The notes under the pieces: model-generated | The model's database searches: none | Told to the model about the DNA's origin: nothing | Seen by the model: only the letters and a program-made list of their open reading frames with translations | Part shown: positions 1 to 64,000 of the stretch, in pieces | How positions within the stretch are numbered: the first letter of the stretch is position 1 | How the letters are laid out: each line of letters opens with the position of its first letter | Program-made: the position numbers and the translations under genes | Source of the DNA: Lysinibacillus macroides | Lineage (GTDB): Bacteria; Bacillota; Bacilli; Bacillales_A; Planococcaceae | Direction: 5' to 3' | Length of the DNA stretch: 64,000 nucleotides | Assembly (NCBI RefSeq): GCF_001281525.1 | Contig: NZ_LGCI01000005.1 | Span: 566,554 to 630,553 of the forward strand

Positions 1-62
1 TTTGATAAGCAGGATTCGGTGAAATTCCGAAGCCGACAGTAATAGTCTGGATGAGAGAAGGT
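1..62 (+). promoter_or_regulatory. FMN riboswitch aptamer, copy 1 (3' part only)
   Basis: The window opens inside an RFN-type aptamer. The segment carries the conserved 3' half: the GATAAGCAGGATTCGGTG arm, the CCGAAGCCGACAGT block, and the closing CTGGATGAGAGAAGG. It matches the two complete copies that follow at an exact 202-base period. Its 5' half lies outside the window, so further copies upstream cannot be excluded. Confidence 0.9.
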
Positions 63-109
63 AAGCAAAAAAGCGACAGAAATGTGGCTTTATTTGACGA
101 TGCTTATTT

Positions 110-141
110 TGACCCCACAGTAAAATGTGGGGTCATTTTTT
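110..141 (+). terminator. Intrinsic terminator of riboswitch unit 1
   Basis: A perfect 10-bp stem (TGACCCCACA with TGTGGGGTCA) with a 6-base loop is followed by six T. A weaker hairpin at about 71-90, AAGC...GCTT closing on a GAAA loop, lies between aptamer and terminator and is a candidate antiterminator or spacer. Confidence 0.85.
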
Positions 142-150
142 AATTAAATA

Positions 151-263
151 AAGTCCTTCGGGGTCGGGTGCAAGTCCCAATCGGCGGTAAAGCCCGCGAG
201 CTTTTGATAAGCAGGATTCGGTGAAATTCCGAAGCCGACAGTAACAGTCTGGATGAGAGAAGG
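151..263 (+). promoter_or_regulatory. FMN riboswitch aptamer, copy 2 (complete)
   Basis: This is a full RFN element. It starts with CCTTCGGGGTCGGGTG, continues through CCCAATCGGCGGTAAAGCCCGCGAGC, and ends with GGATGAGAGAAGG. These are the conserved helix-junction segments of the FMN-binding aptamer known upstream of riboflavin genes in Firmicutes. It differs from copy 3 at only about three positions, so the duplication is recent or the copies are homogenised. Confidence 0.95.
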
Positions 264-311
264 TAGGCAAAAAAGCGACAGAAATGTGGCTTTATTTGAC
301 GATGCTAATTT

Positions 312-342
312 TGACCCCACAGTAGAATGTGAGGTCATTTTT
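312..342 (+). terminator. Intrinsic terminator of riboswitch unit 2 (one stem mismatch)
   Basis: The same stem as in unit 1 but the 3' arm reads TGTGAGGTCA, giving one C-A mismatch in the middle of the 10-bp helix, followed by five T. It should terminate less well than unit 1. Confidence 0.75.
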
Positions 343-352
343 AATTGAATAA

Positions 353-465
353 AAGTCCTTCGGGGTCGGGTGTAAGTCCCAATCGGCGGTAAAGCCCGCG
401 AGCTTTTGATAAGCAGGATTCGGTGAGATTCCGAAGCCGACAGTAATAGTCTGGATGAGAGAAGG
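353..465 (+). promoter_or_regulatory. FMN riboswitch aptamer, copy 3 (complete, next to ribD)
   Basis: Third RFN aptamer, 202 bases after copy 2 and nearly identical to it. The downstream expression platform is different from units 1 and 2: a small hairpin (AAACTAGC with GCTGGTTT, about 475-497) and then a terminator with an unrelated stem. This is the unit directly upstream of the ribD ribosome binding site. Confidence 0.95.
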
Positions 466-516
466 TAGGCAAAAAACTAGCGATTATGCTGGTTTATTTA
501 GTGATGCCTTTTCCGT

Positions 517-547
517 AAAAGCCCCTTATTTTAAGGCGGCTTTTTTA
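517..547 (+). terminator. Intrinsic terminator of riboswitch unit 3
   Basis: The stem AAAAGCC/GGCTTTT is extended by CCTT/AAGG across one mismatch and followed by a run of T. It ends about 8 bases before the AAAGGAGGTGATG ribosome binding site of ribD, the expected place for transcription attenuation of the rib operon. Confidence 0.85.
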
Positions 548-569
548 TTTTTTTAAAGGAGGTGATGAA

Positions 570-1601
570 ATGAATGACGAACAAATGATGCAATTTGCCT
601 TAAATTTGGCGAAAGCAGGAAGTAATCAAACTTCTCCCAATCCACTAGTTGGTTGTGTTATCACAAAAAATCAGGAGATTATCGGCTTTGGCGCACATCT
701 TAAAGCAGGTGAGGCACATGCCGAAATTAATGCGCTAAAAATTGCGGGGGAAAAAGCAAGGGGTGCGACGGTTTATGTCACACTTGAGCCTTGTAGTCAT
801 ATTGGACAAACTGGTCCCTGTGTGGAGGCACTTATTCAGGCACAGGTAGGACATGTCTTTATTGCAACGCTTGACCCGAATCCACTTGTTGCTGGGCAAG
901 GTGTTCGAAGGTTAAAGGAGGCGGGTATTACCGTAAGTGTAGGATTATGTGAGCATGAAGCAAGAGCATTAAATGAAGCATTTTTCTACTATATTTCGCA
1001 GCGCTTACCCTATGTGACATTAAAGCAAGCCATTTCACTAGATGGCAAAATTACTGCTGAAAAGGAGAAGCAAACAGCTATTACAGGTCGACAAGTTCAG
1101 GAGGATGTTCATAATGCACGTGCAATGCATGATGCTATTTTAGTTGGCTCAAACACTGTTTGTATTGATGATCCAAGTTTAACAAATCGGTTAGGTTCAT
1201 CAAAGAAGCAGCCGATTCGAGTTGTGATTGATCGAGCTGGCAATGTTCCCAGTTCGGCGAAACTATTGAACGATAACGTAGCTCCGACATGGCTTTTTAC
1301 AGCAAAGCCACGCGATTTTGCAAGTGCTCGTACATTTGTGCTGGAGGATTGTTCTTTGCATAATATTTTAAGAATACTAGCAGATGAGGGCATTATGACA
1401 GTATATGTTGAAGCTGGCTGTCAAATGGCGGATGCCTTTTTACAGCAACGACTTGTCCAAAAAATGATCCTATATATTGCTCCGAAATTATTGGGCGCTG
1501 AGGCACTGTCAATGGCAACGAAGGCTATACAAGGTGCATTTACATTTACGGGAGTTGAAAAAATAGGTGAGGATATTAAATTAACGCTAACGATGAAATG
1601 A
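570..1601 (+). CDS. ribD: Bifunctional riboflavin deaminase/reductase RibD
   Basis: Catalyses the second and third steps of riboflavin synthesis: deamination of the pyrimidine from GTP and reduction of its ribosyl side chain. The N-terminal deaminase domain shows the zinc site HAE at residues 50-52 and PCSHIGQTGPC with Cys75 and Cys84. From about residue 145 the reductase domain begins, with LKQAISLDGKI and the AILVGSNTV segment. At 343 residues it is a little short of the usual 360. AAAGGAGGTGATGAA precedes the ATG. First gene of the operon and directly controlled by the riboswitch array. Confidence 0.95.
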   Translation: MNDEQMMQFALNLAKAGSNQTSPNPLVGCVITKNQEIIGFGAHLKAGEAHAEINALKIAGEKARGATVYVTLEPCSHIGQTGPCVEALIQAQVGHVFIATLDPNPLVAGQGVRRLKEAGITVSVGLCEHEARALNEAFFYYISQRLPYVTLKQAISLDGKITAEKEKQTAITGRQVQEDVHNARAMHDAILVGSNTVCIDDPSLTNRLGSSKKQPIRVVIDRAGNVPSSAKLLNDNVAPTWLFTAKPRDFASARTFVLEDCSLHNILRILADEGIMTVYVEAGCQMADAFLQQRLVQKMILYIAPKLLGAEALSMATKAIQGAFTFTGVEKIGEDIKLTLTMK

Positions 1602-1610
1602 GGCGAGTAT

Positions 1611-2243
1611 TTGTTTACAGGAATTATTGAGGAGCTTGGGACGATTAAGCAAATAGCAAAAGGGCGAGAATCCGTTGTTTTGACGATTGGTGTACAAAAG
1701 ATTACGCATGATTTGAACATTGGCGATAGCATTGCTGTTAACGGCGTATGTTTAACGGTCACAAGCTTTACCACTACGAAATTTACGGCTGACGTAATGC
1801 CAGAAACAGTACGTGCAACAGCCCTTTCGCAATTACAAATAGGTGCTGCGGTTAATATAGAGCGTGCCATGCTTGCCAATGGACGATTTGGCGGACATTT
1901 TGTATCAGGGCATATTGATGAAGTAGGAACGATTTTGCGTAAACGTCCGTTTGCCAATGCGGTTTATTTTGATATAAGAATTTCTCGAGAGGCGAGTGCA
2001 TTATGCATACCCCGTGGCTCAATTGCGATTGATGGCATTAGCTTAACCATTTTTGATGTACAAAAAGAGCTTGTTACAGTATCTATTATTCCGCATACAT
2101 TTAGTGAAACAACACTTGGTTTTAAGCGGGAAGGGGACGTTGTGAATATCGAAACAGATATGCTAGGAAAGTATATTGCGAAACAGTTACAGGCGAAATC
2201 AACAACATTAACAGCAGATTTTTTACAACAATATGGATTTTAA
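1611..2243 (+). CDS. ribE: Riboflavin synthase alpha chain
   Basis: Dismutates two molecules of 6,7-dimethyl-8-ribityllumazine to riboflavin. The protein starts with the diagnostic MFTGIIEE and contains two lumazine-binding repeats, the first with NGVCLTV and the second with DGISLTI. MFTGIIEE is read from a TTG start, which is supported by the invariant N terminus although the ribosome binding site is weak (GAGGCGAG). It lies 9 bases after ribD, in the same operon. In Bacillus subtilis this gene is called ribE or ribB. Confidence 0.95.
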
Positions 2244-2254
2244 GGGGGGATACT

Positions 2255-3442
2255 ATGTTTAACACTATTGAAGAGGCAGTAGCTGATTTAAAACAGGGAA
2301 AGGTAATTATTGTTGTCGATGATGAGAATCGTGAAAATGAAGGAGATTTTGTTGTATTAGCGGAATATGCAACACCAGAGGTTATTAATTTTATGGCTAC
2401 ATATGGGAAAGGGCTAATATGTACCCCTGTTAGTGCACAAATAGCGCAATCGCTAAAGCTAGCTCCGATGGTTCAATATAATACAGACAATCATCAAACA
2501 GCCTTTACAGTAAGTATTGATCATATGGACACGACGACGGGGATTAGTGCATTTCAGCGGGCATTAACGATTGAAAAAATGCTGGATGAGCATGCACAGC
2601 CACAGCACTTTCGTCGCCCAGGTCATATTTTTCCATTAATTGCGCAGGACAATGGCGTTCTTGCAAGACCTGGACATACAGAAGCAGCCGTTGATTTAGC
2701 CATGCTTTGTGGCAGTAAGCAAGCGGGTGTTATTTGCGAAATTATGAATGAGGACGGTACAATGGCTCGCCTCCCGCAATTAAAAGAACTGGTACAAAAT
2801 TTTGATATGAAGCTGATTACGATTGAAAGCTTAATCCAATATCGCCTTGAAAAGGAGCAGGTTATTTCACGTGAGGCAAACATTCAGCTCCCATCCCATT
2901 ATGGTGACTTTACAATGATTGGCTATACGAACGCTATTGACACTAAGGAGCATGTTGCGATTATAAAAGGAGATTTACAGCATGTCACAGCACCCCTTAT
3001 TCGTATTCACTCGGAATGTTTAACAGGTGATATTTTTGGCTCCAAACGCTGTGACTGTGGTGCACAGCTCCAAACAGCGCTTGCGACGATTGAGCAGGAA
3101 GGAGTAGGGGCAGTTCTTTATATGCGACAGGAGGGACGTGGTATAGGCTTATTAAATAAATTAAAAGCCTATGAATTACAGGAGCAGGGCTATGATACGG
3201 TAGAGGCAAATGAAATGCTTGGCTTTGCGAGTGAACTGCGTGATTACAGTTTATGTGCACAAATGCTAAAGGATTTGGGTGTCACAACTATTCGTTTAAT
3301 GACGAATAATCCTGATAAAGTAGCACAGCTTGAACGATACGGTATTACAGTGGTGGAGCGTGTACCACTTATCGCTGGTTTAGTAGCAGAAAATGCTCAT
3401 TATATGGATACAAAAAAAGAAAAAATGGCGCATTTATTATAG
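2255..3442 (+). CDS. ribBA: Bifunctional DHBP synthase / GTP cyclohydrolase II RibBA
   Basis: Supplies both precursors of riboflavin. Residues 1 to about 200 form the 3,4-dihydroxy-2-butanone 4-phosphate synthase domain, with [12 protein letters not shown] and the RPGHIFPL and [11 protein letters not shown] segments. Residues from about 205 form GTP cyclohydrolase II, with the zinc cysteines in [18 protein letters not shown] and the RQEGRGIGL motif. The length of 395 is normal. GGGGGGATACT precedes the ATG and the gap after ribE is 11 bases. Confidence 0.95.
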
Positions 3443-3454
3443 GGGGAATGAAGT

Positions 3455-3919
3455 ATGGTCAAAACATTGGAAGCACAACTTGTAGGTACAGGATTAAAGA
3501 TAGGGATTGTCGTTGGACGTTTTAATGAGTTTATTAATGATAAATTATTAGCAGGTGCTATTGATGGCTTAAAGCGTCATGGTGTAGAGGACAATACAAT
3601 TGAAGTTGCTTGGGTGCCGGGCGCATTTGAAGTGCCCTTTATAGCGAAAAAAATGGCAGAATCCCAAAAATACGATGCTGTTATTGGGCTTGGTACGGTT
3701 ATCCGTGGAGCAACAACGCACTATGATTATGTCTGTAATGAAGCAGCAAAAGGGATTGCGAGTGTGGGCTTACAAACAGGTGTACCAACGATTTTTGGCA
3801 TTGTCACAACAGAAACGATTGAGCAAGCCATCGAGCGAGCTGGTACAAAGGCAGGCAATAAAGGCTATGATGCTGCTATTGCTGCTATTGAGATGGCAAA
3901 TTTAACGAAAATAGTATAA
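3455..3919 (+). CDS. ribH: Lumazine synthase RibH
   Basis: Condenses the RibA-derived and RibB-derived products to 6,7-dimethyl-8-ribityllumazine. The 154-residue protein shows the family features GRFNEFI, the VPGAFEVP loop, the [22 protein letters not shown] active-site region and the [17 protein letters not shown] stretch. AGGGGGAATGAAGT precedes the ATG. It is the last gene of the rib operon, 12 bases after ribBA. Confidence 0.95.
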
Positions 3920-3947
3920 GAGATTTTGCAATAATCCACTAGTTTAT

Positions 3948-3985
3948 AGAGGCTCTAATTTGATTGAGAGAGTCTCTCTTTCTTC
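3948..3985 (+). terminator. Probable terminator of the rib operon
   Basis: A 9-bp stem, AGAGGCTCT with AGAGTCTCT including one G-U pair, is followed by a T-rich tail (CTTTCTTCT). It sits 29 bases after the ribH stop. Confidence 0.6.
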
Positions 3986-4227
3986 TATAGAAGTGAATAG
4001 AAGAAGGACATTTGATATAGCTTAAGTGTCTAGCTGTGATGACCAATAGATTGCTTAATCGTTTTAATGGTTTCTTTCAGTGCTATAGCTTAGCTTTCTC
4101 CAATCCTATGTTTTAAAGCCTACACACTAAATAATTTCGATTCATCAACGATATAATCATTATACATGTAATAATCTTTCAATAAAGGAAAATAGATATA
4201 TTTTACTAAAAAGTGGAGGGATAACAT
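3986..4227. other. Intergenic stretch with a possible gene relic
   Basis: No intact gene is visible. On the minus strand around 4033-4095 a stop-terminated stretch reads ALKETIKTIKQSIGHHS, which looks like the C-terminal helix of a lost protein, but I cannot assign a family. The end of the stretch holds the GTGGAGGG ribosome binding site of the next gene. An AT-rich region around 4150-4200 may hold its promoter; I cannot name the boxes with confidence. Confidence 0.3.
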
Positions 4228-4848
4228 GTGCATATTAGATTTAATCCGATTGGTAATTTAGGAGCAGTGTCTACATTTCAAGTACAGCAAAGTCAAAAAA
4301 CATTTACAGTTGAAGCAGAGGAGACGGATCCTAAGCAGGCTGAAATTGAAACATCACGTAAGAAATATGCGGAAATGATACAATCCTGCAATGCTATTGA
4401 TCAGGGAGCCACACCAAAGCAGCTTGTAAATACTCAAACAAATGCTATCTGTATTGAGTATGGGGTTTATTATCATCTAGGAACAATCAATGGCAAGCCC
4501 CTAAATGGCACAGCATTAACAGGTGGTGGCTTTAACTCAAATTTTAGCCCGATGATTTGGAAGTCAGAGCCTGGCACAAGAGTAACACCAGAACAAGAAG
4601 CAGCACTGAGAAGGCATAAGTCTTATTCACAAGCTGAACGTCAAGGCGCAAATGAGCTTGTTCATGTCTTGATGACACTTAAACGTTTAGGAGATGGTGG
4701 TTCCCTAGCTACTATCAATAAAGATGCCATGTTTATGCAGAATTTTTCGAGATTCGCTAAAGGAGTAGGACTCGATATTAGTAAGCCCTTCACCATTAAC
4801 GGCAAATTATTTAGCTATTCAAAAGGCTCATTACAAGCAGTGGAGTAA
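4228..4848 (+). CDS. Uncharacterised protein, family B (chromosomal copy)
   Basis: I do not recognise a named family. The 206-residue protein has no signal peptide or membrane segment. It shares a clear pattern with three proteins of the mobile element (41084, 41885 and 42918): an N-terminal F-x2-I-x-NLG-x-V/A-x2-FQ segment, then GVYYHLG, NGKPLNG, GGGFNSNFSP, an RQ-ANEL helix, and a C-terminal KPFTINGK segment. The start is GTG, chosen because GTGGAGGG lies 7 bases upstream and the overlapping ATG at 4226 leads to an early stop. The gene stands between the rib operon and another unknown protein. Function unknown. Confidence 0.85.
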   Translation: MHIRFNPIGNLGAVSTFQVQQSQKTFTVEAEETDPKQAEIETSRKKYAEMIQSCNAIDQGATPKQLVNTQTNAICIEYGVYYHLGTINGKPLNGTALTGGGFNSNFSPMIWKSEPGTRVTPEQEAALRRHKSYSQAERQGANELVHVLMTLKRLGDGGSLATINKDAMFMQNFSRFAKGVGLDISKPFTINGKLFSYSKGSLQAVE

Positions 4849-4888
4849 TAAGAATTTAAGTAGAAAATTTGAGGAGGGCGTTGTACGA

Positions 4889-5599
4889 TTGAAAATTACT
4901 TCTTTATCACAGCTAGAAACGAAGCCTGTTTACACAACAGCTAAACACCAACAAAAAGAGCGTTCAGCCTATGGAACAGAGACCTATAGCCATAGCCAAG
5001 CAGCGAATCCGTTATCGAATTACACACCCAATGAAGTTGGTAAACAAGCTACTGTCCAGTCAGCTCCCTTGTATCTAAATAATTTAGCAACACCTGATTG
5101 GGATATAATACCGACTAAGGGGAAGCAAGCACCACCACCGGATGAATTGATCGCTCAAATGAAAGACATAGTGCTAAAAAATGTATTAGCTGACAAAACG
5201 ACACCTATTCGACAGATCGAGGTCTTACTTGCTCAATATATTTCACCTGTATCACCTGACCGCAAAGCCCTATATCAAAAGGCTATGAAAGCTATCAAGC
5301 AATTTGAAGCAGAAAAGAAAGAGAATGCAACACCTCTCGGAGAATTGTCGCTTGTGACCCATCTAAATAACATGGATTTTGGAACGGAGAAAAACATAGC
5401 GATGTCTGCTAATGGAATCATTAAGCCAGTTATGAATTCTCTAGGTGGCTATGACTATGAGGTTGTTGTTGGAGGGCAGACATTATTAACAAGCACAAAT
5501 GGCAATTGGGATTATGTTATGACACCTGCTGAACAGCAAAAAAGGGATGAATTTTATAAAATATATTGGTCGTTTGTGGATCAGGCGAGGAATGAGTAA
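4889..5599 (+). CDS. Uncharacterised 236-residue protein
   Basis: Not recognised. The first 75 residues are polar and low in complexity (probably disordered), followed by a helical stretch at about 85-150 with many Lys and Glu, and a C-terminal part with GGYDYEVVVGGQTLL that looks like beta structure. There is no signal peptide or membrane span. The TTG start is preceded by GAGGAGGG. It follows the family B gene by 40 bases on the same strand, so the two are probably co-transcribed. Both lack a leader and both begin with a short hydrophobic M-K-I-T or M-H-I-R stretch and a polar N-terminal region. Confidence 0.75.
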   Translation: MKITSLSQLETKPVYTTAKHQQKERSAYGTETYSHSQAANPLSNYTPNEVGKQATVQSAPLYLNNLATPDWDIIPTKGKQAPPPDELIAQMKDIVLKNVLADKTTPIRQIEVLLAQYISPVSPDRKALYQKAMKAIKQFEAEKKENATPLGELSLVTHLNNMDFGTEKNIAMSANGIIKPVMNSLGGYDYEVVVGGQTLLTSTNGNWDYVMTPAEQQKRDEFYKIYWSFVDQARNE

Positions 5600-5614
5600 A
5601 AAATAGTCGATCCT

Positions 5615-5662
5615 AAAATACCCTCAAAAGTTAGTGGGGAAATCTAACTTTGAGGGTATTTT
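5615..5662. terminator. Bidirectional terminator
   Basis: A long stem (AAAATACCCTCAAAAGTTAG against CTAACTTTGAGGGTATTTT, with one unpaired base) lies between the convergent genes ending at 5599 and 5667. T-rich ends on both strands suit termination in both directions. Confidence 0.85.
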
Positions 5663-5666
5663 CTAC

Positions 5667-6362
5667 TTATGCTGGATTGATAGAAACCTTGCGCATACTG
5701 GCTGTAATCACAAGATAAAGTAATATGCTAAAAAGAAGTAAGGCACCCATGAGTGCTGCAATAGATGATGCTGTTAGGAAGTCAAATAGTGGAGAATACC
5801 ATTCAAAAATAATTGTTACAATCGGAATAAGCGTAAGCAATCCAAGAAAACTATAGCCCCCTAGTATACCTAAACGATAAAAAACAACGTTGAGGAGCAA
5901 GCCAGAGCTAAGGCAGAACAAAAGTAGAACTGTATCTAATGCCATCATTTGTAAAAATGAAGGAGAAGTATCAAACAATAAAGCCGGATGAATGATAATA
6001 ATATCTTTTACACTTAATAAGTTGGAAATAGAAGAAACAGTTTTATGTGTACAAGCAATAATCAAAGCACCTAGAACGCTCCAGCTAATAAAAAAGAGTC
6101 CTATATTTACCATATATTGTTGGCGACTGATACCAAGCTTTAAAAAATAAGGCAAGGTTTTATTTAAAAACTTGGCTGCCATCGAGCTATAAAAAATATA
6201 GACGGGGATTGAGATTGTGATAGCAAAAGATACAAATTGACCAAAGAACGTATCTAAGAAAAATGATAAGAGAATAATTGAAAATAAAATGCTCCAAAAA
6301 ATAATATTCTGTTTCTTATAGCTTTGAAATAGAATATAAAAACTGCCTTTTAGTGTAGTCAT
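5667..6362 (-). CDS. ABC exporter membrane subunit of a YtrA-type operon
   Basis: A 231-residue, strongly hydrophobic protein with about six membrane spans and a short basic N terminus (KGSFYILFQSYKKQN). It overlaps the stop of the ATPase gene by 4 bases, so the two are translationally coupled. Organisation GntR regulator, ATPase, membrane protein matches the ytrA-type operons of Bacillus. Substrates of these exporters are poorly known; several respond to cell-wall antibiotics. The specific substrate here cannot be told from sequence. Confidence 0.8.
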   Translation of the reverse strand: MTTLKGSFYILFQSYKKQNIIFWSILFSIILLSFFLDTFFGQFVSFAITISIPVYIFYSSMAAKFLNKTLPYFLKLGISRQQYMVNIGLFFISWSVLGALIIACTHKTVSSISNLLSVKDIIIIHPALLFDTSPSFLQMMALDTVLLLFCLSSGLLLNVVFYRLGILGGYSFLGLLTLIPIVTIIFEWYSPLFDFLTASSIAALMGALLLFSILLYLVITASMRKVSINPA

Positions 6363-7225
6363 TTACCTGACCTCGCCTTCTGTTTACTTAAATACACCAG
6401 CATATCTTGTAGAGAAACCGATTCAAGCGTTACGTTGTAACCTTCGATTGGATGACCCCCCGTGTGGACAATGGCAGTCATTTCTTGCATAAACATGTGC
6501 TGATCAATAATTTCTAAGTCAACAATAGCCGCTGCAACATCAGTGGCATTTCCCTTAACCGCAACAATATGCTTATGCCATTCGTCAGTCGTCTTTTGAA
6601 GCAAGAGCTGGCCTTCTTGTAAGATAAAGATTTCCTCAAATAGCTCACTGGCTTCATCAATTAGATGTGTCGATAAAATATATAAACGAGGGTTATCAAT
6701 TTGCTGGTCGATTAACAAATCATAAAACATGCTGCGTGCTGCCACATCTAAGCCAATATAAGGCTCATCAAAAATAGTAATAGCCGCATTACTCGCAAAG
6801 CCTGTAATAATACCGAGTGCGGATACCATACCTTTTGATAAACTGCGCACTTTCTCCTTTGGATTTAATGCAAATACTTGCAGCAATCTCTGTGCAAGCT
6901 GCTCATCCCATTTTGGATAGAAAAAGCTATTTGCCTTTAAGGCTTGCGCAATGGTCATCTCCTCTTGAAAGTTGCCACTCTCAGCGATAAAGCAAATATC
7001 ACGTAAAGTAGAAGGGGTGTTGAAAACATTGTCCCCATTGACTAAAATTGTGCCATCTGTTGTAGCTATAAGTCCTGCTAAAAGATTTAAAAAGGTCGTT
7101 TTACCAGCACCATTATGACCTAAAAATCCAATAATCTTTGGGCCTTCCATTGTAAACGTGATATTTTTTAAAACAGTTTTATGCTTATAGGATTTCACAA
7201 CATCCCTTACCTCAATTTTCATCAT
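6359..7225 (-). CDS. ABC transporter ATP-binding protein, YtrB-like
   Basis: A 288-residue ATPase. Walker A is GHNGAGKTT at about residues 36-44, the signature appears as a variant RSLSKGM near 137, and Walker B with the catalytic Glu is ITIFDEPYIGLD at about 160. The H-loop is STHLIDEA. The C-terminal about 80 residues form the extra domain usual in this subfamily. It overlaps the gntR gene by 4 bases and the membrane subunit by 4 bases, a compact three-gene operon. Confidence 0.9.
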   Translation of the reverse strand: MMKIEVRDVVKSYKHKTVLKNITFTMEGPKIIGFLGHNGAGKTTFLNLLAGLIATTDGTILVNGDNVFNTPSTLRDICFIAESGNFQEEMTIAQALKANSFFYPKWDEQLAQRLLQVFALNPKEKVRSLSKGMVSALGIITGFASNAAITIFDEPYIGLDVAARSMFYDLLIDQQIDNPRLYILSTHLIDEASELFEEIFILQEGQLLLQKTTDEWHKHIVAVKGNATDVAAAIVDLEIIDQHMFMQEMTAIVHTGGHPIEGYNVTLESVSLQDMLVYLSKQKARSGK

Positions 7226-7596
7226 AATCCTCCCTCTAGCATTTTTTGTAATTCTTCAACTGTAATACCTAGACGTCGGGCCTCCTTTTTTAATGGTCCA
7301 ATATGCTGGTGCAAGAAATTTCCTTTACGCTCAGCAATTAAAATACTCCTGGCATCTGGGTGTACAAACATACCAACACCTCTTTTTTTATAAATAACAC
7401 CTTTATCCACTAACTCGTTCACACCTTTCCCAGCAGTAGCAGGGTTAATCTGGTATTCCTTAGCAAATTCATTTGTGGAGGGAATGCGATCTTCAGGCTG
7501 TAACTGTCCATCTAAAATAGCATTCTCAACTCTTTCGCGAATTTGTTGGAAAATAGGCTTCTCATTATTAAAAGAATGAATCGCAATCCACCTCAC
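7222..7596 (-). CDS. GntR-family repressor, YtrA subfamily
   Basis: A 124-residue regulator with a winged-helix GntR domain (PIFQQIRERVENAIL, then STNEFAKEYQINPATAGKGVNELVDKGV) and the short C-terminal dimerisation tail typical of YtrA, with no ligand-binding domain. The annotated start is GTG at 7596, but AGGTGG lies inside the first codons, so translation may begin a few codons later. A near-palindrome lies directly upstream. It probably represses its own operon with the ABC exporter. Confidence 0.85.
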   Translation of the reverse strand: MRWIAIHSFNNEKPIFQQIRERVENAILDGQLQPEDRIPSTNEFAKEYQINPATAGKGVNELVDKGVIYKKRGVGMFVHPDARSILIAERKGNFLHQHIGPLKKEARRLGITVEELQKMLEGGL

Positions 7597-7604
7597 TGTT
7601 CATT

Positions 7605-7628
7605 GGTTAATTACTTATGTAACTAACC
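7605..7628. promoter_or_regulatory. Probable operator of the GntR/YtrA-type regulator
   Basis: GGTTAATTAC and GTAACTAACC form an inverted repeat (9 of 10 positions) around a 4-base centre, 9 bases upstream of the regulator gene. YtrA-type repressors bind such inverted repeats at their own promoters; assignment to this protein is inference. Confidence 0.6.
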
Positions 7629-7864
7629 ATATAACGTTGAGCTTTTTTTGTCAATAAAATATTTAGCGAAGCAGATATATGTAGGTGATGTTTCTTTATG
7701 ATTAAAAATGGTTATAAAATCTTAAAGAATAGCACGAATAGAAACTTTTACCACCGCAAAATATTATCGAAAATATTAAATGATAGGATAGTAGCTCCAT
7801 GTTTGCATATATGCGTTAAAAGTGCTGTGCATATACTGACGGTAAAGGGGGGAGGTGAGCTTTT

Positions 7865-8116
7865 ATGAGAATTAACTGGAAGGTTCGTCTTCAACATATA
7901 CCATTTTTACTGGGGCTATTTTCACTATTACTCTTACTAGCACAGCAGGTAGCAGCTATTTTTGGCTATGAATTAACAAACGCAATGGGAGATCAAATTT
8001 CTTCTATTTTTAATACAATTTTATCCATTCTTGTGTTACTAGGTGTAGTAGTAGATCCAACAACAAAGGGCACGAGTGATAGTGAACGGGCTTTAATGTA
8101 TCGGAGGCCAAGATAA
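7865..8116 (+). CDS. Phi LC3-type holin-like protein, orphan
   Basis: An 83-residue protein with the INWKVRL start, two membrane segments (about 13-33 and 52-70) and the C-terminal DPTTKGTSDSERAL-Y signature typical of the phage phiLC3 holin family. In phages it forms membrane holes that release the endolysin. No endolysin or other phage gene is found beside it, so it is a phage relic or a domesticated holin. GGGGAGGTGAGC precedes the ATG. Confidence 0.85.
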   Translation: MRINWKVRLQHIPFLLGLFSLLLLLAQQVAAIFGYELTNAMGDQISSIFNTILSILVLLGVVVDPTTKGTSDSERALMYRRPR

Positions 8117-8135
8117 AATAAACGAAAAGTGTAAT

Positions 8136-8163
8136 TTTACAACCAGTCTGTATATGTTATAAT
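8136..8163 (+). promoter_or_regulatory. SigA-type promoter before the DUF2339 gene
   Basis: TTTACA at 8136-8141 and TATAAT at 8158-8163 are 16 bases apart, 34 bases before the start codon, in a gap between two genes. Confidence 0.7.
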
Positions 8164-8197
8164 GTTAAAAAATTGATAGAGTAGGGAGGGTGATTGC

Positions 8198-10297
8198 ATG
8201 TCCCTTGAATTGGAGCGGAGAATTGCTAAGCTTGAAGAGGAGATGGCGGATTTACGTCAGGAATTACAGCATTTACAACATACGCAAGGTTCTGAGAAAA
8301 TAAACACACTTGATGCCAGACAATCAATGATTGAGCAGGCAAAACCAGTAGTACCAAAACCAGCACGAGAGCCAATCAGGAAACCAGCACTTACACCAAA
8401 GCAAGTTAAAGTGCCAGAAAAAGAGGTGCAACCACAGCCAACGATGGAGGAGCGTGTTATGTGGGCACTTCCAAAGGTCTTTATGGTTATTTTAGTAATG
8501 GGGGTGCTTTGGGGACTAAAGCTTGTTAGTGACTATGGTTATTTATCGAATGGCGTAAAAATCATCCTCGCCTATGCATTATCAGTAGGTCTAGCAGTAA
8601 TAGCCTATGCACTAGAGCGCAAAAAAGCAGGCTCATCGGCCATTACCATTTCATTATATGGTGGAGCCTTTATTGTTGGTATTTTAACAACCGCCGCTAG
8701 CGCTATTTTATATAACATAATCGCTTTAACACCAGCTCTTGGTATTACGTTTGTTTATATTGGCTATGGTATTGCCATTAGTTATTTTAAGAAAAACGAA
8801 GCACTTACTATATTTGTTGCATTTACCTCTTTATTATTACCGTATTTACTAGAATATATGGATTTTAATGCTGTTATTATTTCAACTTTTGTTATCGTGT
8901 TATTTGCGATGTTACAAATAGTGATTTATCAGCATAAGCAAAAGCTAGCACTTTATGTGGCAACATTTTTCTCTGTCGTTGCTGTAAGTATTGTAGCATT
9001 TATGAACTATGAGCAACGACTTGTATTTGCACTAGGTCTGCTTGCTATTTTAGCAATCTTTTATGCAAGCTGGTGTCTTTTATATAATGCACAATCTAAA
9101 TGGAAACCACTCCACATTGGCTGTTATTTTACATTGAGTACATTTAGTTTGTTATTAATGAACTTAATAATCCCTTCTCTTAATGGAGGGGAATGGTTAC
9201 TATTTATCTTTATAGGTTTATTAGCTGCTGTGGCTGCATACAGTTACCGACAAAAGTGGCAGGAAGTATTTGATAGTGCGCTTACGCTTGCATTTGTTAT
9301 TTTATGTAATGCACTCTTAATTATGAATATACCAAATAATGTAGAAGACTTACTTTACCCACTTATTACCTTTGCAGGTGTCATGATGAGCTTACGCTTA
9401 CGGGCAAGTATGATGAAGGTTGTAAGTTCGGGTAGTTTTATGATAACGTTGGTGCTTAACTTTATCTTCCATGAACCAATGCCGTTCTTTAGCATTGATC
9501 ATTTAAGCCTAGTAATGCCGATTGTATATCTTGTTGTGATTTATATATATGCAAGACGTCCAAAAGAGGTATTATCGTCTTTTGAAAAGGTTATGAAAGA
9601 TTTATATATAATTGATATTTTAGCTGTTATCACAGTAGGCTACTTCTTAGTGTATATTAGCAAGCTAGATACAGCTTATATTGTTAGCACGGATAATGTT
9701 CCGTATATGATGTGTATTGCATTGGCAGCATTATTTACAGGGTCACTGTTTGTACAGGAGCACTATAAAGGGCGTGCCTTAACACCAGTGCTTGGTGCAT
9801 TTTTCTTATTATTTGCGATTATGATCGGCACAAAGCCAGCAATGATGGAAAGCTTAAATCTTGGAACAAGAATCATTTACCTTGCTGTGATTGTAGCAAT
9901 TGTTATAGATATTATTGTCAAAGGCTATATTTATCGCTTATATGAAAAGCATATTGCGAAATATGTAGATGCTATTGTCACATCAGGCATTGTACTAACG
10001 ATGGTGTCCATTTTAGGATTTGTACAACAATTTACGTATAATCATATGCTTGATTGGAAAGTAAGCATTGCCTTTACAACGCTAACATTATTCCTAACCG
10101 CTAGCATTGCTCTATGGCTTAGCTTTGCCCATCAGTTCAAAGCATTACGTACAACGGGCTTTCTTATTTTAGTCGTAGCATTTATAAAGCTAATCTTCTT
10201 CGACCTATCCGCATTGGATTTATTAATTAGAGCTATTCTCTTTATGACAATTGGTGGTATTGGGATGCTATTATCAGGTAGGTTGTTGCGGAAATAA
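8198..10297 (+). CDS. DUF2339 family polytopic membrane protein
   Basis: A 699-residue protein. Residues 1-30 form a coiled coil (LERRIAKLEEEMADLRQELQHL), residues 45-85 are Pro/Lys rich, and from about 88 to the end there are some 20 hydrophobic spans. This arrangement, coiled coil then many spans, is that of DUF2339 proteins, whose function is not established. GTAGGGAGGGTGATTGC precedes the ATG. It has its own promoter and ends at a shared terminator, so it is a single-gene unit. Confidence 0.8.
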   Translation: MSLELERRIAKLEEEMADLRQELQHLQHTQGSEKINTLDARQSMIEQAKPVVPKPAREPIRKPALTPKQVKVPEKEVQPQPTMEERVMWALPKVFMVILVMGVLWGLKLVSDYGYLSNGVKIILAYALSVGLAVIAYALERKKAGSSAITISLYGGAFIVGILTTAASAILYNIIALTPALGITFVYIGYGIAISYFKKNEALTIFVAFTSLLLPYLLEYMDFNAVIISTFVIVLFAMLQIVIYQHKQKLALYVATFFSVVAVSIVAFMNYEQRLVFALGLLAILAIFYASWCLLYNAQSKWKPLHIGCYFTLSTFSLLLMNLIIPSLNGGEWLLFIFIGLLAAVAAYSYRQKWQEVFDSALTLAFVILCNALLIMNIPNNVEDLLYPLITFAGVMMSLRLRASMMKVVSSGSFMITLVLNFIFHEPMPFFSIDHLSLVMPIVYLVVIYIYARRPKEVLSSFEKVMKDLYIIDILAVITVGYFLVYISKLDTAYIVSTDNVPYMMCIALAALFTGSLFVQEHYKGRALTPVLGAFFLLFAIMIGTKPAMMESLNLGTRIIYLAVIVAIVIDIIVKGYIYRLYEKHIAKYVDAIVTSGIVLTMVSILGFVQQFTYNHMLDWKVSIAFTTLTLFLTASIALWLSFAHQFKALRTTGFLILVVAFIKLIFFDLSALDLLIRAILFMTIGGIGMLLSGRLLRK

Positions 10298-10305
10298 ATA
10301 AAGAA

Positions 10306-10347
10306 GTTATTTAGAGTAAAGTCATAAATACAAGTACTCTAAATAAC
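10306..10347. terminator. Bidirectional terminator
   Basis: GTTATTTAGAGTA and TACTCTAAATAAC form a perfect 13-bp stem between the convergent DUF2339 gene and the minor pilin cluster. Confidence 0.85.
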
Positions 10348-10375
10348 CTTTATTTGTTAACAAGTGATTCACTGA

Positions 10376-11650
10376 TTAATAAGAATAATCATATTCATAT
10401 TCAATAGGGGGGCTGAAATCAGGATTTACAGTAGGACTACCGCCCCCTAAACAGGCAGCTTCGAATTCAGCATTGCCAGTAATAACAGCTTGATGTCTGC
10501 TATTAGAAGTTCGCGCATAAATTTTACTAGTACCGCCTGAATTATCATTGATGTTTCCTATACTTAAATCTCCATTAACGCAAATTGTTGCATTCCTACC
10601 AAGATTCACCCCTTGATAGATCTGTGCAGCTCCACCAACATATATAGTTGAATTTGTAATTTGATTTATTGTTGCCATCGTAAAACTCCCACCGATGTAC
10701 ATAGTGGAGTTATTTAGATTATCTAAATTCCCATGCAAAGTAGTGCTTCCTGCTACTTCAATAACTGTGTCAACTATACGACCATTAAACTGACTTACAT
10801 AAAGTGAACCACCAATATGCAATTTTACATCTGTCATTGTATTTAAGTTTTGACCATTCAAACTACCAACTATATAAAGTGTTGAGTTAGAACTAGGGAA
10901 ATTCATATTAGGTACATTAAGACTACCACTTACTCGATAGGTGGAGTTGCTGAATCTTAACTCATCATTTTGATGATAACTAATATCTCCATTGATTTGA
11001 CAATGCTTGTTGGATAAATCTGCTCTTGTTCCAGTAGAACAGATATCTAAATTCGTACCTGGATCAGCAATTGTATTGCCTGTAATAATTGTTTCTTCAG
11101 GTTTATTATTAAATGTTGGGTCAATCATATCGGAGAAATCGGCTGTAACTGTTCCGCCAATTTCCGTACGTTTAGCTTCATCATATCCTACACTTATAAA
11201 ATTAATAATTAGCATTTTATCTTCTGATGGAAAATTTATAGAATCAATTTCAAAATGGTTTTGTGAATTTGAGTGTATAGTTATGTTAGTATTTAAAAAG
11301 GGAATTACCTTTTTTTTTAATTCTAATTCGATGTCCCCAATGACTGAATTTATATAGTATTCATCTGTATTGATGATCCTATTTTTAATATCTTGTTCTC
11401 TTTGTGTGAGTACTTCTTGAATAATTCTATTTTGACGAGCAACGATTTCATTAGTCATAGCATGTTGAAAATAACTTGCACCCATTTCTGCAATTGATTG
11501 GGATTGAAATGTACTTTCTACAACGTTATTTTGTTTTGTTGTGTTGGAGGAAATTGCTAAAAATAATAAAAAAACTAGCGTGAATACTATAGAAATAATT
11601 AATACTAATACTAATGCATAGCCTCTATCATTATTTATAATACGCTTCAT
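10376..11650 (-). CDS. PilX-like minor pilin with a beta-helix repeat domain
   Basis: A 424-residue protein. Its N terminus (NNDRGYALVLVLIISIVFT) resembles PilX/GspK-type prepilins: a short basic leader and one long hydrophobic helix, without the Glu at position 5. Residues 30-190 are mixed. Residues 195-400 consist of about eight repeats of the type NSTIYVGGSLTxxxLN, alternating short strands with Gly-Ser turns, as in bactofilin-like or polymer-forming beta helices. The tail is rich in Pro and Tyr. It is the last of three overlapping minor pilin genes, so it is likely a tip or surface subunit of the pilus. Repeats on a prepilin are unusual. Confidence 0.75.
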   Translation of the reverse strand: MKRIINNDRGYALVLVLIISIVFTLVFLLFLAISSNTTKQNNVVESTFQSQSIAEMGASYFQHAMTNEIVARQNRIIQEVLTQREQDIKNRIINTDEYYINSVIGDIELELKKKVIPFLNTNITIHSNSQNHFEIDSINFPSEDKMLIINFISVGYDEAKRTEIGGTVTADFSDMIDPTFNNKPEETIITGNTIADPGTNLDICSTGTRADLSNKHCQINGDISYHQNDELRFSNSTYRVSGSLNVPNMNFPSSNSTLYIVGSLNGQNLNTMTDVKLHIGGSLYVSQFNGRIVDTVIEVAGSTTLHGNLDNLNNSTMYIGGSFTMATINQITNSTIYVGGAAQIYQGVNLGRNATICVNGDLSIGNINDNSGGTSKIYARTSNSRHQAVITGNAEFEAACLGGGSPTVNPDFSPPIEYEYDYSY

Positions 11651-12096
11651 TCTTTCTTCTCCTCCTTTAAGCGGCTTAATAGAGTATTGATTTCAATTTT
11701 ATTGTTAGGATTGTTCTTTTCTTCAATTATTAAATGTACTTCTGCATTAGTAGTTTTAGGGATTACAGTAAGATCATTGGCTTGTATACACATTTGACTA
11801 TTTTCAAAAATTTCCTCTTTTTCTGCCCTATTTTGATCAGTATATACAACAGATAGTCTACAATCACTAGATGAAACACTGTATTCTATAGAGCGTTTAT
11901 GGATAGAATTTAAATTAGCTATAATAATATTAGCTTCTTGCTGCATCTGATTTTTAGAAATAGTTTTCTGTGAATATTTGGTACCTTGAAAAAACATATT
12001 CCAAGCCAGAATAGTAACTAAAGACAAAATAATGATTGATGCTAACACCTCTACTAAAGTAAGCCCTCGTTGATTTTTAATTATCATTATCTTCAC
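11647..12096 (-). CDS. Minor prepilin, PilW/PilV-like
   Basis: A 149-residue protein with a type III signal: KIMIIKNQRG then LTLVEVLASIIILSLVTILA, giving cleavage after Gly11 and Glu at position 5 of the mature protein. The remaining 100 residues are polar. Its stop overlaps the start of the beta-helix pilin by 4 bases and its start overlaps the preceding prepilin, so the three are one transcription unit. Confidence 0.85.
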   Translation of the reverse strand: MKIMIIKNQRGLTLVEVLASIIILSLVTILAWNMFFQGTKYSQKTISKNQMQQEANIIIANLNSIHKRSIEYSVSSSDCRLSVVYTDQNRAEKEEIFENSQMCIQANDLTVIPKTTNAEVHLIIEEKNNPNNKIEINTLLSRLKEEKKE

Positions 12097-12563
12097 CTTT
12101 CATAAAAGACATAACCATAATTTTCGGTTACCAAAATTGAATTATTTTTATAGATGAAAACACTAATTTGATTAGCTTTTTTAGGTGATGTATTCAAATC
12201 AGGCGTTATTTCTATTTGTATTTCAGTTGTATAGTTTGATGGCATTGATTTAGTAGTAGCTGTTTGAATTGTAATAGTATTAGCGTCGTGTGTAAGTGTA
12301 TCACCAGCGTCAAGAAAGGAGAAAGTACCATCGGGATTAGCTAATAAGTTAGCAATATTTCCTTCAAGCGTTGATTGCCAATGATCTAGTTCTTTAGATA
12401 CTAAATTAATTGCAACTTGCTTATCTTCATTTTGTTTACTTTTTAGGCCCATTTGTGGAAGCAGATTGATAACAGAAACTAAAATAATAGTTAATAATAC
12501 AATAGCAGCAACAACTTCCACTAAAGATATACCATGTTCATTTAATAATTTTTTAGGCTTCAT
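12093..12563 (-). CDS. Minor prepilin, PilV-like
   Basis: A 156-residue protein with the prepilin signal KPKKLLNEHG then ISLVEVVAAIVLLTIILVSV, predicted cleavage after Gly10, Glu5 kept. The body is short and polar. First gene of the minus-strand minor pilin cluster, divergent from the main pilus operon. AAAGGTGTTGAAAA lies upstream of the ATG. Confidence 0.85.
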   Translation of the reverse strand: MKPKKLLNEHGISLVEVVAAIVLLTIILVSVINLLPQMGLKSKQNEDKQVAINLVSKELDHWQSTLEGNIANLLANPDGTFSFLDAGDTLTHDANTITIQTATTKSMPSNYTTEIQIEITPDLNTSPKKANQISVFIYKNNSILVTENYGYVFYER

Positions 12564-12877
12564 TTTTCAACACCTTTTCTTAATAAAATTGTGTATTTAC
12601 TAAATATATGCTAAATTTTAAAATTTTCTGTGTTAAATGTAATTTAAAATTATTTCCTCAATTATAAGTAGAAATTTTCCTTTTAGTTTCAAATTAAATA
12701 CTTTTACATTTATAAAGACTAGCTAAAAATAACTAATAAAAATAACTGTCAAAAGTATTATACCAAATTTCAGAATAGTATATAATGAAATTTTTATAAC
12801 GATATGAGTCTTAAGGACCATTCCGTGAATTATTTTCGAATTTTTATGTAAATATTATAAACGAAATCGGAATAAAG

Positions 12878-12906
12878 TTGCATTTTTGGTAGTGTCAAAA
12901 TACTAT
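12878..12906 (+). promoter_or_regulatory. SigA-type promoter of the main pilus operon
   Basis: TTGCAT at 12878-12883 and TACTAT at 12901-12906 are 17 bases apart, about 50 bases before the first gene. Confidence 0.6.
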
Positions 12907-12917
12907 AGTTGTAGTAT
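12900..12917. promoter_or_regulatory. Dyad overlapping the pilus promoter -10
   Basis: ATACTA-TAGTTG-TAGTAT is a perfect 6-bp inverted repeat placed over the -10 box and start of transcription, the position of a repressor site. The regulator is unknown. Confidence 0.5.
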
Positions 12918-12957
12918 CATTTTTATATACAAGAAATTCTAAAAGTTTAATTAAAGG

Positions 12958-14298
12958 ATGATGCGAATGAAGACGTACATAAAAATAATTAGCTTGTTTT
13001 TAGCAATTGTTCTAATCGTAGGGATATTTATTCCATCATTTGTGTTAAATGATACAGTTTTTGCCAATGATAATGCTGAAAATTCAACAATTGGTGGAAT
13101 AAAAGTCGAGACAGATGACCATTCAGATTTATTAACAATATTACAACAAGCGGTTTTAGATTGGCAGCAGACGGAAATAGTTATTAGTAGTGCTGATGCC
13201 TCACAAACCATTCAGGCTGATCAATTAATTTTTGATGTTTCGGCAGCCATTACTCAGTATAAAAGCCTCACAAAAAAACCTTGGTATGCATTTTGGCAAA
13301 AGGAGAAGGTTGTGCATATTCCAATTCCTGTAAAGCTCAATGCTACTGCTGTTCAGCAAATAGAGCAGGTGGGTATTTGGGATACAGATAAAACACTTCA
13401 AGAAGTACTTATGCAGGCAAGCTATTTAAAAGAGCATAAGGTTGAAGCTGCGATAGATGATGCAATGCTGCAGGCTGGTGAAAGAATAGCCTTTCAAATG
13501 GCCGATTTGCCAGCCGCTGAAAAGGGCGTTGCTCAGGTTATACCATTATTAAATGATGTCGTCCTTGTACCAAACCAAGCGTTTTCCTTATTGACGCTGC
13601 TAGGGGAGCAGGTAGGTGCTGTGAATGATGTTGGCTTAGATTTTGTGGCATCCACGTTATATAGTGTGCTTCTTCAAACAGACTATGAAATTTTAGAACG
13701 ACATTCTCAGCAAGAAAGTCCGCCTTATTTGCAGCAGGGGATAGAAGCGGATATGGATGCTGCTTTAGCAAAAGACCTGCAATTCATTAATCGATCTGAG
13801 CAGCTTGGTAAATTACAAGCAACAATGGAAGGCAATCAATTGAAAATAGAAATTTTTGCAGCGGTCAAAGACAAGGATATTACGGTTCGTGTGAGCAAGG
13901 ATAAAATTGTGAAACCACGTGTTATTTATCGCTATTCCGATGATTTAAAGGCTGGGCAAGAGCGTATTGAGCAAGAGGGTACAGAGGGAGCGCGCGTGGC
14001 GGTTTATCGTTCTATTGTGGAAAATGGTGCAACGGAGGAACAGTTTATTAGCAGAGATTACTATGCGCCGCAAAATCGAATTATTACACGTTCGTCAAAA
14101 GAGCCTGCTACTGTTACAGCGCCAACACAAAACACAGGTGTAGGTACATCAGACCCTGATTTAGAAATAGACTTAGATGGCAATGGCTTACCTGATGTAG
14201 AATCTTCGACAGCAGAGGAATCTAAGCCACAGGATGGACCTGAAATTGTCTATGGCTACTATGATAAAGGTGGTAATTTTGTACAAACAAGTCCATAA
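12958..14298 (+). CDS. VanW-like protein with G5-type domain, first gene of the pilus operon
   Basis: A 446-residue exported protein with an N-terminal membrane segment or signal (YIKIISLFLAIVLIVGIFI). Residues 90-290 carry a VanW-like domain, visible in ValValProAsnGlnAlaPheSer-type text (VLVPNQAFSLL), DVGLDFVASTLYSVLLQ and an IEADMD segment. Residues 310-380 resemble a G5 domain (VIYRYSDDLKAGQERIEQEGTEG). The C terminus is Pro/Glu rich. VanW-G5 proteins often bind the cell wall and here the gene leads the pilus operon, so a role in passage or anchoring of the pilus through peptidoglycan is likely. Start chosen at the first ATG; the ATG at 12967 is also possible. Confidence 0.8.
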   Translation: MMRMKTYIKIISLFLAIVLIVGIFIPSFVLNDTVFANDNAENSTIGGIKVETDDHSDLLTILQQAVLDWQQTEIVISSADASQTIQADQLIFDVSAAITQYKSLTKKPWYAFWQKEKVVHIPIPVKLNATAVQQIEQVGIWDTDKTLQEVLMQASYLKEHKVEAAIDDAMLQAGERIAFQMADLPAAEKGVAQVIPLLNDVVLVPNQAFSLLTLLGEQVGAVNDVGLDFVASTLYSVLLQTDYEILERHSQQESPPYLQQGIEADMDAALAKDLQFINRSEQLGKLQATMEGNQLKIEIFAAVKDKDITVRVSKDKIVKPRVIYRYSDDLKAGQERIEQEGTEGARVAVYRSIVENGATEEQFISRDYYAPQNRIITRSSKEPATVTAPTQNTGVGTSDPDLEIDLDGNGLPDVESSTAEESKPQDGPEIVYGYYDKGGNFVQTSP

Positions 14299-14316
14299 CG
14301 ATTGGGGGTAATAGGA

Positions 14317-15987
14317 ATGGCTATGAAGCCAGGACGAAAGCGTTTAGGGGATTTACTTGTAGAATCAGGCGTTATTACAGTCGAGCAGCTAGAACATGCA
14401 TTAACAACTAAATCGAAAAATGAGAAGCTAGGAGATTTTCTAATTAAGGAAAATTTCTTAACAGAGCAGCAGTTAATTGAAGTATTGGAATTCCAACTTG
14501 GAATTCCACATATTAGCCTAAATCAATTTTCTATTAGTCCTGAATTATTGCAATTAATTCCAGCTGAACTGGCGAAGCGCACCAATATTATGCCAATTCG
14601 TAAGGAAAAGAATAAATTGTTTATTGCGATGGAGGACCCAATGGATTATTTTGCCATTGAGGAAGTTCGTATGGCAACTGGCTGTCAAATCGAAACAAGT
14701 ATTGCAGCTAAAGATGATTTATATCGTACCATTACGAAATACTATGATTTGCAGGAATCTATGGATGCTGCAATGCTAGATTTAGCAGCCACAACTACAG
14801 AAACACAAGAGGAAATCGAAAACGAGGATTCACCCATTGTGCGCCTCGTCAATCAAATTATTGCCAATGGTGTTGCACAGCGCGCGAGTGATATTCATTT
14901 TGATCCACAGGAAACAGAGCTACGTGTACGTTATCGGGTAGATGGTGTGCTCCGTACTGAACGGTCATTGCCAAAGCATATGCAAAATGTCGTACTGGCT
15001 CGTATTAAAATTATGGGAAATCTCAATATTACAGAAAATCGTATCCCGCAAGATGGACGGATTAAAACAACTGTTAATTTTAGACCTGTCGATATTCGTT
15101 TAGCCACATTACCAACCGTTTATGGAGAAAAGGTGGTTATGCGAATTTTAGACTTAACCAATGCAGCAAATGATATTGATAAATTAGGTTTTAGTGAAAA
15201 AAATGAGGCACTTTTTAGAAAAATGATTGCCCACCCCAACGGTATTATGCTTATTACGGGTCCAACGGGGTCAGGAAAATCTTCCACATTGTATGCAGCA
15301 CTTTCCCATCTAAATGAAGAGGGTGTGAATATTATTACAGTAGAGGACCCTGTGGAGTATCAGTTAGATGGCATCAATCAGATTCAAGTAAAGGAAGAGG
15401 TTGGTTTAACGTTTGCAGTTGGCTTGCGCTCTATTTTACGACAAGACCCAGATATCGTGATGGTGGGAGAAATTCGTGACCTTGAAACAGCGCAAATTGC
15501 AACTCGTGCTTCGCTAACGGGACATTTAGTGTTAAGCACACTGCATACAAATAGTGCTGTAGAATCCATCTCTCGTTTACATGATATGGGTATTGAACCG
15601 TTTTTGCTATCCTCCTCGCTTGTAGGTATTATGGCGCAACGTCTTGTGCGTAGAATTTGCCGTGATTGTGCAGAGCCATATGCGTTTACATCACGTGAGC
15701 TTGAAATACTAGAGGAAAATGGTATTGAAGGTGTTACGCATGGGAAAAAAGGGCGTGGCTGTCCTGCATGTAGCCATACAGGTTATCGGGGACGTATGGC
15801 AATCCATGAAATTCTCCCGATTGATCGGCAGGTAAAGGATATGATTTTAAACCGTACGGGAGATATGGTTTTACAGGATTATATGAAGGAAAAAGGCTAT
15901 TCCACATTATTAATAGATGGACTATTAAAGGTTGTGGAGGGTCAAACAACCACAGCAGAAATTTTACGGGTTGCCAGTGCAGATTAG
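14317..15987 (+). CDS. pilB: Type IV pilus extension ATPase PilB
   Basis: Powers polymerisation of pilins. N-terminal MshEN-like region (RLGDLLVESGVITVEQLEHAL), then the secretion ATPase domain with Walker A GPTGSGKSST, the Asp box, Walker B and the His box (ATRASLTGHLVLSTLHTN). A C-terminal zinc tetra-Cys motif (CRDC...GCPAC) is present, as in PilB and GspE. I place the start at 14317 because GGGGGTAATAGGA precedes that ATG; a TTG in frame lies 15 bases earlier. The gene follows the VanW-like gene by 18 bases. Confidence 0.95.
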   Translation: MAMKPGRKRLGDLLVESGVITVEQLEHALTTKSKNEKLGDFLIKENFLTEQQLIEVLEFQLGIPHISLNQFSISPELLQLIPAELAKRTNIMPIRKEKNKLFIAMEDPMDYFAIEEVRMATGCQIETSIAAKDDLYRTITKYYDLQESMDAAMLDLAATTTETQEEIENEDSPIVRLVNQIIANGVAQRASDIHFDPQETELRVRYRVDGVLRTERSLPKHMQNVVLARIKIMGNLNITENRIPQDGRIKTTVNFRPVDIRLATLPTVYGEKVVMRILDLTNAANDIDKLGFSEKNEALFRKMIAHPNGIMLITGPTGSGKSSTLYAALSHLNEEGVNIITVEDPVEYQLDGINQIQVKEEVGLTFAVGLRSILRQDPDIVMVGEIRDLETAQIATRASLTGHLVLSTLHTNSAVESISRLHDMGIEPFLLSSSLVGIMAQRLVRRICRDCAEPYAFTSRELEILEENGIEGVTHGKKGRGCPACSHTGYRGRMAIHEILPIDRQVKDMILNRTGDMVLQDYMKEKGYSTLLIDGLLKVVEGQTTTAEILRVASAD

Positions 15988-15998
15988 GGGTGATAGAA

Positions 15999-17045
15999 AT
16001 GACCGCGTATTCAATTGTTGAGTTATTAACATATGCATTTGAGGAAAAAGCATCAGACTTACATGTTACAAAGGGTATACCACCAGTATACCGTATCAAT
16101 GGGCAGCTACAGCAATATGGCACAGTGCCACTAGAATCAGAAGATTTAAAGGAAATGATCAAGGTTATTCTACCTGTGCATAAACAACAGGATTTTGAAG
16201 AAAAGGGAGAGACGGACTTTAACTTTTCATTGCCTGGGAAATGTCGATTCCGTGTTAATGCCTATCATCAGCGCAATGAAGTCACAATAGCCGCTCGTTT
16301 AATCGAAGCAAAAATCCCTTCTATTGAGGCACTCAATATGCCGCAGGTGCTATACCGACTTGCGGAAAAGCCACAGGGACTTATTTTAGTAACAGGCCCT
16401 ACTGGCTCTGGTAAATCTACAACACTAGCAGCCATGATTGATTATATTAATGAAACAAGATCTAAACATATTATTACCTTAGAGGACCCGATTGAGTACT
16501 TGCATACCCATAAAAAGTCAGTGATCAATCAGCGTGAGGTTGGTGTCGACACCAAGAGCTTCGCCAACGGCTTACGTGCCTCCTTGCGTCAAGACCCCGA
16601 TATTATTTTAGTAGGGGAAATGCGAGACTATGAAACAATCTCAACAGCGATTACAGCTGCTGAAACAGGACATTTAGTCATGGCGACGCTTCATACAAGT
16701 AGTGCGCCAACGACAATTGACCGTATTATTGATGTCTTTCCGCCACACCAGCAAGGGCAAATTCGTGTACAGCTTGCCAATGTACTACAGGGCATTGTAT
16801 CCCAGCGCTTATTTGTGCGTAAGGATGTCAAAGGGCGTGTTGCGGCAACAGAAATTTTAGTGCAGGCGCCTGCGATTTCTAATTTAATTCGCAATGAAAA
16901 AATCCATCAAATTCCAAGTGTAATGCAAACAAGTAAAGCATTGGGTATGCACACCTTAGAGTCCTCCATGCAGCATTTAATTGCCACAGGAAAAATTTCA
17001 TTAGAGGATGCACGACCCTATATGAATGCTGGTGATTATAGTTGA
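15999..17045 (+). CDS. pilT: Type IV pilus retraction ATPase PilT
   Basis: Depolymerises the pilus and drives twitching movement. About 348 residues from the ATG at 15999, which has AGGGGTGATAGAA before it; a GTG lies 9 bases upstream in frame. Walker A is GPTGSGKSTT, Walker B is DPDIILVGEMRD, and the AETGHLVMATLHT His box and the C-terminal HTLESSMQHLI, a PilT-type ending, are present. Its stop overlaps the start of pilC by 4 bases. Presence of pilT argues for a retractable pilus, not a pure secretion pseudopilus. Confidence 0.95.
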   Translation: MTAYSIVELLTYAFEEKASDLHVTKGIPPVYRINGQLQQYGTVPLESEDLKEMIKVILPVHKQQDFEEKGETDFNFSLPGKCRFRVNAYHQRNEVTIAARLIEAKIPSIEALNMPQVLYRLAEKPQGLILVTGPTGSGKSTTLAAMIDYINETRSKHIITLEDPIEYLHTHKKSVINQREVGVDTKSFANGLRASLRQDPDIILVGEMRDYETISTAITAAETGHLVMATLHTSSAPTTIDRIIDVFPPHQQGQIRVQLANVLQGIVSQRLFVRKDVKGRVAATEILVQAPAISNLIRNEKIHQIPSVMQTSKALGMHTLESSMQHLIATGKISLEDARPYMNAGDYS

Positions 17046-18247
17046 CAGTATTTCGTTATAGTGGTCGTACAAAAACAGGCGCGCCTCAAAAGGGCATTAT
17101 TGAAGCACCCAATAAAAATGTTGCCATGGAAAAGCTGCGAGCGCAGGGCATCAATGCCCGAGAGCTGCAAGAATCCAATAGTATCTTACATAAGGAGATT
17201 GCTATTGGTGTAAAAGTAAAGCATCAAGACTTTGTTATTTATTGCCGACAATATGCCACATTAATTCGTGCAGGTGTCTCCGTCGTGGAGGCTACGCATA
17301 TTTTAGGGGAGCAAACACGGAGTAAACCATTAAAGCGGGCATTGATGCAGGTGGAAGAGGATATTCGTAATGGGCTGGCTTTTTCAGACGCAGCAGCAAA
17401 GCATCCAAAGGTCTTTCCTTTGCTCTTTGTCAATATGATGCGTGCAGGTGAGGCAACAGGTAGTATAGACGATACATTAGATCGCTTAGCCAGCACACTT
17501 GAAAAACAATATAACATTAAGAAGAAAATTCAATCTGCGATGACATATCCAGCCCTATTATCATTGCTAACAGTCGTAGTTGGTATATTTTTAATGGTTT
17601 TTATTGTCCCGACCTTTATGGATGCATTTAGGGAAATGAATTTAGAATTGCCATTAATTACCGTGATTATTGTAGGTATTAGTGACTGGCTTATTCAATT
17701 TTGGCTACTTGTCTTACTTGCCTTGGTGGTAGCAGTAATTGGCTTTCGCTTTTTCTATAATAATAATAAAGAGTTTCACTATGCTATGAGTCTTTTTCTA
17801 CTACGTATGCCTATCTTTGGGCAGCTTTTGCAAAAGGATGTAATAGCGAGAATGACAAGAACCTTAGCCACATTATTTAGCGGCTCCGTACCGATCTTAC
17901 AAGCGCTAACGATTGTTGAAAAAATCGGTGAGAACCCAGTTATTGGGAAGGTGGTGCTGGAGGCGCGTGATAATTTAGAAAAGGGTGGCACATTATCCGA
18001 GCCACTGGAAAAAAGCTGGCTATTTCCACCGCTTGTTACGCAAATGACTTCCATTGGAGAGCGCACAGGCGCCTTAGATTATATGCTTGAAAAAATTGCC
18101 GATTTTTACGAGGAAGAGGTCAATCGTGCTGTCGATACAATTAAATCACTGATTGAGCCTTTAATGATTGTAGTCCTTGCTCTTGTGGTAGGTGTAATTG
18201 TAGCGGCAATTTTCTTACCAATGTTCCAATTATATGAAAATATGTAA
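17042..18247 (+). CDS. pilC: Pilus platform protein PilC
   Basis: Inner-membrane platform that couples PilB and PilT to pilin assembly. The 401-residue protein shows two GspF domains, each with the GxG-type core (FCRQYATLIRAGVSVVEA and MTRTLATLFSGSVPILQAL), and three membrane spans at about 168-190, 220-242 and 372-395. TTG start, coupled to the pilT stop. Confidence 0.95.
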   Translation: MTVFRYSGRTKTGAPQKGIIEAPNKNVAMEKLRAQGINARELQESNSILHKEIAIGVKVKHQDFVIYCRQYATLIRAGVSVVEATHILGEQTRSKPLKRALMQVEEDIRNGLAFSDAAAKHPKVFPLLFVNMMRAGEATGSIDDTLDRLASTLEKQYNIKKKIQSAMTYPALLSLLTVVVGIFLMVFIVPTFMDAFREMNLELPLITVIIVGISDWLIQFWLLVLLALVVAVIGFRFFYNNNKEFHYAMSLFLLRMPIFGQLLQKDVIARMTRTLATLFSGSVPILQALTIVEKIGENPVIGKVVLEARDNLEKGGTLSEPLEKSWLFPPLVTQMTSIGERTGALDYMLEKIADFYEEEVNRAVDTIKSLIEPLMIVVLALVVGVIVAAIFLPMFQLYENM

Positions 18248-18376
18248 TGTCTACAAAGATTAGATGGATGCCCTTTTGTTCCGCTTAATGGAAAATACTT
18301 ACTTTGATGATGCTCACAACAGAAAGTGGAAGGTTAGGTATCTATTCACAGCTAAGTATTAAAGGAGAGGCTGGAC

Positions 18377-18853
18377 ATGGGAAATGTGCTAAAGAACGAA
18401 AGAGGCTTGACATTAATCGAGCTGTTAGCTGTCATTGTGATCCTTGCTGTAGTTGCAGCCATTGCAATTCCAGCCATAGGGAATATCATTGATAACTCAC
18501 GTTACAAGGCTTTAAAGGCGGATGCCATCAATGTGCTTCATGCTGCTCAGTTTTATTTTATGGAGCATCCCACTGCTGATCAATGGCAAATCGTTCAGGT
18601 AGAACAATTAGTAGCGGAGGGTTATTTAGACAGTGCAGGTAAAATATTAGATGCTGATAGGCCAGGGCAAACTGCCAATGTCCAATTTATAAATGGTGTC
18701 TATTATTTAAATGCACATGCCATTTATTATAGCAAAGAAAAGTATATTAATTTTGACAATGCTACCATTGAGCATATTGCAGAGGATATTCGCAAGGGCA
18801 GTAGAGGCTACGGTGGCAGATGTATCGGGCGAGATTGTGCAGGCTCGTCATAA
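18377..18853 (+). CDS. Type IV prepilin 1
   Basis: A 158-residue prepilin with the signal MGNVLKNERG followed by LTLIELLAVIVILAVVAAIA, cleavage after Gly10, Glu5 present. The globular part has a C-terminal pair CIGRDC that could form a disulphide. AGGAGAGG lies before the ATG. One of two adjacent major-type pilins between pilC and pilM. Confidence 0.9.
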   Translation: MGNVLKNERGLTLIELLAVIVILAVVAAIAIPAIGNIIDNSRYKALKADAINVLHAAQFYFMEHPTADQWQIVQVEQLVAEGYLDSAGKILDADRPGQTANVQFINGVYYLNAHAIYYSKEKYINFDNATIEHIAEDIRKGSRGYGGRCIGRDCAGSS

Positions 18854-18913
18854 TTTTCAGAAGCTTGTGGATACACACTTCATATAAAAAAATAAATTAA
18901 GGGGGAAATAACT

Positions 18914-19390
18914 ATGTTTAAAAAACTATTAAACAAAAAATTATTAAAGAATCAAAAGGGTTTAACGTTAATTGAGCTATTAGCTGTTATCGTGATTCTA
19001 GCAATTGTAGCAGCAATCGCTGTACCTGCTATTGGTAATATTATTAACAAATCCAAAGACCGCGCGATTTTAGCAGAAGCATCAAATATTCTATCCGGTG
19101 CGAAAATTGCTTATATTGATGGTTCTTGTGGAGAAGACAACAATGAGTGTGATTCAGACGAGTTACAAGACTTTGTAGATGGTATTACACTAGGTGATAA
19201 CGACCAAGTAACTTATGATGAAGATAGAAATGTATGGAGTATTTCATATGGTAGATTTGGGGAACTTAAAACTATCGAACTTACAACTGGGAGTGGAAAT
19301 ACAACAACAACTGAAGCCGATCTTAACAGAGCATTAACAAGCGCAGGCGGTAAACCATCAACTACGCCAGATCCAGATCCAACTCCATAA
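18914..19390 (+). CDS. Type IV prepilin 2, likely major pilin
   Basis: A 158-residue prepilin, leader MFKKLLNKKLLKNQKG then LTLIELLAVIVILAIVAAIA, cleavage after Gly16. The N-terminal 40 residues are nearly the same as in prepilin 1 but the globular domain is different: Asp/Glu rich, one Cys pair (about 58-64) and a Thr-Pro-Asp tail. The strong AAGGGGGAAATAACT site and the processing-type stem-loop downstream suggest it is the most abundant product. Confidence 0.9.
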   Translation: MFKKLLNKKLLKNQKGLTLIELLAVIVILAIVAAIAVPAIGNIINKSKDRAILAEASNILSGAKIAYIDGSCGEDNNECDSDELQDFVDGITLGDNDQVTYDEDRNVWSISYGRFGELKTIELTTGSGNTTTTEADLNRALTSAGGKPSTTPDPDPTP

Positions 19391-19457
19391 TTAGTCATCC
19401 CAACCCATCCAGAAACGTAAATTTTCTTGCGTTTCTGTGTGGGAAATGGATGACTAA
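19391..19457 (+). promoter_or_regulatory. Long stem-loop between pilin and pilM
   Basis: TTAGTCATCC at 19391-19400 pairs with GGATGACTAA at 19448-19457, and inside it CAGAAACG pairs with CGTTTCTG. It is not followed by a T run, so it probably acts as a stabiliser of the pilin message or a partial attenuator, not a full terminator. Confidence 0.65.
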
Positions 19458-19502
19458 TTGGAAAAATCCTTTATACTGAAGTAGGAAGGGAGGTCTTTTC
19501 TC

Positions 19503-20477
19503 ATGTTTAAGAGAAAAAGAAAATCGCATGTTTCGATTGAATTAAAGGATTATGTGCTGCGTGCGATTGTGGCGAAAGGACCAGAGCCTAGTCAGTGGCA
19601 AGCCTATGAGTATCCTTTAGTCGCTGGTATTGTTGAAAATGGCACCATTATGGATGAGGTGGCTCTTTTTGAGATTATTAAGGGGCAGGTGGTGAAATGG
19701 ACAGGTAAAAAACCAGTTGTGCGTATGTTTGTCCCTGATACAACAGTGCTATTAAAAACCTTTGAGCACCCGAAGGATGTACAGCCACAAGAATTACGTG
19801 GTTATGCTGAGATGGAGCTGGGGCATTCGATTCATTTACCCTTTCAGGATCCACTTATTGATGTGTATGATGCTGATGCGGAGGATGGCAAGGCTGTCTT
19901 ATTTGCTGCCCCCTCTGAAGAGATTACGAAAATGGTAGGGATGCTGTTAGATGTTTCGTTAGAGCCTGAAGCTGCTGATATTCGGGCTTTATGTAATATT
20001 CGCTTGCTGGCGCATATGAAACTGCTCGCACCTGATAAAACCTATTTAATTGCAGAGTGGTCTATCAATGAACTTTCCATAAGTATCTTTTCCAACGGTC
20101 AGGTGGAATTTTTACGTTATCAAACAATTGATATAGATATGGAAAAATGGCAAGGGAAAATGGAGGATGAATTTAGTTATCAATTTATTTATAGTGGGGA
20201 AACAGAAGAATACCAAATGGTTGTGATGGATCAAGTTTTAGAGATTGACCGTATCATGAATTTCTTTAAATTTTCTCTCCATAAAGGTGAAAAGACAGTG
20301 GATGAAATCATTATGCTTGGAGACAATCCGTTGCTGAAGTCTATAGGTAATTTATTAGCTTCCAATTTAGATACCCCATTGCTAGTTATTGATGGTACAC
20401 AGATTGAGCAGTTTTTTCCAAACTTTAAGAAAGAATTTTCAACGTTGCTTGGCTTAGCCCTAAAGGAGGTTCATTAA
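19503..20477 (+). CDS. pilM: Pilus assembly protein PilM
   Basis: Cytosolic actin-like member of the PilMNO alignment complex. The 324-residue protein shows the SIELKDYVLRAIVAKG start typical of PilM, the VVRMFVPDTTVLLKTFEHP strand and a nucleotide-binding-like C-terminal part (EIIMLGDNPLLKSIGNLL). GGAAGGGAGGTCTTTTCTC precedes the ATG. Its stop overlaps the ATG of pilN by one base. Confidence 0.85.
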   Translation: MFKRKRKSHVSIELKDYVLRAIVAKGPEPSQWQAYEYPLVAGIVENGTIMDEVALFEIIKGQVVKWTGKKPVVRMFVPDTTVLLKTFEHPKDVQPQELRGYAEMELGHSIHLPFQDPLIDVYDADAEDGKAVLFAAPSEEITKMVGMLLDVSLEPEAADIRALCNIRLLAHMKLLAPDKTYLIAEWSINELSISIFSNGQVEFLRYQTIDIDMEKWQGKMEDEFSYQFIYSGETEEYQMVVMDQVLEIDRIMNFFKFSLHKGEKTVDEIIMLGDNPLLKSIGNLLASNLDTPLLVIDGTQIEQFFPNFKKEFSTLLGLALKEVH

Positions 20478-21070
20478 TGGTTCCAGATATTAACCTCTTA
20501 CCGCAGCTTGAAAAAAGAAAAGCTTCTCCCAAGCTTCTTTATGGCTTAATGCTAGTAATGGTTGGAATCATCATTGCTTATTTTCTATTTTTATTTTTTA
20601 CGTCTAAAAATGATGTAGCCCGTTTAACTGCGGAAGAACAGGCATTAACCGCGCAGCTTAAACAATTACAAGAGGAGCTGGATGCAAGAAAAAGTGTCGA
20701 TCAAGGTTCATTAGAAGAATCGGTGACCTTTATTCAAAATGTTTCCTATCCCGTAACACCGCTTATTGATGAGACGAGAATTTTATTACCTGCTCAATCG
20801 TATTTGCGTAGCTATGCCTTTGGTGCAAATACAGTGAATATTGAAGTAGATTTTGAAACGATGACCGATATATCAGCTTATGTGGAGCGACTTTTGTTGA
20901 GTAACTTTTTTTCTGATGCCCAAATTAATAAGGTATCCAACTTTGAGATTGAGCTTGGTAAACAGAAGGAACTAACGCCTGAGCAAAGGTTTAAAGAGGT
21001 TCCTCGTTATTCTGTGTCTATTACAGCGACAATTGACTTTATGTATTTAGCTGGAGGTCGTCGCTCATGA
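20477..21070 (+). CDS. pilN: Pilus assembly protein PilN
   Basis: A 197-residue protein with the diagnostic DINLLP motif at residues 4-9, which in PilN binds PilM, one membrane span at about 22-42, a coiled coil (LTAEEQALTAQLKQLQEEL) and a small ferredoxin-like domain. Its stop overlaps the pilO start. Confidence 0.9.
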   Translation: MVPDINLLPQLEKRKASPKLLYGLMLVMVGIIIAYFLFLFFTSKNDVARLTAEEQALTAQLKQLQEELDARKSVDQGSLEESVTFIQNVSYPVTPLIDETRILLPAQSYLRSYAFGANTVNIEVDFETMTDISAYVERLLLSNFFSDAQINKVSNFEIELGKQKELTPEQRFKEVPRYSVSITATIDFMYLAGGRRS

Positions 21071-21759
21071 ATAAATTAACAAGTGGGAAAAATTCATCAA
21101 TTATTCTTTTAGCTGCTTTAGTAGCCGCTATTTTATTTGCATTCTATTATTATTTATTATTACCAAAATTAGATGAAGTGGCAGAAAGAGAAACGAGTGT
21201 CTCACAGATCCAGCAAGAAATTTCAAATGTCAACAAACAGCTTGAACAATTGGATAAGGAGCAAGGCAAGCCCACAGTCAACATATTAACGCTACGGCAG
21301 AAGCTGCCTGCAACAAGGGCAGTGGAAAAGATTATCCTTGATTTAGCTGAGATTGAGGAAGTGACAGGTACGCGCATTGCCTCATTAACAGTCAATAACG
21401 ATGGTGAAGCTCCTTCTCAAGCAGATGTATCAGAGGATCTCAATATGCTGGAGAAAGCTGAAGCAGAGGTCAATGGTGAACAGGAGGAAGAACAGGAAAG
21501 TACGCCACTTGCATCTCTTTCAACAGATTCATTGCCAGCTAATTTAAAGTTAATTACCTTTAATTTAGAGGTTGGAGCGCTTGATTTTGCTTCGCTTGAA
21601 AGCTTTTTACAGGAGATTGAGCAGTTAGAGCGTGTGATGAAAACGGATAAGATTGAATTTAAACTGCCAGGCGAGCAAGACCAGCTAACGCAAAATGAGG
21701 ATCTTACCTTACAGGCTACAGTTCAAGTAACAACGTTCTATTATGAAGGTGAACAATAA
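21067..21759 (+). CDS. pilO: Pilus assembly protein PilO
   Basis: A 230-residue protein with one span near residues 12-32, a coiled coil (TSVSQIQQEISNVNKQLEQL) and a C-terminal domain. An acidic insertion (EAEVNGEQEEEQES, about 137-150) lies in the middle. Position after pilN and 4-base overlap support PilO. Confidence 0.85.
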   Translation: MNKLTSGKNSSIILLAALVAAILFAFYYYLLLPKLDEVAERETSVSQIQQEISNVNKQLEQLDKEQGKPTVNILTLRQKLPATRAVEKIILDLAEIEEVTGTRIASLTVNNDGEAPSQADVSEDLNMLEKAEAEVNGEQEEEQESTPLASLSTDSLPANLKLITFNLEVGALDFASLESFLQEIEQLERVMKTDKIEFKLPGEQDQLTQNEDLTLQATVQVTTFYYEGEQ

Positions 21760-21823
21760 TAACACATATAGGCGCACCATACTTTCACTGTATGGGCGTC
21801 TATTTATTTAGGGGGATATTCAG

Positions 21824-22576
21824 TTGGAAATGGTTTATACTATTATGTTTTTTCTTTTTGGGCTTGTCTTTGGTTCTTTTTATAATGTTGTTGGCTTACG
21901 GATACCGAAAGAGGAATCCATTGTCCAGCCGCCTTCGCATTGCACGAATTGTCAAAGACAGTTGACTGCACGTGATTTAGTGCCTGTTTTGTCCTATCTG
22001 TTTTTAGGCGGGAAATGTCGAAGCTGTGGTTATCGAATTTCGTGGATCTATCCATTGGTTGAATTGCTAACAGGTGTATTATTTGCCTTTGCTTATTGGC
22101 AGCTAGGCTGGGGAATCGAATTAATGGTTGCATTGTTTTTTATATCCTTATTAGTGATTATTGTTGTATCCGATTTTGCTTATATGCTTATTCCTGATAA
22201 AGTCCTGCTATTCTTTTTACCTTTTCTTATAATAGGGCGGGTACTATCACCATTAACGCCCTGGTGGGACAGCTTTTTAGGGGCTGCCGTTGGTTTTTGT
22301 TTATTATATGGTATCGCCGTTGTATCGAAAGGCGGTATGGGTGGGGGCGATATTAAATTATTCTTTTTAATTGGTCTTGCCCTTGGTACAATGAATGTAC
22401 TGTTAACGCTATTTTTAGCAGCCGTTATTGGTATGATTGTCGGAGTATTGATATTAACGAAACGACAACAGGGAAGAAAAACACCTATTCCATTTGGACC
22501 ATCAATTGCTTTAGCGGCAATACTTGTTTATTTCTATGGTGACTCGTTCGTAAATTGGTATTTAGGGTTTTGGTAA
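21824..22576 (+). CDS. pilD: Prepilin peptidase PilD
   Basis: Cleaves and N-methylates the prepilins of this locus. The protein of about 250 residues has the N-terminal cytosolic domain with two CxxC pairs (CTNCQRQ and CRSCGYR, zinc), then the aspartyl motif GGMGGGDIKLF near residue 170 and the first catalytic Asp in VVSDFAYMLIPD. The start is TTG with GGGGGATATTCAG upstream; ATG two codons on is the alternative. Last gene of the pilus operon. Confidence 0.95.
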   Translation: MEMVYTIMFFLFGLVFGSFYNVVGLRIPKEESIVQPPSHCTNCQRQLTARDLVPVLSYLFLGGKCRSCGYRISWIYPLVELLTGVLFAFAYWQLGWGIELMVALFFISLLVIIVVSDFAYMLIPDKVLLFFLPFLIIGRVLSPLTPWWDSFLGAAVGFCLLYGIAVVSKGGMGGGDIKLFFLIGLALGTMNVLLTLFLAAVIGMIVGVLILTKRQQGRKTPIPFGPSIALAAILVYFYGDSFVNWYLGFW

Positions 22577-22610
22577 TGATTGTATTTTTTATTAATATGG
22601 AGGGGATTGG

Positions 22611-23342
22611 GTGAAACCAATTATTGGTATTACAGCATTTGTCGACGATAATTTGTCGTCACAATTAAATGCTGCCTATAGTAAAAGCGTTATTGAAGCT
22701 GGCGGAATACCGCTGATTATTCCGATTGGTGTAGAGCAGGATGTAGCGGAAATTTTAGCGCTGATAGATGGTTTATTATTATCTGGAGGCCATGACATCC
22801 ATCCATTTCGATTTGGGGCAGAGCCTTCACCAAAAATAGGTAAGGTTCATCCAGCAAGAGATGCTGTAGAAGAGGCTTTCATTGAAGAGGCCATTACGCG
22901 AAAAATGCCTATCTTCGGTATTTGTCGTGGTTTACAAATATTAAATGTTGCCTTAGGGGGGACATTATATCAAGATATTGATAGTGAGTATGCCAGCCCA
23001 AAGCTGTTACAGCATGCACAACAATCAGATCGAATGGTAGCGACACATTATGTGCAAATAGCGGCTAATAATTTATTAATGGATATAATCGGGCAGGAAA
23101 AAATCGCCGTAAATTCATTGCATCATCAGGCCGTAAATAGGCTAGCTGATCAATGCAAAATAGTAGCAACCTCAAGTGATGGTATTGTCGAAGCAATGGT
23201 GTATGAGGAGTTGCCATTTTGTTTAGCTGTGCAGTGGCATCCAGAGGAATTAGCTACTGTAGGAGACGAACATGCACAAAAGCTATTTTCAGCGTTTATT
23301 GAGGCTAGCTTGAAATGTAAGAGGGAAGAAATGGCAGGATAA
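22611..23342 (+). CDS. Gamma-glutamyl-gamma-aminobutyrate hydrolase-like protein (peptidase C26)
   Basis: Class I glutamine amidotransferase-like fold of 243 residues. The nucleophile Cys is in FGICRGLQILNVALGG, and the catalytic His and Glu are in VQWHPEE. PuuD-type enzymes release glutamate from gamma-glutamyl-GABA or similar conjugates; the exact substrate is unknown here. GTG start with ATGGAGGGGATTGG upstream. Convergent with lexA. Confidence 0.85.
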   Translation: MKPIIGITAFVDDNLSSQLNAAYSKSVIEAGGIPLIIPIGVEQDVAEILALIDGLLLSGGHDIHPFRFGAEPSPKIGKVHPARDAVEEAFIEEAITRKMPIFGICRGLQILNVALGGTLYQDIDSEYASPKLLQHAQQSDRMVATHYVQIAANNLLMDIIGQEKIAVNSLHHQAVNRLADQCKIVATSSDGIVEAMVYEELPFCLAVQWHPEELATVGDEHAQKLFSAFIEASLKCKREEMAG

Positions 23343-23361
23343 AAAATTTTTCGCTAAATTT

Positions 23362-23419
23362 AAAACTCGAACGATACTACAAAACATGCATAGAGTGTTT
23401 TGGAATCGTTCGAGTTTTT
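23362..23419. terminator. Bidirectional terminator between peptidase C26 gene and lexA
   Basis: AAAACTCGAACGAT and ATCGTTCGAGTTTT form a perfect 14-bp outer stem, with CAAAACA and TGTTTTG as an inner stem. T run on both strands. Confidence 0.85.
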
Positions 23420-23503
23420 ATTATCTAGCTTTTTGTGCATAAAAAAGAGGATATATGCTTGGCAAAGAAATGCATAATCCTCAAAGCTTACTTTTATAAA
23501 GCA

Positions 23504-24121
23504 TTAATGAACGCGGCGATAAAGGCCTACAACCTGTCCTAAAATGGAAACCTGATCAACGATAATTGGCTCCATTGTTGCATTTTCAGGCTGTAAACGG
23601 AAATGATTTTTTTCCTTGAAGAAACGCTTTACAGTCGCCTCATCCTCAGCCGTCATCGCCACAACAATATCTCCATTATCGGCAGTGGACTTTTGCTTGA
23701 CAATAACTAAGTCCCCATCAAAGATACCTGCTTCGATCATGGATTCACCCATAATCTCTAACATAAATAATTGATCCTCACTTGTCCCATAGGCATCTGG
23801 TAGCGGGAAGTACTCTTCGATGTTTTCAATCGCCGTAATGGGAGAACCAGCTGTTACCTTCCCGACAAGCGGTACATGAATAACATTTTGCTTTTGAATC
23901 GCATCCTCTGGCTCTAAAATTTCAATGGCACGTGGCTTCGTTGGATCTCGGCGAATAAGGCCCTTTTGTTCTAATCGAGCTAAATGACCATGAACGGTTG
24001 AGCTTGAAGCGAGTCCAACCGCTTCCCCAATTTCGCGTACTGATGGCGGATAGCCTTTCGTGCGCACCTCTTCCTTAATAAAAGCTAGAATATCCTCTTG
24101 TCTTTTTGTCACTTTTTTCAT
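23504..24121 (-). CDS. lexA: SOS repressor LexA
   Basis: Represses DNA damage genes until RecA triggers its self-cleavage. The 205 residues show the winged helix-turn-helix ([21 protein letters not shown]), the Ala91-Gly92 cleavage site in KVTAGSP, Ser127 in MGESM and Lys165 in ATVKRFF, all at the positions known in Bacillus subtilis. Divergent from yneA, with several LexA boxes in the shared promoter region, so it represses itself as well. Confidence 0.98.
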
Positions 24122-24164
24122 ATTTGCTCACCTCTTTTTTCTAATATCATTCTTCTTATTTGAT

Positions 24165-24193
24165 AGTATAACAGAATGCGAACATGTATGCAA
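24165..24193 (-). promoter_or_regulatory. lexA promoter
   Basis: Read on the minus strand, TTGCAT (24193-24188) and TATACT (24170-24165) are 17 bases apart, upstream of lexA. A degenerate LexA box covers the spacer. Confidence 0.7.
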
Positions 24194-24204
24194 ACATAGG
24201 TTCG
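24179..24204. promoter_or_regulatory. LexA (SOS) boxes 1 and 2
   Basis: Two 14-base sites of the Bacillus type CGAAC-N4-GTTCG lie next to each other: CGAACATGTATGCA (right half poor) at 24179-24192 and CAAACATAGGTTCG (one clear mismatch) at 24191-24204. Confidence 0.75.
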
Positions 24205-24212
24205 AAAAGTGT

Positions 24213-24241
24213 TTGACAAAAACGTTTGTTCGTTTTATTAT
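24213..24241 (+). promoter_or_regulatory. yneA promoter
   Basis: A near-consensus SigA promoter: TTGACA at 24213-24218, 17-base spacer, TATTAT at 24236-24241. A LexA box occupies the spacer, so transcription should start only after LexA cleavage. Confidence 0.85.
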
Positions 24242-24268
24242 AGAACTTATATTCCGAACAAACATTCT
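24219..24268. promoter_or_regulatory. LexA (SOS) boxes 3 and 4
   Basis: AAAACGTTTGTTCG at 24219-24232 overlaps the yneA promoter spacer, and CGAACAAACATTCT at 24255-24268 lies over the early transcribed region. Each has one perfect half site. Confidence 0.75.
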
Positions 24269-24283
24269 GGAAAAGGGGTTATG

Positions 24284-25281
<998 letters not shown>

Positions 25282-25283
<2 letters not shown>

Positions 25284-25860
25284 AATATAAGCTTTCAATG
25301 ATCACATTATCTGGTAGCTTAAATGGGTTTTCTTTATTGATTCTGTCATAAAACATAATACCGTTTAAATGATCCATTTCATGTTGGACAACAATCGCAC
25401 CATAACCTGTTAACGACACAATAAATTCTTGGCCGTGTATATCATAAGCTTTTATTTTAATTCGCTCGTAGCGCGGTACAAAACCATGAACAGGTCGATT
25501 GACAGAAAGACAGCCTTCTCCTTCAGGTAAGTAAATCATATTCAATGAATGACTCATAATTTTAGGATTGATAAGCATCATTTCCTGCGTTTGTTTATGG
25601 TCATTAAAAAGTACAGCAAACATTCGTTTATCCAGTCCGATTTGATTCGCAGATAGTCCACTTCCTGGTCGTAATTTATACTTTTTCGCTAATATGGCAT
25701 CTTGGCTATTTTTTAAGTACTGTAGCATCGATAATAAAGTATCTTGATCCTCTTTCGTAACAGGTATTGTCACCTCAGTTGTTTTTTTGCGTAATAAAGG
25801 TGAGTCCTCTTTCACAAAATCTTTCATTGTAATCGTATAGGCTGGATGGAATTTACTCAT
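25282..25860 (-). CDS. def: Peptide deformylase (second-type, accessory)
   Basis: Removes the formyl group from nascent proteins. About 192 residues from the ATG at 25860. The three metal and active-site motifs are present: GSGLSANQIG (Ala of the usual GLAA replaced by Ser), EGCLSV with the metal Cys, and VQHEMDHLNG with both metal His and the catalytic Glu. I chose the internal ATG because ATGAGTAA overlaps the stop of the XRE gene, giving coupled translation. Location inside the yneB-ynzC interval and pairing with a regulator suggest an acquired, regulated second deformylase. Confidence 0.9.
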
Positions 25861-26044
25861 ACATAAATACCTCGTCAATTCGACTATTTAATACTTTAGC
25901 AATTTTAAAGGCTAATTCAAGAGTCGGGTCATACTTATCATTTTCTATACAGTTAATGGTTTGCCTAACAACACCACATTGTTGTGCAAGATCCGCCTGT
26001 GTTAACCCTAATTTTGTTCTTAGGATTTTCATAATATTTTTCAC
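25853..26044 (-). CDS. Small XRE-family regulator
   Basis: A 63-residue protein that is almost entirely one helix-turn-helix (LGLTQADLAQQCGVVRQTINCIENDKYDPTLELAFKIAKVL), like the small YozG/Cro-type regulators. The GTG start at 26044 fits the original ribosome binding site GGAGG, but an insertion sequence now separates the two (see IS256 element). An ATG at 26032 with AGGTG before it could still be used. Overlaps the deformylase gene, which it probably controlled. Confidence 0.85.
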   Translation of the reverse strand: MKNIMKILRTKLGLTQADLAQQCGVVRQTINCIENDKYDPTLELAFKIAKVLNSRIDEVFMYE

Positions 26045-26053
26045 CTATATCCC

Positions 26054-27513
26054 GGTACTGTCAATATTTTTGTGTAAATGACGATTCACCCGTTCAAGGG
26101 AACTCATCACCTGTGTATTCAATTGTACTTGTTCGAAGTGTTGATTTGAGTGTGTAGGAAAGGGCTAGCCCTTTCCTACACACTCAAATTTCGCGCTGGC
26201 GCGTCCCGGTCTAGTTTGCCGGTTCGTGCAGCTGCTCAAACATTTCTTCTAGCTTTGCACGGGCCTGATTGAAGCCGATGTGGCAGCGTGTGGCGAAACG
26301 TTGATTATAGTCTTCGAACTGCGTCACTAAAAAGCGCTCCAACGATTCTTCGTTCGGGAACTGTTCCTTGCGCTTTGTATATTTTTTGATTTGCTTATTG
26401 AACGACTCGATTAAATTCGTCGAGTAGATGCTTCGCCAAATCGCCTTGGGAAAGCCGTAAAACGTCAGTAAATACGGGTTTTCGAGTAAGCCTTGTGCGA
26501 CTTTTTTATACGATTTGCCCCATTTTTCGCAGAACGTCTCGAGCGCTTTTTTCGCTGCTTCAGCGTTCTTTGCCTGGTGAATCGTTTTAAAATCCTCGCA
26601 CACTTCCTTGCGATCTTCTACTCGGACTTTATGCATGATATTGCGTGCCACATGGACAAGGCACACCTGATATTTTGCCTTTGGAAACACATTAAACACA
26701 GCGTCTGCCATGCCTTTTAAGCCGTCTGATACGAATAAAAGTACGTCTTCTACACCACGGTCTTTGAGCTCTTGTAGTAGCTCCTGCCAGTTGTAGGCCG
26801 ATTCTGTTGGGGCAATCGTATAGCCAAGCACTTCTTTAGAGCCGTCTTCACGAATACCAACTGCAATATAGACGGCCTCTTTTGACACCGTATCACGACG
26901 CACGGCAATATACGTCGCGTCTAAATACACGCATACGTAACGATTGTGCAAAGGACGGTTATTAAAGGCTTCTACCGTTTCTGAAACAGCCTTTGTCATA
27001 TTCGAAATCGTTTGCGGCGTATAGTGATGCCCATACATTTTCTCAATTAATTGCGCAATTTCCGCCATCGTAATGCCTTTTTTGAACAAGTGAATGACCG
27101 TTTCTTCCAGCGTATCGTTCGAGCGCTTATATGGTACCACTGTCTGTTGTTTAAACTCACCGTTGCGATCCCGCGGGATTTGAAGCGTTAAATCGCCGTA
27201 CTCCGTGTGAAGTGTACGCGAATAAGACCCATTGCGAGAATTGCCTGAGTTGAACCCGATACGATCGTATTTTTCGTAATCCAAAAATTCCGTCAGCTCT
27301 GTCGCCAGTAGCGAGTTGATCGCCATTTCCAAGTGCGAACGAAAAACCTCGGTAATATCTTGTTTTTTGACTAGTGCATCGACAATTTCTGTTGTAAACT
27401 GATTCATAGGGAAGACCTCTTTTCTAGGATTGGTTGTGGTGACTTAATTCTACCAAGAAAGGGTCTTCCTTTTTCTATGGAATTTTCTATTTACACAAAA
27501 TATTTTATACTCT
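26054..27513 (-). mobile_element. IS256-family insertion sequence, complete
   Basis: A 1460-bp element with one transposase gene. The ends carry imperfect inverted repeats, TCAATATTTTTGTGTAAAT on the left and the complement of AAATATTTTGTGTAAAT on the right. It is flanked by identical 9-base target repeats CTATATCCC at 26045-26053 and 27514-27522, so it inserted once and has not been rearranged. The left end carries an outward-facing TTGACA, a feature of IS256-type elements. Confidence 0.9.
26211..27407 (-). CDS. IS256-family transposase
   Basis: A 398-residue mutator-type transposase of normal length, apparently intact. The DDE acidic residues can be placed at YLDATYI (first Asp), FVSDGLKGM (second Asp) and the Glu of STNLIESFNKQIKKYTKRKEQFP near the C terminus. 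The C-x2-H segment CLVHVARN after the second Asp is the family mark. Confidence 0.95.
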   Translation of the reverse strand: MNQFTTEIVDALVKKQDITEVFRSHLEMAINSLLATELTEFLDYEKYDRIGFNSGNSRNGSYSRTLHTEYGDLTLQIPRDRNGEFKQQTVVPYKRSNDTLEETVIHLFKKGITMAEIAQLIEKMYGHHYTPQTISNMTKAVSETVEAFNNRPLHNRYVCVYLDATYIAVRRDTVSKEAVYIAVGIREDGSKEVLGYTIAPTESAYNWQELLQELKDRGVEDVLLFVSDGLKGMADAVFNVFPKAKYQVCLVHVARNIMHKVRVEDRKEVCEDFKTIHQAKNAEAAKKALETFCEKWGKSYKKVAQGLLENPYLLTFYGFPKAIWRSIYSTNLIESFNKQIKKYTKRKEQFPNEESLERFLVTQFEDYNQRFATRCHIGFNQARAKLEEMFEQLHEPAN

Positions 27514-27539
27514 CTATATCCCTCCGTTTTGTCCAAAGT

Positions 27540-27597
27540 ATTAGACATTTAGTATATAAAATTTCTCGATAAATGTCTAATAGATTAGACATTTATC
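27540..27597. promoter_or_regulatory. Operator array of the xre-deformylase promoter
   Basis: GATAAATGTCTAAT and ATTAGACATTTATC at 27568-27597 form a perfect 14-bp inverted repeat with a 2-base centre that covers the -35 box. A third half site, ATTAGACATTT, lies at 27540-27550 just after the -10 box. This is the expected layout for autorepression by the XRE protein; binding is inferred. Confidence 0.65.
27551..27579 (-). promoter_or_regulatory. Displaced promoter of the xre-deformylase operon
   Basis: Read on the minus strand, TAGACA (27579-27574) and TATACT (27556-27551) are 17 bases apart. Downstream follows GGAGG, then the target repeat and the insertion sequence. Without the element this promoter would lead directly into the XRE gene. 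Confidence 0.7.
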
Positions 27598-27827
27598 AAG
27601 CACATTACTAATGATATTGCTCCTCAGGCTCAGTACAATATTGCATGGGCGCATTTTTTACGATGACACCCTTTCCTCTAAATGATGAAGCTATTCCTGT
27701 TTAATCCCATTAAGATTTTAGCGTGGTAAAAGAATGTTTAAAGGCTGGTATAACTGCATTTTGAGGGAAACCATGCTATACTTTGCATACTAAGGTTATT
27801 AAGCTAGGTACTGAAAGGTGTGTAATC
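27598..27827. other. Region upstream of ynzC
   Basis: No gene. A promoter for ynzC must lie here because the yneB terminator and the insertion sequence separate it from the SOS promoter. CTATACT near 27776 could be a -10 box but I find no good -35 at the right distance. Confidence 0.3.
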
Positions 27828-28061
27828 ATGTTATCAAAGGAAAAACTTAACCGTATTAATGAACTTTCTGCTAAAGCCAAAAGTGGTCAATTAACAGAGG
27901 CAGAGGCTAGGGAGCAAACAGCACTTCGCAAGGAATATTTAGATACGTTTCGAGCAACGATGCGTCATACGATTGAAAACGTCAAAGTAGTGGACGTAGA
28001 AGGTAATGATGTAACGCCAGAAAAGGTAAAACAAGCGAAGAAAAATAAGTTTCTAAATTAA
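27828..28061 (+). CDS. ynzC: DUF896 protein YnzC
   Basis: A 77-residue, two-helix protein (EKLNRINELSAKAKSGQLTEAEAREQ ... RKEYL) of the DUF896 family, named YnzC in Bacillus subtilis, where it follows yneB. I use the ATG at 27828 with AAAGGTG before it; the longer frame starting at 27783 adds a non-conserved leader. Function unknown. Confidence 0.9.
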   Translation: MLSKEKLNRINELSAKAKSGQLTEAEAREQTALRKEYLDTFRATMRHTIENVKVVDVEGNDVTPEKVKQAKKNKFLN

Positions 28062-28187
28062 TGTGACATATTTGATAAATGTATGCTTAAAAATACAAAT
28101 CATCTAACAAAAGCATTGTTTTCTAAGGCAATGTTGACTAAACTGTAGAAGAATAAGATATAGGATGAGAAAGGATGTCACAACATA

Positions 28188-30182
28188 ATGACGCAACATG
28201 CGGATCAAGTAGCAATTAATGCTATCCGAACTTTATCAATCGATGCTATTGAAAAAGCAAATTCTGGACACCCAGGTTTACCAATGGGGGCAGCGCCAAT
28301 GGCTTACACGCTTTGGACAAAACAATTACGCCATAATCCAGCAAATCCAAAATGGTTTAACCGTGATCGTTTTGTACTATCAGCAGGTCATGGTTCCATG
28401 CTTTTATACAGCTTACTTCACCTTGGAGGCTATGGTTTACCAATGGAAGAAATTCAAAACTTCCGCCAATGGGATTCATTAACACCAGGACATCCTGAAT
28501 ACGGTCATACAGTAGGGGTAGAGGCAACAACTGGTCCTCTTGGACAAGGCATCGCGATGACTGTTGGTATGGCAATGGCTGAGCGCCATTTAGCTGCTAC
28601 TTACAATAAACCAGGTCATGACATTGTTGACCACTACACATTTGCACTATGTGGCGATGGTGACTTAATGGAAGGTGTAGCGGCTGAGGCGATTTCATTA
28701 GCCGGTCACTTAAAACTTGAAAAATTAATCGTGCTTTACGATTCTAATGATATTTCTTTAGATGGGGACTTAGAAAAGTCATTCTCAGAAAACGTGCAAA
28801 AACGCTTTGAATCTTATGGCTGGAATTACTTAAAAGTGGCAGATGGTACAGATGTAGATGCTGTTAATGCTGCTATTGAGGAAGCGAAAAAATCAACTGG
28901 CAAACCAACATTAATTGAAGTGAAAACAGTGATTGGTTTTGGTTCTCCAAATAAATCTGGTAAAGCAGATTCTCACGGTGCCCCACTTGGTACAGATGAA
29001 GTTGTCTTAACAAAAGCTGCTTATGAATGGGCACATGAACCATTCCAAATTCCTGCAGAAGTTTACGATACATTTAATGCGGCTGCTGAAGTGCAAGGTG
29101 CACAACCAGAGGAAGCTTGGAATGCTAAATTTGCTGCATACAAAGAAGAATTCCCAGAGTTAGCAGCTCAATTTGAGAAAGCAATGAATGGTGAATTACC
29201 AGAGGACTTTGCTTCTGAGTTACCAGTATATGAAGCAGGTAAATCTGTAGCAACTCGTTCTTCTTCAGGCGATGCAATTAATGCTATTGCGAAGAAAACA
29301 CCTTCATTCTTTGGTGGTTCAGCTGACCTTGCTGGCTCCAATAAAACAACGATGAAGGGTGCTGGCGATTTCTCAGCGGACAACTATGCAGGACGCAATA
29401 TCTGGTTTGGTGTTCGTGAATTTGCGATGGGTGCTGCGATGAACGGTATGGCTCTTCACGGTGGTTTAAATGTATTTGGTGGTACATTCTTCGTATTCTC
29501 TGATTACGTTCGTCCAGCCATTCGTCTATCTGCCTTAATGGGTCTTCCTGTAACCTATGTATTCACACACGATTCGATTGCAGTAGGGGAAGATGGTCCA
29601 ACACATGAACCAATCGAACACCTTGCCTCATTACGTGCAATGCCAAACCTATCTGTTATTCGTCCTGCGGATGCAAATGAATCAGCAGTTGCATGGGAGC
29701 TTGCAGTAGCAGCAGAAAAAACACCAACTGTTTTAGTATTATCTCGTCAAAACTTACCTGTTCTTGAAGCTTCTATTGAAACAGTACGTGAGGGCGTAGC
29801 AAAGGGTGCTTACACAGTGTCTCCAGCTACAAAAGAAGTAGCAGATGCGATTTTAATTGCAACGGGCTCTGAGGTTTCGCTTGCTGTCGAAGCACAAAAA
29901 GCTTTAAAAGCAGAGGGTGTGGATGTAGCAGTTGTTTCTATGCCATCTATGGACCGCTTCGAAAAACAAGACGCAGCTTACAAAGAATCTGTTCTACCAA
30001 AAGCTGTAAGAAAACGCCTTGCTATTGAAATGGGCGCATCTTACGGCTGGCATAAATATACTGGCTTTGAAGGCGATGTTCTTGCAATTGACAAGTTCGG
30101 TGCATCTGCTCCAGGTGAATTAGTGATCGAAAAATATGGCTTCACTGTAGAAAATGTAGTAGCAAAAGTGAAAGCTCTATAA
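28188..30182 (+). CDS. tkt: Transketolase
   Basis: Transfers two-carbon units in the pentose phosphate pathway. The 664 residues are of normal length and show the N-terminal [17 protein letters not shown] segment, the thiamine diphosphate motif [10 protein letters not shown], the pyrimidine-domain Glu in [11 protein letters not shown], and the C-terminal domain. Follows ynzC as in Bacillus. Confidence 0.98.
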
Positions 30183-30189
30183 TCTATAT

Positions 30190-30247
30190 GTAAATACCGC
30201 AACGCTTGGCAGCCTTAAAAATCAGCCGAGCGTTGCGGTACTTTTTT
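30190..30247. terminator. Bidirectional terminator after tkt
   Basis: TACCGCAACGCTTGGC pairs with GCCGAGCGTTGCGGTA around a loop and is followed by TTTTTT. The stop codon of the convergent small membrane protein gene lies in the loop. Confidence 0.9.
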
Positions 30248-30556
30248 AGCATTTTTCTTTATAGCAATCCATAAAGTAAGGCATTGAATAATAAATATGC
30301 CAATAAAAAGACTGAAGCTCTGGGCACTACCACCAATGCCTAGTTCATCAGCAATAATACCAGAGAACCACAGCAACTGAGCAGCGACAATAATGGTTAA
30401 GCTGGCAAAAAGGGTGCATAACCAAATCGATACTTTCTTTATCAAAGCTATCACAAGTAGCAGAATGGAGAATAGTAGCAGTACGATAAAAACAGGATTA
30501 AGTAATACAAAATCATTATTTTTAATAAAGTGTTGATAAGTAAAGTGGCTATCCAT
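30215..30556 (-). CDS. Small membrane protein, unknown
   Basis: 113 residues with three hydrophobic spans (about 20-40, 45-66 and 80-100) and a basic C-terminal tail (KKNAKKVPQRS). No family recognised. AAAAGGGAGTTTTCT precedes the ATG. Its stop lies in the loop of the terminator shared with tkt. Confidence 0.7.
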   Translation of the reverse strand: MDSHFTYQHFIKNNDFVLLNPVFIVLLLFSILLLVIALIKKVSIWLCTLFASLTIIVAAQLLWFSGIIADELGIGGSAQSFSLFIGIFIIQCLTLWIAIKKNAKKVPQRSADF

Positions 30557-30603
30557 AGAAAACTCCCTTTTATAGATACTAACGTATCAAACGCTAAAAA
30601 GTT

Positions 30604-31503
30604 CTATTGGTAATCTGTAAGATATTGTCCTTTTTCGAAAATCTCTTTTGCACTTGGGGTAGTCCATTCCTCCACCGTTGTATTTGGGTGTAAATCCAAA
30701 TAGGATTGTAGCATTTTATAGCCTTCACTAGGAAGACCATTTCTCCTAAAGTAATTTCAAATGACCGATTTAAGTCCTGCTTTTCGAGGTCCTCTACAAT
30801 TTTGGACTAATAAACACTTTATTATAGGTGAAGTCCACTGCTGTACCATTCAGCTTAGGATAAACTAATTTTTCAAACATTACTACTTTTCCTTCAAATA
30901 CAATATTGTCTAATGTTGTTCCTTCAGTTTGAAGGTGCTTTTCAGTCCAAACGCTATGATGATATTCATGAGCAATTGCAGTTTTGATAAATTCATTATT
31001 ATAGTATGTATCATATAGTACCGCTATTTTACCTGCTCCTATTGTTGCCATTCCTGCTATTACATTTGTGGTAGGAAAAACACATATGGTTGTTTCATTT
31101 TTTGTAGGAAGAAGCTCTGCAGATTTGAAAAGTGCTTCTTTTATACTTTTTTCTGTTGCTGCCTTATCAATTTCTTTACTGTTAATTGCTTAGGTGTGCC
31201 ATTTAGTACCATTTCAGCCAAGTTTATATATTCACCATTGTTAAAACCTGCGTTATATACGGGAGTAATAACCTCTTCTTTATAAATATCCGATTATGAA
31301 CGACTACGATCGCTTTCAATTTTTTCAGTATAGTTTTGATATAGTTCATAAGCATGGACTATTTTAAATTTTTGCTTTGTTTGAGGATGCTCAAATGATA
31401 CTGTGCTACTATCAATATCCGCTTTAGATTCTTATGGTGTACAGGCACTAACTATCAAACATGTTATGATGAATAGTGCAAAGCCTTGTAAATAGTTAAT
31501 CAA
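30604..31503 (-). pseudogene. Decayed DUF2268-type lipoprotein protease
   Basis: Reading the minus strand from a TTG at 31503 gives a lipoprotein signal ending VSACTP, then an in-frame TAA, a stretch ESKADIDSSTVSFEHPQ to DRSRS, another TAA, then at least two frameshifts. The largest open piece (30794-31051) has the zinc motif AIAHEYHHSV typical of DUF2268 putative proteases, and the C-terminal piece continues in other frames with SEGYKMLQSYLDLHPN and ends at 30604. Two stops plus frameshifts show it is dead. Confidence 0.8.
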
Positions 31504-31590
31504 TTCAATCCATCCTTGTGTTTAAAATTTTTTGCATTTTAATTAATATTACTATAGTATATGGGAATTTTTAACGATAAAGGTGAATAG

Positions 31591-31791
31591 ATAAAAAATT
31601 ATAGCGTTGTATTATTTGATTTGGATGGTACAATATCTGATCCAAAGATAGGAATTACAAAATCCATACTACACAATATAATCAAAAGGAAAAATTATAA
31701 AGATAATAAACATATCCATCACAGATGTTCATTACTCAACGTCGGGCTAACTTTTGCCGATAGCGTTTACTCATTTTTTCACTTATATTAA
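31591..31791 (+). pseudogene. Remnant of a HAD-family phosphatase
   Basis: Without a start codon, one frame reads NYSVVLFDLDGTISDPKIGITKSI, the DxDxT motif and following segment of phosphoglycolate phosphatase-like HAD enzymes. Homology ends after about 35 residues and the frame goes on as unrelated sequence. Only the N terminus is left. Confidence 0.75.
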
Positions 31792-31799
31792 GAATAATA

Positions 31800-31813
31800 A
31801 ACAACACATTGTT
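31800..31813. promoter_or_regulatory. TetR-type operator before the ABC-2 membrane protein
   Basis: AACAAC-AC-ATTGTT matches the site AACAAC-AC-GTTGTT found before the interrupted ATPase gene at 34376, with one base less in the right arm. It sits 20 bases before the start codon. Confidence 0.6.
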
Positions 31814-31832
31814 TGTTATTGGAGGAGAAAAG

Positions 31833-32978
31833 ATGAAAAACAAATTTTTAGTACTGCCATTTATGGCAGTCATGGTGTTAGGAATAATTTTTCTTTCAAC
31901 GATGATTCCAACGGTTAAAATGAGCCCAAAAGATTTACCAATTGCTCTTGTGTCTGAAGATGCTGGAGAAATGGGTGATACTTTATTACAAAACTTGCAG
32001 AATCAATTGGCAGCATCGGGAATGGATATGATGAAGTTTGATAGGTATAATTCGATTGAATTGATGGAAGCAGCGATGAAGGAGCAAGAGGTATATGGGG
32101 GGTTAGTAGTACCCGAAAATTTCTCAGCACAATTTGCTTCATTACAGTCACCCGCTCCTGAAAATCCAACGATCCAACTGTATATTAACCAAGGTGCTAA
32201 TACAACCGTATCAACAATGTTAACTTCTGCTTTAGATAATATTGTCAAGCAGCTAAATTCCGTAATGACTACGCAGTTGCTTCAAACAATTGAGCAAGCA
32301 AACGTACCGATTCAAGCAGGTCAGGTTCCAACATTTGTTACACCTGTTCATGCTGAAACGATTTATGTAAACCCTGTAGGAGATTTAGGGTCTGCCCCAA
32401 CAGCATTTTTCCAGCCTCTTTGGTTTGCAAGTATTGTTGGCGCTGTGTTATTTTACTTGGCGCAGATGAAGACAACATTTCATTCTAAGAAACAAAAACT
32501 ACAGTTTCATGTAGTACAATCCATTGTTGCAATCATTTACGCGTTCTTTGCTGGCTATTTTGTCACATGGTCAACAACATGGATGCTAGGTTTTTCTTTT
32601 GAAAGCTTTAATACAGTCGCCTTATTTAGTTCGCTGGCATGTTTAGGTTTCTTATTTTTAATACTTGCAACGATTACTTGGTTACGTTTACCTAGTTTAG
32701 TTGTCTATATTTTACTGATGTTCTTTGGCTTACCGTTAATTCAAATGGCGCCTGAAATGCTACCAGTTTTCTATCAAGATTATATTTTACCTTGGTTACC
32801 GATGAAGTTTTTAATTAATGGCTTAAAAGATATTTTATACTTCGGTCAAGGTGTATTTAATGGAAATGGTGTTATATTAACTTGGATGGCAGTTATTTCG
32901 TTTGTATTACTATGGGTAAAGCATCTCGTTGAAAAGTCAAGCCAACCTGAGGAAATAGGTATAAAAGTTGTAGAATAA
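31833..32978 (+). CDS. ABC-2 type (YhgE/Pip-like) membrane protein
   Basis: About 381 residues from the ATG with GGAGGAGAAAAG upstream. One span at the N terminus, an outer domain of about 170 residues (DLPIALVSEDAGEMG ... YINQGANTTVSTML), then five spans. This is the ABC-2 transporter arrangement seen in drug or lipid exporters. It carries the same operator as the split ATPase operon and lies beside the two TetR genes, so it likely belongs to their regulon. Confidence 0.8.
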   Translation: MKNKFLVLPFMAVMVLGIIFLSTMIPTVKMSPKDLPIALVSEDAGEMGDTLLQNLQNQLAASGMDMMKFDRYNSIELMEAAMKEQEVYGGLVVPENFSAQFASLQSPAPENPTIQLYINQGANTTVSTMLTSALDNIVKQLNSVMTTQLLQTIEQANVPIQAGQVPTFVTPVHAETIYVNPVGDLGSAPTAFFQPLWFASIVGAVLFYLAQMKTTFHSKKQKLQFHVVQSIVAIIYAFFAGYFVTWSTTWMLGFSFESFNTVALFSSLACLGFLFLILATITWLRLPSLVVYILLMFFGLPLIQMAPEMLPVFYQDYILPWLPMKFLINGLKDILYFGQGVFNGNGVILTWMAVISFVLLWVKHLVEKSSQPEEIGIKVVE

Positions 32979-33016
32979 ATCGAATAACAGGTCACTACAT
33001 AACAAGTAGTGACCTG

Positions 33017-33619
33017 TTATTCGGCTGGTGGGAGAATCCCGAAAGCTTTTACGGGACCTTTAAAAATAATATCAGTTATCATTTGCGCTAATTGTTCAGG
33101 TGTTTGTTTCATATCTGATTGAAGCCAGTATTGCAGTACACTAATAAAGGTTGAACTGCCAAAGAGTCCTAAAAAATCAAGAGGATATGAAAATGAATGT
33201 TCAGTTACTGTTGATGGGGAGTGATTTTTGAAAATAGAAAAAAATACATTCTTTATGCGATCTTGAAAGCTAAAAATTCCTCTTGTTTTTAATAGGATAG
33301 ACAGTAATTCCCGTTCTTCTTGTAAACAACGAAAAACGTGCACAATGGTAGGATACCGTTTTTGAAGAAATTCAGTTACCGTATCATCATCCTTTAAATA
33401 TTGCAATGCAACATGCTCAAGCTTTTCAAATAGCTCTTGCTCGTACTTTTCAAGCAAATCATATTTATCAATGTAATGTAAATAAAAGGTTCCACGATTA
33501 ATATTGGCACGTTCTGTAATATCTAAAACCGTTATGACCTCAAAATTCTTTTCTTCTATCAATGAAAGTAATGCTTTACGTATTTCTTTTCTTGTTTTCA
33601 TGACACGTCGATCCATCAT
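33017..33619 (-). CDS. TetR-family regulator 1
   Basis: A 200-residue regulator with the N-terminal helix-turn-helix (VITVLDITERANINRGTFYLHYIDKYDLLEKYE) and an all-helical ligand-binding domain ending in a TetR_C-like part. It is a paralogue of the neighbouring gene, 11 bases downstream of it, and probably co-transcribed with it. Confidence 0.9.
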   Translation of the reverse strand: MMDRRVMKTRKEIRKALLSLIEEKNFEVITVLDITERANINRGTFYLHYIDKYDLLEKYEQELFEKLEHVALQYLKDDDTVTEFLQKRYPTIVHVFRCLQEERELLSILLKTRGIFSFQDRIKNVFFSIFKNHSPSTVTEHSFSYPLDFLGLFGSSTFISVLQYWLQSDMKQTPEQLAQMITDIIFKGPVKAFGILPPAE

Positions 33620-33630
33620 TTTCCTCCTAG

Positions 33631-34257
33631 TTATTTTTTTAAACCAGCAGCAGAGAAAGGACCATTTATCGTAATCGTGGATAAAATACGAGCCATCTCT
33701 TGTGGTGATTCTGCGCTATCACTGTGAAGCCATTGCTGAATAACACCTATATGTGCTGAAGCAACATAGGAAATTAAGTATTCAGGTGGAACGAGAAAAT
33801 GCTCTGGTTTAATTAAGGGATGCTGTGAATGATGGTTGCTTTCAAATATTGAGTTCCAAACAAATTTTTTCAACTTTGTTTGGAATGATAGATCTCCTTT
33901 AGAGCCTAACATACCCTTCATAAATCTTCTATTTTGCTCTATATATTCAAAAATGGACGTAAGAATGGTAAACGGTGTGGTAACTGGCTGATTTGTATTG
34001 AGATCTGCCAAGATATCTGAATAATTTTCTACTATCATATCCGTCAGTTCTCGTAAAATTTTTTCCTCACATTTGGTCATTAAATCGTATTTGTCTTGAT
34101 AATGAGCATAGAAGGTTCCGCGGTTAATTTTCGCTTTCGTTGTGATATCTTTAACCGTAATCGCTTCAAATCCTTTTTCCTCAATCAAATCGATAAATGC
34201 TTCCCGAATAGACTCTTTTGTACGAACAACACGTAAATCTGTAGTGCTAGCTTGCAT
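33631..34257 (-). CDS. TetR-family regulator 2
   Basis: A 208-residue regulator, clear paralogue of the next gene (AITVKDITTKAKINRGTFYAHYQDKYDLMTKCE in the DNA-binding domain). The two genes are divergent from the split ABC transporter operon. Operator-like dyads lie in the 270-base gap between them. The pair likely arose by duplication; whether they act as a heterodimer is unknown. Confidence 0.9.
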   Translation of the reverse strand: MQASTTDLRVVRTKESIREAFIDLIEEKGFEAITVKDITTKAKINRGTFYAHYQDKYDLMTKCEEKILRELTDMIVENYSDILADLNTNQPVTTPFTILTSIFEYIEQNRRFMKGMLGSKGDLSFQTKLKKFVWNSIFESNHHSQHPLIKPEHFLVPPEYLISYVASAHIGVIQQWLHSDSAESPQEMARILSTITINGPFSAAGLKK

Positions 34258-34279
34258 ACTACTCTCCTCCTCATTTTTA

Positions 34280-34304
34280 CCAACACTTCAAGAGAGTGTG
34301 TTGG
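34280..34304. promoter_or_regulatory. Inverted repeat before the TetR genes
   Basis: CCAACAC and GTGTTGG form a perfect 7-bp inverted repeat with an 11-base centre, 23 bases upstream of TetR 2. A half site AACAACACATCG follows at 34309. Probably an autoregulatory site. Confidence 0.5.
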
Positions 34305-34333
34305 CTAAACAACACATCGCGTACAGTTGATTA

Positions 34334-34361
34334 TTGATAACTGTTTTAGCTGTATTATAAT
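34334..34361 (+). promoter_or_regulatory. SigA-type promoter of the split ABC operon
   Basis: TTGATA at 34334-34339 and a perfect TATAAT at 34356-34361, spacer 16 bases. Because of the conjugative element inserted downstream, it now reads into the 3' end of the recombinase gene in antisense. Confidence 0.75.
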
Positions 34362-34375
34362 TTGAAGTGTAATAA

Positions 34376-34389
34376 AACAACACGTTGTT
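34376..34389. promoter_or_regulatory. TetR-type operator of the split ABC operon
   Basis: AACAAC-AC-GTTGTT has perfect 6-bp arms and lies just after the -10 box of the promoter at 34334, where a bound repressor would block transcription. Confidence 0.65.
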
Positions 34390-34525
34390 TAAAATTATAA
34401 AGAAAGATAAGGAGAAAATAAAGCCTTAGTAATTTTTTTCTTATTTATCTTATTGTAAAGTGGCATTTCCAATAAGATGGTCTACCAAAAATATTGCTAA
34501 AAGATACAAGGAGTGAGAAGAAACG

Positions 34526-34645
34526 ATGACAATCATTTCATTACAGCATGTAACGAAAGATTATGGACATGGACGAGGAATTTTCAATGTTTCATTTAAC
34601 GTGGAAAAAGGTACTGTGTATGGTTTTTTAGGGCCAAATGGGGCA
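34526..34645 (+). pseudogene. 5' part of ABC ATPase gene, cut by the conjugative element
   Basis: Reads MTIISLQHVTKDYGHGRGI, then VYGFLGPNGA, that is, the N terminus of an ABC ATPase up to the middle of Walker A. The frame then runs into element sequence. The rest of the gene continues at about 59885. Excision of the element would give GPNGAGKTT and an intact gene. The sequence resembles the second ATPase of the operon (60697). Confidence 0.9.
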
Positions 34646-34674
34646 TGTATATGTAGACAAATTTGCGAAGAAGG

Positions 34675-34709
34675 AAAACCAAGTCAGCAAATCACATGAC
34701 TTGGTTTTT
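34675..34709. terminator. Terminator at the left end of the element
   Basis: AAAACCAAGTCA pairs with TGACTTGGTTTT, T rich on both strands. It contains the recombinase stop codon and also would stop transcripts coming from the host promoter at 34334. Confidence 0.8.
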
Positions 34710-36401
34710 CATTGTCATGAACTGCTTCTTGTTTTGTTGAATAAATTCCAACATGTATTGATGTTGGTCTGCAAAATTAAATTGAATTGTAATTTCATTA
34801 TTTTCATGAATGTAAATCGTATCAATCAACTCAACCAACAAACCTCGGTCAAGTGTTTGGATATTTTGATATTTCAAAAATATTTGGAGATAGGGATGAT
34901 TCACGCCGATTCCTTTTTGAATAGTGGACATTTCTGTTTCTAAGTTAGCCATAACTTGTGTCACTTCATCTGCTTTCTGTTCAAATTTTGCTTTCATTCG
35001 CAAGTATTCAACTTTTGTAATATCTCCACATTTCCAGTCTATATATAGATTATCTGTAACGGCTGTTATTTTTTCTAATTCCTGTTGTTTAACCTTGTAT
35101 AACTGTTCTAATTGTTTCGATTTTGTCCGAATGATAGGCTGTTTGTTAATGGCTTTAATGATGGTTGCCATATCATCAATAAGTGCTATTTGTGCTTGAA
35201 TCGCTCGTAACACCGTTTCTGTGATGCTCTCTGTACTCATACTGTGTCGTGTGCATTTCTCTTTATGTTTAATCGCATAGGTAGAGCAAACATAGTAGGC
35301 ATATTCCTTCAATCCCGACTTTGTTTGTCTGCGATAGGACTTCCTTGTCATGCCCATCCCACAGTCTGGACAACGAAGGAAGCCAGAAAAAAGATGCACT
35401 TTCTTTTCAGATGGTGCGGTACGAGTATCTCGTTTTTGTAAACTTTGTGCTTTTTCAAACAAAGCCATCTCAATAATCGGGTCATGTGTGTTTTCTACTA
35501 CAAACCATTCATCTTTTGGTGGCGTGATTTTATCATGAATTTTATAACTAATTACACGTTGTTGACCCTGTACCATTGTCCCGATATACATTTTATTGAT
35601 TAAAATACGACCAATTGTGCCAATACTCCACATGCCATCATTTTTAGCATCATTGGGTGTTCGATGATTAAACCCTCTTTGCTGTTTATATTGAGAGGGT
35701 GTCGGAACGCCTAACTCATTTAAATGTTTGACAATCCCAGATTTACTCATCCCATCATAAACGAACCAATGGTAAATATTACGGACAACTTGTGCGGCTT
35801 TTTCATCAATGATGAGGTGATTTTTATTTTCAGGATTCTTTTTATAGCCGTAAGGCGCAAATGCGCCAATAAATTCACCATTTCGGCGCTTTGTGTCAAA
35901 AGTACGGCGAATATCGTTTGATATACGAGCAGCGTAACGGTCATTTAATAGTCCTGCCATTGGCACTTCTAATCCCTGTACGACCTCTGGATTTATATAG
36001 GTGTCAATAGCTGGGTCGCCTATGCTAATAAAGCGCACATTGTAGAGAGGGAATATTCTTTCTAAAAAATAGCCTTGGTCAGAATAATTTCGAAAAGCTC
36101 TCGCAAGCGTCTTACAAATAATACAGTCCACTTTACCTGTTTCAATATCTCGTATCATCCGTTGAAAATCTATTCGCTCGTAATCTGTCGTACCTGATTG
36201 TCCATCATCTATATAGTAGTCAACAAGTACATACTCACCAATGAAGGTATGGTCAAGGTACTCTTGAATGATTTTACGTTGATTCGTGACACTTAAACTT
36301 TCGTCATGTCCATCATCTTTAGATAAGCGAATGTAAATAGCAATCTTCCATATTTTTTGACGTGGCTTCTGAACTTTTGTATTTTTTCTAATGCGTGCCA
36401 T
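34692..36401 (-). CDS. Large serine recombinase (integrase of the element)
   Basis: About 569 residues from the ATG at 36401. Catalytic domain begins with KIAIYIRLSKDD (active Ser in YIRLS), continues through DDGQSGTTDYERIDFQRMI and CIICKTLARAFRNY; then a recombinase domain, a zinc ribbon (LRCPDCGMGMTRKS ... CSTYAIKHKEKC) and a long coiled coil (about 430-500). This layout is that of TndX/TnpX-type recombinases of conjugative transposons, which both insert and excise. Located at the left end next to the attachment site. Confidence 0.93.
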   Translation of the reverse strand: MARIRKNTKVQKPRQKIWKIAIYIRLSKDDGHDESLSVTNQRKIIQEYLDHTFIGEYVLVDYYIDDGQSGTTDYERIDFQRMIRDIETGKVDCIICKTLARAFRNYSDQGYFLERIFPLYNVRFISIGDPAIDTYINPEVVQGLEVPMAGLLNDRYAARISNDIRRTFDTKRRNGEFIGAFAPYGYKKNPENKNHLIIDEKAAQVVRNIYHWFVYDGMSKSGIVKHLNELGVPTPSQYKQQRGFNHRTPNDAKNDGMWSIGTIGRILINKMYIGTMVQGQQRVISYKIHDKITPPKDEWFVVENTHDPIIEMALFEKAQSLQKRDTRTAPSEKKVHLFSGFLRCPDCGMGMTRKSYRRQTKSGLKEYAYYVCSTYAIKHKEKCTRHSMSTESITETVLRAIQAQIALIDDMATIIKAINKQPIIRTKSKQLEQLYKVKQQELEKITAVTDNLYIDWKCGDITKVEYLRMKAKFEQKADEVTQVMANLETEMSTIQKGIGVNHPYLQIFLKYQNIQTLDRGLLVELIDTIYIHENNEITIQFNFADQHQYMLEFIQQNKKQFMTMKNQVM

Positions 36402-36456
36402 GTTCTTCCAATCCTCTATAATCACATCTTTATTATATCATTTATTGGACATAATT

Positions 36457-36714
36457 TCAGTGATGATAGCTTGAGAAATAGTGTTTTAGTTGCGTAGACA
36501 AGGCGTTTCCATCCTCTAAAAAACGCACATGAACGGTCACATTTCCACATAAGAATTGGTAAGGGTTTTGGATGTCTTGAAGATATTTTTCTAATCGCTC
36601 CAATGCAGGTAAATCATGCCGAATTTGGATATGTCGTATGTCTACAAGGTCTTGTGTTGATTGAGTTGTTTTTTCTTGTTGCATTGCTTGTTCAAGTCCT
36701 TTTAACGCTACCAT
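36457..36714 (-). CDS. Small conserved element protein, resembling DUF6870
   Basis: 85 residues with the pattern LVDIRHIQIRHDLPALERLEKYLQDIQNPYQFLCGNVTVHVRF. I recall this type of small protein next to serine recombinases of Firmicutes conjugative elements (DUF6870), but the assignment is from memory. It may be a directionality or accessory factor; unproven. GGAGGAAGGAAC precedes the ATG, and the recombinase follows closely, so they are probably co-transcribed. Confidence 0.7.
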   Translation of the reverse strand: MVALKGLEQAMQQEKTTQSTQDLVDIRHIQIRHDLPALERLEKYLQDIQNPYQFLCGNVTVHVRFLEDGNALSTQLKHYFSSYHH

Positions 36715-36895
36715 GTTCCTTCCTCCTTACATGTACCATTGTAAGCAATTAAAAATCAGATGGCTGCTGGTACAGCTCCACAGGTATTTCAACCTCTGCA
36801 AGTATTTCTTCCAGCCCTACTCATTGCCTGTGACGCTTTGAACGCTCGGACGGTGACTGTAGGGGCGTATCATTATCTTATGGATGGGTGATGGC

Positions 36896-37033
36896 TCACA
36901 ATCTACCATGATTGTGTAAGACAAAGTAAAGTTCGCTCGTTCCATTTAGGAAGTCGTGGCGTACTTGTCAGGTGGCTAACCATTCATAAAACGTATCTGA
37001 TTTTTTGTTATTCTGCATGATGTTTTCTTTCAT
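36896..37033 (-). other. Short reading frame with an internal TGA
   Basis: From the ATG at 37033 the minus strand reads MKENIMQNNKKSDTFYEWLAT, a TGA at 36970-36968, then in the same frame QVRHDFLNGTSELYFVLHNHGRL and TGA. Both parts look protein-like, so this may be a small gene broken by one stop. The rest of the stretch 36715-37102 shows no gene; its upstream part could hold an RNA, but I cannot support one. Confidence 0.35.
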
Positions 37034-37102
37034 GCTTTCTTTGTCAAAGAGCAAAACTTAATAAGCCTTTAAAGTGAAAGGGGAGGTGCTAACTATTTCC
37101 AT

Positions 37103-37342
37103 TTAAATTTTGAAACCTAAAATAGATTCCATTAGTTTTGAGTGCAAATAGTCACGCATGTCCTCGTCAATACCCCAATAAGTATTGCCTCGTTCATCCC
37201 TAAGTTTTCGCATTGATAAACTCGATATATAGCCATTATAATGCTCTATAACAGCTTGCATGGCTTCGGATTCTCCTTTTGTTGCAGCTACAATGACTGG
37301 ATAAGGTAATAAACCACGTTCATCATTAGTCATCGCATTCAT
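37103..37342 (-). CDS. Tn916 Orf8-like helix-turn-helix protein
   Basis: A 79-residue protein with the pattern PYPVIVAATKGESEAMQAVIEHYNGYISSLSMRKLRDE typical of Orf8 (HTH_16) of Tn916-family elements, thought to regulate the element or act together with the Orf7 sigma-like factor. Its ATG overlaps the stop of orf7. GGAGGTGCGTACTC precedes the start. Confidence 0.85.
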   Translation of the reverse strand: MNAMTNDERGLLPYPVIVAATKGESEAMQAVIEHYNGYISSLSMRKLRDERGNTYWGIDEDMRDYLHSKLMESILGFKI

Positions 37343-37760
37343 GAGTACGCACCTCCAAAAATTGTTTTAACAGCTTGAACGAGCTTGTTCGTCTATACTG
37401 AACTGTACTGCGTGAAATTTGAAGTAATTGCCCAATTTCTACGTCAGATAGTTGAAGGAAATAGTATAGAACAACAACAATACGCTTATTATCAGGGAGA
37501 GTAAGCAAGGCATCTTCAAGTAACTTGGCAGTAATTTTCTTGCCAGCCACTTGAAAAGTTTGTGTGTCCTCATTTTCCTCATAATTATCTACTGTATAAA
37601 GCTGGTTTTCTTCTTGGCGGGTGAGGTTAGAAAAGGTAGTTTCTTGTGATTGCTGTTTGCGCCTTTGATAATAAGTATTGATAGTTGCATTCTTCAATAC
37701 TCGTTTACAAAAGCCATTAAACGCACATCGCACTTGCCACTCTGTACGAATAGATTCCAT
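37326..37760 (-). CDS. Tn916 Orf7-like sigma factor
   Basis: About 144 residues from the ATG at 37760 (GGAGGGAGGTGAGCGC upstream). Region 2-like start (CAFNGFCKRVLKNATINTYYQRRKQQ) and a region 4 helix-turn-helix (ALLTLPDNKRIVVVLYYFLQLSDVEIGQLLQISRSTVQYRR). Orf7 in Tn916 controls transcription of the transfer genes. A damaged partial copy of this gene lies at 37985-38165. Confidence 0.85.
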   Translation of the reverse strand: MESIRTEWQVRCAFNGFCKRVLKNATINTYYQRRKQQSQETTFSNLTRQEENQLYTVDNYEENEDTQTFQVAGKKITAKLLEDALLTLPDNKRIVVVLYYFLQLSDVEIGQLLQISRSTVQYRRTSSFKLLKQFLEVRTHECDD

Positions 37761-37823
37761 GCGCTCACCTCCCTCCGCTATTGCAAAGGTGTCGGTGATT
37801 TCCCCTTTCATAACCTTCAACAA

Positions 37824-37984
37824 TTATTTCTCTGAAATGCCGAAAATAGGATTAATATTTTAAAAAATAATAAATAGGATACAAAAATTCCGAACAAAAT
37901 ATAGGTAGTTAGATATAAAATTTAGTATTCTAATATATACTAATTACACACCTGATTTAGTGATAATTTCTTTTTACAGTATGA
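37824..37984. other. AT-rich gap
   Basis: Upstream region of the orf7-like gene. Its promoter must lie here, but I see no convincing boxes and no gene. Confidence 0.4.
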
Positions 37985-38165
37985 AATTAAAAAAGTCTGT
38001 TTCATGTGATTACTGTTTGCGTCTATGATAATAAGTATTGATTGCTTCATGTTTCAATACTTTTTTACAAAAGCTATTAAACACGCAATGTATTTGCCAT
38101 TCAGTACGAATAAGTTTCATACACTCGACTCTCCCTACTATTGCAAATATATCATTGATTTCTTT
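37985..38165 (-). pseudogene. Degenerate duplicate of the orf7-like sigma gene (5' part)
   Basis: About 180 bases closely follow 37635-37800: both contain GATAATAAGTATTGAT, TTACAAAAGC-ATTAAAC and CTATTGCAAA, in the same order and orientation. The copy has many substitutions and a disrupted frame and lacks the region 4 part and the strong ribosome binding site. It lies directly before the cargo operon, so it marks the junction at which the cargo was added. Confidence 0.8.
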
Positions 38166-38212
38166 TTTATTTTCACCACAATAATACATATAAATCCAAA
38201 TTTTATCCTATA

Positions 38213-38242
38213 TTGACAATGACTACAGCATAATAGTAATAT
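38213..38242 (+). promoter_or_regulatory. Promoter of the blaI-blaR1-like operon
   Basis: TTGACA at 38213-38218 and TAATAT at 38237-38242, spacer 18 bases. The first BlaI-type dyad lies in the spacer and the second directly after the -10 box. Confidence 0.6.
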
Positions 38243-38262
38243 TATAACTATAGCATTGTAGT
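38222..38262. promoter_or_regulatory. Two BlaI-type operator dyads
   Basis: ACTACAGCATAATAGT at 38222-38237 and ACTATAGCATTGTAGT at 38247-38262 share ACTA-N8-TAGT with the same central GCAT. BlaI/MecI repressors bind TACA-TGTA-type dyads; the second site with CTATA-N4-TGTAG is close to this. The same dyad recurs at 39865 before the secreted-protein operon. Confidence 0.7.
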
Positions 38263-38273
38263 ATAGGAAGTAG

Positions 38274-38651
38274 GTGAATAATTTGCCAAAATTTCAAAGT
38301 TTGACTGATACAGAGATGGAAGTAATGCAAATCATTTGGAAACTGAATCGTTCTGTACAATCAAGTGAATTGTTGACTATTTTTTCAGAAAAAGGTTGGA
38401 AAGGACAAACTATTGCTACCTTTTTATCAAGATTAGTAGATAAAGGTTTATTGTCTGTAACAAAAGGAAAAGGGCGTGCAAATATTTATAATCCACGTTT
38501 ATCCTTTAAAGAATATAAAAAATGGGAAGCTCAAAGTTTATTGGACACAATGTATCAAGGGTCTGTGAAAACCTTTTTAGCAACACTTTACGATGAGAAG
38601 GTAACTACTGAAGAATTAGATGAACTGAAAAAATGGTTTTCAGATAAGTAG
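38274..38651 (+). CDS. BlaI/MecI-family repressor
   Basis: 125 residues with the BlaI winged helix: LTDTEMEVMQIIWKLNRSVQSSELLTIFSEKGWKGQTIATFLSRLVDKGLLSVTKGKGRANIYNP has the order of helices known from BlaI, with the C-terminal dimerisation helices and the usual protease-cleavage region. Start GTG at 38274 or TTG at 38283. It precedes the BlaR1-like gene by 8 bases. Two dyads lie in its promoter. Confidence 0.9.
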   Translation: MNNLPKFQSLTDTEMEVMQIIWKLNRSVQSSELLTIFSEKGWKGQTIATFLSRLVDKGLLSVTKGKGRANIYNPRLSFKEYKKWEAQSLLDTMYQGSVKTFLATLYDEKVTTEELDELKKWFSDK

Positions 38652-38659
38652 GTGTATAG

Positions 38660-39817
38660 ATGAATGAGTGGCTAAATTTTATGATTACTTTATCAGTTGC
38701 TGGCAGTTGTGTTTCTATATTTGCATACAGTATTACCGTTATTTCAAGAGAAATATTTACCGCAAAATGGCATTACAGGAACAGGAAATTAGCCCTTTCC
38801 TTCTTCCTGTTACCTTTCTTTTTAATTGCAGAAGTAGCTCTCTTGTTTAAAAAAGATAATCAGCTCATGCAATTAAATTCGCTACCTTTTATACAACAAA
38901 ATACAATCTTATTGACAGAAGCTTTTGTGCAAATGGTATTTATTATCTGGTTGACAGGTGTATTTATAACAAGTATATGGTTCTTGTTTGTGTATCAAAA
39001 ATTATATCGAGAGTTGCGAAGAAACTGTGTGGCAGTCCCTAAAGAACATAAAGTATGGGGAATTTTAGCACAGCTACAAAATGATATGAATGTGAAGCGA
39101 GAGATTAACCTTGTTTATTGTCAAGCGAATATTAGCCCCTTTTTAGTAGGAGTGTTCAAATCAACGATTGTGCTGCCCATATATGCAATTCAAAATGATG
39201 AGTTAACAATGATTCTTAAACATGAATTAATACATGATAAGAAAAAAGACTTATGGATGAAAAGAGCAGGAATTCTAGCAAGAATTCTTCATTGGTACAA
39301 TCCACTGATTTATTTTTTACAAAAAGAATTAACAAAGTGGTGTGAGCTTTCATGTGATGAGGACGTTGTGCTAAAAATGTCTCATACAGAGAGAAAAATG
39401 TATGGCGAAATGATTTTAAATATGATGCAACGTGCAAATCAACAGCCAAATTCACCCTTTTCAGTTTCTCTTTTTACCAAAGGACAAATGAAGTTAAAAA
39501 AGCGATTAATAAGGATATTAGAAGCACAACAGGTAAGCAAGTCGATTGTTATTACAGCTATTACACTATTTTTAGTTTTTGGAAGTGTTGGGATTGTCAG
39601 TGCTACATTCGTATACAAAAATATACAATCTATTTCGGAAAATAAAAATATGGAAATACAATTAGAATATGTTGATATTGATAAAAGAGAAATAGATAAG
39701 AATAGCTCAAAGACAATTTCTGTTAAATTGTCAGATAAGTCTAAATTTTCCGAAGAAGAGTGGTCGAAAATTTTGAAACAAATTGAAAATAATGAAGTAA
39801 TTTTGGAAGAGAAATAA
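38660..39817 (+). CDS. BlaR1-like M56 membrane protease without penicillin-binding sensor
   Basis: 385 residues. Four spans (about 8-30, 42-62, 95-116 and 297-317) and the M56 core with the zinc motif ILKHELIHDKKKD near residue 192 and the LSCDEDVV segment. In BlaR1 an extracellular penicillin-binding domain of about 250 residues follows the last span. Here only about 68 polar residues follow (EIQLEYVDIDKREIDKN ... NNEVILEEK), so the ligand is not expected to be a beta-lactam. On sensing, it presumably leads to cleavage of the BlaI-like repressor. Confidence 0.88.
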   Translation: MNEWLNFMITLSVAGSCVSIFAYSITVISREIFTAKWHYRNRKLALSFFLLPFFLIAEVALLFKKDNQLMQLNSLPFIQQNTILLTEAFVQMVFIIWLTGVFITSIWFLFVYQKLYRELRRNCVAVPKEHKVWGILAQLQNDMNVKREINLVYCQANISPFLVGVFKSTIVLPIYAIQNDELTMILKHELIHDKKKDLWMKRAGILARILHWYNPLIYFLQKELTKWCELSCDEDVVLKMSHTERKMYGEMILNMMQRANQQPNSPFSVSLFTKGQMKLKKRLIRILEAQQVSKSIVITAITLFLVFGSVGIVSATFVYKNIQSISENKNMEIQLEYVDIDKREIDKNSSKTISVKLSDKSKFSEEEWSKILKQIENNEVILEEK

Positions 39818-39822
39818 AATAA

Positions 39823-39859
39823 GAAGTTCTGTATTTATACTTTTTATACAGAACTTCTC
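39823..39859. terminator. Stem-loop after the BlaR1-like gene
   Basis: AGAAGTTCTGTAT and ATACAGAACTTCT form a perfect 13-bp stem about 5 bases after the stop. The plus strand lacks a good T run, so termination may be incomplete. Confidence 0.6.
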
Positions 39860-39864
39860 ACTTA

Positions 39865-39880
39865 ACTATGTGTATATAGT
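39865..39880. promoter_or_regulatory. BlaI-type dyad before the secreted-protein operon
   Basis: ACTATGTGTATATAGT has the ACTA-N8-TAGT form of the two dyads before blaI and the same length. It places the downstream operon under the same repressor, by inference. Confidence 0.55.
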
Positions 39881-39991
39881 TAGATATTTCCTTAATTTTT
39901 AAAGTAATTTTTTTCTCTAAAAGTAATTATTTTAAAAATAATATATATTTTTCATTTTAAATTGATAAATAATGAAGGGAGGTGATAAGAA

Positions 39992-40483
39992 ATGGTAAAG
40001 AGAAGTTTGGTAGCAATGTTTAGTTTAGCTTTGATAGTATTGTTAGGTCATAGTGCTGTAAGTGCTACAGAGATTTCAGTAACTGATTTAGAGGATGTTA
40101 ATTCAGCAATAGAGCTTGTTGAGGCAAAAGGTGACCTCATAAAAGAAGAAGGTTTTAAAGGAATAACACCCTTTTTAAGTGTACAAGTATATTCTTCTTC
40201 TTTAGGAGTAAATCAATATGTTAAGTCAAATACATCTTACTCTGTAAAAAAAGGTGATGCAATAAACATTACGAATCTAACATGGAATCCAACAGGACAA
40301 CAAGTTCAAGTAGGGCTTATTCATGCAACTACAGGTGCTCAATATTGGTCAGGTAATTTTTCTGGAGGAAGTATGAGTAGCGGTTATATCTCTGTACCTT
40401 CTACTGGAAATTATTATCTTGCTATTGGTACGCCATCTACAAACACTATGAATATTAATGTTAGTGGATTATTTAGTTTTTAA
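39992..40483 (+). CDS. Small secreted protein, unknown
   Basis: 163 residues with a signal peptide (KRSLVAMFSLALIVLLGHSAVSA). The mature part has an acidic helix (EDVNSAIELVEAKGDLIKEE) and then a beta-rich domain with regular Gly-Ser-Thr patterns (TWNPTGQQVQVGLIHATTGAQYW ... SGYISVPSTGNYYLAIG). No family recognised; the shape suggests a beta sandwich. GGGAGGTGATAAGAA precedes the ATG. First gene of the cargo operon after the BlaI-type dyad. Confidence 0.8.
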   Translation: MVKRSLVAMFSLALIVLLGHSAVSATEISVTDLEDVNSAIELVEAKGDLIKEEGFKGITPFLSVQVYSSSLGVNQYVKSNTSYSVKKGDAINITNLTWNPTGQQVQVGLIHATTGAQYWSGNFSGGSMSSGYISVPSTGNYYLAIGTPSTNTMNINVSGLFSF

Positions 40484-40531
40484 ATAATTAGTAATTTGAA
40501 AAATAATTTAATTGAAAAGGAGAATCTTATT

Positions 40532-41080
40532 ATGAAAAAATTAGTTTCATTTTTCTCAATTTTTGCATTGTTCTTAGTATTGTTTGTGCCACAAAACGCA
40601 TCGGCAGCAACTACTTACAGCGCTGGTGCAAGTTCACCATCTACTATTTATGCTTATAGCCTCAATACTTGGTCTGGACAAGGTTTCTGGGATTTAAGAA
40701 ATGTAAGCTCTATTCCTGACACAGCCGTTGTGACAGCAGCTAAATTAAATTGGAGTATTTGTACAACTTGTGGTATGTCTTATGATACAACGGTTGTTGG
40801 TCTATTTAAGCAAGATGGGTCTGGCTATCAGATGGATTCAGGTTTTTACAATTATAATTTTGGTGGTCAACCTGTTAAACAAAATTGGTTTGCTAGTTTT
40901 AAATCATCAAAATTCAACGGCTCAGGTTATATACGACCTGTTTTAACATTATTATGGGAAGATTCTACAAGTTTAACATCTGGTACACTTATGTTAAGTG
41001 ATTCTCCTAGTGATGGTCTTACTGGGCAAGCTAATGTTGTTGAAAGCGAAGAATTAATATATGAACTAGTGGAGGAGTAA
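40532..41080 (+). CDS. Secreted protein A (intact copy of the repeated unit)
   Basis: About 182 residues from the ATG with AAAAGGAGAATCTTATT upstream; a longer frame starting at 40496 has no such site. Signal peptide KKLVSFFSIFALFLVLFVPQNASA, then a Ser/Thr/Tyr-rich mature part without a known domain. It has one CTTC pair and ends in an acidic tail (ESEELIYELVEE). The last codons GAG GAG TAA provide the ribosome binding site of the family B gene behind it. Fragments of the same gene stand before the other two B copies. Function unknown. Confidence 0.8.
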   Translation: MKKLVSFFSIFALFLVLFVPQNASAATTYSAGASSPSTIYAYSLNTWSGQGFWDLRNVSSIPDTAVVTAAKLNWSICTTCGMSYDTTVVGLFKQDGSGYQMDSGFYNYNFGGQPVKQNWFASFKSSKFNGSGYIRPVLTLLWEDSTSLTSGTLMLSDSPSDGLTGQANVVESEELIYELVEE

Positions 41081-41083
41081 TTG

Positions 41084-41716
41084 ATGAAAGTTACTTTTAA
41101 CGCAATTAACAATTTGGGAACAGTTTCTACATTTCAAACACAGCAAAGTAAACAACCTTTTAATATCGAAGCAAATGAAATAGATGCTAAACAAGCGAAA
41201 GTCGAAGCATCACGTGAAAAATATGCAGAATTTGTACAATCTTGTAATGCCATTTATCAGGGAGCAACACCCACTCAACTTATGGATAAACAGACAAATT
41301 CTATCAATATTACTAGCGGTGTGTACTATCATTTAGGCTCAGTCAATGGGAAACCCCTTAATGGCACAGCTTTAACTGGTGGTGGCTTTAATTCTAACTT
41401 TAGCCCAATGATACAATGGACAGGAGTTGGTACAAAGGTTACACCCGAACAAGAAGCCGCTTTTAGAATACACCAGTCCTATTCACAAGTTGAACGTCAA
41501 GAAGCAAATGAGCTTGTGGCTGTCTTTATGAGCCTTTCTCGGTTAGCGGAAGGAAAAAAATCTGTGGCTAGTATGAATGATGATGTAATGTTTAAACAAC
41601 ACTTCCCTAAGTTTGCAGAAGGAGTAGGACTTGACTTAAGTAAGCCTTTCACTATTAACGGCAAGTCATTTATGTATTCAAAAGGAGTATTACAGGCAGT
41701 AAATAACGAAGTGTAG
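41084..41716 (+). CDS. Family B protein, element copy 1
   Basis: 210 residues, same family as the chromosomal protein at 4228. Conserved blocks GVYYHLG, NGKPLNGTALTGGGFNSNFSPMI, RQEANELVAVFMSLSRLAEGKKSV and KPFTINGKSF are present. No signal peptide, no membrane span. GTGGAGGAG lies before the ATG at 41084 inside the end of gene A, so A and B are translationally coupled. Function unknown. Confidence 0.85.
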   Translation: MKVTFNAINNLGTVSTFQTQQSKQPFNIEANEIDAKQAKVEASREKYAEFVQSCNAIYQGATPTQLMDKQTNSINITSGVYYHLGSVNGKPLNGTALTGGGFNSNFSPMIQWTGVGTKVTPEQEAAFRIHQSYSQVERQEANELVAVFMSLSRLAEGKKSVASMNDDVMFKQHFPKFAEGVGLDLSKPFTINGKSFMYSKGVLQAVNNEV

Positions 41717-41779
41717 TTGATAAATTGCTGGGGCATAAATATATGTTCCAGCTTTAACGTTATGCTTATCAAGCAAATA

Positions 41780-41881
41780 CTTTTATGGGAAGATTCAGCA
41801 AGTGCAAAATCTGGTACAATCTTGCTAAATGAATCATCTGATGAGATTTTTATTGAAATAGAAGATTTAGGAGAGGAATAA
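41780..41881 (+). pseudogene. C-terminal remnant of gene A before B copy 2
   Basis: Reads LLWEDSASAKSGTILLNESSDE then IFIEIEDLGEE and stop, corresponding to the last 40 residues of protein A. No start codon or upstream part remains. The final GAG GAA TAA still supplies the ribosome binding site for the next B gene. Confidence 0.85.
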
Positions 41882-41884
41882 TTT

Positions 41885-42517
41885 ATGGAGGTAAAACCAA
41901 TTTCATTTAAAAATCTAGGAGCTATTGCTAGTTTTCAAGTACACCAGAATCAAAAGCCTTTTCAAATGGAAGAAATGAAAACATATTATAAACAAGATAA
42001 AATTGAAGCAACACGTAAAAGTTATGCTGAATTAGTACAATCCTATAACAATATTCGTAGAGAAATAAATCCAACGAAATTCGTTAATGAGCAAACCAAT
42101 TCTATTGATATTACGAATGGTGTGTACTATCATCTAGGCTTAGTAAATGGAAAACCTCTGAATGGGACACTTTTAACTGGTGGCGGCTTTAATTCAAATT
42201 TCAGTCCTATGATATGGGATAATCCAAACTCTAATGTTGTAACACAAGAGCAACGAGAAGCCCTTAAAATACATCGTTCATATTCACAAGTTGAACGTCA
42301 AGAAGCCAATGAACTTGTGGCTGTCTTTATGAGCCTTTCTCGGTTAGCTGAAGGAAAAAAATCTGTGGATAGTATGAATAATGATGCTATGTTTATGCAA
42401 CATTTCCCTAAATTCGCTAAAGGGATAGGGCTTGATTTAGGTCAACCGTTTACTATCAATGGAAAATCGTTTACTTATTTGCAAGGAACATTGCAAATGA
42501 CAGATACAGAAGATTAA
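41885..42517 (+). CDS. Family B protein, element copy 2
   Basis: 210 residues. The N-terminal half differs most from the other copies (NQKPFQMEEMKTYYKQDKI ... YNNIRREINPTKF). The C-terminal third shares a 123-base stretch identical to copy 3 (from 42292). GTYYHLG-type and NSNFSPMIW blocks are kept, so it looks functional. Located 3 bases after the gene A remnant. Confidence 0.85.
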   Translation: MEVKPISFKNLGAIASFQVHQNQKPFQMEEMKTYYKQDKIEATRKSYAELVQSYNNIRREINPTKFVNEQTNSIDITNGVYYHLGLVNGKPLNGTLLTGGGFNSNFSPMIWDNPNSNVVTQEQREALKIHRSYSQVERQEANELVAVFMSLSRLAEGKKSVDSMNNDAMFMQHFPKFAKGIGLDLGQPFTINGKSFTYLQGTLQMTDTED

Positions 42518-42552
42518 CCGATAAATCAGCTTTATATGGATATTAAATAATC

Positions 42553-42599
42553 AGAGCTATCATCAATAGTCAATCAGATTTACTATTAATGATAGCTCT
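42553..42599. other. Stem-loop between B copy 2 and the next gene A remnant
   Basis: AGAGCTATCAT-C-AATAGT pairs with ACTATT-A-ATGATAGCTCT. It ends exactly where homology to gene A begins. No T run follows, so it may be an attenuator or a trace of the rearrangement. Confidence 0.6.
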
Positions 42600-42600
42600 A

Positions 42601-42914
42601 AGTTGTGGTATGACTTATGATACAACGAACATTGCTCTATTTAAACAGAATGGTTCTGGTTATCAGATGGATTCAGATTTTACAATTCTAATTTTGCTGG
42701 TCAACCTGTAAGACAAAAATTGGCTAGTTTCAAATCATCAAAATTCAACAGCTCATGTTATATACAACCTGTTTTAACTATATTATGGGAAGATTCTACG
42801 AGTGCGAAATCTGGTTCGTTTATGTTAAATGAATCACCTAATGGAATTCTTGTTGATAAAGATAGCCTTGTTGAAAAGCAAGAAGTAACGTTGGTTAATT
42901 TAAAGGAGGAATAA
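42601..42914 (+). pseudogene. Damaged gene A before B copy 3
   Basis: Homology to protein A starts without a start codon at SCGMTYDTTNIALFKQNGSGYQMDSDF, is shifted by deletion, continues as YNSNFAGQPVRQKLASFKSSKFN and runs to the acidic end NLKEE. Lost are the signal peptide and about 60 residues. The stop region AAAGGAGGAATAA is the ribosome binding site of the next gene. Confidence 0.88.
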
Positions 42915-42917
42915 CCG

Positions 42918-43550
42918 ATGACAGTTATAGTGAATTCAATACAGAATCTAGGTTGGGTTGCTAATTCTCAAACCAATCAAACCTCTCAATCCTTTAAAAT
43001 AGGAGAAGGTGAAATAGATTCTAAAAAAGCGGAGATTGAAACCTCACGTAAAGAATATGCAGAATTCATACAATCTAGCAGTTCTATTTATCAAGGGGCA
43101 ACTCCAACTCAACTTGTCAACAAACAAACAAATTCTATTAATATTGTAGCAGGTGTTTACTATAATTTAGGAACAGTAAATGGAAAACCTTTGAATGGTA
43201 CGCCTTTAGCAAGCGGAGGGTTCAACTCGAATTTTAGCCCTAAAATATGGAAAGTGCCAGGTTCGTCCATTGTAACACCAGAGCAAGAAGCGGCACTCAA
43301 AATGCGACAATCCTACTCGCTACCTGAACGTCAAGAAGCCAATGAACTTGTGGCTGTCTTTATGAGCCTTTCTCGGTTAGCTGAAGGAAAAAAATCTGTG
43401 GATAGTATGAATAATGATGCTATGTTTATGCAACATTTCCCTAAATTTGCTAAAGGGATAGGGCTTGATTTAAGCCAACCGTTTACTATTAATGGTAAAT
43501 CATTCACTTATTCACAAGGAACATTGCAAACGACATCTATAGAAGATTGA
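42918..43550 (+). CDS. Family B protein, element copy 3
   Basis: 210 residues. Keeps GVYYNLG, NGKPLNG, SGGFNSNFSPKIW and RQEANELVAVFMSLSRLAEG. Its N-terminal third is different again (NQTSQSFKIGEGEIDSKKAEIE). The C-terminal part is almost identical to copy 2. Function unknown. Confidence 0.85.
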   Translation: MTVIVNSIQNLGWVANSQTNQTSQSFKIGEGEIDSKKAEIETSRKEYAEFIQSSSSIYQGATPTQLVNKQTNSINIVAGVYYNLGTVNGKPLNGTPLASGGFNSNFSPKIWKVPGSSIVTPEQEAALKMRQSYSLPERQEANELVAVFMSLSRLAEGKKSVDSMNNDAMFMQHFPKFAKGIGLDLSQPFTINGKSFTYSQGTLQTTSIED

Positions 43551-43657
43551 CAAATAAATATGTTATACATGACAAGTATTAAAATTAACTAAAGGTAATA
43601 GTTTAGTATCCATACTAGATATTAAAAATAATTAATCAGACAAGGAGATACAGCAAA

Positions 43658-44758
43658 ATGAATAAGAAAATTCTTAAAGCAGTTGTCTTATCATCAATGT
43701 TAATTTCCAGTGCCGTAATCCCATTTGGAACAAGTGCAAGTGCAAATACAAATTTAATTGAGGTAGAACAGAGTGAAAGCTGGAAACTTCCTGTTTTCGA
43801 TAGTATTAAAAATTATTTAGACATTAAAGTTGAAAATGGTTTTACAGAACTTCAAGGGTATGAAATTGGAAAAGTATTAGCACTTAAAGATAGAACAGAA
43901 AAAGAAAATAAATATTATGTTTCAGTGGTGGATAAAAATAAAGAAACTCTTGGGTATGCTGTTTTAGATGGTAGTAATAACTATGAAGTTATTGAATTTG
44001 GTCTGGGAAAAGAAGAGCCTTTAAAAGATGCTAATCACAATATCTCTTATTATGGTCCATTGTCCTATGCTGAAAATATCGGAAACGGAAAAGTGAAAGA
44101 TTTACTATTAAATCAAGAGTTTGATAAAGCAACTTTGATTAACGAAATAAATGAGGTGGAACAACCTACAGATGAATACCAAGTTTCGCCTGCTACTATC
44201 ATAAATTATGCATATAAATACATTAGTGGCGTTCCTGATTACCAACAGTCCAGTATTACAACAATGATAAATACTTGTGTGCCAGTTTCTGCTGCAAATA
44301 TTATAATGTATTGGGATGCAAACGGTTATCCTAATATGGTTTCAACAAATAATTGGATTAATGTTGCAAATAGAATAGCACAAATCATGCTTCATACTAA
44401 TGTTAATGGAGTATTGCCACAGTATGTAACGCCGGGAATGAGAGTCTATTTCGATGAGCATGGTTATACAGGCTTTGGTGTAACTCGTGATACATCTCCT
44501 ACTTTTAGTGAAGCTCAAACTATTGTCAACGCTGGTCATCCGTCTCTTTTAGGATTAGCTAATTACACAGTTATTAGCCCTAATGCTACTGGTAAGCATA
44601 TGGTTACACTTGTAGGTTTTGAAACTTATTATGACACATCAACACAAAAGTGGTCTCAACAAGTTATTGTTCATGATAATTGGGATTCGACAGGAACTCA
44701 AGTATGGTTGAAATGGTCTAGCTTACCAGTTACGGATATTTGGGAAATATCTAATTAA
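43658..44758 (+). CDS. Secreted cysteine peptidase-like protein, C39_2 type
   Basis: 366 residues with a signal peptide (KKILKAVVLSSMLISSAVIPFGTSASA). Residues 30-180 look like a pro-domain with a PepSY-like pattern. Residues 195-366 fit a papain-like fold: nucleophile Cys in NTCVPVSAANIIMYW, His in GKHMVTLVGFE and Asp in IVHDNWD, the order used by C39-like (C39_2) peptidases. Either it is a protease, or an inactive relative; all three residues are kept, so activity is likely. CAAGGAGATACAGCAAA precedes the ATG. Last gene of the plus-strand cargo. Confidence 0.82.
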   Translation: MNKKILKAVVLSSMLISSAVIPFGTSASANTNLIEVEQSESWKLPVFDSIKNYLDIKVENGFTELQGYEIGKVLALKDRTEKENKYYVSVVDKNKETLGYAVLDGSNNYEVIEFGLGKEEPLKDANHNISYYGPLSYAENIGNGKVKDLLLNQEFDKATLINEINEVEQPTDEYQVSPATIINYAYKYISGVPDYQQSSITTMINTCVPVSAANIIMYWDANGYPNMVSTNNWINVANRIAQIMLHTNVNGVLPQYVTPGMRVYFDEHGYTGFGVTRDTSPTFSEAQTIVNAGHPSLLGLANYTVISPNATGKHMVTLVGFETYYDTSTQKWSQQVIVHDNWDSTGTQVWLKWSSLPVTDIWEISN

Positions 44759-44777
44759 AGGGTAATTGTTGAAAACT

Positions 44778-44827
44778 AAAATGCGCTAACAGTCAATTTT
44801 CATCATATTGATTGTTAGCGCATTTTT
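44778..44827. terminator. Bidirectional terminator
   Basis: AAAATGCGCTAACA pairs with TGTTAGCGCATTTT, with a second short pairing TCAAT/ATTGA inside. Lies between the peptidase gene and the convergent lipoprotein gene. Confidence 0.85.
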
Positions 44828-44850
44828 AGTATGTAGTTTGTATCAATTCG

Positions 44851-45288
44851 TTAATCGTGTTGTTTTCCATAGAGTTCCTTTGCTTTCTTTTGTAATTCTT
44901 CGTTACTCTCTTCCACTCCCTTTTTATCTGCAAGGTTGAATATACCTGAGTAGGCACTTGATACGCCCTTAGAACCGACTATTTCTCCTTCATATTCATA
45001 TATATACGCTGTATAATTTTTACCTTCAAGGTCTTTTTCATTTAATTGATAATTTGTTACAGTCAATTCTTTTCCGATATACTGCTCCATGAAAGTTATA
45101 TTAGCAGCTCTATCAAGTTTGAGAATTTCTGGTGGAATATCACCTATTATGATTTGTTCGCTCGAATGAAATGATTCAATTGTCCATCCTAAATCTTCTA
45201 TATAAACAAGATGTTCTTTATCAATATTTTCATTGGTACAGGCAACTAGGATAAATGTAAAACTTAAAATAATCATTAGTTTTTTAAT
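44851..45288 (-). CDS. Small lipoprotein, unknown, probable ATT start
   Basis: About 145 residues. Starting from the ATT at 45288 the protein reads KKLMIILSFTFILVACTN, a standard lipoprotein signal with the lipobox VAC. GGGAGGGATATTTT lies at the right distance from the ATT, whereas the ATG at 45276 would be too far away and would drop the Lys pair. The mature part is acidic with no known domain. Located next to the peptidase on the opposite strand. Confidence 0.7.
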   Translation of the reverse strand: MKKLMIILSFTFILVACTNENIDKEHLVYIEDLGWTIESFHSSEQIIIGDIPPEILKLDRAANITFMEQYIGKELTVTNYQLNEKDLEGKNYTAYIYEYEGEIVGSKGVSSAYSGIFNLADKKGVEESNEELQKKAKELYGKQHD

Positions 45289-45608
45289 AAAATATCCCTC
45301 CCTTGTAATTAAAAAACTTCTTAATAATTACTCTATTATAACAAAATAGCGGAATATAGACAAATTCTCAGCTATAAATCTGAGAGGGAAAATGGAATTT
45401 TGCTTTTTATTTTAAGAAGTATTTTGATTTCTTTCGCCACTGTAAATTCGGCAGTCCAACTAAGAAAAGGAACATGTCAGATTCTACATAACACGTCCTT
45501 TTCTTAGTTTCTTTCACTACATGACAATGACAAGAACCATCAAAATTTTTTGTAAGCAGGCTATCGCCACAAAAATTGTTGAAAGAGCAGCATAAAGCTG
45601 CTCCTTTT
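45289..45608. other. Gap with two stem-loops
   Basis: No gene accepted. AAGAAAAGGA pairs with TCCTTTTCTT across about 45461-45510, a long imperfect hairpin. At 45582-45612, GAGCAGC-ATAA-AGCTGCTC followed by TTTTTT is a terminator, probably serving the XRE gene on the minus strand as well. Confidence 0.5.
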
Positions 45609-45839
45609 TTATGGTTGTTCATTTTCGTTTTCTTCAATGATTTCCAATAAGTCGCTAATTTCGCAATTGAGTGCTTTGCATAATGCGCCTAATGTGTCAC
45701 GTTGATATTGTTTGGATTCATCATTGTACATTTTACGAACGGTTTCAAAGTTTACTCCTGATAGTTCAGCACATTTTCTGATTGAAATTCCTTTGTCCTC
45801 TAAAATACTTTTTAAGTTTGATTTAGCTCTCATTCCCAT
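45609..45839 (-). CDS. XRE-family repressor, Cro/CI type
   Basis: 76 residues, a single helix-turn-helix (NLKSILEDKGISIRKCAELSGVNFETVRKMYNDESKQYQRDTLGALCKALNCEISDLLEI). Similar position to Orf9 of Tn916, a transcriptional repressor, but small and not clearly the same. Divergent from the small gene at 45979. Confidence 0.85.
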   Translation of the reverse strand: MGMRAKSNLKSILEDKGISIRKCAELSGVNFETVRKMYNDESKQYQRDTLGALCKALNCEISDLLEIIEENENEQP

Positions 45840-45978
45840 GTTCTCACCTCACTTTTATTGTATCAAAAATAGTCATGAATTAACGGTAAAATATAGTTGA
45901 CTATAAAATGAAGTCAGTGTTATGATTATGACAGTGAAATGCAGTCGTTTTAAAAAGCTACTAAAGGGAGGGAACAAT

Positions 45979-46185
45979 ATGCCAATAATCATTAGTACAG
46001 AGATAAATGGGTTTCATGAGATAAGAGGTACTTATAATAAGCAAGCAAAAACAATCACCATTGAAAGCCTAGTTGTCTTATCTATAGGTAGATTAATAGA
46101 ACTAGGGAAGGTGACTTTAACAAAAGAGGAAATGATGATGGTGTTAAAATTTTTTTATGATAGTGAGGATATAGAGCTGTCATAA
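45979..46185 (+). CDS. Small hypothetical protein
   Basis: 68 residues from the ATG with AAAGGGAGGGAACAAT upstream. A longer frame from 45922 has no ribosome binding site. No family recognised; beta strands followed by a helix (TLTKEEMMMVLKFFYDSEDIEL). Divergent from the XRE repressor, so probably its target. Confidence 0.65.
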   Translation: MPIIISTEINGFHEIRGTYNKQAKTITIESLVVLSIGRLIELGKVTLTKEEMMMVLKFFYDSEDIELS

Positions 46186-46216
46186 GGATTAAGATGGGCT
46201 GGGCAGGAGAAAAAAT

Positions 46217-46251
46217 ATAAAAAGGGCAACCAGTTGAGGTCGCCCTTTTTT
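46217..46251 (+). terminator. Terminator of the small plus-strand gene
   Basis: AAAGGGC pairs with GCCCTTT, loop of 14 bases, followed by TTTTT. Confidence 0.8.
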
Positions 46252-46342
46252 GTGTGGACAGCCATCTAATAAATTGAACGGCGATGCTCAATATCTAAAA
46301 CTAAGCAAATAATGAATATTTATATTTCATTAATAAAAAATT

Positions 46343-46423
46343 GAAAACACCTCACAAGTACAATGTGTAGCGCTTGTTAGGTGTTTTTTAGTGAATCACA
46401 TTACAACATAAATGGTTGTTATA
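46343..46423. repeat. Direct repeat copy 1 (with terminator)
   Basis: About 80 bases that recur at 47131-47209 with roughly 85 per cent identity, for example CAATGTGTAGCGCTTGTTAGGTGTTTTTT is common over its length (shown only by its parts CAATGTGTAGCG and CTTGTTAGGTG). The part AACACCT-C-ACAAG ... CTTGT-T-AGGTGTT is a strong stem with T runs on both strands. Confidence 0.8.
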
Positions 46424-46487
46424 CCGCCGCTTTAAGCAGAAGAAGATAGTTAAATTTCTGATTCTTCAAAGAAAAAGAGGGTGAGTT

Positions 46488-47042
46488 CTATGCAAAGAAA
46501 TTAGTTCTAATTTGTTCGATTCTGGAAGCCATACCTCCCATATTTGTAAGTATGTTTATTGGAATTTGTTGCTGATATGAAGATTTTGCTTTAGCTTTAA
46601 CAGCGTTGTTGTTTCCAACTTGTGTCTTATCTATTACTTTATCTTGTTTCAATGTAGAATTTGCTATGGCATCAATAAGAATGTTAGTTGAGGACGAGAT
46701 AGAACCGTCACTTGTTAAACCAATGCTATTTATTAGTTGCTTCTGTACAGTGGATAAATTATTGTCCTTATCTAATTTAGTTTCAAGAAGATTTAGAAAA
46801 CCATTCTCACTGTACAGGTCTAATATACTTACTTTAGGTTCTTTTAATAACGACTGTCTTTGTATATCAGATAAGTTTTTTATATTTGAACTATTAAAAA
46901 GAGTATCTGTTAATACATTTTTGAAGGCAGTTTTTTGTTCTTCTGATAAATTTAATTTTTTGTTTTCAGACAATTCTTGAAGGAGTTTTTGTGTGAAAAG
47001 TATATTTTCTGTAGAAAGAGAATTTACATTCAATGTTATCAT
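46488..47042 (-). CDS. Hypothetical protein between direct repeats
   Basis: 184 residues, rich in Asn, Ser, Lys and Leu; mostly helical, no signal peptide or membrane span. It begins with ITLNVNSLSTENILF and ends in a Gln/Ile-rich segment (SSYQQQIPINILTNMGGMASRIEQIRTNFF). Not recognised. The N terminus, with a short strand followed by a polar stretch, is similar in character to the proteins at 4228 and 4889, but I see no clear sequence homology. AAGAAAGGAAGT precedes the ATG. Flanked by an 80-base direct repeat. Confidence 0.65.
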   Translation of the reverse strand: MITLNVNSLSTENILFTQKLLQELSENKKLNLSEEQKTAFKNVLTDTLFNSSNIKNLSDIQRQSLLKEPKVSILDLYSENGFLNLLETKLDKDNNLSTVQKQLINSIGLTSDGSISSSTNILIDAIANSTLKQDKVIDKTQVGNNNAVKAKAKSSYQQQIPINILTNMGGMASRIEQIRTNFFA

Positions 47043-47130
47043 ACTTCCTTTCTTGAGATATTCATATCTTCTTCTATGAATATTATCGTCAATTATTAGA
47101 GATATTTACTGTATAATTTGCAAAAATTAA

Positions 47131-47209
47131 AAACATTTAACAAATACAATGTGTAGCGCTTGTTAGGTGTTTTTTCGTGTATCACATCACAATATAAATG
47201 GTTGTAACC
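47131..47209. repeat. Direct repeat copy 2 (with weak terminator)
   Basis: Second copy of the 80-base repeat, directly after the orf13-like gene. Its stem is weaker than in copy 1. Each copy follows a minus-strand gene, consistent with a duplicated terminator. Confidence 0.8.
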
Positions 47210-47217
47210 AAATGTAT

Positions 47218-48117
47218 TTATTTCACAATCATCCAATTTACATCTTTCTCTAAAATTAATTCATATTGTGATAGTTGTGTGGCTTTTGTGATTTCATCTA
47301 AATACTTGACTGTTACCCACACATGCACTTGCTGTCCAGACTGTTGATAAATCGGATTGAGAAGTGTTGAAAATAGATACTTTTTACCAATGGGTGGTAA
47401 GGCATTATTTTGTACATAATAAGCGAGTTCTTTTTCAGTTGCAACTGGATAAAAGGCAAAGAACGTTTCTAAAAATTCAGTGACTTCCTTTATTATATTA
47501 GAATCCACCGAACCGTTATTTTCAGGCTTTTTCGGTATATAGGCTGATTTTTTGGGTGAATCCCATAACGTAGGGTTTTTTATTAGGACAACATTGCCAT
47601 CTGCATCTTGATAAAGGTAAATGCGATAGGTTGATTGTACCCATCTTATCTCTTTATCTTCTGTAATTTTTTGTTTTAGTGAATACACAACCGCAAAATG
47701 ATTGTCTTGTTCTGCCGTTATAGACCAAATGTTGATGTCCTCTACACTAGAGCTAGTTGGAATATCAGCTCGAATGGTATCGGCATTTAACATTTGCAAT
47801 TCTTCTGTCAAATAGTTGTTAATTTTGTCTGCTCGGTACGCAATGGCTTCTTTATTATTTTGCCATGTGTAATAGTCTTTCACAAAGTTTTTTGTAAAGC
47901 TCTCTATTGTGTGGGTGTCAATAATGCTTGTTTCAATCACTTTTGTTTCGTGTATGGTGTGTTTATCAATGGCAGTAAAGTTTTTGTAAATACCAAAAGC
48001 GAGGCTACTAATTAATAGTAGCCATAGCACCAGCACTGTTTTTTTACGTGTACCAATCGCCATCACTTTTCTTTTCTTCGACTTTTTTGCTTGTCCTTTT
48101 TTGTTAAATAGCTTCAT
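47218..48117 (-). CDS. tcpC: Conjugal transfer protein TcpC (Tn916 Orf13-like)
   Basis: 299 residues. A basic N terminus (KKGQAKKSKKRKVMAIGTRKK), one span at about 28-46, then two NTF2-like outer domains. Bitopic component of the Gram-positive type IV secretion channel, a structural relative of VirB8. Last gene of the transfer operon. Confidence 0.88.
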   Translation of the reverse strand: MKLFNKKGQAKKSKKRKVMAIGTRKKTVLVLWLLLISSLAFGIYKNFTAIDKHTIHETKVIETSIIDTHTIESFTKNFVKDYYTWQNNKEAIAYRADKINNYLTEELQMLNADTIRADIPTSSSVEDINIWSITAEQDNHFAVVYSLKQKITEDKEIRWVQSTYRIYLYQDADGNVVLIKNPTLWDSPKKSAYIPKKPENNGSVDSNIIKEVTEFLETFFAFYPVATEKELAYYVQNNALPPIGKKYLFSTLLNPIYQQSGQQVHVWVTVKYLDEITKATQLSQYELILEKDVNWMIVK

Positions 48118-48132
48118 AGTATCAAATCCTTT

Positions 48133-49146
48133 CTATCGTTTAATTCGTCCAGCACCGATTAAATGCTTTTGCCAATAAGGTGAGGTTAAATCATCGTAAC
48201 CAATTGGGTCGCCTGCGTTATACATTTGATTATTTCCAAGGTAAATACCTACATGAGTTACATATGTTCCTGCATCGTATGTTGAGTGGAAAAAGACCAA
48301 ATCGCCTGCTTTTGCTTGTGCTAGTGGAATATGTTCAGTGGCATCATATTGTTGTTGTGCTGTTCTTGGTAAGTGGATGTCTGCCTTGCGATAGCTCCAT
48401 TGTGTTAATCCACTGCAATCAAAAGAGGTAGTTGGGTTATCACCGCCAAATACATAGCGCCATCCCTCATATTTTAGTGCCTCATTCATGACAAGCTGAA
48501 CGAGTTCATTATCAAATTGAATGGGGGTAGTGAAGTATTGACGGACTAACTGGACGTAAAACATATTGCCATAACGGTAACGCCAGCCCCCATTTTGCTG
48601 TACAGCGATGGGGTTTGAATAGGTTACTTTGATACCGTTTGCTCGTTCTTTTGCAAAATCTTCCGCTAGTTTAAAGCTGTATTGCTTGCCTCGGTTAGCT
48701 ACATAACCAATAAAACCACCGCCATAGTTATAGGCTTGAATGACCGTATCATCATCCACACCATAGCGCTTTGCCGATTGTAATAAGTCGGCAAAGTATC
48801 GAACACCTTGCTGAATCGAGGCTTCTGTATCTAACGTGTTTGGTGGAAGCCCCAATGATTCGCTTGATTGCATGACATCGGGTAAGCGACCTCCACTTTC
48901 AACCTCGATAATGGCAAGGAGAATCGAAACATATTCACTAATGCCATACTCCTGTGCATATTTTTCAACCATTGCTTGATGCTGTAAGGTATCTGCTGAT
49001 ACCGACAGCGTACTTCCATCACTAAACGATTTATAAGAAGGTGCATCATCTGAAATAAAAATTGCCACAAAAGCCAGTAGCCCCATAAAAGCTGAACATC
49101 CTACGCCTCCAAGAATGAGTGTTATTTTCCATTTTAAAATTTTCAT
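48133..49146 (-). CDS. Bifunctional wall hydrolase CwlT-like (Tn916 Orf14)
   Basis: 337 residues. One N-terminal span (about 8-30), a lysozyme-like muramidase domain (SILLAIIEVESGGRLPDVMQSSESLG, catalytic Glu in IEVESGG) and a C-terminal NlpC/P60 peptidase (FDCSGLTQWSYRKADIHLPRTAQQQY ... HVGIYLGNNQMYNAG, Cys and His present). It cuts peptidoglycan to let the transfer channel pass. Overlaps the next gene upstream by 4 bases. Confidence 0.95.
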   Translation of the reverse strand: MKILKWKITLILGGVGCSAFMGLLAFVAIFISDDAPSYKSFSDGSTLSVSADTLQHQAMVEKYAQEYGISEYVSILLAIIEVESGGRLPDVMQSSESLGLPPNTLDTEASIQQGVRYFADLLQSAKRYGVDDDTVIQAYNYGGGFIGYVANRGKQYSFKLAEDFAKERANGIKVTYSNPIAVQQNGGWRYRYGNMFYVQLVRQYFTTPIQFDNELVQLVMNEALKYEGWRYVFGGDNPTTSFDCSGLTQWSYRKADIHLPRTAQQQYDATEHIPLAQAKAGDLVFFHSTYDAGTYVTHVGIYLGNNQMYNAGDPIGYDDLTSPYWQKHLIGAGRIKR

Positions 49147-51449
49147 AAGCGATACCTTCTTACAGTGTGCTTCGGCTGTTTGATAAGTCGTTTTTTCCGT
49201 TTTATCGGTGGTCGAGGTGTAGGTGAATTTTCTGCTTGCTTCTTGGATGGCATCGACTGTGCTTTAGTAATGGGTTGGGCAGACTTTGCTTTATAGGCTT
49301 TCGGCTGTGACTTATGTTCTCTCTTTGAAATACGAGGCTGTGGTTGGCTTGTTTGCGTTTGTTGAATCATTCTTGTTTCATTTGACAGATGAGGTTGTGG
49401 TGATTGTTTTAATCGTTGGACAACCTGTGAACGCAATTTTATTGGTGGTCGGCTCTGTGTGTGTTGTGAATGGTCAGCTACTTGTTTATCCGTCAGCACA
49501 GGTCTAGCTTCTTGTTTGAGTTGATGAGCAAACTGTCGGCGTAGTTTTGGCTGTGATGGCTGCGCTGTTTTGGCTGTAGGAACTGCCATTTGTGATGATG
49601 TAGCCTGTTGAGTAGCTATCTTTTTATCAGACATCGCAGGTCTTTCATGATTAGGTGTAGCAGACGTTTTGCGCTTTCCTTCTAATGCACGGCGCTTTTC
49701 AGCTATACTTTGACGATGGTTCGCTGTGCGTTCTTCATTCGCTTGTTGGCGTTGTTCCTGTGCTTGCATGATGCCTCGTTTAAAATGGTGAGCAGGTTGT
49801 ACCAATTGCTCTTTTCCTTGTACGATGGCATATTGAGCCGTTGTTGGCAGGTCATATAGCTGTTCTTTGCGGTATTGAATGTTTGCACGGATGCGATTTT
49901 TCATATCGAATACTTTGCTTGTCATTTGTCCTGCTTTATAGCTAAATGGAGCAGAAGCTTGTTCACTATTTTTTTGCTTGTTCTGTTTCACTGGCTGACG
50001 CTGTGCGTGTGTACCTTTAGTCTTATTACCTTTATTCGAATAAGTTGTGCTAGCCGTAGCCCCTGTCAACATGCGCCTCATAGAGCGAGGCAATTTTCGA
50101 CTATTACGGCGTAAGAGTTGATATGGACGGTTTAGCACTTTGCGACTGATATGCTGTGAATCATTACTTTGCAAACTAAACATACTCATGATGTCACCAA
50201 GCTTCATGTAAATGCCTGCGAAAGTGACAACTTGCAAAAAGGCGACTAAGAAAAACGGATAGCTTGTTGTTAAAGTATAAAGCATCGCTGAAATGCTAAA
50301 GGCAACGGTAATGATTAATGTAATGCCTGCTCGAAGCATGATAACGTTAAAGAGCTTTAGTATAGCTTGCTTTGCCATGCCTTCAAAGGTTGGCATCATG
50401 GAAAGTAAAAAGCTAATCGGCAGAAACATCGCAAAAATGATAAAGAGAATTTGCGAGAAAATCATAATGCCTGATAATAAGAACACAAATATAGAAATAC
50501 CAATGTTAAATAGGAACAAAAAGAAAACCATCCCTAAACGATTGGTCGTTTTCGTGATGGTCAAATTTTTATTATCATAGGTTTCAATATCTGCTTTCAC
50601 GGCTTCTTCTCGGTCTTTGCCGTTATTGGTATCGGGGCTAATCGCTACCAAGCTATCCACTCGACTTTCTCCAATCGTTTCCTTCGATGAATCACCAAAC
50701 TGTAATAATAACCAAGGTTGTTCGACTTGAATGGCAAACAAGTTATTGCGTATCATATCGACACTATCTTTTCCTCGGCTTTCTGAACTCGGCATTAAAA
50801 TTTTTGTGCCTAAATCAAGTGCCGCCTCACTAATATCTGCGGAAAATTCATTGATTTTCGTGATATACAAGGGAGCGTAAGCAATAAAAGAAGCGGATAA
50901 AATGAACACTACGAGAAAATTCATGATAGCTCGAATCGCTCTTGTCGTTTCTCGCTTCATCAAGCCTGTATAGGTCACATAAATACCGATAATTAAAATA
51001 AAGAGGAGTAAAAACCCAACATAAAAGCCTGTACTACTAAAGCCACTTGCCGTAATACCTGCAAGTATTTGAATATTATTTCCGATAGCATCCGCAGTTT
51101 CAGAGATAAAATCAAGCGAGTAAGACTGTTGAATTAAATAGCCTGTTGCGTTGGATAAATAGAGGCTAATCATCCAAATAAAATTCGTCATCGTATACAG
51201 CGCATACATCACTTGTTTGCCAATGCCATCTGTCCAATTCCAAGGCAGCCATTCCCACGTTGTATCCACATAAAAATCAAGTTGGTAATGGTCGAGTGGA
51301 TATTGCGAATAGAGATTATCGGGTGCTACGGTGTTATCCACTAAGCCAGCCGCACGAGCGATTGACCCTAGTAAAAAGAGCAATAGAAAAACGGTAGCAC
51401 CGAGTAGCACTACCGTTAGAGCAACTTTTTTCCATTTGTTTTGTGTCAC
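49143..51449 (-). CDS. VirB6/TrbL-like conjugation membrane protein (Tn916 Orf15)
   Basis: 768 residues. N-terminal signal-like span, then about eight spans up to residue 430, followed by a long, very basic Gln/Lys/Pro-rich tail (about 470-768), which is predicted to be cytosolic and disordered. Orf15 of Tn916 has this design. Channel component. 4-base overlaps on both sides. Confidence 0.9.
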   Translation of the reverse strand: MTQNKWKKVALTVVLLGATVFLLLFLLGSIARAAGLVDNTVAPDNLYSQYPLDHYQLDFYVDTTWEWLPWNWTDGIGKQVMYALYTMTNFIWMISLYLSNATGYLIQQSYSLDFISETADAIGNNIQILAGITASGFSSTGFYVGFLLLFILIIGIYVTYTGLMKRETTRAIRAIMNFLVVFILSASFIAYAPLYITKINEFSADISEAALDLGTKILMPSSESRGKDSVDMIRNNLFAIQVEQPWLLLQFGDSSKETIGESRVDSLVAISPDTNNGKDREEAVKADIETYDNKNLTITKTTNRLGMVFFLFLFNIGISIFVFLLSGIMIFSQILFIIFAMFLPISFLLSMMPTFEGMAKQAILKLFNVIMLRAGITLIITVAFSISAMLYTLTTSYPFFLVAFLQVVTFAGIYMKLGDIMSMFSLQSNDSQHISRKVLNRPYQLLRRNSRKLPRSMRRMLTGATASTTYSNKGNKTKGTHAQRQPVKQNKQKNSEQASAPFSYKAGQMTSKVFDMKNRIRANIQYRKEQLYDLPTTAQYAIVQGKEQLVQPAHHFKRGIMQAQEQRQQANEERTANHRQSIAEKRRALEGKRKTSATPNHERPAMSDKKIATQQATSSQMAVPTAKTAQPSQPKLRRQFAHQLKQEARPVLTDKQVADHSQHTQSRPPIKLRSQVVQRLKQSPQPHLSNETRMIQQTQTSQPQPRISKREHKSQPKAYKAKSAQPITKAQSMPSKKQAENSPTPRPPIKRKKRLIKQPKHTVRRYRL

Positions 51450-53908
51450 GATGGTTCACCTCTCTTTGTCGGTGGTCGGGTATCAAAGGCATGGAATATA
51501 TCCTCAAAAACAGGATGTATTTGAATCGTTCCGACACGTCCATACAAATCTTGAATTAAACATTGCCCATTTTCCAGTCCTCGAAGTCGCTTTTGGTTCG
51601 CTTCATTGTCGGGATTTACACCGAAAAATTGAAGGGTCTTTTTGATTTCATTGGTATCTGTTGAACGGAAAGCAAATTTTAAGCCGATATTATTTTTCAT
51701 TTTTTCATCCGTTAAATCATCGGCATTTTGAGTAACGAAGTAAACTCCTGCATTCATGGAACGCCCAGCACGAACTAATTTATTGGACAATGTTTTACCT
51801 TGCGCCACTTGCAAAAAGCTCCACGCCTCATCTAAATCCACCATTTTAAAAATGCTTCTATCCGAGTGAATAAAGTCGAGCGCAAAGGTAGAGATAACAA
51901 TTAACATGGCAACACTTAATAGCTCCATTGTGGTATATTCTTCAAAGCGAGTTTCAGCATCGGGTAACACTAAATCTGCCACTTGAATGATATTGAGCTG
52001 TTTCTCTAAACTGATGGAGTTTTTCACTGTGCCATCTGAAAAGAGCAAGTGGGCAAAATCATAATCAATAAAACTTTCAATATGTTCTGCGATGCTTGCA
52101 GCTATTGGATTCGGGTCACTTCGTAATTCATGAATGACGAGTAGTAAGCCACTTTCTTCCTGTTGCGTGACGGTGCGGATTGCCTTACGCAAAATTGGGA
52201 ACTTTTCGCCATCCCGACTAGAGATACCTGTTAAAAAAGTGAGAATATCAATTGCCAAGCTCTCGGAATCTTTCTTGTTATGCATAATAGCGTAGGGGTC
52301 AAGTAAGCCCTTATTGCGTTCATCACTGGTTAAATTGACAATATTAATTTCGTGGGCAATTTCAGGTAAGGTTTCTTTCCAATTGCCACGTTCCGCCTTG
52401 GGGTCAACCACCAGCGCTTGACCACCGAATAAAACGGCATAGTAGACCAGTAAGTTATTGGCGAAGGATTTACCACCCCCAAGCGAGCCTAAAAATGCTG
52501 CCGCAAGCGCATTGGTTACAGAACCTTTGACTCCTTGACTGGCAAGGCTAGGGTTTAGGTACACATTGCGTCCTGTTTCTAAGTTGTAACCAATATAAAT
52601 CCCTTCTGTTTCACCCAACATCTGTGTTGCCCCGAAGCCTAACCCTGCTAAAAAGTCAGAGGTCACATACTGAATATAGTCATTCATATAGCGTTTACTC
52701 GCAGGAAGAAATTCTGTGTGTAAGCCGAACATATCCCCAAATGGACGCACCAATTTAACGTTTAAATCATCGTAAAAGTCTTTTACCTCATCACAACGCC
52801 GTTTCAGCTCATCGAGACTTGATGCCGCTACTCGTACCACATAGCTTAATTTATACATCGCTTCTTTACTTTTATCTAAAATATCCTCTAATTCTGTGAC
52901 TTGTTCGAGTGCATCCACTACATTTGACCCTGTTTCATTGTTGGATTCCCACGCATGATTATCCAAGTCTTTCAATTCTTTTTTCTTATTGCGAACGGTA
53001 GATAATGCTTTCTTGTTCGTGACAAATTCGACATTCATCGAAGTCGAGATAGGGAAGGTGAATTGTTGTTGTTGATAATAAAAGATTTCGTCAGAAGGAA
53101 AGTCCAATTCACCTACAATTGAGTTGATAGTAAAATAAGCAACATAGGTCGTTTGTTCCTCTCGTTCAATTTTTAAATAGCGTTGGTTTTCCTCTATTAA
53201 ACAGCGAGTGGGCTTGATAATGTCATAACGCTTGACCAATGTTTCTGCCTTTAATTTTTCAAGTGGTAGTGGGTAATCATAATCTTCATAGGCAATGCCT
53301 GCTTGTCCGTAAATATGTTCAATCAGATAACCAAAATCATTTTTATCTAGTGGACGAATCTTAAAGCGTCTAGCTATTTTGTTTTGTAGAAAGGATTCCA
53401 TCTTTTGAAAACGTTCTACTTCTGCATGAGGCATAGAAACAAAGTCACCCATCAATTGATGATTCACGTCACGAATAAAACTCGAAAGGGATGTGCCAAT
53501 TGCTTTTCCAATAGACTTCATATTGATTTCTTGCTCGTTCAAGAGCAACTTAAAGCCAATAAAAAAGCGATAGTCCACTTGGTTTTCACCGAGCATGGAA
53601 ACTAACGCTTCTGTTTGATGGTCAATTCGTTCATAGGCAACCTCTTGTAATCGACCAGCCACCAATTCCTTACTGCGTTCTTGCACCGCACGAATACTGC
53701 TATCCATACTAATTTGTAGGGCATGAATTTTGCCGTCTTGATTCTGTGCAATCAACTGGCGAAAATGGTCATGCACTTGCATTTTTTCATCTTCTGATAA
53801 AAAAGAATAATTGTAGGGGAGCAGTTCATAATAGGCAAAGCATTCTCCATCATGGTTAAAGACCAGATTGTTTTCGATATATTTAATCGGATAGCGCATG
53901 GATTTCAC
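51446..53908 (-). CDS. VirB4-like conjugation ATPase (Tn916 Orf16)
   Basis: 820 residues. Walker A is FLGSLGGGKSFANNLL near 468, Walker B is FKMVDLDEAWSFL near 712, and the VTQNADDLTDEKMKNNIG segment follows. It powers the type IV secretion channel. Overlaps orf17 by 26 bases at its start. Confidence 0.95.
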   Translation of the reverse strand: MKSMRYPIKYIENNLVFNHDGECFAYYELLPYNYSFLSEDEKMQVHDHFRQLIAQNQDGKIHALQISMDSSIRAVQERSKELVAGRLQEVAYERIDHQTEALVSMLGENQVDYRFFIGFKLLLNEQEINMKSIGKAIGTSLSSFIRDVNHQLMGDFVSMPHAEVERFQKMESFLQNKIARRFKIRPLDKNDFGYLIEHIYGQAGIAYEDYDYPLPLEKLKAETLVKRYDIIKPTRCLIEENQRYLKIEREEQTTYVAYFTINSIVGELDFPSDEIFYYQQQQFTFPISTSMNVEFVTNKKALSTVRNKKKELKDLDNHAWESNNETGSNVVDALEQVTELEDILDKSKEAMYKLSYVVRVAASSLDELKRRCDEVKDFYDDLNVKLVRPFGDMFGLHTEFLPASKRYMNDYIQYVTSDFLAGLGFGATQMLGETEGIYIGYNLETGRNVYLNPSLASQGVKGSVTNALAAAFLGSLGGGKSFANNLLVYYAVLFGGQALVVDPKAERGNWKETLPEIAHEINIVNLTSDERNKGLLDPYAIMHNKKDSESLAIDILTFLTGISSRDGEKFPILRKAIRTVTQQEESGLLLVIHELRSDPNPIAASIAEHIESFIDYDFAHLLFSDGTVKNSISLEKQLNIIQVADLVLPDAETRFEEYTTMELLSVAMLIVISTFALDFIHSDRSIFKMVDLDEAWSFLQVAQGKTLSNKLVRAGRSMNAGVYFVTQNADDLTDEKMKNNIGLKFAFRSTDTNEIKKTLQFFGVNPDNEANQKRLRGLENGQCLIQDLYGRVGTIQIHPVFEDIFHAFDTRPPTKRGEPS

Positions 53909-54275
53909 TCCTTACAGTCGTAATTGCTTCATTTACTTTTACACGTTTCAATCGCACGGTCTTGCCTGCATAGGTGACTTTCGGACGTAAAAAGTAGGTC
54001 ACAGCCGACTTTAAAAATCCATAGGGCTTCTTGCCGTCAAATGTTTTTTTACTCATAAACCATGTCAAGCCAACAGGAATCCCAACATACTTCAATAGCG
54101 CTCCTTCAATCAAAGACAAAGGTGGTACATTACTTAGGAGCATAACGGCAAAAAGGGAAAGTACAAACCATGTCATTTGTGTAAACGTGACAGGGAACGG
54201 TAAACGAAAATCATTAATGGCATAAATGACTTTTTCGATTGACCATATACTGGTGTAGCTTTTTAATTTTTTCAT
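53883..54275 (-). CDS. tcpE: Conjugation protein TcpE-like (Tn916 Orf17)
   Basis: 130 residues with two neighbouring spans (about 30-50 and 55-75) and the DGKKPYGFLKSAVTYFLRPK segment typical of the TcpE family. Precedes the VirB4-like gene and overlaps it. Confidence 0.85.
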   Translation of the reverse strand: MKKLKSYTSIWSIEKVIYAINDFRLPFPVTFTQMTWFVLSLFAVMLLSNVPPLSLIEGALLKYVGIPVGLTWFMSKKTFDGKKPYGFLKSAVTYFLRPKVTYAGKTVRLKRVKVNEAITTVRSEIHALSD

Positions 54276-54348
54276 GATGTTCTCATCCTCTCATTAAAAA
54301 TAGCAGCCTGTACAAGACAAGCTGCTAAGGATTTTTTTATTTATTTGT

Positions 54349-54849
54349 TTAACGAGTGTACTCAAATACGCCATGTGTAGTGACCAAGAAACTACCACTG
54401 ATTTCAAGGTCACGTCCATAGGCTTCATAATCAATATAGTTTTGTAAACTAGCAGGTATTTCACCTAATGCGCCTGTTTCCTCTACGAGATACCTTGCCA
54501 CATCTTCCATATCATTACAGTCATGATAGTACATAATGTCGTCTTGCTGTTCCAATAACTCGTCTACACTGTTAAACCAACAGCTTTGTACTTCGGAAAG
54601 GGCATCATAAAGGGGTGTACCTGCAATTTCTTCTACTAATGCACATAAACGATTGATTTCTTCGATGGAAGTATATTCATGTATATCAAAAGGGAGTTCA
54701 TAATCATGAATAGCGTATTCCTCATATTCTTCATTCAAGCCAATACGTTCTTTGACTTCTTCAAAGTCAATAGGTGGTGTAAACCAAGCACCATTGATTC
54801 TACCTTCATTATATTTGCCGAGATTCGTTATAAAAACTTGCATGTCCAT
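54349..54849 (-). CDS. ardA: Antirestriction protein ArdA (Tn916 Orf18)
   Basis: 166 residues, very acidic (many Glu and Asp), a DNA mimic that blocks type I restriction enzymes when the element enters a new cell. The start MQVFITNLGKYNEGRINGAWFTPP is the ArdA mark. Confidence 0.95.
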   Translation of the reverse strand: MDMQVFITNLGKYNEGRINGAWFTPPIDFEEVKERIGLNEEYEEYAIHDYELPFDIHEYTSIEEINRLCALVEEIAGTPLYDALSEVQSCWFNSVDELLEQQDDIMYYHDCNDMEDVARYLVEETGALGEIPASLQNYIDYEAYGRDLEISGSFLVTTHGVFEYTR

Positions 54850-54972
54850 GTCATCACTTCCTTTTTTTGATTTTGAGTATAAAAAATACAGTCAGCTTTT
54901 ATAAGCTCACTGTATTTAATAGTCTTTATTCATATTTTAGTAAGATAAGCAAATTGGAATTTTTAAATTACT

Positions 54973-55167
54973 TTATTTTTTTGATTGACTATCTAAAATA
55001 GAGCCAATCATCATTCCAACAAGCATTCCTAATCCTGCTCCTATAGGTATACCAAATATAAAATTATCTCTGTTTATAATAAGGTCTGCAATAATCCCTA
55101 GACAAGTACCAAAGGATAATCCGAGTGAGATACCTAGTGTTAAATATCTATTTTTATCTTTTTTCAT
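54973..55167 (-). CDS. Small membrane protein with glycine-zipper repeat
   Basis: 64 residues from the ATG at 55167. Two spans rich in Gly (LGISLGLSFGTCLGIIADL and IPIGAGLGMLVGMMIGSIL). Not part of the Tn916 backbone. Function unknown; similar small proteins occur widely in Bacillaceae. Confidence 0.65.
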   Translation of the reverse strand: MKKDKNRYLTLGISLGLSFGTCLGIIADLIINRDNFIFGIPIGAGLGMLVGMMIGSILDSQSKK

Positions 55168-55240
55168 CACACACCTCTTCAAAATCCTAATCTACTGTAG
55201 CTTTATTCTATCATCAATCACTTTCATGTCATAGTTCTGG

Positions 55241-55462
55241 TTAAGCCCCAATAATTCGATTGAATAAATCTAATAATACATCCTTGACTCCAGCCGCATT
55301 AAATACTAAGCCAACAGCGATTAAGGCAATAATGGAAAAGCCAATGAGTTTGGAAAATTCACGTTTAAAGCCTAAATAAATCCCGATAATCACAATAGCC
55401 AGTAACACCAAAGACTGTGCATTGGTTAAAAACCAATCATAAATATTTTGTCCAAAGTTCAT
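55241..55462 (-). CDS. Conjugation membrane protein (Tn916 Orf19-like)
   Basis: 73 residues with two spans (about 15-32 and 40-58). Matches Orf19/TcpD-like small proteins by size, charge and place between orf18 and orf20. GAAAGGAGCGATACAC precedes the ATG. Confidence 0.75.
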   Translation of the reverse strand: MNFGQNIYDWFLTNAQSLVLLAIVIIGIYLGFKREFSKLIGFSIIALIAVGLVFNAAGVKDVLLDLFNRIIGA

Positions 55463-55489
55463 GTGTATCGCTCCTTTCTATTGAACCGT

Positions 55490-55582
55490 TTAATATTTCG
55501 TTACTTGACGCATACATTCGATAAACCAAAGGCATAGACCACCAATCACGACAAACAGTGTATATTTCACTACTTTTAGCAT
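55490..55582 (-). CDS. 30-residue membrane peptide
   Basis: A very short gene with GGAGGAAAAAAAC before its ATG, encoding one span (KVVKYTLFVVIGGLCLWFIECM). It lies between orf20 and orf19 in the transfer operon. Small membrane peptides of this size occur at this place in related elements; role unknown. Confidence 0.6.
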   Translation of the reverse strand: MLKVVKYTLFVVIGGLCLWFIECMRQVTKY

Positions 55583-55599
55583 GTTTTTTTCCTCCTTGG

Positions 55600-56784
55600 T
55601 TATGGTTGAATAACTTCCTCTTTCGGAAGGGCTTGTTGGGCTAATAATTTTTCGTGTCGTTCGGACAGCTTTGCATGGCGAATCATCTCTTTTATAATGC
55701 TTGTGTCGTTGATGTCGTCTAGTTTCATCGCCAGCTTCAAAGTGGGGGCTACTTGACGAGCCAACCAGTTTAATGTTTTTTCGAAGGTGTACGGTTCAGG
55801 CTTTGTGGTGAGCTTTAATTTTCTTCCTTCTGTATCTATAAATAACGCCCAGCGAGGGTTGATTTTCCATTTACTACGGCGTTTAGAAGGGTCTTTGTCC
55901 ACAAAACGGATATAGCGATTCACAATCGAAAAAGCGGTATGTCCTGCATCTTCATAGGTCATTAAATCCGCAACTGCATGATAGGCGCGCTCATTCTTTA
56001 AGCGGATTTCAAAGCGATTTTTCGTTTCTGCATCTTCAAGCGCAATACCATTTTTCACATACTGCTCGTAATCTTTTTCATAGATACAGAAATACACTTC
56101 ACTTTTTAATGAGCCAATGTACAAGGTGTTCCCCATATCAGGCTTTTCTCTCCGATGCACCAGTTCCCCAGAGCGATAATTCTTAAAACTACGAAAGACA
56201 GAAATACATTCCTCGTTCTGGCATTTCCTTGTGAGTTCAGGTATATCTAGCAGCCCGACCTTATCGTTAATCGCAAGGTCAAGTCGCTTGAAAATGCCAC
56301 CTGCTCGAAAGACATCGGTAAAAAAATCAAACCAACTTCGCTGTTGTGCTAACAGAAAATTTTCAAATTGCCGACAACCTTTACCTTTTAGCTCAACAAG
56401 GCAACCTTTATCTTGGTCGGGCGATACCATCACGACTATATCGCCAAATACATATTGCTCGGCGTATGAATAAAACGCATAGTCCTCATGAAGCATATAG
56501 TCCATTTTAAGTTTCATGATTTCTTCAATTACTGGCTTGGGGTCAGTCGTTGGAAATCGAATTCGCACATAGTCGAATAGCATTTCAAGTGGCGCATCTG
56601 GGTTGTAGCGTTCCAATATGTCCATCATCGTTGCCATAAGTGCTTCCGATGGTATCACTTTCCCTGTTTCAATTTCACTGACATATTGCCTTGTAACACC
56701 AGCCTCTACCGCTAACTTATTTTGTGAAATACCATAGGCAATGCGCTTTTCTTTCAAGTCTGTATACCATGTATCTTTATTCAT
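55600..56784 (-). CDS. MobT-type relaxase, Rep_trans family (Tn916 Orf20)
   Basis: About 394 residues from the ATG at 56784, which has GGAGGAATGCCT upstream; two earlier starts are in frame. N-terminal helix-turn-helix (RIAYGISQNKLAVEAGVTRQYVSEIETGKVIP) and a C-terminal rolling-circle initiator domain (RAGGIFKRLDLAINDKVG ... YRSGELVHRREKPDMGNTLYIG with the Tyr and acidic residues). It nicks oriT just upstream. Confidence 0.92.
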   Translation of the reverse strand: MNKDTWYTDLKEKRIAYGISQNKLAVEAGVTRQYVSEIETGKVIPSEALMATMMDILERYNPDAPLEMLFDYVRIRFPTTDPKPVIEEIMKLKMDYMLHEDYAFYSYAEQYVFGDIVVMVSPDQDKGCLVELKGKGCRQFENFLLAQQRSWFDFFTDVFRAGGIFKRLDLAINDKVGLLDIPELTRKCQNEECISVFRSFKNYRSGELVHRREKPDMGNTLYIGSLKSEVYFCIYEKDYEQYVKNGIALEDAETKNRFEIRLKNERAYHAVADLMTYEDAGHTAFSIVNRYIRFVDKDPSKRRSKWKINPRWALFIDTEGRKLKLTTKPEPYTFEKTLNWLARQVAPTLKLAMKLDDINDTSIIKEMIRHAKLSERHEKLLAQQALPKEEVIQP

Positions 56785-57023
56785 AGGCATTCCTCCAAAC
56801 AAAAAAGATGTCAACTAAAAGGGCAAAAGTTGACATCTGCTTTATGCTTCCAAAACCCTTGCGCCATCTGGCGTGAACGGTTGTAAGGAACTGTTTTTTG
56901 GTGTATTTGTACCCCCCTGTTAGATACGGGGGGCTTGCACAGGGCAGGGCAAGCCCTGCCCAGCAGAAACGGCACTTTGCGGTCTGTTCGCTTCGCTGAC
57001 CACAAAGCACCGCTTCTGCTGAT
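56785..57023. other. oriT region of the element
   Basis: Holds three stem-loops: CCCCCC-TGTTAGATAC-GGGGGG at 56912-56933, GGGCAGGGC-AA-GCCCTGCCC at 56942-56961, and GCAGAA...TTCTGC at 56963-57019 with further pairing inside. On the minus strand the first reads CCCCCCGTATCTAACAGGGGGG, shown here in parts as CCCCCC-GTATCTAACA-GGGGGG. The GTATCTAACA-GGGGGG portion resembles the oriT nick region of Tn916 and ICEBs1. Location between the relaxase and coupling-protein genes fits. Confidence 0.85.
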
Positions 57024-57422
57024 TTACCTATTCATGCCAACATACAGCATGATAAGGTTACTATCGGAATCAAGGCATACTTTCAATGTTTCTTCTGGTA
57101 TTTCCGTTCCTCGAATATTCCCTTGAAGAAAGTCCTTTTCCATGACCTCAAACACATAATCAATTCGACAACGGCAGATAGAGTGCTTGCTTTCTAAGCG
57201 AATCTGAAAGCGGCTAGGTAATGAACGCTCACCATTAGCGATTTCATAAAGAATTTTCCCCACTTTTTCATTAAATCGTTCAATAGGGTTAATACCGAAT
57301 CCCTTGTGTCGGGCATCTGTTAATTTGTTCGCATCTGTAACAAATTGATGATAATGTAGGCAAATGCAGTTTATCCATTTGCCTGTGCTTAGATGACCCA
57401 CGTTCATGTTTAGATAGTCCAT
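57024..57422 (-). CDS. Hypothetical element protein between coupling ATPase and oriT
   Basis: 132 residues from the ATG at 57422, which has CAGGAGGTATCATAC upstream; a longer frame overlaps the tcpA gene. Contains RHKGFGINPIERFNEKVGKILYEIANGE and SRFQIRLESKHSICRCRIDYVFEVM. Not recognised and not part of classical Tn916. It may assist nicking or replication, judged by position only. Confidence 0.65.
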   Translation of the reverse strand: MDYLNMNVGHLSTGKWINCICLHYHQFVTDANKLTDARHKGFGINPIERFNEKVGKILYEIANGERSLPSRFQIRLESKHSICRCRIDYVFEVMEKDFLQGNIRGTEIPEETLKVCLDSDSNLIMLYVGMNR

Positions 57423-57447
57423 GTATGATACCTCCTGTATATAGCTT

Positions 57448-58824
57448 TTATTCCTCTGGTACAGTTTGTTTTGTTTCCTGTCTTGAGTGTACAAGTGAAG
57501 CGATGGTCTGTAAAAAGTCATGTTCTTTTGGGACAAGGGGTGTATAAAACTCCGAGATAACACTATCACCTTTATCCACATAGCCACGTCCTTTAATCTG
57601 TTTCAAGAAAAATTGCTTTTGCACATCTGCGCCAAAAAGCATCCCATATCCAAGTTCGCTCATTCTGCCTAATCCCACACGAAAATTGAACTGGTCACGA
57701 ATCCCATCACCCAAATATTTTGCATCGGGTCGCTGACAAGCGAGAATAAGGAAAAAGCCAGCTTGCCTGCCTAACATAACAATCTGTTTCAATTTGCTTA
57801 AAACAGCAATACTCTCTTTTGAACCAATCATTTCGATAAATGATACATATTCATCGAAGATAAGAAAGTGAGGGGCTAACCCTAAATAGGCATAGTTTTC
57901 ACCTGTTTTGTAGTTCGGCATTTGTTTCATTTCTTCACTACGAGCCACCATGTTGTTATAAAATTGGTCAATACAGGCAAGCATATCTTCCTTTTTATAA
58001 TAGACATCGGGCATAACCGTGGCTAAATCGGCTAAGTCAGCATTTTTCGGGTCTAAGACATAGAGAACAGCATCTGTCCGTAACAACGCTTCAATTAAAG
58101 TCAAGATAAAATACGTTTTTCCTCCGCCAGTACCCCCAGCAATCAACATATGAGGGAGTTTGTCATATTCCCAATATACCGATTCCATTAACTTTAGTTT
58201 GCCGTTTTGTGCAATGACTTCTTCTATTGAAATGCGGTTGGCAATCGTATCATATAAAAGCACATATTCTACAAAGGATTCATGCAGTTCTTTTGACACA
58301 AGCTCACAATACAAACCACTTTCGAGCTTTTTTTCGAGAGTAAGCAATTGTTCTTGATACTTGCCAAGTGTGATGCCGACTTGAATATAGAGCAGTCCTG
58401 CTTCAAGCCGATAGTATATTTTCGGAAAATAGCTGATTTTGTCTTTTGATTTGCCAGAGGATATATCCTCAAAAAAATTGATAGACTGTACTTGTTTGGT
58501 TTCGTACCATCCATTTTCCAGTATCATTTTAGCGAGCTTTTGTCGGTGAAGTACCTGTCGAATTTTGTCATAGCGATAACGACAATACAAATAGGCACAT
58601 GCACCTGTTAGGACAAGGCTAATAGAGAACGTCACCAGTCCATACGTGCTGATGAAATGTTGTTGAAAAGTCGAGAGCTGCCATTCATGAGTGAGCAAGA
58701 ATGGGAAGTGAAAGACAAGGAATGACAGCAACCAAACAACACCCATTCGGCTCAAACAAAATTGCATAAGCAAGGACGCATCGTGAGGGCGAATCCGTTT
58801 ACCACGTTGGCGAAAAAGGTGCAT
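57448..58824 (-). CDS. tcpA: Coupling protein TcpA, FtsK/SpoIIIE family (Tn916 Orf21)
   Basis: 458 residues. Two N-terminal spans (about 25-45 and 60-82), then an FtsK-type ATPase: Walker A AGGTGGGKTYF near 245, Walker B HFLIFDEYVSF near 320, and the ACQRPDAKYLGDGIRDQFNFRVGLGRMS segment. It brings the relaxase-DNA complex to the channel. Confidence 0.95.
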   Translation of the reverse strand: MHLFRQRGKRIRPHDASLLMQFCLSRMGVVWLLSFLVFHFPFLLTHEWQLSTFQQHFISTYGLVTFSISLVLTGACAYLYCRYRYDKIRQVLHRQKLAKMILENGWYETKQVQSINFFEDISSGKSKDKISYFPKIYYRLEAGLLYIQVGITLGKYQEQLLTLEKKLESGLYCELVSKELHESFVEYVLLYDTIANRISIEEVIAQNGKLKLMESVYWEYDKLPHMLIAGGTGGGKTYFILTLIEALLRTDAVLYVLDPKNADLADLATVMPDVYYKKEDMLACIDQFYNNMVARSEEMKQMPNYKTGENYAYLGLAPHFLIFDEYVSFIEMIGSKESIAVLSKLKQIVMLGRQAGFFLILACQRPDAKYLGDGIRDQFNFRVGLGRMSELGYGMLFGADVQKQFFLKQIKGRGYVDKGDSVISEFYTPLVPKEHDFLQTIASLVHSRQETKQTVPEE

Positions 58825-58826
58825 CT

Positions 58827-59207
58827 TTATTTATCCTTATCCGATAGCGCTTTTGGTGCATTATTCATAGTAGGAGATGGTTTGCCTTTTAACACAATGT
58901 CGTCTGCTTTAATATACCAATCTACATCTGCGCCACGGAAGGTTGCGTTCGCTACTGTATTGGCAATCGGGTTAATAATATCGACCTCTGCGTTGTAATC
59001 AAATTCCCTTAGTGGAATAGTAGCAGGAATACTCACTTGAATCATGCGACCTTGTTCACGAGATTTTAAATCGTAGGTGCGTTCCTTTACTTCTGTAGAC
59101 ACTGTGCCATCTTCATTTTGTAAAAATACTTCACGTCTTAATGCCGAAAATTTCAATTGACCAAATGTTTTGTCCTTATCAATGACAATCCCTTGTGCTA
59201 ATCTCAT
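58827..59207 (-). CDS. DUF961 protein (Tn916 Orf22-like)
   Basis: 126 residues. Shares with the next gene the pattern DKTFGQLKFSA ... YDLKSREQGRMIQVSIPATIPLREFDY. DUF961 proteins start the transfer operon in Tn916 and ICEBs1 (YdcP). Their homologues in ICEBs1 aid helicase recruitment in rolling-circle replication. Follows orf23 by 13 bases. Confidence 0.88.
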   Translation of the reverse strand: MRLAQGIVIDKDKTFGQLKFSALRREVFLQNEDGTVSTEVKERTYDLKSREQGRMIQVSIPATIPLREFDYNAEVDIINPIANTVANATFRGADVDWYIKADDIVLKGKPSPTMNNAPKALSDKDK

Positions 59208-59220
59208 ATTTGATTCCTCC

Positions 59221-59535
59221 TTATGCTTTCACCATGTCGTCAGCATGTAAAATGTAATTTGTAAAGCCACGATTGCCGATTTTATAGCCTTCTACGGTAA
59301 TTCGGGGATTGATTAATTGAACGGTTTCTTCTGGTTCAAAGTGTTTTTCGCCTGCTTCTGCGGGTAAAATGACCTCAATATCATCTGCTCGTTGAATATC
59401 CGAGTACAAATTGTAGCTGCGAGATAAAGTGGTCATGCGCCCATTGATTCTGCGCTGTTCCATTTTGCCCTCGCCTGCATACTCTAATCGACCAAATGTT
59501 TTGTCCATGTTTGGAATCACGTATTTTAGTTCCAT
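59221..59535 (-). CDS. DUF961 protein (Tn916 Orf23-like)
   Basis: 104 residues, paralogue of the following gene, with DKTFGRLEYAGEGK and YNLYSDIQRADDIEVILPAEAGEKHFEPEE. AAAGAAAGAGGGAATGAACA precedes the ATG. Near the start of the transfer operon. Confidence 0.88.
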   Translation of the reverse strand: MELKYVIPNMDKTFGRLEYAGEGKMEQRRINGRMTTLSRSYNLYSDIQRADDIEVILPAEAGEKHFEPEETVQLINPRITVEGYKIGNRGFTNYILHADDMVKA

Positions 59536-59554
59536 TGTTCATTCCCTCTTTCTT

Positions 59555-59722
59555 TTATTTAATGAATGCTTTTATTTGTAAATTGCAGATGTAAGATGAA
59601 GGTGGGGGACGACCATGGAAGATTTTTTTATCAACAGCCATTTGAACAAGTAAGCTGCAAATCATGATTTCCTTGGTAGCAGAATAATGATTTTCCACAA
59701 CATGATTTCTACAGTTTTTCAT
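59555..59722 (-). CDS. Small hypothetical protein at the start of the transfer operon
   Basis: 55 residues: KNCRNHVVENHYSATKEIM, ICSLLVQMAVDKKIF, HGRPPPSSYICNLQIKAF. A good GGAGGGATAAAAA site precedes the ATG. Three Cys and several His. Not recognised. The stretch from here to the right end of the element has no further gene. Confidence 0.55.
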   Translation of the reverse strand: MKNCRNHVVENHYSATKEIMICSLLVQMAVDKKIFHGRPPPSSYICNLQIKAFIK

Positions 59723-59751
59723 TTTTTATCCCTCCAATTTTGTCACAACTT

Positions 59752-59794
59752 AAAAACGCCATCTGTCGGTAAAATACCGTTCAAATGACGTTTT
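59752..59794. other. Stem-loop near the right end of the element
   Basis: AAAACG-C-CAT pairs with ATG-A-CGTTTT, and inside it GGTA pairs with TACC. Likely stops transcription entering from the host side or shields the end of the element. Confidence 0.6.
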
Positions 59795-59884
59795 AGGTGT
59801 GATTATAGATGTGTTTAATTGTCTTTAGATTTTTATAAAGCCTTGTGTATCAAGGGTTTCAAGCTGTTGTCTATATGCACATGC

Positions 59885-60710
59885 ACCGAATGGAGCTGGG
59901 AAAACAACAGCTATTCGTCATATTATGGGGTTCTCTAAGCCACAGCAAGGAATCGTTACCGTAAATGGGCTAGACAGTTGGACAAATACTAGCACGATTC
60001 AAGAAAAACTAGGTTATCTACCTGGAGAAGTAGCATTACCTGAAAATTTAACAGGTAAGCAATTTATCCAAATGATGATGGATTTAAGAAAAGTAAAGGA
60101 TGATACTCTTTGTAAAAAATTGGTGGATTTCTTTGAGCTTGATGCTGCGGGAAAGGTCAAACGAATGTCACTGGGTACGAAAAGAAAATTAGCGATTGTG
60201 ACGGCATTCATGCATGATCCAGATGTCCTCGTTCTTGATGAACCTACAAGTGGTTTAGACCCCATCATGCAACAACGCTTTATCGACTTCGTGAAAGAAG
60301 AAAAAAAGCGAGGCAAAACCATTTTACTTTCAAGTCATATTTTTACTGAAGTCGATGCCACGTGTGATGAAATTTCAATTATTAAGGATGGATATTTGAT
60401 TTCGTCATTTAACAAACAAGAACAATTAAAAATGACAGAAAAGGTCTTTAATCTAACTGTCCAAAACGACAAACATTATACGCAACTTGTACAGAAGTTT
60501 GAATCGAATGCAGCTTTTCACGTACTCTTTAAAAATGATCAAACAAATGATCTTCAAATTGGCTGTTATCCAAGTGATTTATCAAAGCTCATTCAATTAT
60601 TAATCGACTTTCCTATTTCAAGTTTCAGCGAAGTGCCGTTTAGTTTAGAAAAGCATTTTATGGAATTTTATGATAGACGTGTAGGAGGGGATTACCGTGG
60701 CAATGATTGA
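59885..60710 (+). pseudogene. 3' part of the split ABC ATPase gene
   Basis: From about CCG AAT GGA GCT GGG (PNGAGKTTAIRHIMGF) the frame continues without damage through signature RMSLGTKRKLAI, Walker B VLVLDEPTSGLDP, H-loop LSSHIFTEVD, and ends at 60710. Together with 34526-34645 it makes a complete ATPase of about 310 residues. The fragment has an internal ATG at 59925 but no Walker A then, so any product would be inactive. Overlaps the next gene by 14 bases. Confidence 0.92.
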
Positions 60711-61593
60711 ATTACAAAACGTGACGAAAGATTATGGAGATAGTCGAGGTATTTTTAATATTAATCTTTCAATTGAATTAGGTGAAGCATTTGGATTCGT
60801 TGGTACTAACGGAGCAGGTAAAACAACGACGATTCGCCATTTAATGGGGTTTTTAAAACCTAATACTGGAACAGTGCAGATTAAGAATCTTGATGCGTGG
60901 CAAAATGCTGCGGAAATTAAGCAGTGTGTTGGCTATACTCCAGGAGAAATTGCCTTTCCTGATGTGAAAACTGGCTGGGAGTTTATTCATCAGCAAGCAG
61001 AGCTATTACAGCTAACAGATTTAAGCTTTGCCAACCAATTAATTGAAAGACTGCAACTTGACCCCTCAGCCAATATTAAACGTATGTCAAAGGGCATGAA
61101 ACAAAAAACTGCGATTGTTGTCGCATTGATGGCTGATCCTCCAATTCTAATTTTAGATGAGCCTACAACGGGACTCGATCCTTTAATGCGTGCAGAATTT
61201 ATACAAATTATCAAAGAGGAAAAAGGGAAAGGCAAAACGATTTTTATGTCTAGCCATATGTTCGAAGAAATCGAGGAAACTTGTGATAAAGTAGCGATGA
61301 TAAAAGAAGGGAAAATTATTACAATCGAAGCTATTTCGTCGATTATGTCAAATGAACATCAACAATTTATCATTGAGTTTAGTAATGAGCAGGAAAGTAC
61401 TCGTTTTATGCAAGAGAAGCTTGATTCAGTGGCTATTAGTCATACAATGGTTTCTGTAAATATTGAAAATAATATATTAAATGAATTTTTAGCTATTTTA
61501 TCAACGTATCAATTTGATAATTTAACAGAACAAAACCATACACTTCAAGAACAGTTCTATCACTTATATTCAGGGGGACAATCTCATGATTAA
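60697..61593 (+). CDS. ABC transporter ATP-binding protein
   Basis: 298 residues, complete. Walker A GTNGAGKTT, signature RMSKGMKQKTAI, Walker B ILILDEPTTGLDP, H-loop MSSHMFEEIE. A paralogue of the split ATPase in front of it. GTG start with TAGGAGGGGATTACC upstream. Overlaps the membrane protein gene by 8 bases. Confidence 0.92.
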   Translation: MAMIELQNVTKDYGDSRGIFNINLSIELGEAFGFVGTNGAGKTTTIRHLMGFLKPNTGTVQIKNLDAWQNAAEIKQCVGYTPGEIAFPDVKTGWEFIHQQAELLQLTDLSFANQLIERLQLDPSANIKRMSKGMKQKTAIVVALMADPPILILDEPTTGLDPLMRAEFIQIIKEEKGKGKTIFMSSHMFEEIEETCDKVAMIKEGKIITIEAISSIMSNEHQQFIIEFSNEQESTRFMQEKLDSVAISHTMVSVNIENNILNEFLAILSTYQFDNLTEQNHTLQEQFYHLYSGGQSHD

Positions 61594-62371
61594 TGGTACA
61601 ATTTTTAAACAAACTTTACACGCAAATGTAAAGCTTTGGCTAATGTTTACGATTGTTTTAACGATATTGCAAGTAGTGATGATCGCTGTATTTGATGCTA
61701 GTACGTTAACCGATGTTAGTCATTTAGTAGAGGGGACAGCACTTGCAGGAATGCTTGGCAAAACGACATTACTAGGTATGCTTGCTTCAACATTTTATTC
61801 AATTCATGGCGTCATATTCCCAATTATTTTTATCATTATGACTGCAAATAGTTTAATTGCTTCTCAAGTGGATCGCGGCTCCATGGTCTACTTATTATCA
61901 ACACCAACAAAACGATCTACAATTATTGTTACACAAGCATTTTACTTAATTGTGGCTTTAGTTATCATGTTTTTTATGGAAACAATTGCTGGTCTTGTAA
62001 CAATTCAAGTGTTCCAATCTGACACGGATATTGTGGTAGCAGATTTTGTTATGCTGAATGTTGGTTTATTATTGTTAATGTTTGCTATTAGTGGTATTTC
62101 GTTCTTTTTTTCGAGCTATTGCAACTTAACGAAAAACTCCCTTGCTTTTGGAGCTGGTATTCAGATTGCCTTTTTCTTATGCCAGTTGCTAAGTTCAGTC
62201 GACGAAAGCCTTAATGTACTTAATTACCTCACAATAAATGCATTATTTGACACAACTGCTATTTTAGATGGTGAACACTATTGGTGGAAGCTGATCATTC
62301 TTTTCGGTATTGGTCTTGTTCTCTATATAGCAAGTTTAGAAGTATTTAAGCGCAAAGACCTACCACTTTAA
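61586..62371 (+). CDS. ABC transporter membrane protein
   Basis: 261 residues with six spans and the ABC-2 arrangement (an N-terminal span, a TVLTILQVVMIAVFDAS segment, then SRVSMVYLLSTPTKRST-like text SMVYLLSTPTKRSTIIVTQAF, typical of exporter permeases). Last gene of the operon interrupted by the element. Substrate unknown. Confidence 0.85.
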   Translation: MINGTIFKQTLHANVKLWLMFTIVLTILQVVMIAVFDASTLTDVSHLVEGTALAGMLGKTTLLGMLASTFYSIHGVIFPIIFIIMTANSLIASQVDRGSMVYLLSTPTKRSTIIVTQAFYLIVALVIMFFMETIAGLVTIQVFQSDTDIVVADFVMLNVGLLLLMFAISGISFFFSSYCNLTKNSLAFGAGIQIAFFLCQLLSSVDESLNVLNYLTINALFDTTAILDGEHYWWKLIILFGIGLVLYIASLEVFKRKDLPL

Positions 62372-62590
62372 TCGAATCTTTACATTCGCTTGTGTCCCCT
62401 TTATATTGGGGTTGAGATATAGCATGAGATAAATCGGTGGATGTCTGTTGCGGGGACATTCTCTACGCATATGGCGTTCATCCATTTATTTTGGCTCATG
62501 CCAAAATAAATGGATTGTTAGTTTGTACTATTTTTGCTGAAAGATCGCCACGTCCTATGGCAACGACACCAAAGCGTAATGGATAGATGG
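62372..62590. other. Gap between convergent genes
   Basis: Contains a strong terminator (62480-62515) and no gene that I can support. Confidence 0.5.
62480..62515. terminator. Bidirectional terminator
   Basis: ATCCATTTATTTTGGC and GCCAAAATAAATGGAT form a perfect 16-bp stem with a 4-base loop between the ABC operon and the response regulator gene. Confidence 0.85.
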
Positions 62591-63226
62591 TTATTTCGCT
62601 AGCCCATTTTGAAAGGCATAGACAACCGCTTGTGTACGATCTTGCACTTCTAGCTTTGCTAAAATATTGCTAACATGGGTTTTCACCGTTTTTAACGCAA
62701 TATATAGCTCGTCAGCGATTTCCTGATTAGCTTTGCCCTGTGCCATGAGCAATAATATTTCCATTTCACGGTCCGTCAGTTGCTCGTAAAGGGGCGTATT
62801 ATTGCCGTGGCGCATACGGTGCATCATTTTGGAAGTGACCTCTGGCTCTAATACCGTTTCACCACCCATTGTTTTACGGATAGCATCAGCAATTTGTTTC
62901 GCATTCGATGTTTTTAAAATATAGCTTACTGCACCAGCCTCTAGGGCAGGGTAGACTTTATCATCGTCTAAAAAACTAGTAACCATCATAATTTTCGCCT
63001 CAGGCCATGCCGCTAAAATTTCGACAGTTGCCTCTGCTCCTGTCATAATGGGCATCACATTATCCATTAAAATAATATCAGGCCTTAGCGCAAGGGCCTG
63101 TTCAACAGCCTCCTTCCCGTTTTCAGCCTCACCGACAACCGTAATATCTGGCTGGGCTGAAAGATAAGCTGCTACACCAATCCGTACCATTTCATGATCA
63201 TCCACTATTAGCACTTGAATCGTCAT
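62591..63226 (-). CDS. NarL/LuxR-type response regulator, LiaR/VraR-like
   Basis: 211 residues from the ATG at 63226. Receiver domain with DDHEMVR, phosphorylated Asp in [10 protein letters not shown] (near residue 54), Lys in ILKTSNA, then a C-terminal LuxR helix-turn-helix ([43 protein letters not shown]). Likely controls a cell-envelope stress response together with the kinase upstream. Confidence 0.9.
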
Positions 63227-64000
63227 GCTCTTCCTCCTTCTGTAGTGGAATTTTAACCTCCACAATCGTTCCCTCATCAGGCACTGAGACAATTTTATAG
63301 GTGCAGCCAATTTCAACTGCCCGTTCCGCTATATTTTGCAAGCCATAGGAAGTTGATTTATCCGCCTCTACATCAAAGCCTAAGCCATTATCTTGAATTC
63401 GTAAAATGGCTAAATCATCACGAGCCACAAGCAGTAATTCGACTTCACTTGCTTTGGCATGCCGAAGTGTGTTGGAGAGAGCCTCCTGTGCAATGCGAAA
63501 TAAATGATCTTCCTCTGCCTTTGTTAATGCCATTTCCTCTAGCTCATAGTCAATATGAAAATAGACCTTTTGCTGAAGCTCAATAATGAGTTCCTCTAAG
63601 CCTTGTGCTAGTGTTTTATTGTGTAGAGCTACAGGACGTAGATGAAGCAATAAAGCACGCATCTCTAGCTGTGCCTGTTGTACTATTTTTTCCACCTGCT
63701 TTAAGCTAGCAGCATTCTCGTCATTTTCAGTCAAAGCAGAAAGCAACATGGAGGCTGCGAACAATTGCTGTGACACGGAGTCGTGCAGCTCTCTAGCTAG
63801 ACGTTGACGTTCTGCAATAATACGTTCTTGAATAATTTTATCATTTGCTTCCGCCCGTTCATTGGACAGACGCTGTAAACTTTTACGCTGTGTATCAATT
63901 AATTCACTCGTTTGTGCAATGGCTTTTTTTAATGACTTAGGAAGAGCCTGCTTGTTGGGAAGCTCAAAATCAGGCTCAATCAATTGCTTTACAAGACGTG
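63198..64000 (-). CDS. Sensor histidine kinase, LiaS/VraS-like (partial, runs off the window)
   Basis: At least 266 residues; the frame is still open at the window edge, so the N-terminal membrane part is missing. HisKA_3 dimerisation domain with the phosphorylated His in [19 protein letters not shown], then an ATPase domain with N box ([16 protein letters not shown]) and G boxes ([16 protein letters not shown]). Overlaps the response regulator by 29 bases, so both are one operon. Confidence 0.9.

Follow-up and report, generated by a model that had tools for sequence, protein, structure and literature searches.

Genomic Context and the Cargo Region

The analysed stretch of DNA (the window) comprises 64,000 nt of Lysinibacillus macroides, contig NZ_LGCI01000005.1 (566,554-630,553), and all coordinates given here are those of the window. 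A Tn916-type integrative conjugative element occupies positions 34646-59882, with approximate ends and no strand assigned. It interrupts an ABC-ATPase gene within the Walker A codons; the left half of that gene lies at 34526-34645 and the right half begins at 59883. The genes of the element were matched to TcpC, lysozyme-NlpC, AAA_10 ATPase, TcpE, ArdA, Rep_trans, sigma-like and HTH_16 families. Membership of the Tn916 family is indicated by the Tcp transfer genes, ArdA, Rep_trans and Orf7/8-like genes, all of which are present; matches to an FtsK/TraB-like coupling protein in the element stayed below the NCBIfam cut-offs. No tyrosine integrase or Xis was found; in their place lies a large gene (34692-36425) that matches serine recombinase models, among them CcrB (4e-37, below the cut-off of that model). 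Tn5397-type relatives likewise have a serine recombinase in place of the tyrosine integrase.

The transfer genes lie on the minus strand and the cargo genes on the plus strand, in agreement with the earlier note on this DNA, which had described the cargo as running against the transfer operon. Compared with the gene order of Tn916, the element shares the Tcp/ArdA/Rep_trans/sigma-like/HTH_16 set and the position of the cargo between the transfer and recombination modules. It differs from the family in its large serine-recombinase-like gene, in its exoprotein and blaI/blaR1 cargo, and in using ABC-ATPase genes, at their Walker A codons, as insertion sites. The 38-45 kb region is the cargo slot of the element, where relatives hold antibiotic-resistance genes. 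Just upstream of blaI, a partial second copy of the sigma-like gene of the element was identified on the minus strand (37983-38168; 61% over 62 aa), possibly a scar of cargo insertion.

The BlaI/BlaR1-like Pair and Its Promoter Dyads

The first cargo gene (38274-38651, plus strand) encodes a BlaI-like repressor of 125 aa, which matches Pfam PF03965 Penicillinase_R (2.6e-25; 89.4 bits, cut-off 22.6) and stays below the NCBIfam equivalog cut-offs. It is followed by a gene for a BlaR1-like M56 membrane metallopeptidase of 385 aa (38660-39817, plus strand), which matches PF05569 Peptidase_M56 (1.7e-42; 146 bits) and carries the HEXXH motif as HELIH in the alignment. No penicillin-binding sensor domain was found in this protein by transpeptidase Pfam matching, and the NCBIfam BlaR1 models, at 585 aa, match it only to approximately position 360 and far below their cut-off. 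Its C-terminal tail is approximately 60 residues long, and in an alignment three relatives share the conserved end of the tail, although two of these are nearly identical proteins. The ten proteins scanned at 38-46 kb included no beta-lactamase and no PBP/transpeptidase family member, in agreement with the earlier statement that both are absent. The gene and family matches likewise bear out a Tn916-type element with blaI/blaR1-like cargo.

Two ACTA-N8-TAGT dyads precede blaI on the plus strand (38222-38237 and 38247-38262), at the places previously reported for this exact pattern, and no local shuffle in 5000 reproduced the two. The first is overlapped by a promoter-like site, TTGACA-18-TAATAT (38213-38242, plus strand), from a promoter scan that returned 40 such sites against 37.3 expected and is weak evidence when alone. 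The exact dyad occurs at five sites in the window (38222, 38247, 39865, 5850 and 8515) against 0.93 expected, and in 57 places in the 4.87-Mb genome, compared with 191 for the reversed pattern. In blaI genes related to this one (69-73% identical), ACTA-N8-TAGT dyads lie in the equivalent position: four exact dyads upstream of blaI on contig C83 of Metalysinibacillus jejuensis (M. jejuensis), and one exact dyad and one near-match upstream of the blaI on contig C8 of the same genome as the element. In sister lineages, ACTACA-N3-TGTAGT (N7) pairs precede four blaI genes, a pair of which encodes one and the same protein in the alignment. Because these footprints are conserved before related blaI genes, the blaI-proximal dyads are well supported as predicted autoregulatory operators.

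The Exoprotein Genes and the A-B Repeat

The remaining cargo genes also lie on the plus strand. S1 (39992-40483) encodes a putative secreted protein of 163 aa, and A (40532-41080) a putative secreted protein of 182 aa with a conserved CxxC; neither belongs to a known family. Next are three genes of family B, namely B1 (41081-41716; 211 aa, cytosolic-looking), B2 (41885-42517; 210 aa) and B3 (42918-43550; 210 aa, 93% identical to B of M. jejuensis). The last gene (43658-44758) encodes a putatively secreted C39-like cysteine peptidase of 366 aa, with a Pfam C39_2 match just over the cut-off (24.1 vs 24 bits); the earlier note had listed a secreted papain-like peptidase. The signal peptides of S1, A and the peptidase were judged by eye, without a prediction program.

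For S1, A and the three B proteins, the family matches were all sub-threshold and to unrelated families. Neither A nor B could be assigned to a known family from the libraries searched or to a solved structure. A PDB sequence search gave one chance match each for the B and A profiles (E ~0.3) and none for the C39-like peptidase at E <= 1. The fold model of A (mean pLDDT 33) was discarded as unusable, and a comparison of the B fold with the PDB gave 43 matches at E <= 10, none of them <= 0.001.

The gaps between the B genes contain remnants of A: a C-terminal part before B2 (41750-41878, plus strand; tblastn 1e-10 with the A protein of genome G001) and a frame-broken copy before B3 (42592-42911, plus strand; tblastn 3e-38). 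Since decayed A copies sit between the B genes, the repeated unit is A-B as read from the DNA; the triplicated family B of the earlier note thus stands as three genes, but not as a repeat of B alone. A possible remnant of A next to the orphan blaI of contig C8 was dropped, as no convincing match was obtained.

Occurrence in Other Genomes

In M. jejuensis, one contig ends in blaI-blaR1 and what was read as the start of S1, adjoining an IS-like start, and another contig holds an IS-like end followed by the rest of S1, A and B. The gene order blaI-blaR1-S1-A-B is therefore probably kept in a second genus. In genome G005, a distant blaI/blaR1 lineage is directly followed by remnants of A, B and C39, in that order. 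Genomes G001 and G195 carry A-B without S1 or blaI/blaR1 beside it, and genome G013 holds a relic of the same element with an 88% relative of the C39-like peptidase and without blaI/blaR1, S1, A or B. Because C39 and A-B thus occur without blaI/blaR1, the make-up of the cassette is not fixed. In the reading preferred below, the C39-like peptidase gene would have been acquired separately, and may be expressed independently.

Directly after three related blaI/blaR1 pairs (M. jejuensis C185, a Kurthia plasmid and G242) comes a gene for a transposase or resolvase; the one on the Kurthia plasmid carries an annotation as a Tn3-family transposase, whereas the other two are named by resemblance. In the stretches read, these pairs have no S1, A, B or C39 relative nearby, and each has only two dyads, both at blaI. 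No relative of B or A was found in a plasmid collection. Among viral contigs searched with the B profile, 36 stretches matched a pattern and none was confirmed; among GTDB contigs searched with B3, 66 stretches matched a pattern and one locus, that of M. jejuensis, was confirmed.

Possible Control of the Exoprotein Genes by the Repressor

A further dyad before S1 (39865-39880, plus strand; pattern match) is a candidate operator, and blaR1 is followed by a terminator-like inverted repeat with 13-base arms and no T run (39822-39858, plus strand), a diverged form of which is present in M. jejuensis. One dyad arose in this spacer in 65 of 5000 local shuffles by exact match and in 6 of 2000 by PWM. 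The PWM score of the 39865 dyad, 13.1, lies below all six training sites (13.6-19.8); the dyad at 5850, inside an ORF, scored 13.4. A strict promoter scan found nothing over the 39865 dyad, a loosened scan gave a poor site (8/12 match, 15-nt spacer), and no strong promoter was detected between blaR1 and S1. M. jejuensis has no dyad between blaR1 and S1. Control of S1 by the repressor through 39865 is only suggested by these data. The proposal that three dyads tie blaI and the secreted-protein operon into one regulon is thus upheld for blaI by the conserved footprints, but the single 39865 dyad, with its poor promoter match and its absence in M. jejuensis, is not established as a working operator.

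Our best explanation, a tentative one with a probability of about 0.4, is that a blaI/blaR1-type switch and modular exoprotein genes share the cargo slot, S1-A-B probably being derepressed together with blaI/blaR1. A serious competitor, itself short of an even chance, is that blaI/blaR1 is an autoregulated, independently mobile pair that merely adjoins the exoprotein genes and controls itself and perhaps targets in trans, with S1, A, B and C39 regulated separately. The three cargo-free pairs beside mobile genes fit this account, as do an orphan blaI (69% identical, without blaR1) on another contig of the same genome, the single and non-conserved S1 dyad, and the cargo genes found elsewhere without blaI/blaR1. 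It is opposed by the improbability of the S1 dyad in its spacer by chance, by the order from blaI/blaR1 to S1 that seems kept in a second genus, and by the different blaI/blaR1 lineage that also precedes A-B-C39 remnants. A single operon, in which transcription from the blaI promoter runs on through blaR1, S1, A and B and the 39865 dyad is incidental, is rather unlikely. Two of the four loci read of a longer blaI/blaR1 lineage (G012 and G013) do have a gene for a putative secreted 165-aa protein approximately 100-140 bp after blaR1, with no repeat between them resembling that upstream of blaI (the gap in G013 has a different repeat, TACTTC-N6-GAAGTA), and the weak promoter signal and the hairpin without a T run would also suit read-through; the 13-base-arm hairpin nevertheless separates blaR1 from S1, and its persistence in diverged form in M. 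jejuensis counts against a single transcript.

Comparison with Known Switches

With BlaI/BlaR1 and MecI/MecR1, the locus shares a repressor and an M56 membrane protease side by side and dyads at the blaI promoter; the bla divergon of B. licheniformis has three operators (PMC3305447). It differs in having no PBP-like sensor domain and, among the ten proteins scanned, no beta-lactamase or PBP; its dyad, ACTA-N8-TAGT, also differs from the TACA/TGTA core of those systems (PMC7253601). PetR/PetP of cyanobacteria, a pair of the BlaI/BlaR1 family that governs the exchange of plastocyanin and cytochrome c6 (PMC7896320), likewise has an output other than beta-lactam resistance, but there the output concerns photosynthetic electron carriers and copper, and here it would be mobile exoprotein genes. 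For BlaI_0696 and BlaI_1845 of Clostridium thermocellum, GTCTAT/GACTAT half-sites make up paired inverted repeats at operons under their own control, some of whose products are hypothetical proteins (PMC8457756); the present locus resembles them in its predicted inverted-repeat operators at a self-regulated operon. Their targets have two inverted-repeat pairs each, whereas S1 has one dyad, which makes 39865 the weaker candidate operator.

The switch is of a known kind and the cargo is new. The familiar role of BlaI/BlaR1-type pairs is that of switches responding to beta-lactams, and a few have other outputs; in this element, a pair that lacks a penicillin sensor is carried together with putatively secreted proteins in the resistance-gene slot of Tn916 relatives. 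In the open-access literature subset, no such cassette appeared in the titles or abstracts of the matches listed, no paper combined BlaR1, Tn916 and secreted cargo, none mentioned both YolA and YolB, two mentioned DUF4879, and the only one to name Tn916, Lysinibacillus and an integrative conjugative element together was a plastic-waste review.

Proposed Mechanism and Possible Roles of A and B

In the preferred reading, a shared switch for blaI/blaR1 and S1-A-B, BlaI dimers would bind the two dyads overlapping and following the blaI promoter and repress blaI/blaR1, a step strongly indicated by the footprints. By analogy with the family, a surface signal acting on the membrane part of BlaR1 and its short C-terminal tail, which has no penicillin-binding domain, would activate the M56 protease, and BlaI would be lost. 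Derepression would then plausibly raise blaI/blaR1 and probably S1-A-B1, via the 39865 dyad or by read-through past the hairpin. The shifted spacing of the operator is open to a direct test.

A may be exported and act like an effector, while B may be a partner that stays in the cytosol, possibly with an immunity-like role, and that has been retained and multiplied even at sites where A has decayed. A putatively secreted protein and a cytosolic-looking partner are adjacent, as in a toxin-immunity pair, and A-B adjacency was observed in all four genomes with intact A. Twelve complete B genes were counted (the second B of G001 by layout): four after intact A, four after A remnants (B2, B3, C8 and, weakly, G008) and four without a detected A. 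Further members of family B lie beyond the element, at 4228-4848 in the window and on contig C8. Of 66 pairwise comparisons of B, 55 had a finite dS and gave dN/dS values of 0.10-0.40, with dS saturated in many pairs; intact A is constrained too (0.14-0.41, six pairs). B is under purifying selection and persists in more places than A, which is consistent with, but not proof of, a secreted effector with a cytosolic partner. This asymmetry offers a basis for an effector-partner test.

That the B proteins themselves act as effectors and leave the cell through the flagellar type III apparatus is very improbable: the B N-terminus is Asn/Ser-rich and disordered (residues 1-33, pLDDT < 50 in the model) with a flagellin-like look by eye, and all 7 genomes searched encode a member of the flagellar export gate family PF00771, but all of these are B-bearing, which makes the count a weak test, flagella are expected in most members of the family, and no family match supports such export. 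The fullest form of the effector-partner reading, in which the BlaI/BlaR1-type switch of a mobile element, through a new short surface sensor in the C-terminal tail, turns on export of A (with S1) and a multiplied, mosaic B protects the cell itself, is unlikely on present sequence data. If true, the orphan chromosomal B genes would represent protection kept after the loss of A.

Common ancestry of B with the cytosolic partners B' (158 aa) and X0 (236 aa) was rejected, with hhalign probabilities of 0.3 and 0.2 percent, respectively. B' gave no match when searched against phages; three phage records matched A' (DUF4879) at approximately 38%.

Predicted BlaI operators in the cargo

The cargo of the conjugative element comprises genes for a BlaI-like protein (38274-38651), a BlaR1-like protein (38660-39817), the putative secreted proteins S1 (39992-40483) and A (40532-41080), three cytosolic-looking family B proteins (B1, 41081-41716; B2, 41885-42517; B3, 42918-43550) and a putatively secreted C39-like peptidase (43658-44758). 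All lie on the plus strand with the transfer genes running opposite, as the earlier note had described.

The dyad ACTA-N8-TAGT was found five times in the window, and the genome as a whole has it at 57 places. Two copies, 25 bp apart (38222 and 38247), overlap and follow a TTGACA-18-TAATAT site before blaI; the promoter scan as a whole returned 40 promoter-like sites versus 37.3 in shuffles. Two such dyads arose in 0/5000 local shuffles, and the corresponding figure for the Metalysinibacillus jejuensis (M. jejuensis) stretch was 1/5000. There, the blaI gene on contig C83 (73% identical) is preceded by four exact dyads, 23 bp apart. The orphan blaI on contig C8 of the window's genome (69% identical), the only other Penicillinase_R gene in that genome, has one exact and one near-match dyad, 23 bp apart; it was located through two genome-wide pattern matches (54 places at ≤1 mismatch) adjoining a Penicillinase_R gene. 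This orphan (locus L093, 6159-6606) has no accompanying blaR1, and cross-regulation with the window system is possible.

Pairs of ACTACA-N3-TGTAGT, 26-27 bp apart, precede four sister blaI genes (M. jejuensis contig C185, a Kurthia plasmid, and genomes G242 and G213), the C185 and Kurthia BlaI being the same protein in alignment. Neither form was present within the stretches read before the remoter blaI of G220 and G232. As the dyads recur before related blaI genes, they are well supported as predicted BlaI operators; their spacing seems to have changed, from N7 to N8 or the reverse. They agree in kind with published operators: the TACA/TGTA dyads used by BlaI/MecI/CopY (PMC7253601) and the paired GTCTAT/GACTAT repeats of the C. 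thermocellum BlaI proteins (PMC8457756).

The candidate operator before S1

One exact dyad is present at 39865, approximately 48 bp past blaR1. In this 174-bp, 82% A+T spacer, an exact dyad arose by chance in 65/5000 shuffles and an equal or better PWM score in 6/2000, the score being slightly under those of the training sites. No partner dyad lies at 23-27 bp on either side. The strict promoter scan gave no match over the dyad, and a loosened scan found a site that agrees at only 8/12 positions (TTAACT..GATATT, starting at 39862; spacer 15 nt). The blaR1-S1 spacer of M. jejuensis contained no dyad (best PWM 9.3); S1 in this species seems to be interrupted by an insertion sequence, which we take to be IS630-like, and constraint may therefore have relaxed. 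The single site differs from those of C. thermocellum, in which two repeats appear to be the rule, although single repeats were still bound in vitro (PMC8457756). The dyads had been proposed to tie blaI and the secreted-protein operon into one regulon; the blaI pair is well supported, being kept before related blaI genes, while the 39865 site, single, with a poor promoter match and absent in M. jejuensis, is a candidate operator.

Distribution and the favoured reading

All genome counts include the window's own genome. Intact A was found in 4/261 family genomes, with remnants only in a fifth, and B in 7/261 (the order-level set likewise comprised 261 genomes). BlaR1-like proteins at E ≤ 1e-30 occurred in 13/261, exceeding 40% identity beyond the window only in two M. 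jejuensis copies. C39 was present in 8/101 genomes, four of them strong, and S1 in 4/101, two of them weak. The B relative encoded on M. jejuensis NZ_QAFW01000085.1 (93% identical) is the one also present in G055.

The end of M. jejuensis C83 carries blaI-blaR1, then apparent first S1 codons up to an IS-like start; on contig C213, IS-like sequence is found together with the remainder of S1, with A and B, and with another pair of secreted and cytosolic proteins (A', a DUF4879 protein, and B'). That these ends meet is only inferred, since the same IS end can occur at several places and the contig ends lack overlap. In G005, a distant blaI-blaR1 pair (BlaI 27.5%, BlaR1 31-35%) is followed by A, B and C39 remnants in order; at the remnant position G012 and G013 carry a different putative secreted protein after blaR1, and G015 does not.

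We favour a BlaI/BlaR1-type switch that would respond to a non-penicillin surface signal, would be autoregulated and would possibly drive S1-A-B as well. A close rival is that a mobile, self-regulating blaI-blaR1 pair merely adjoins exoprotein genes. A transposase or resolvase gene lies directly 3' of three related pairs (L055, L057 and L061; Tn3 family by annotation in Kurthia), with no beta-lactamase gene recognised beside them. Secreted-looking N-termini are encoded within a few kilobases of the L055 and L057 pairs, none related to S1, A, B or C39. Genome G001 has A-B-B-(A remnant)-B and G195 has A-B, with blaI-blaR1 and S1 not adjoining in either. PetR/PetP exemplifies BlaI/BlaR1-type control of another output (PMC7896320), and since non-beta-lactam outputs are thus known, the kind of system is not new. 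The new part is the carried protein families, for which the library searches gave no match to a described one.

A longer pair (BlaR1-like protein of 512 aa) occurs in two genomes of the genus (L088, 6425-8980; L091, 6871-9379), with a different dyad upstream of blaI; the gene after it encodes a protein of 165 aa that is putatively secreted.

The A and B proteins

A is secreted-looking with a conserved CxxC and has no family match; the copies from three other genomes share 54-73% identity with that of the window. B has no signal peptide by eye; its model (mean pLDDT 69; residues 1-33 below 50, C-terminal half confident) matched no known structure at E ≤ 0.001.

The earlier note's triplicated B genes are present, but B alone is not the repeated unit: decayed A copies lie between them, so the amplified unit is A-B. 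The last four 20-codon blocks of B2 and B3 are 87-100% identical versus 56-77% for the preceding ones, which points to gene conversion.

Fifteen B places were listed (12 complete, two incomplete and one remnant). Four of the 12 complete genes follow intact A, four follow decayed A (B2, B3, C8 and, judged from a weak match over 25 residues at 3e-4, G008) and four have no detected A (the gene at 4228, those of G005 and G010, and in G001 the second B, directly after another B). The dN/dS of B was 0.10-0.40 in 55/66 pairs with finite dS, which was saturated in many, and that of intact A was 0.14-0.41 (six pairs); B is under purifying selection, and intact A copies likewise. The asymmetry is as would be expected of an immunity-like partner B, and any useful cytosolic role would fit too.

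The chromosomal B gene of the window follows riboflavin genes and precedes X0, a 236-aa protein without family (4228-5599); G005 has an X0 relative close to an incomplete B gene (L023). A pair encoding a DUF4879 protein and a 158-aa protein adjoins B genes in M. jejuensis (L029, 2330-3427) and G008 (L026, 8745-9722; first gene broken); the 158-aa protein, considered as a B relative, was unrelated in sequence by profile comparison.

The element and its insertion site

The window (G000:C1:566554-630553, of a 4.87-Mb genome in the same family as M. jejuensis) contains a Tn916-type element at approximately 34646-59882, with ABC-ATPase halves at both ends. Family searches identified DUF6870, HTH_16, a sigma-70-region-4 protein, TcpC, lysozyme/NlpC, an AAA_10 ATPase, TcpE, ArdA and Rep_trans. 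The recombinase gene matches serine recombinase models (CcrB, 4e-37, under that model's cut-off), and the coupling protein is weakly FtsK/TraB-like. A partial copy of the sigma-like gene (37983-38168) lies immediately 5' of blaI; a piece of this gene also flanks the cargo in G008, and the M. jejuensis cargo is likewise bordered by one, judged by eye from an antisense ORF.

The element splits one ABC-ATPase gene in its Walker A codons (left half ..GPNGA, right half APNGAGKTT..). G013 has a relic of this element (recombinase 90%, C39 88%, lipoprotein 83%), which occupies the same codons of a different ABC-ATPase gene. In two genomes, insertion is thus at Walker A codons, each time of a different ATPase gene; this conserved motif within coding sequence seems to act as the attachment site. 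The junctions lie at 34631-34645 and 59883-59911 in the window, and near 7190 and 13700 in L087. The end of the transfer module encodes a 184-aa protein without Pfam family (46488-47042).
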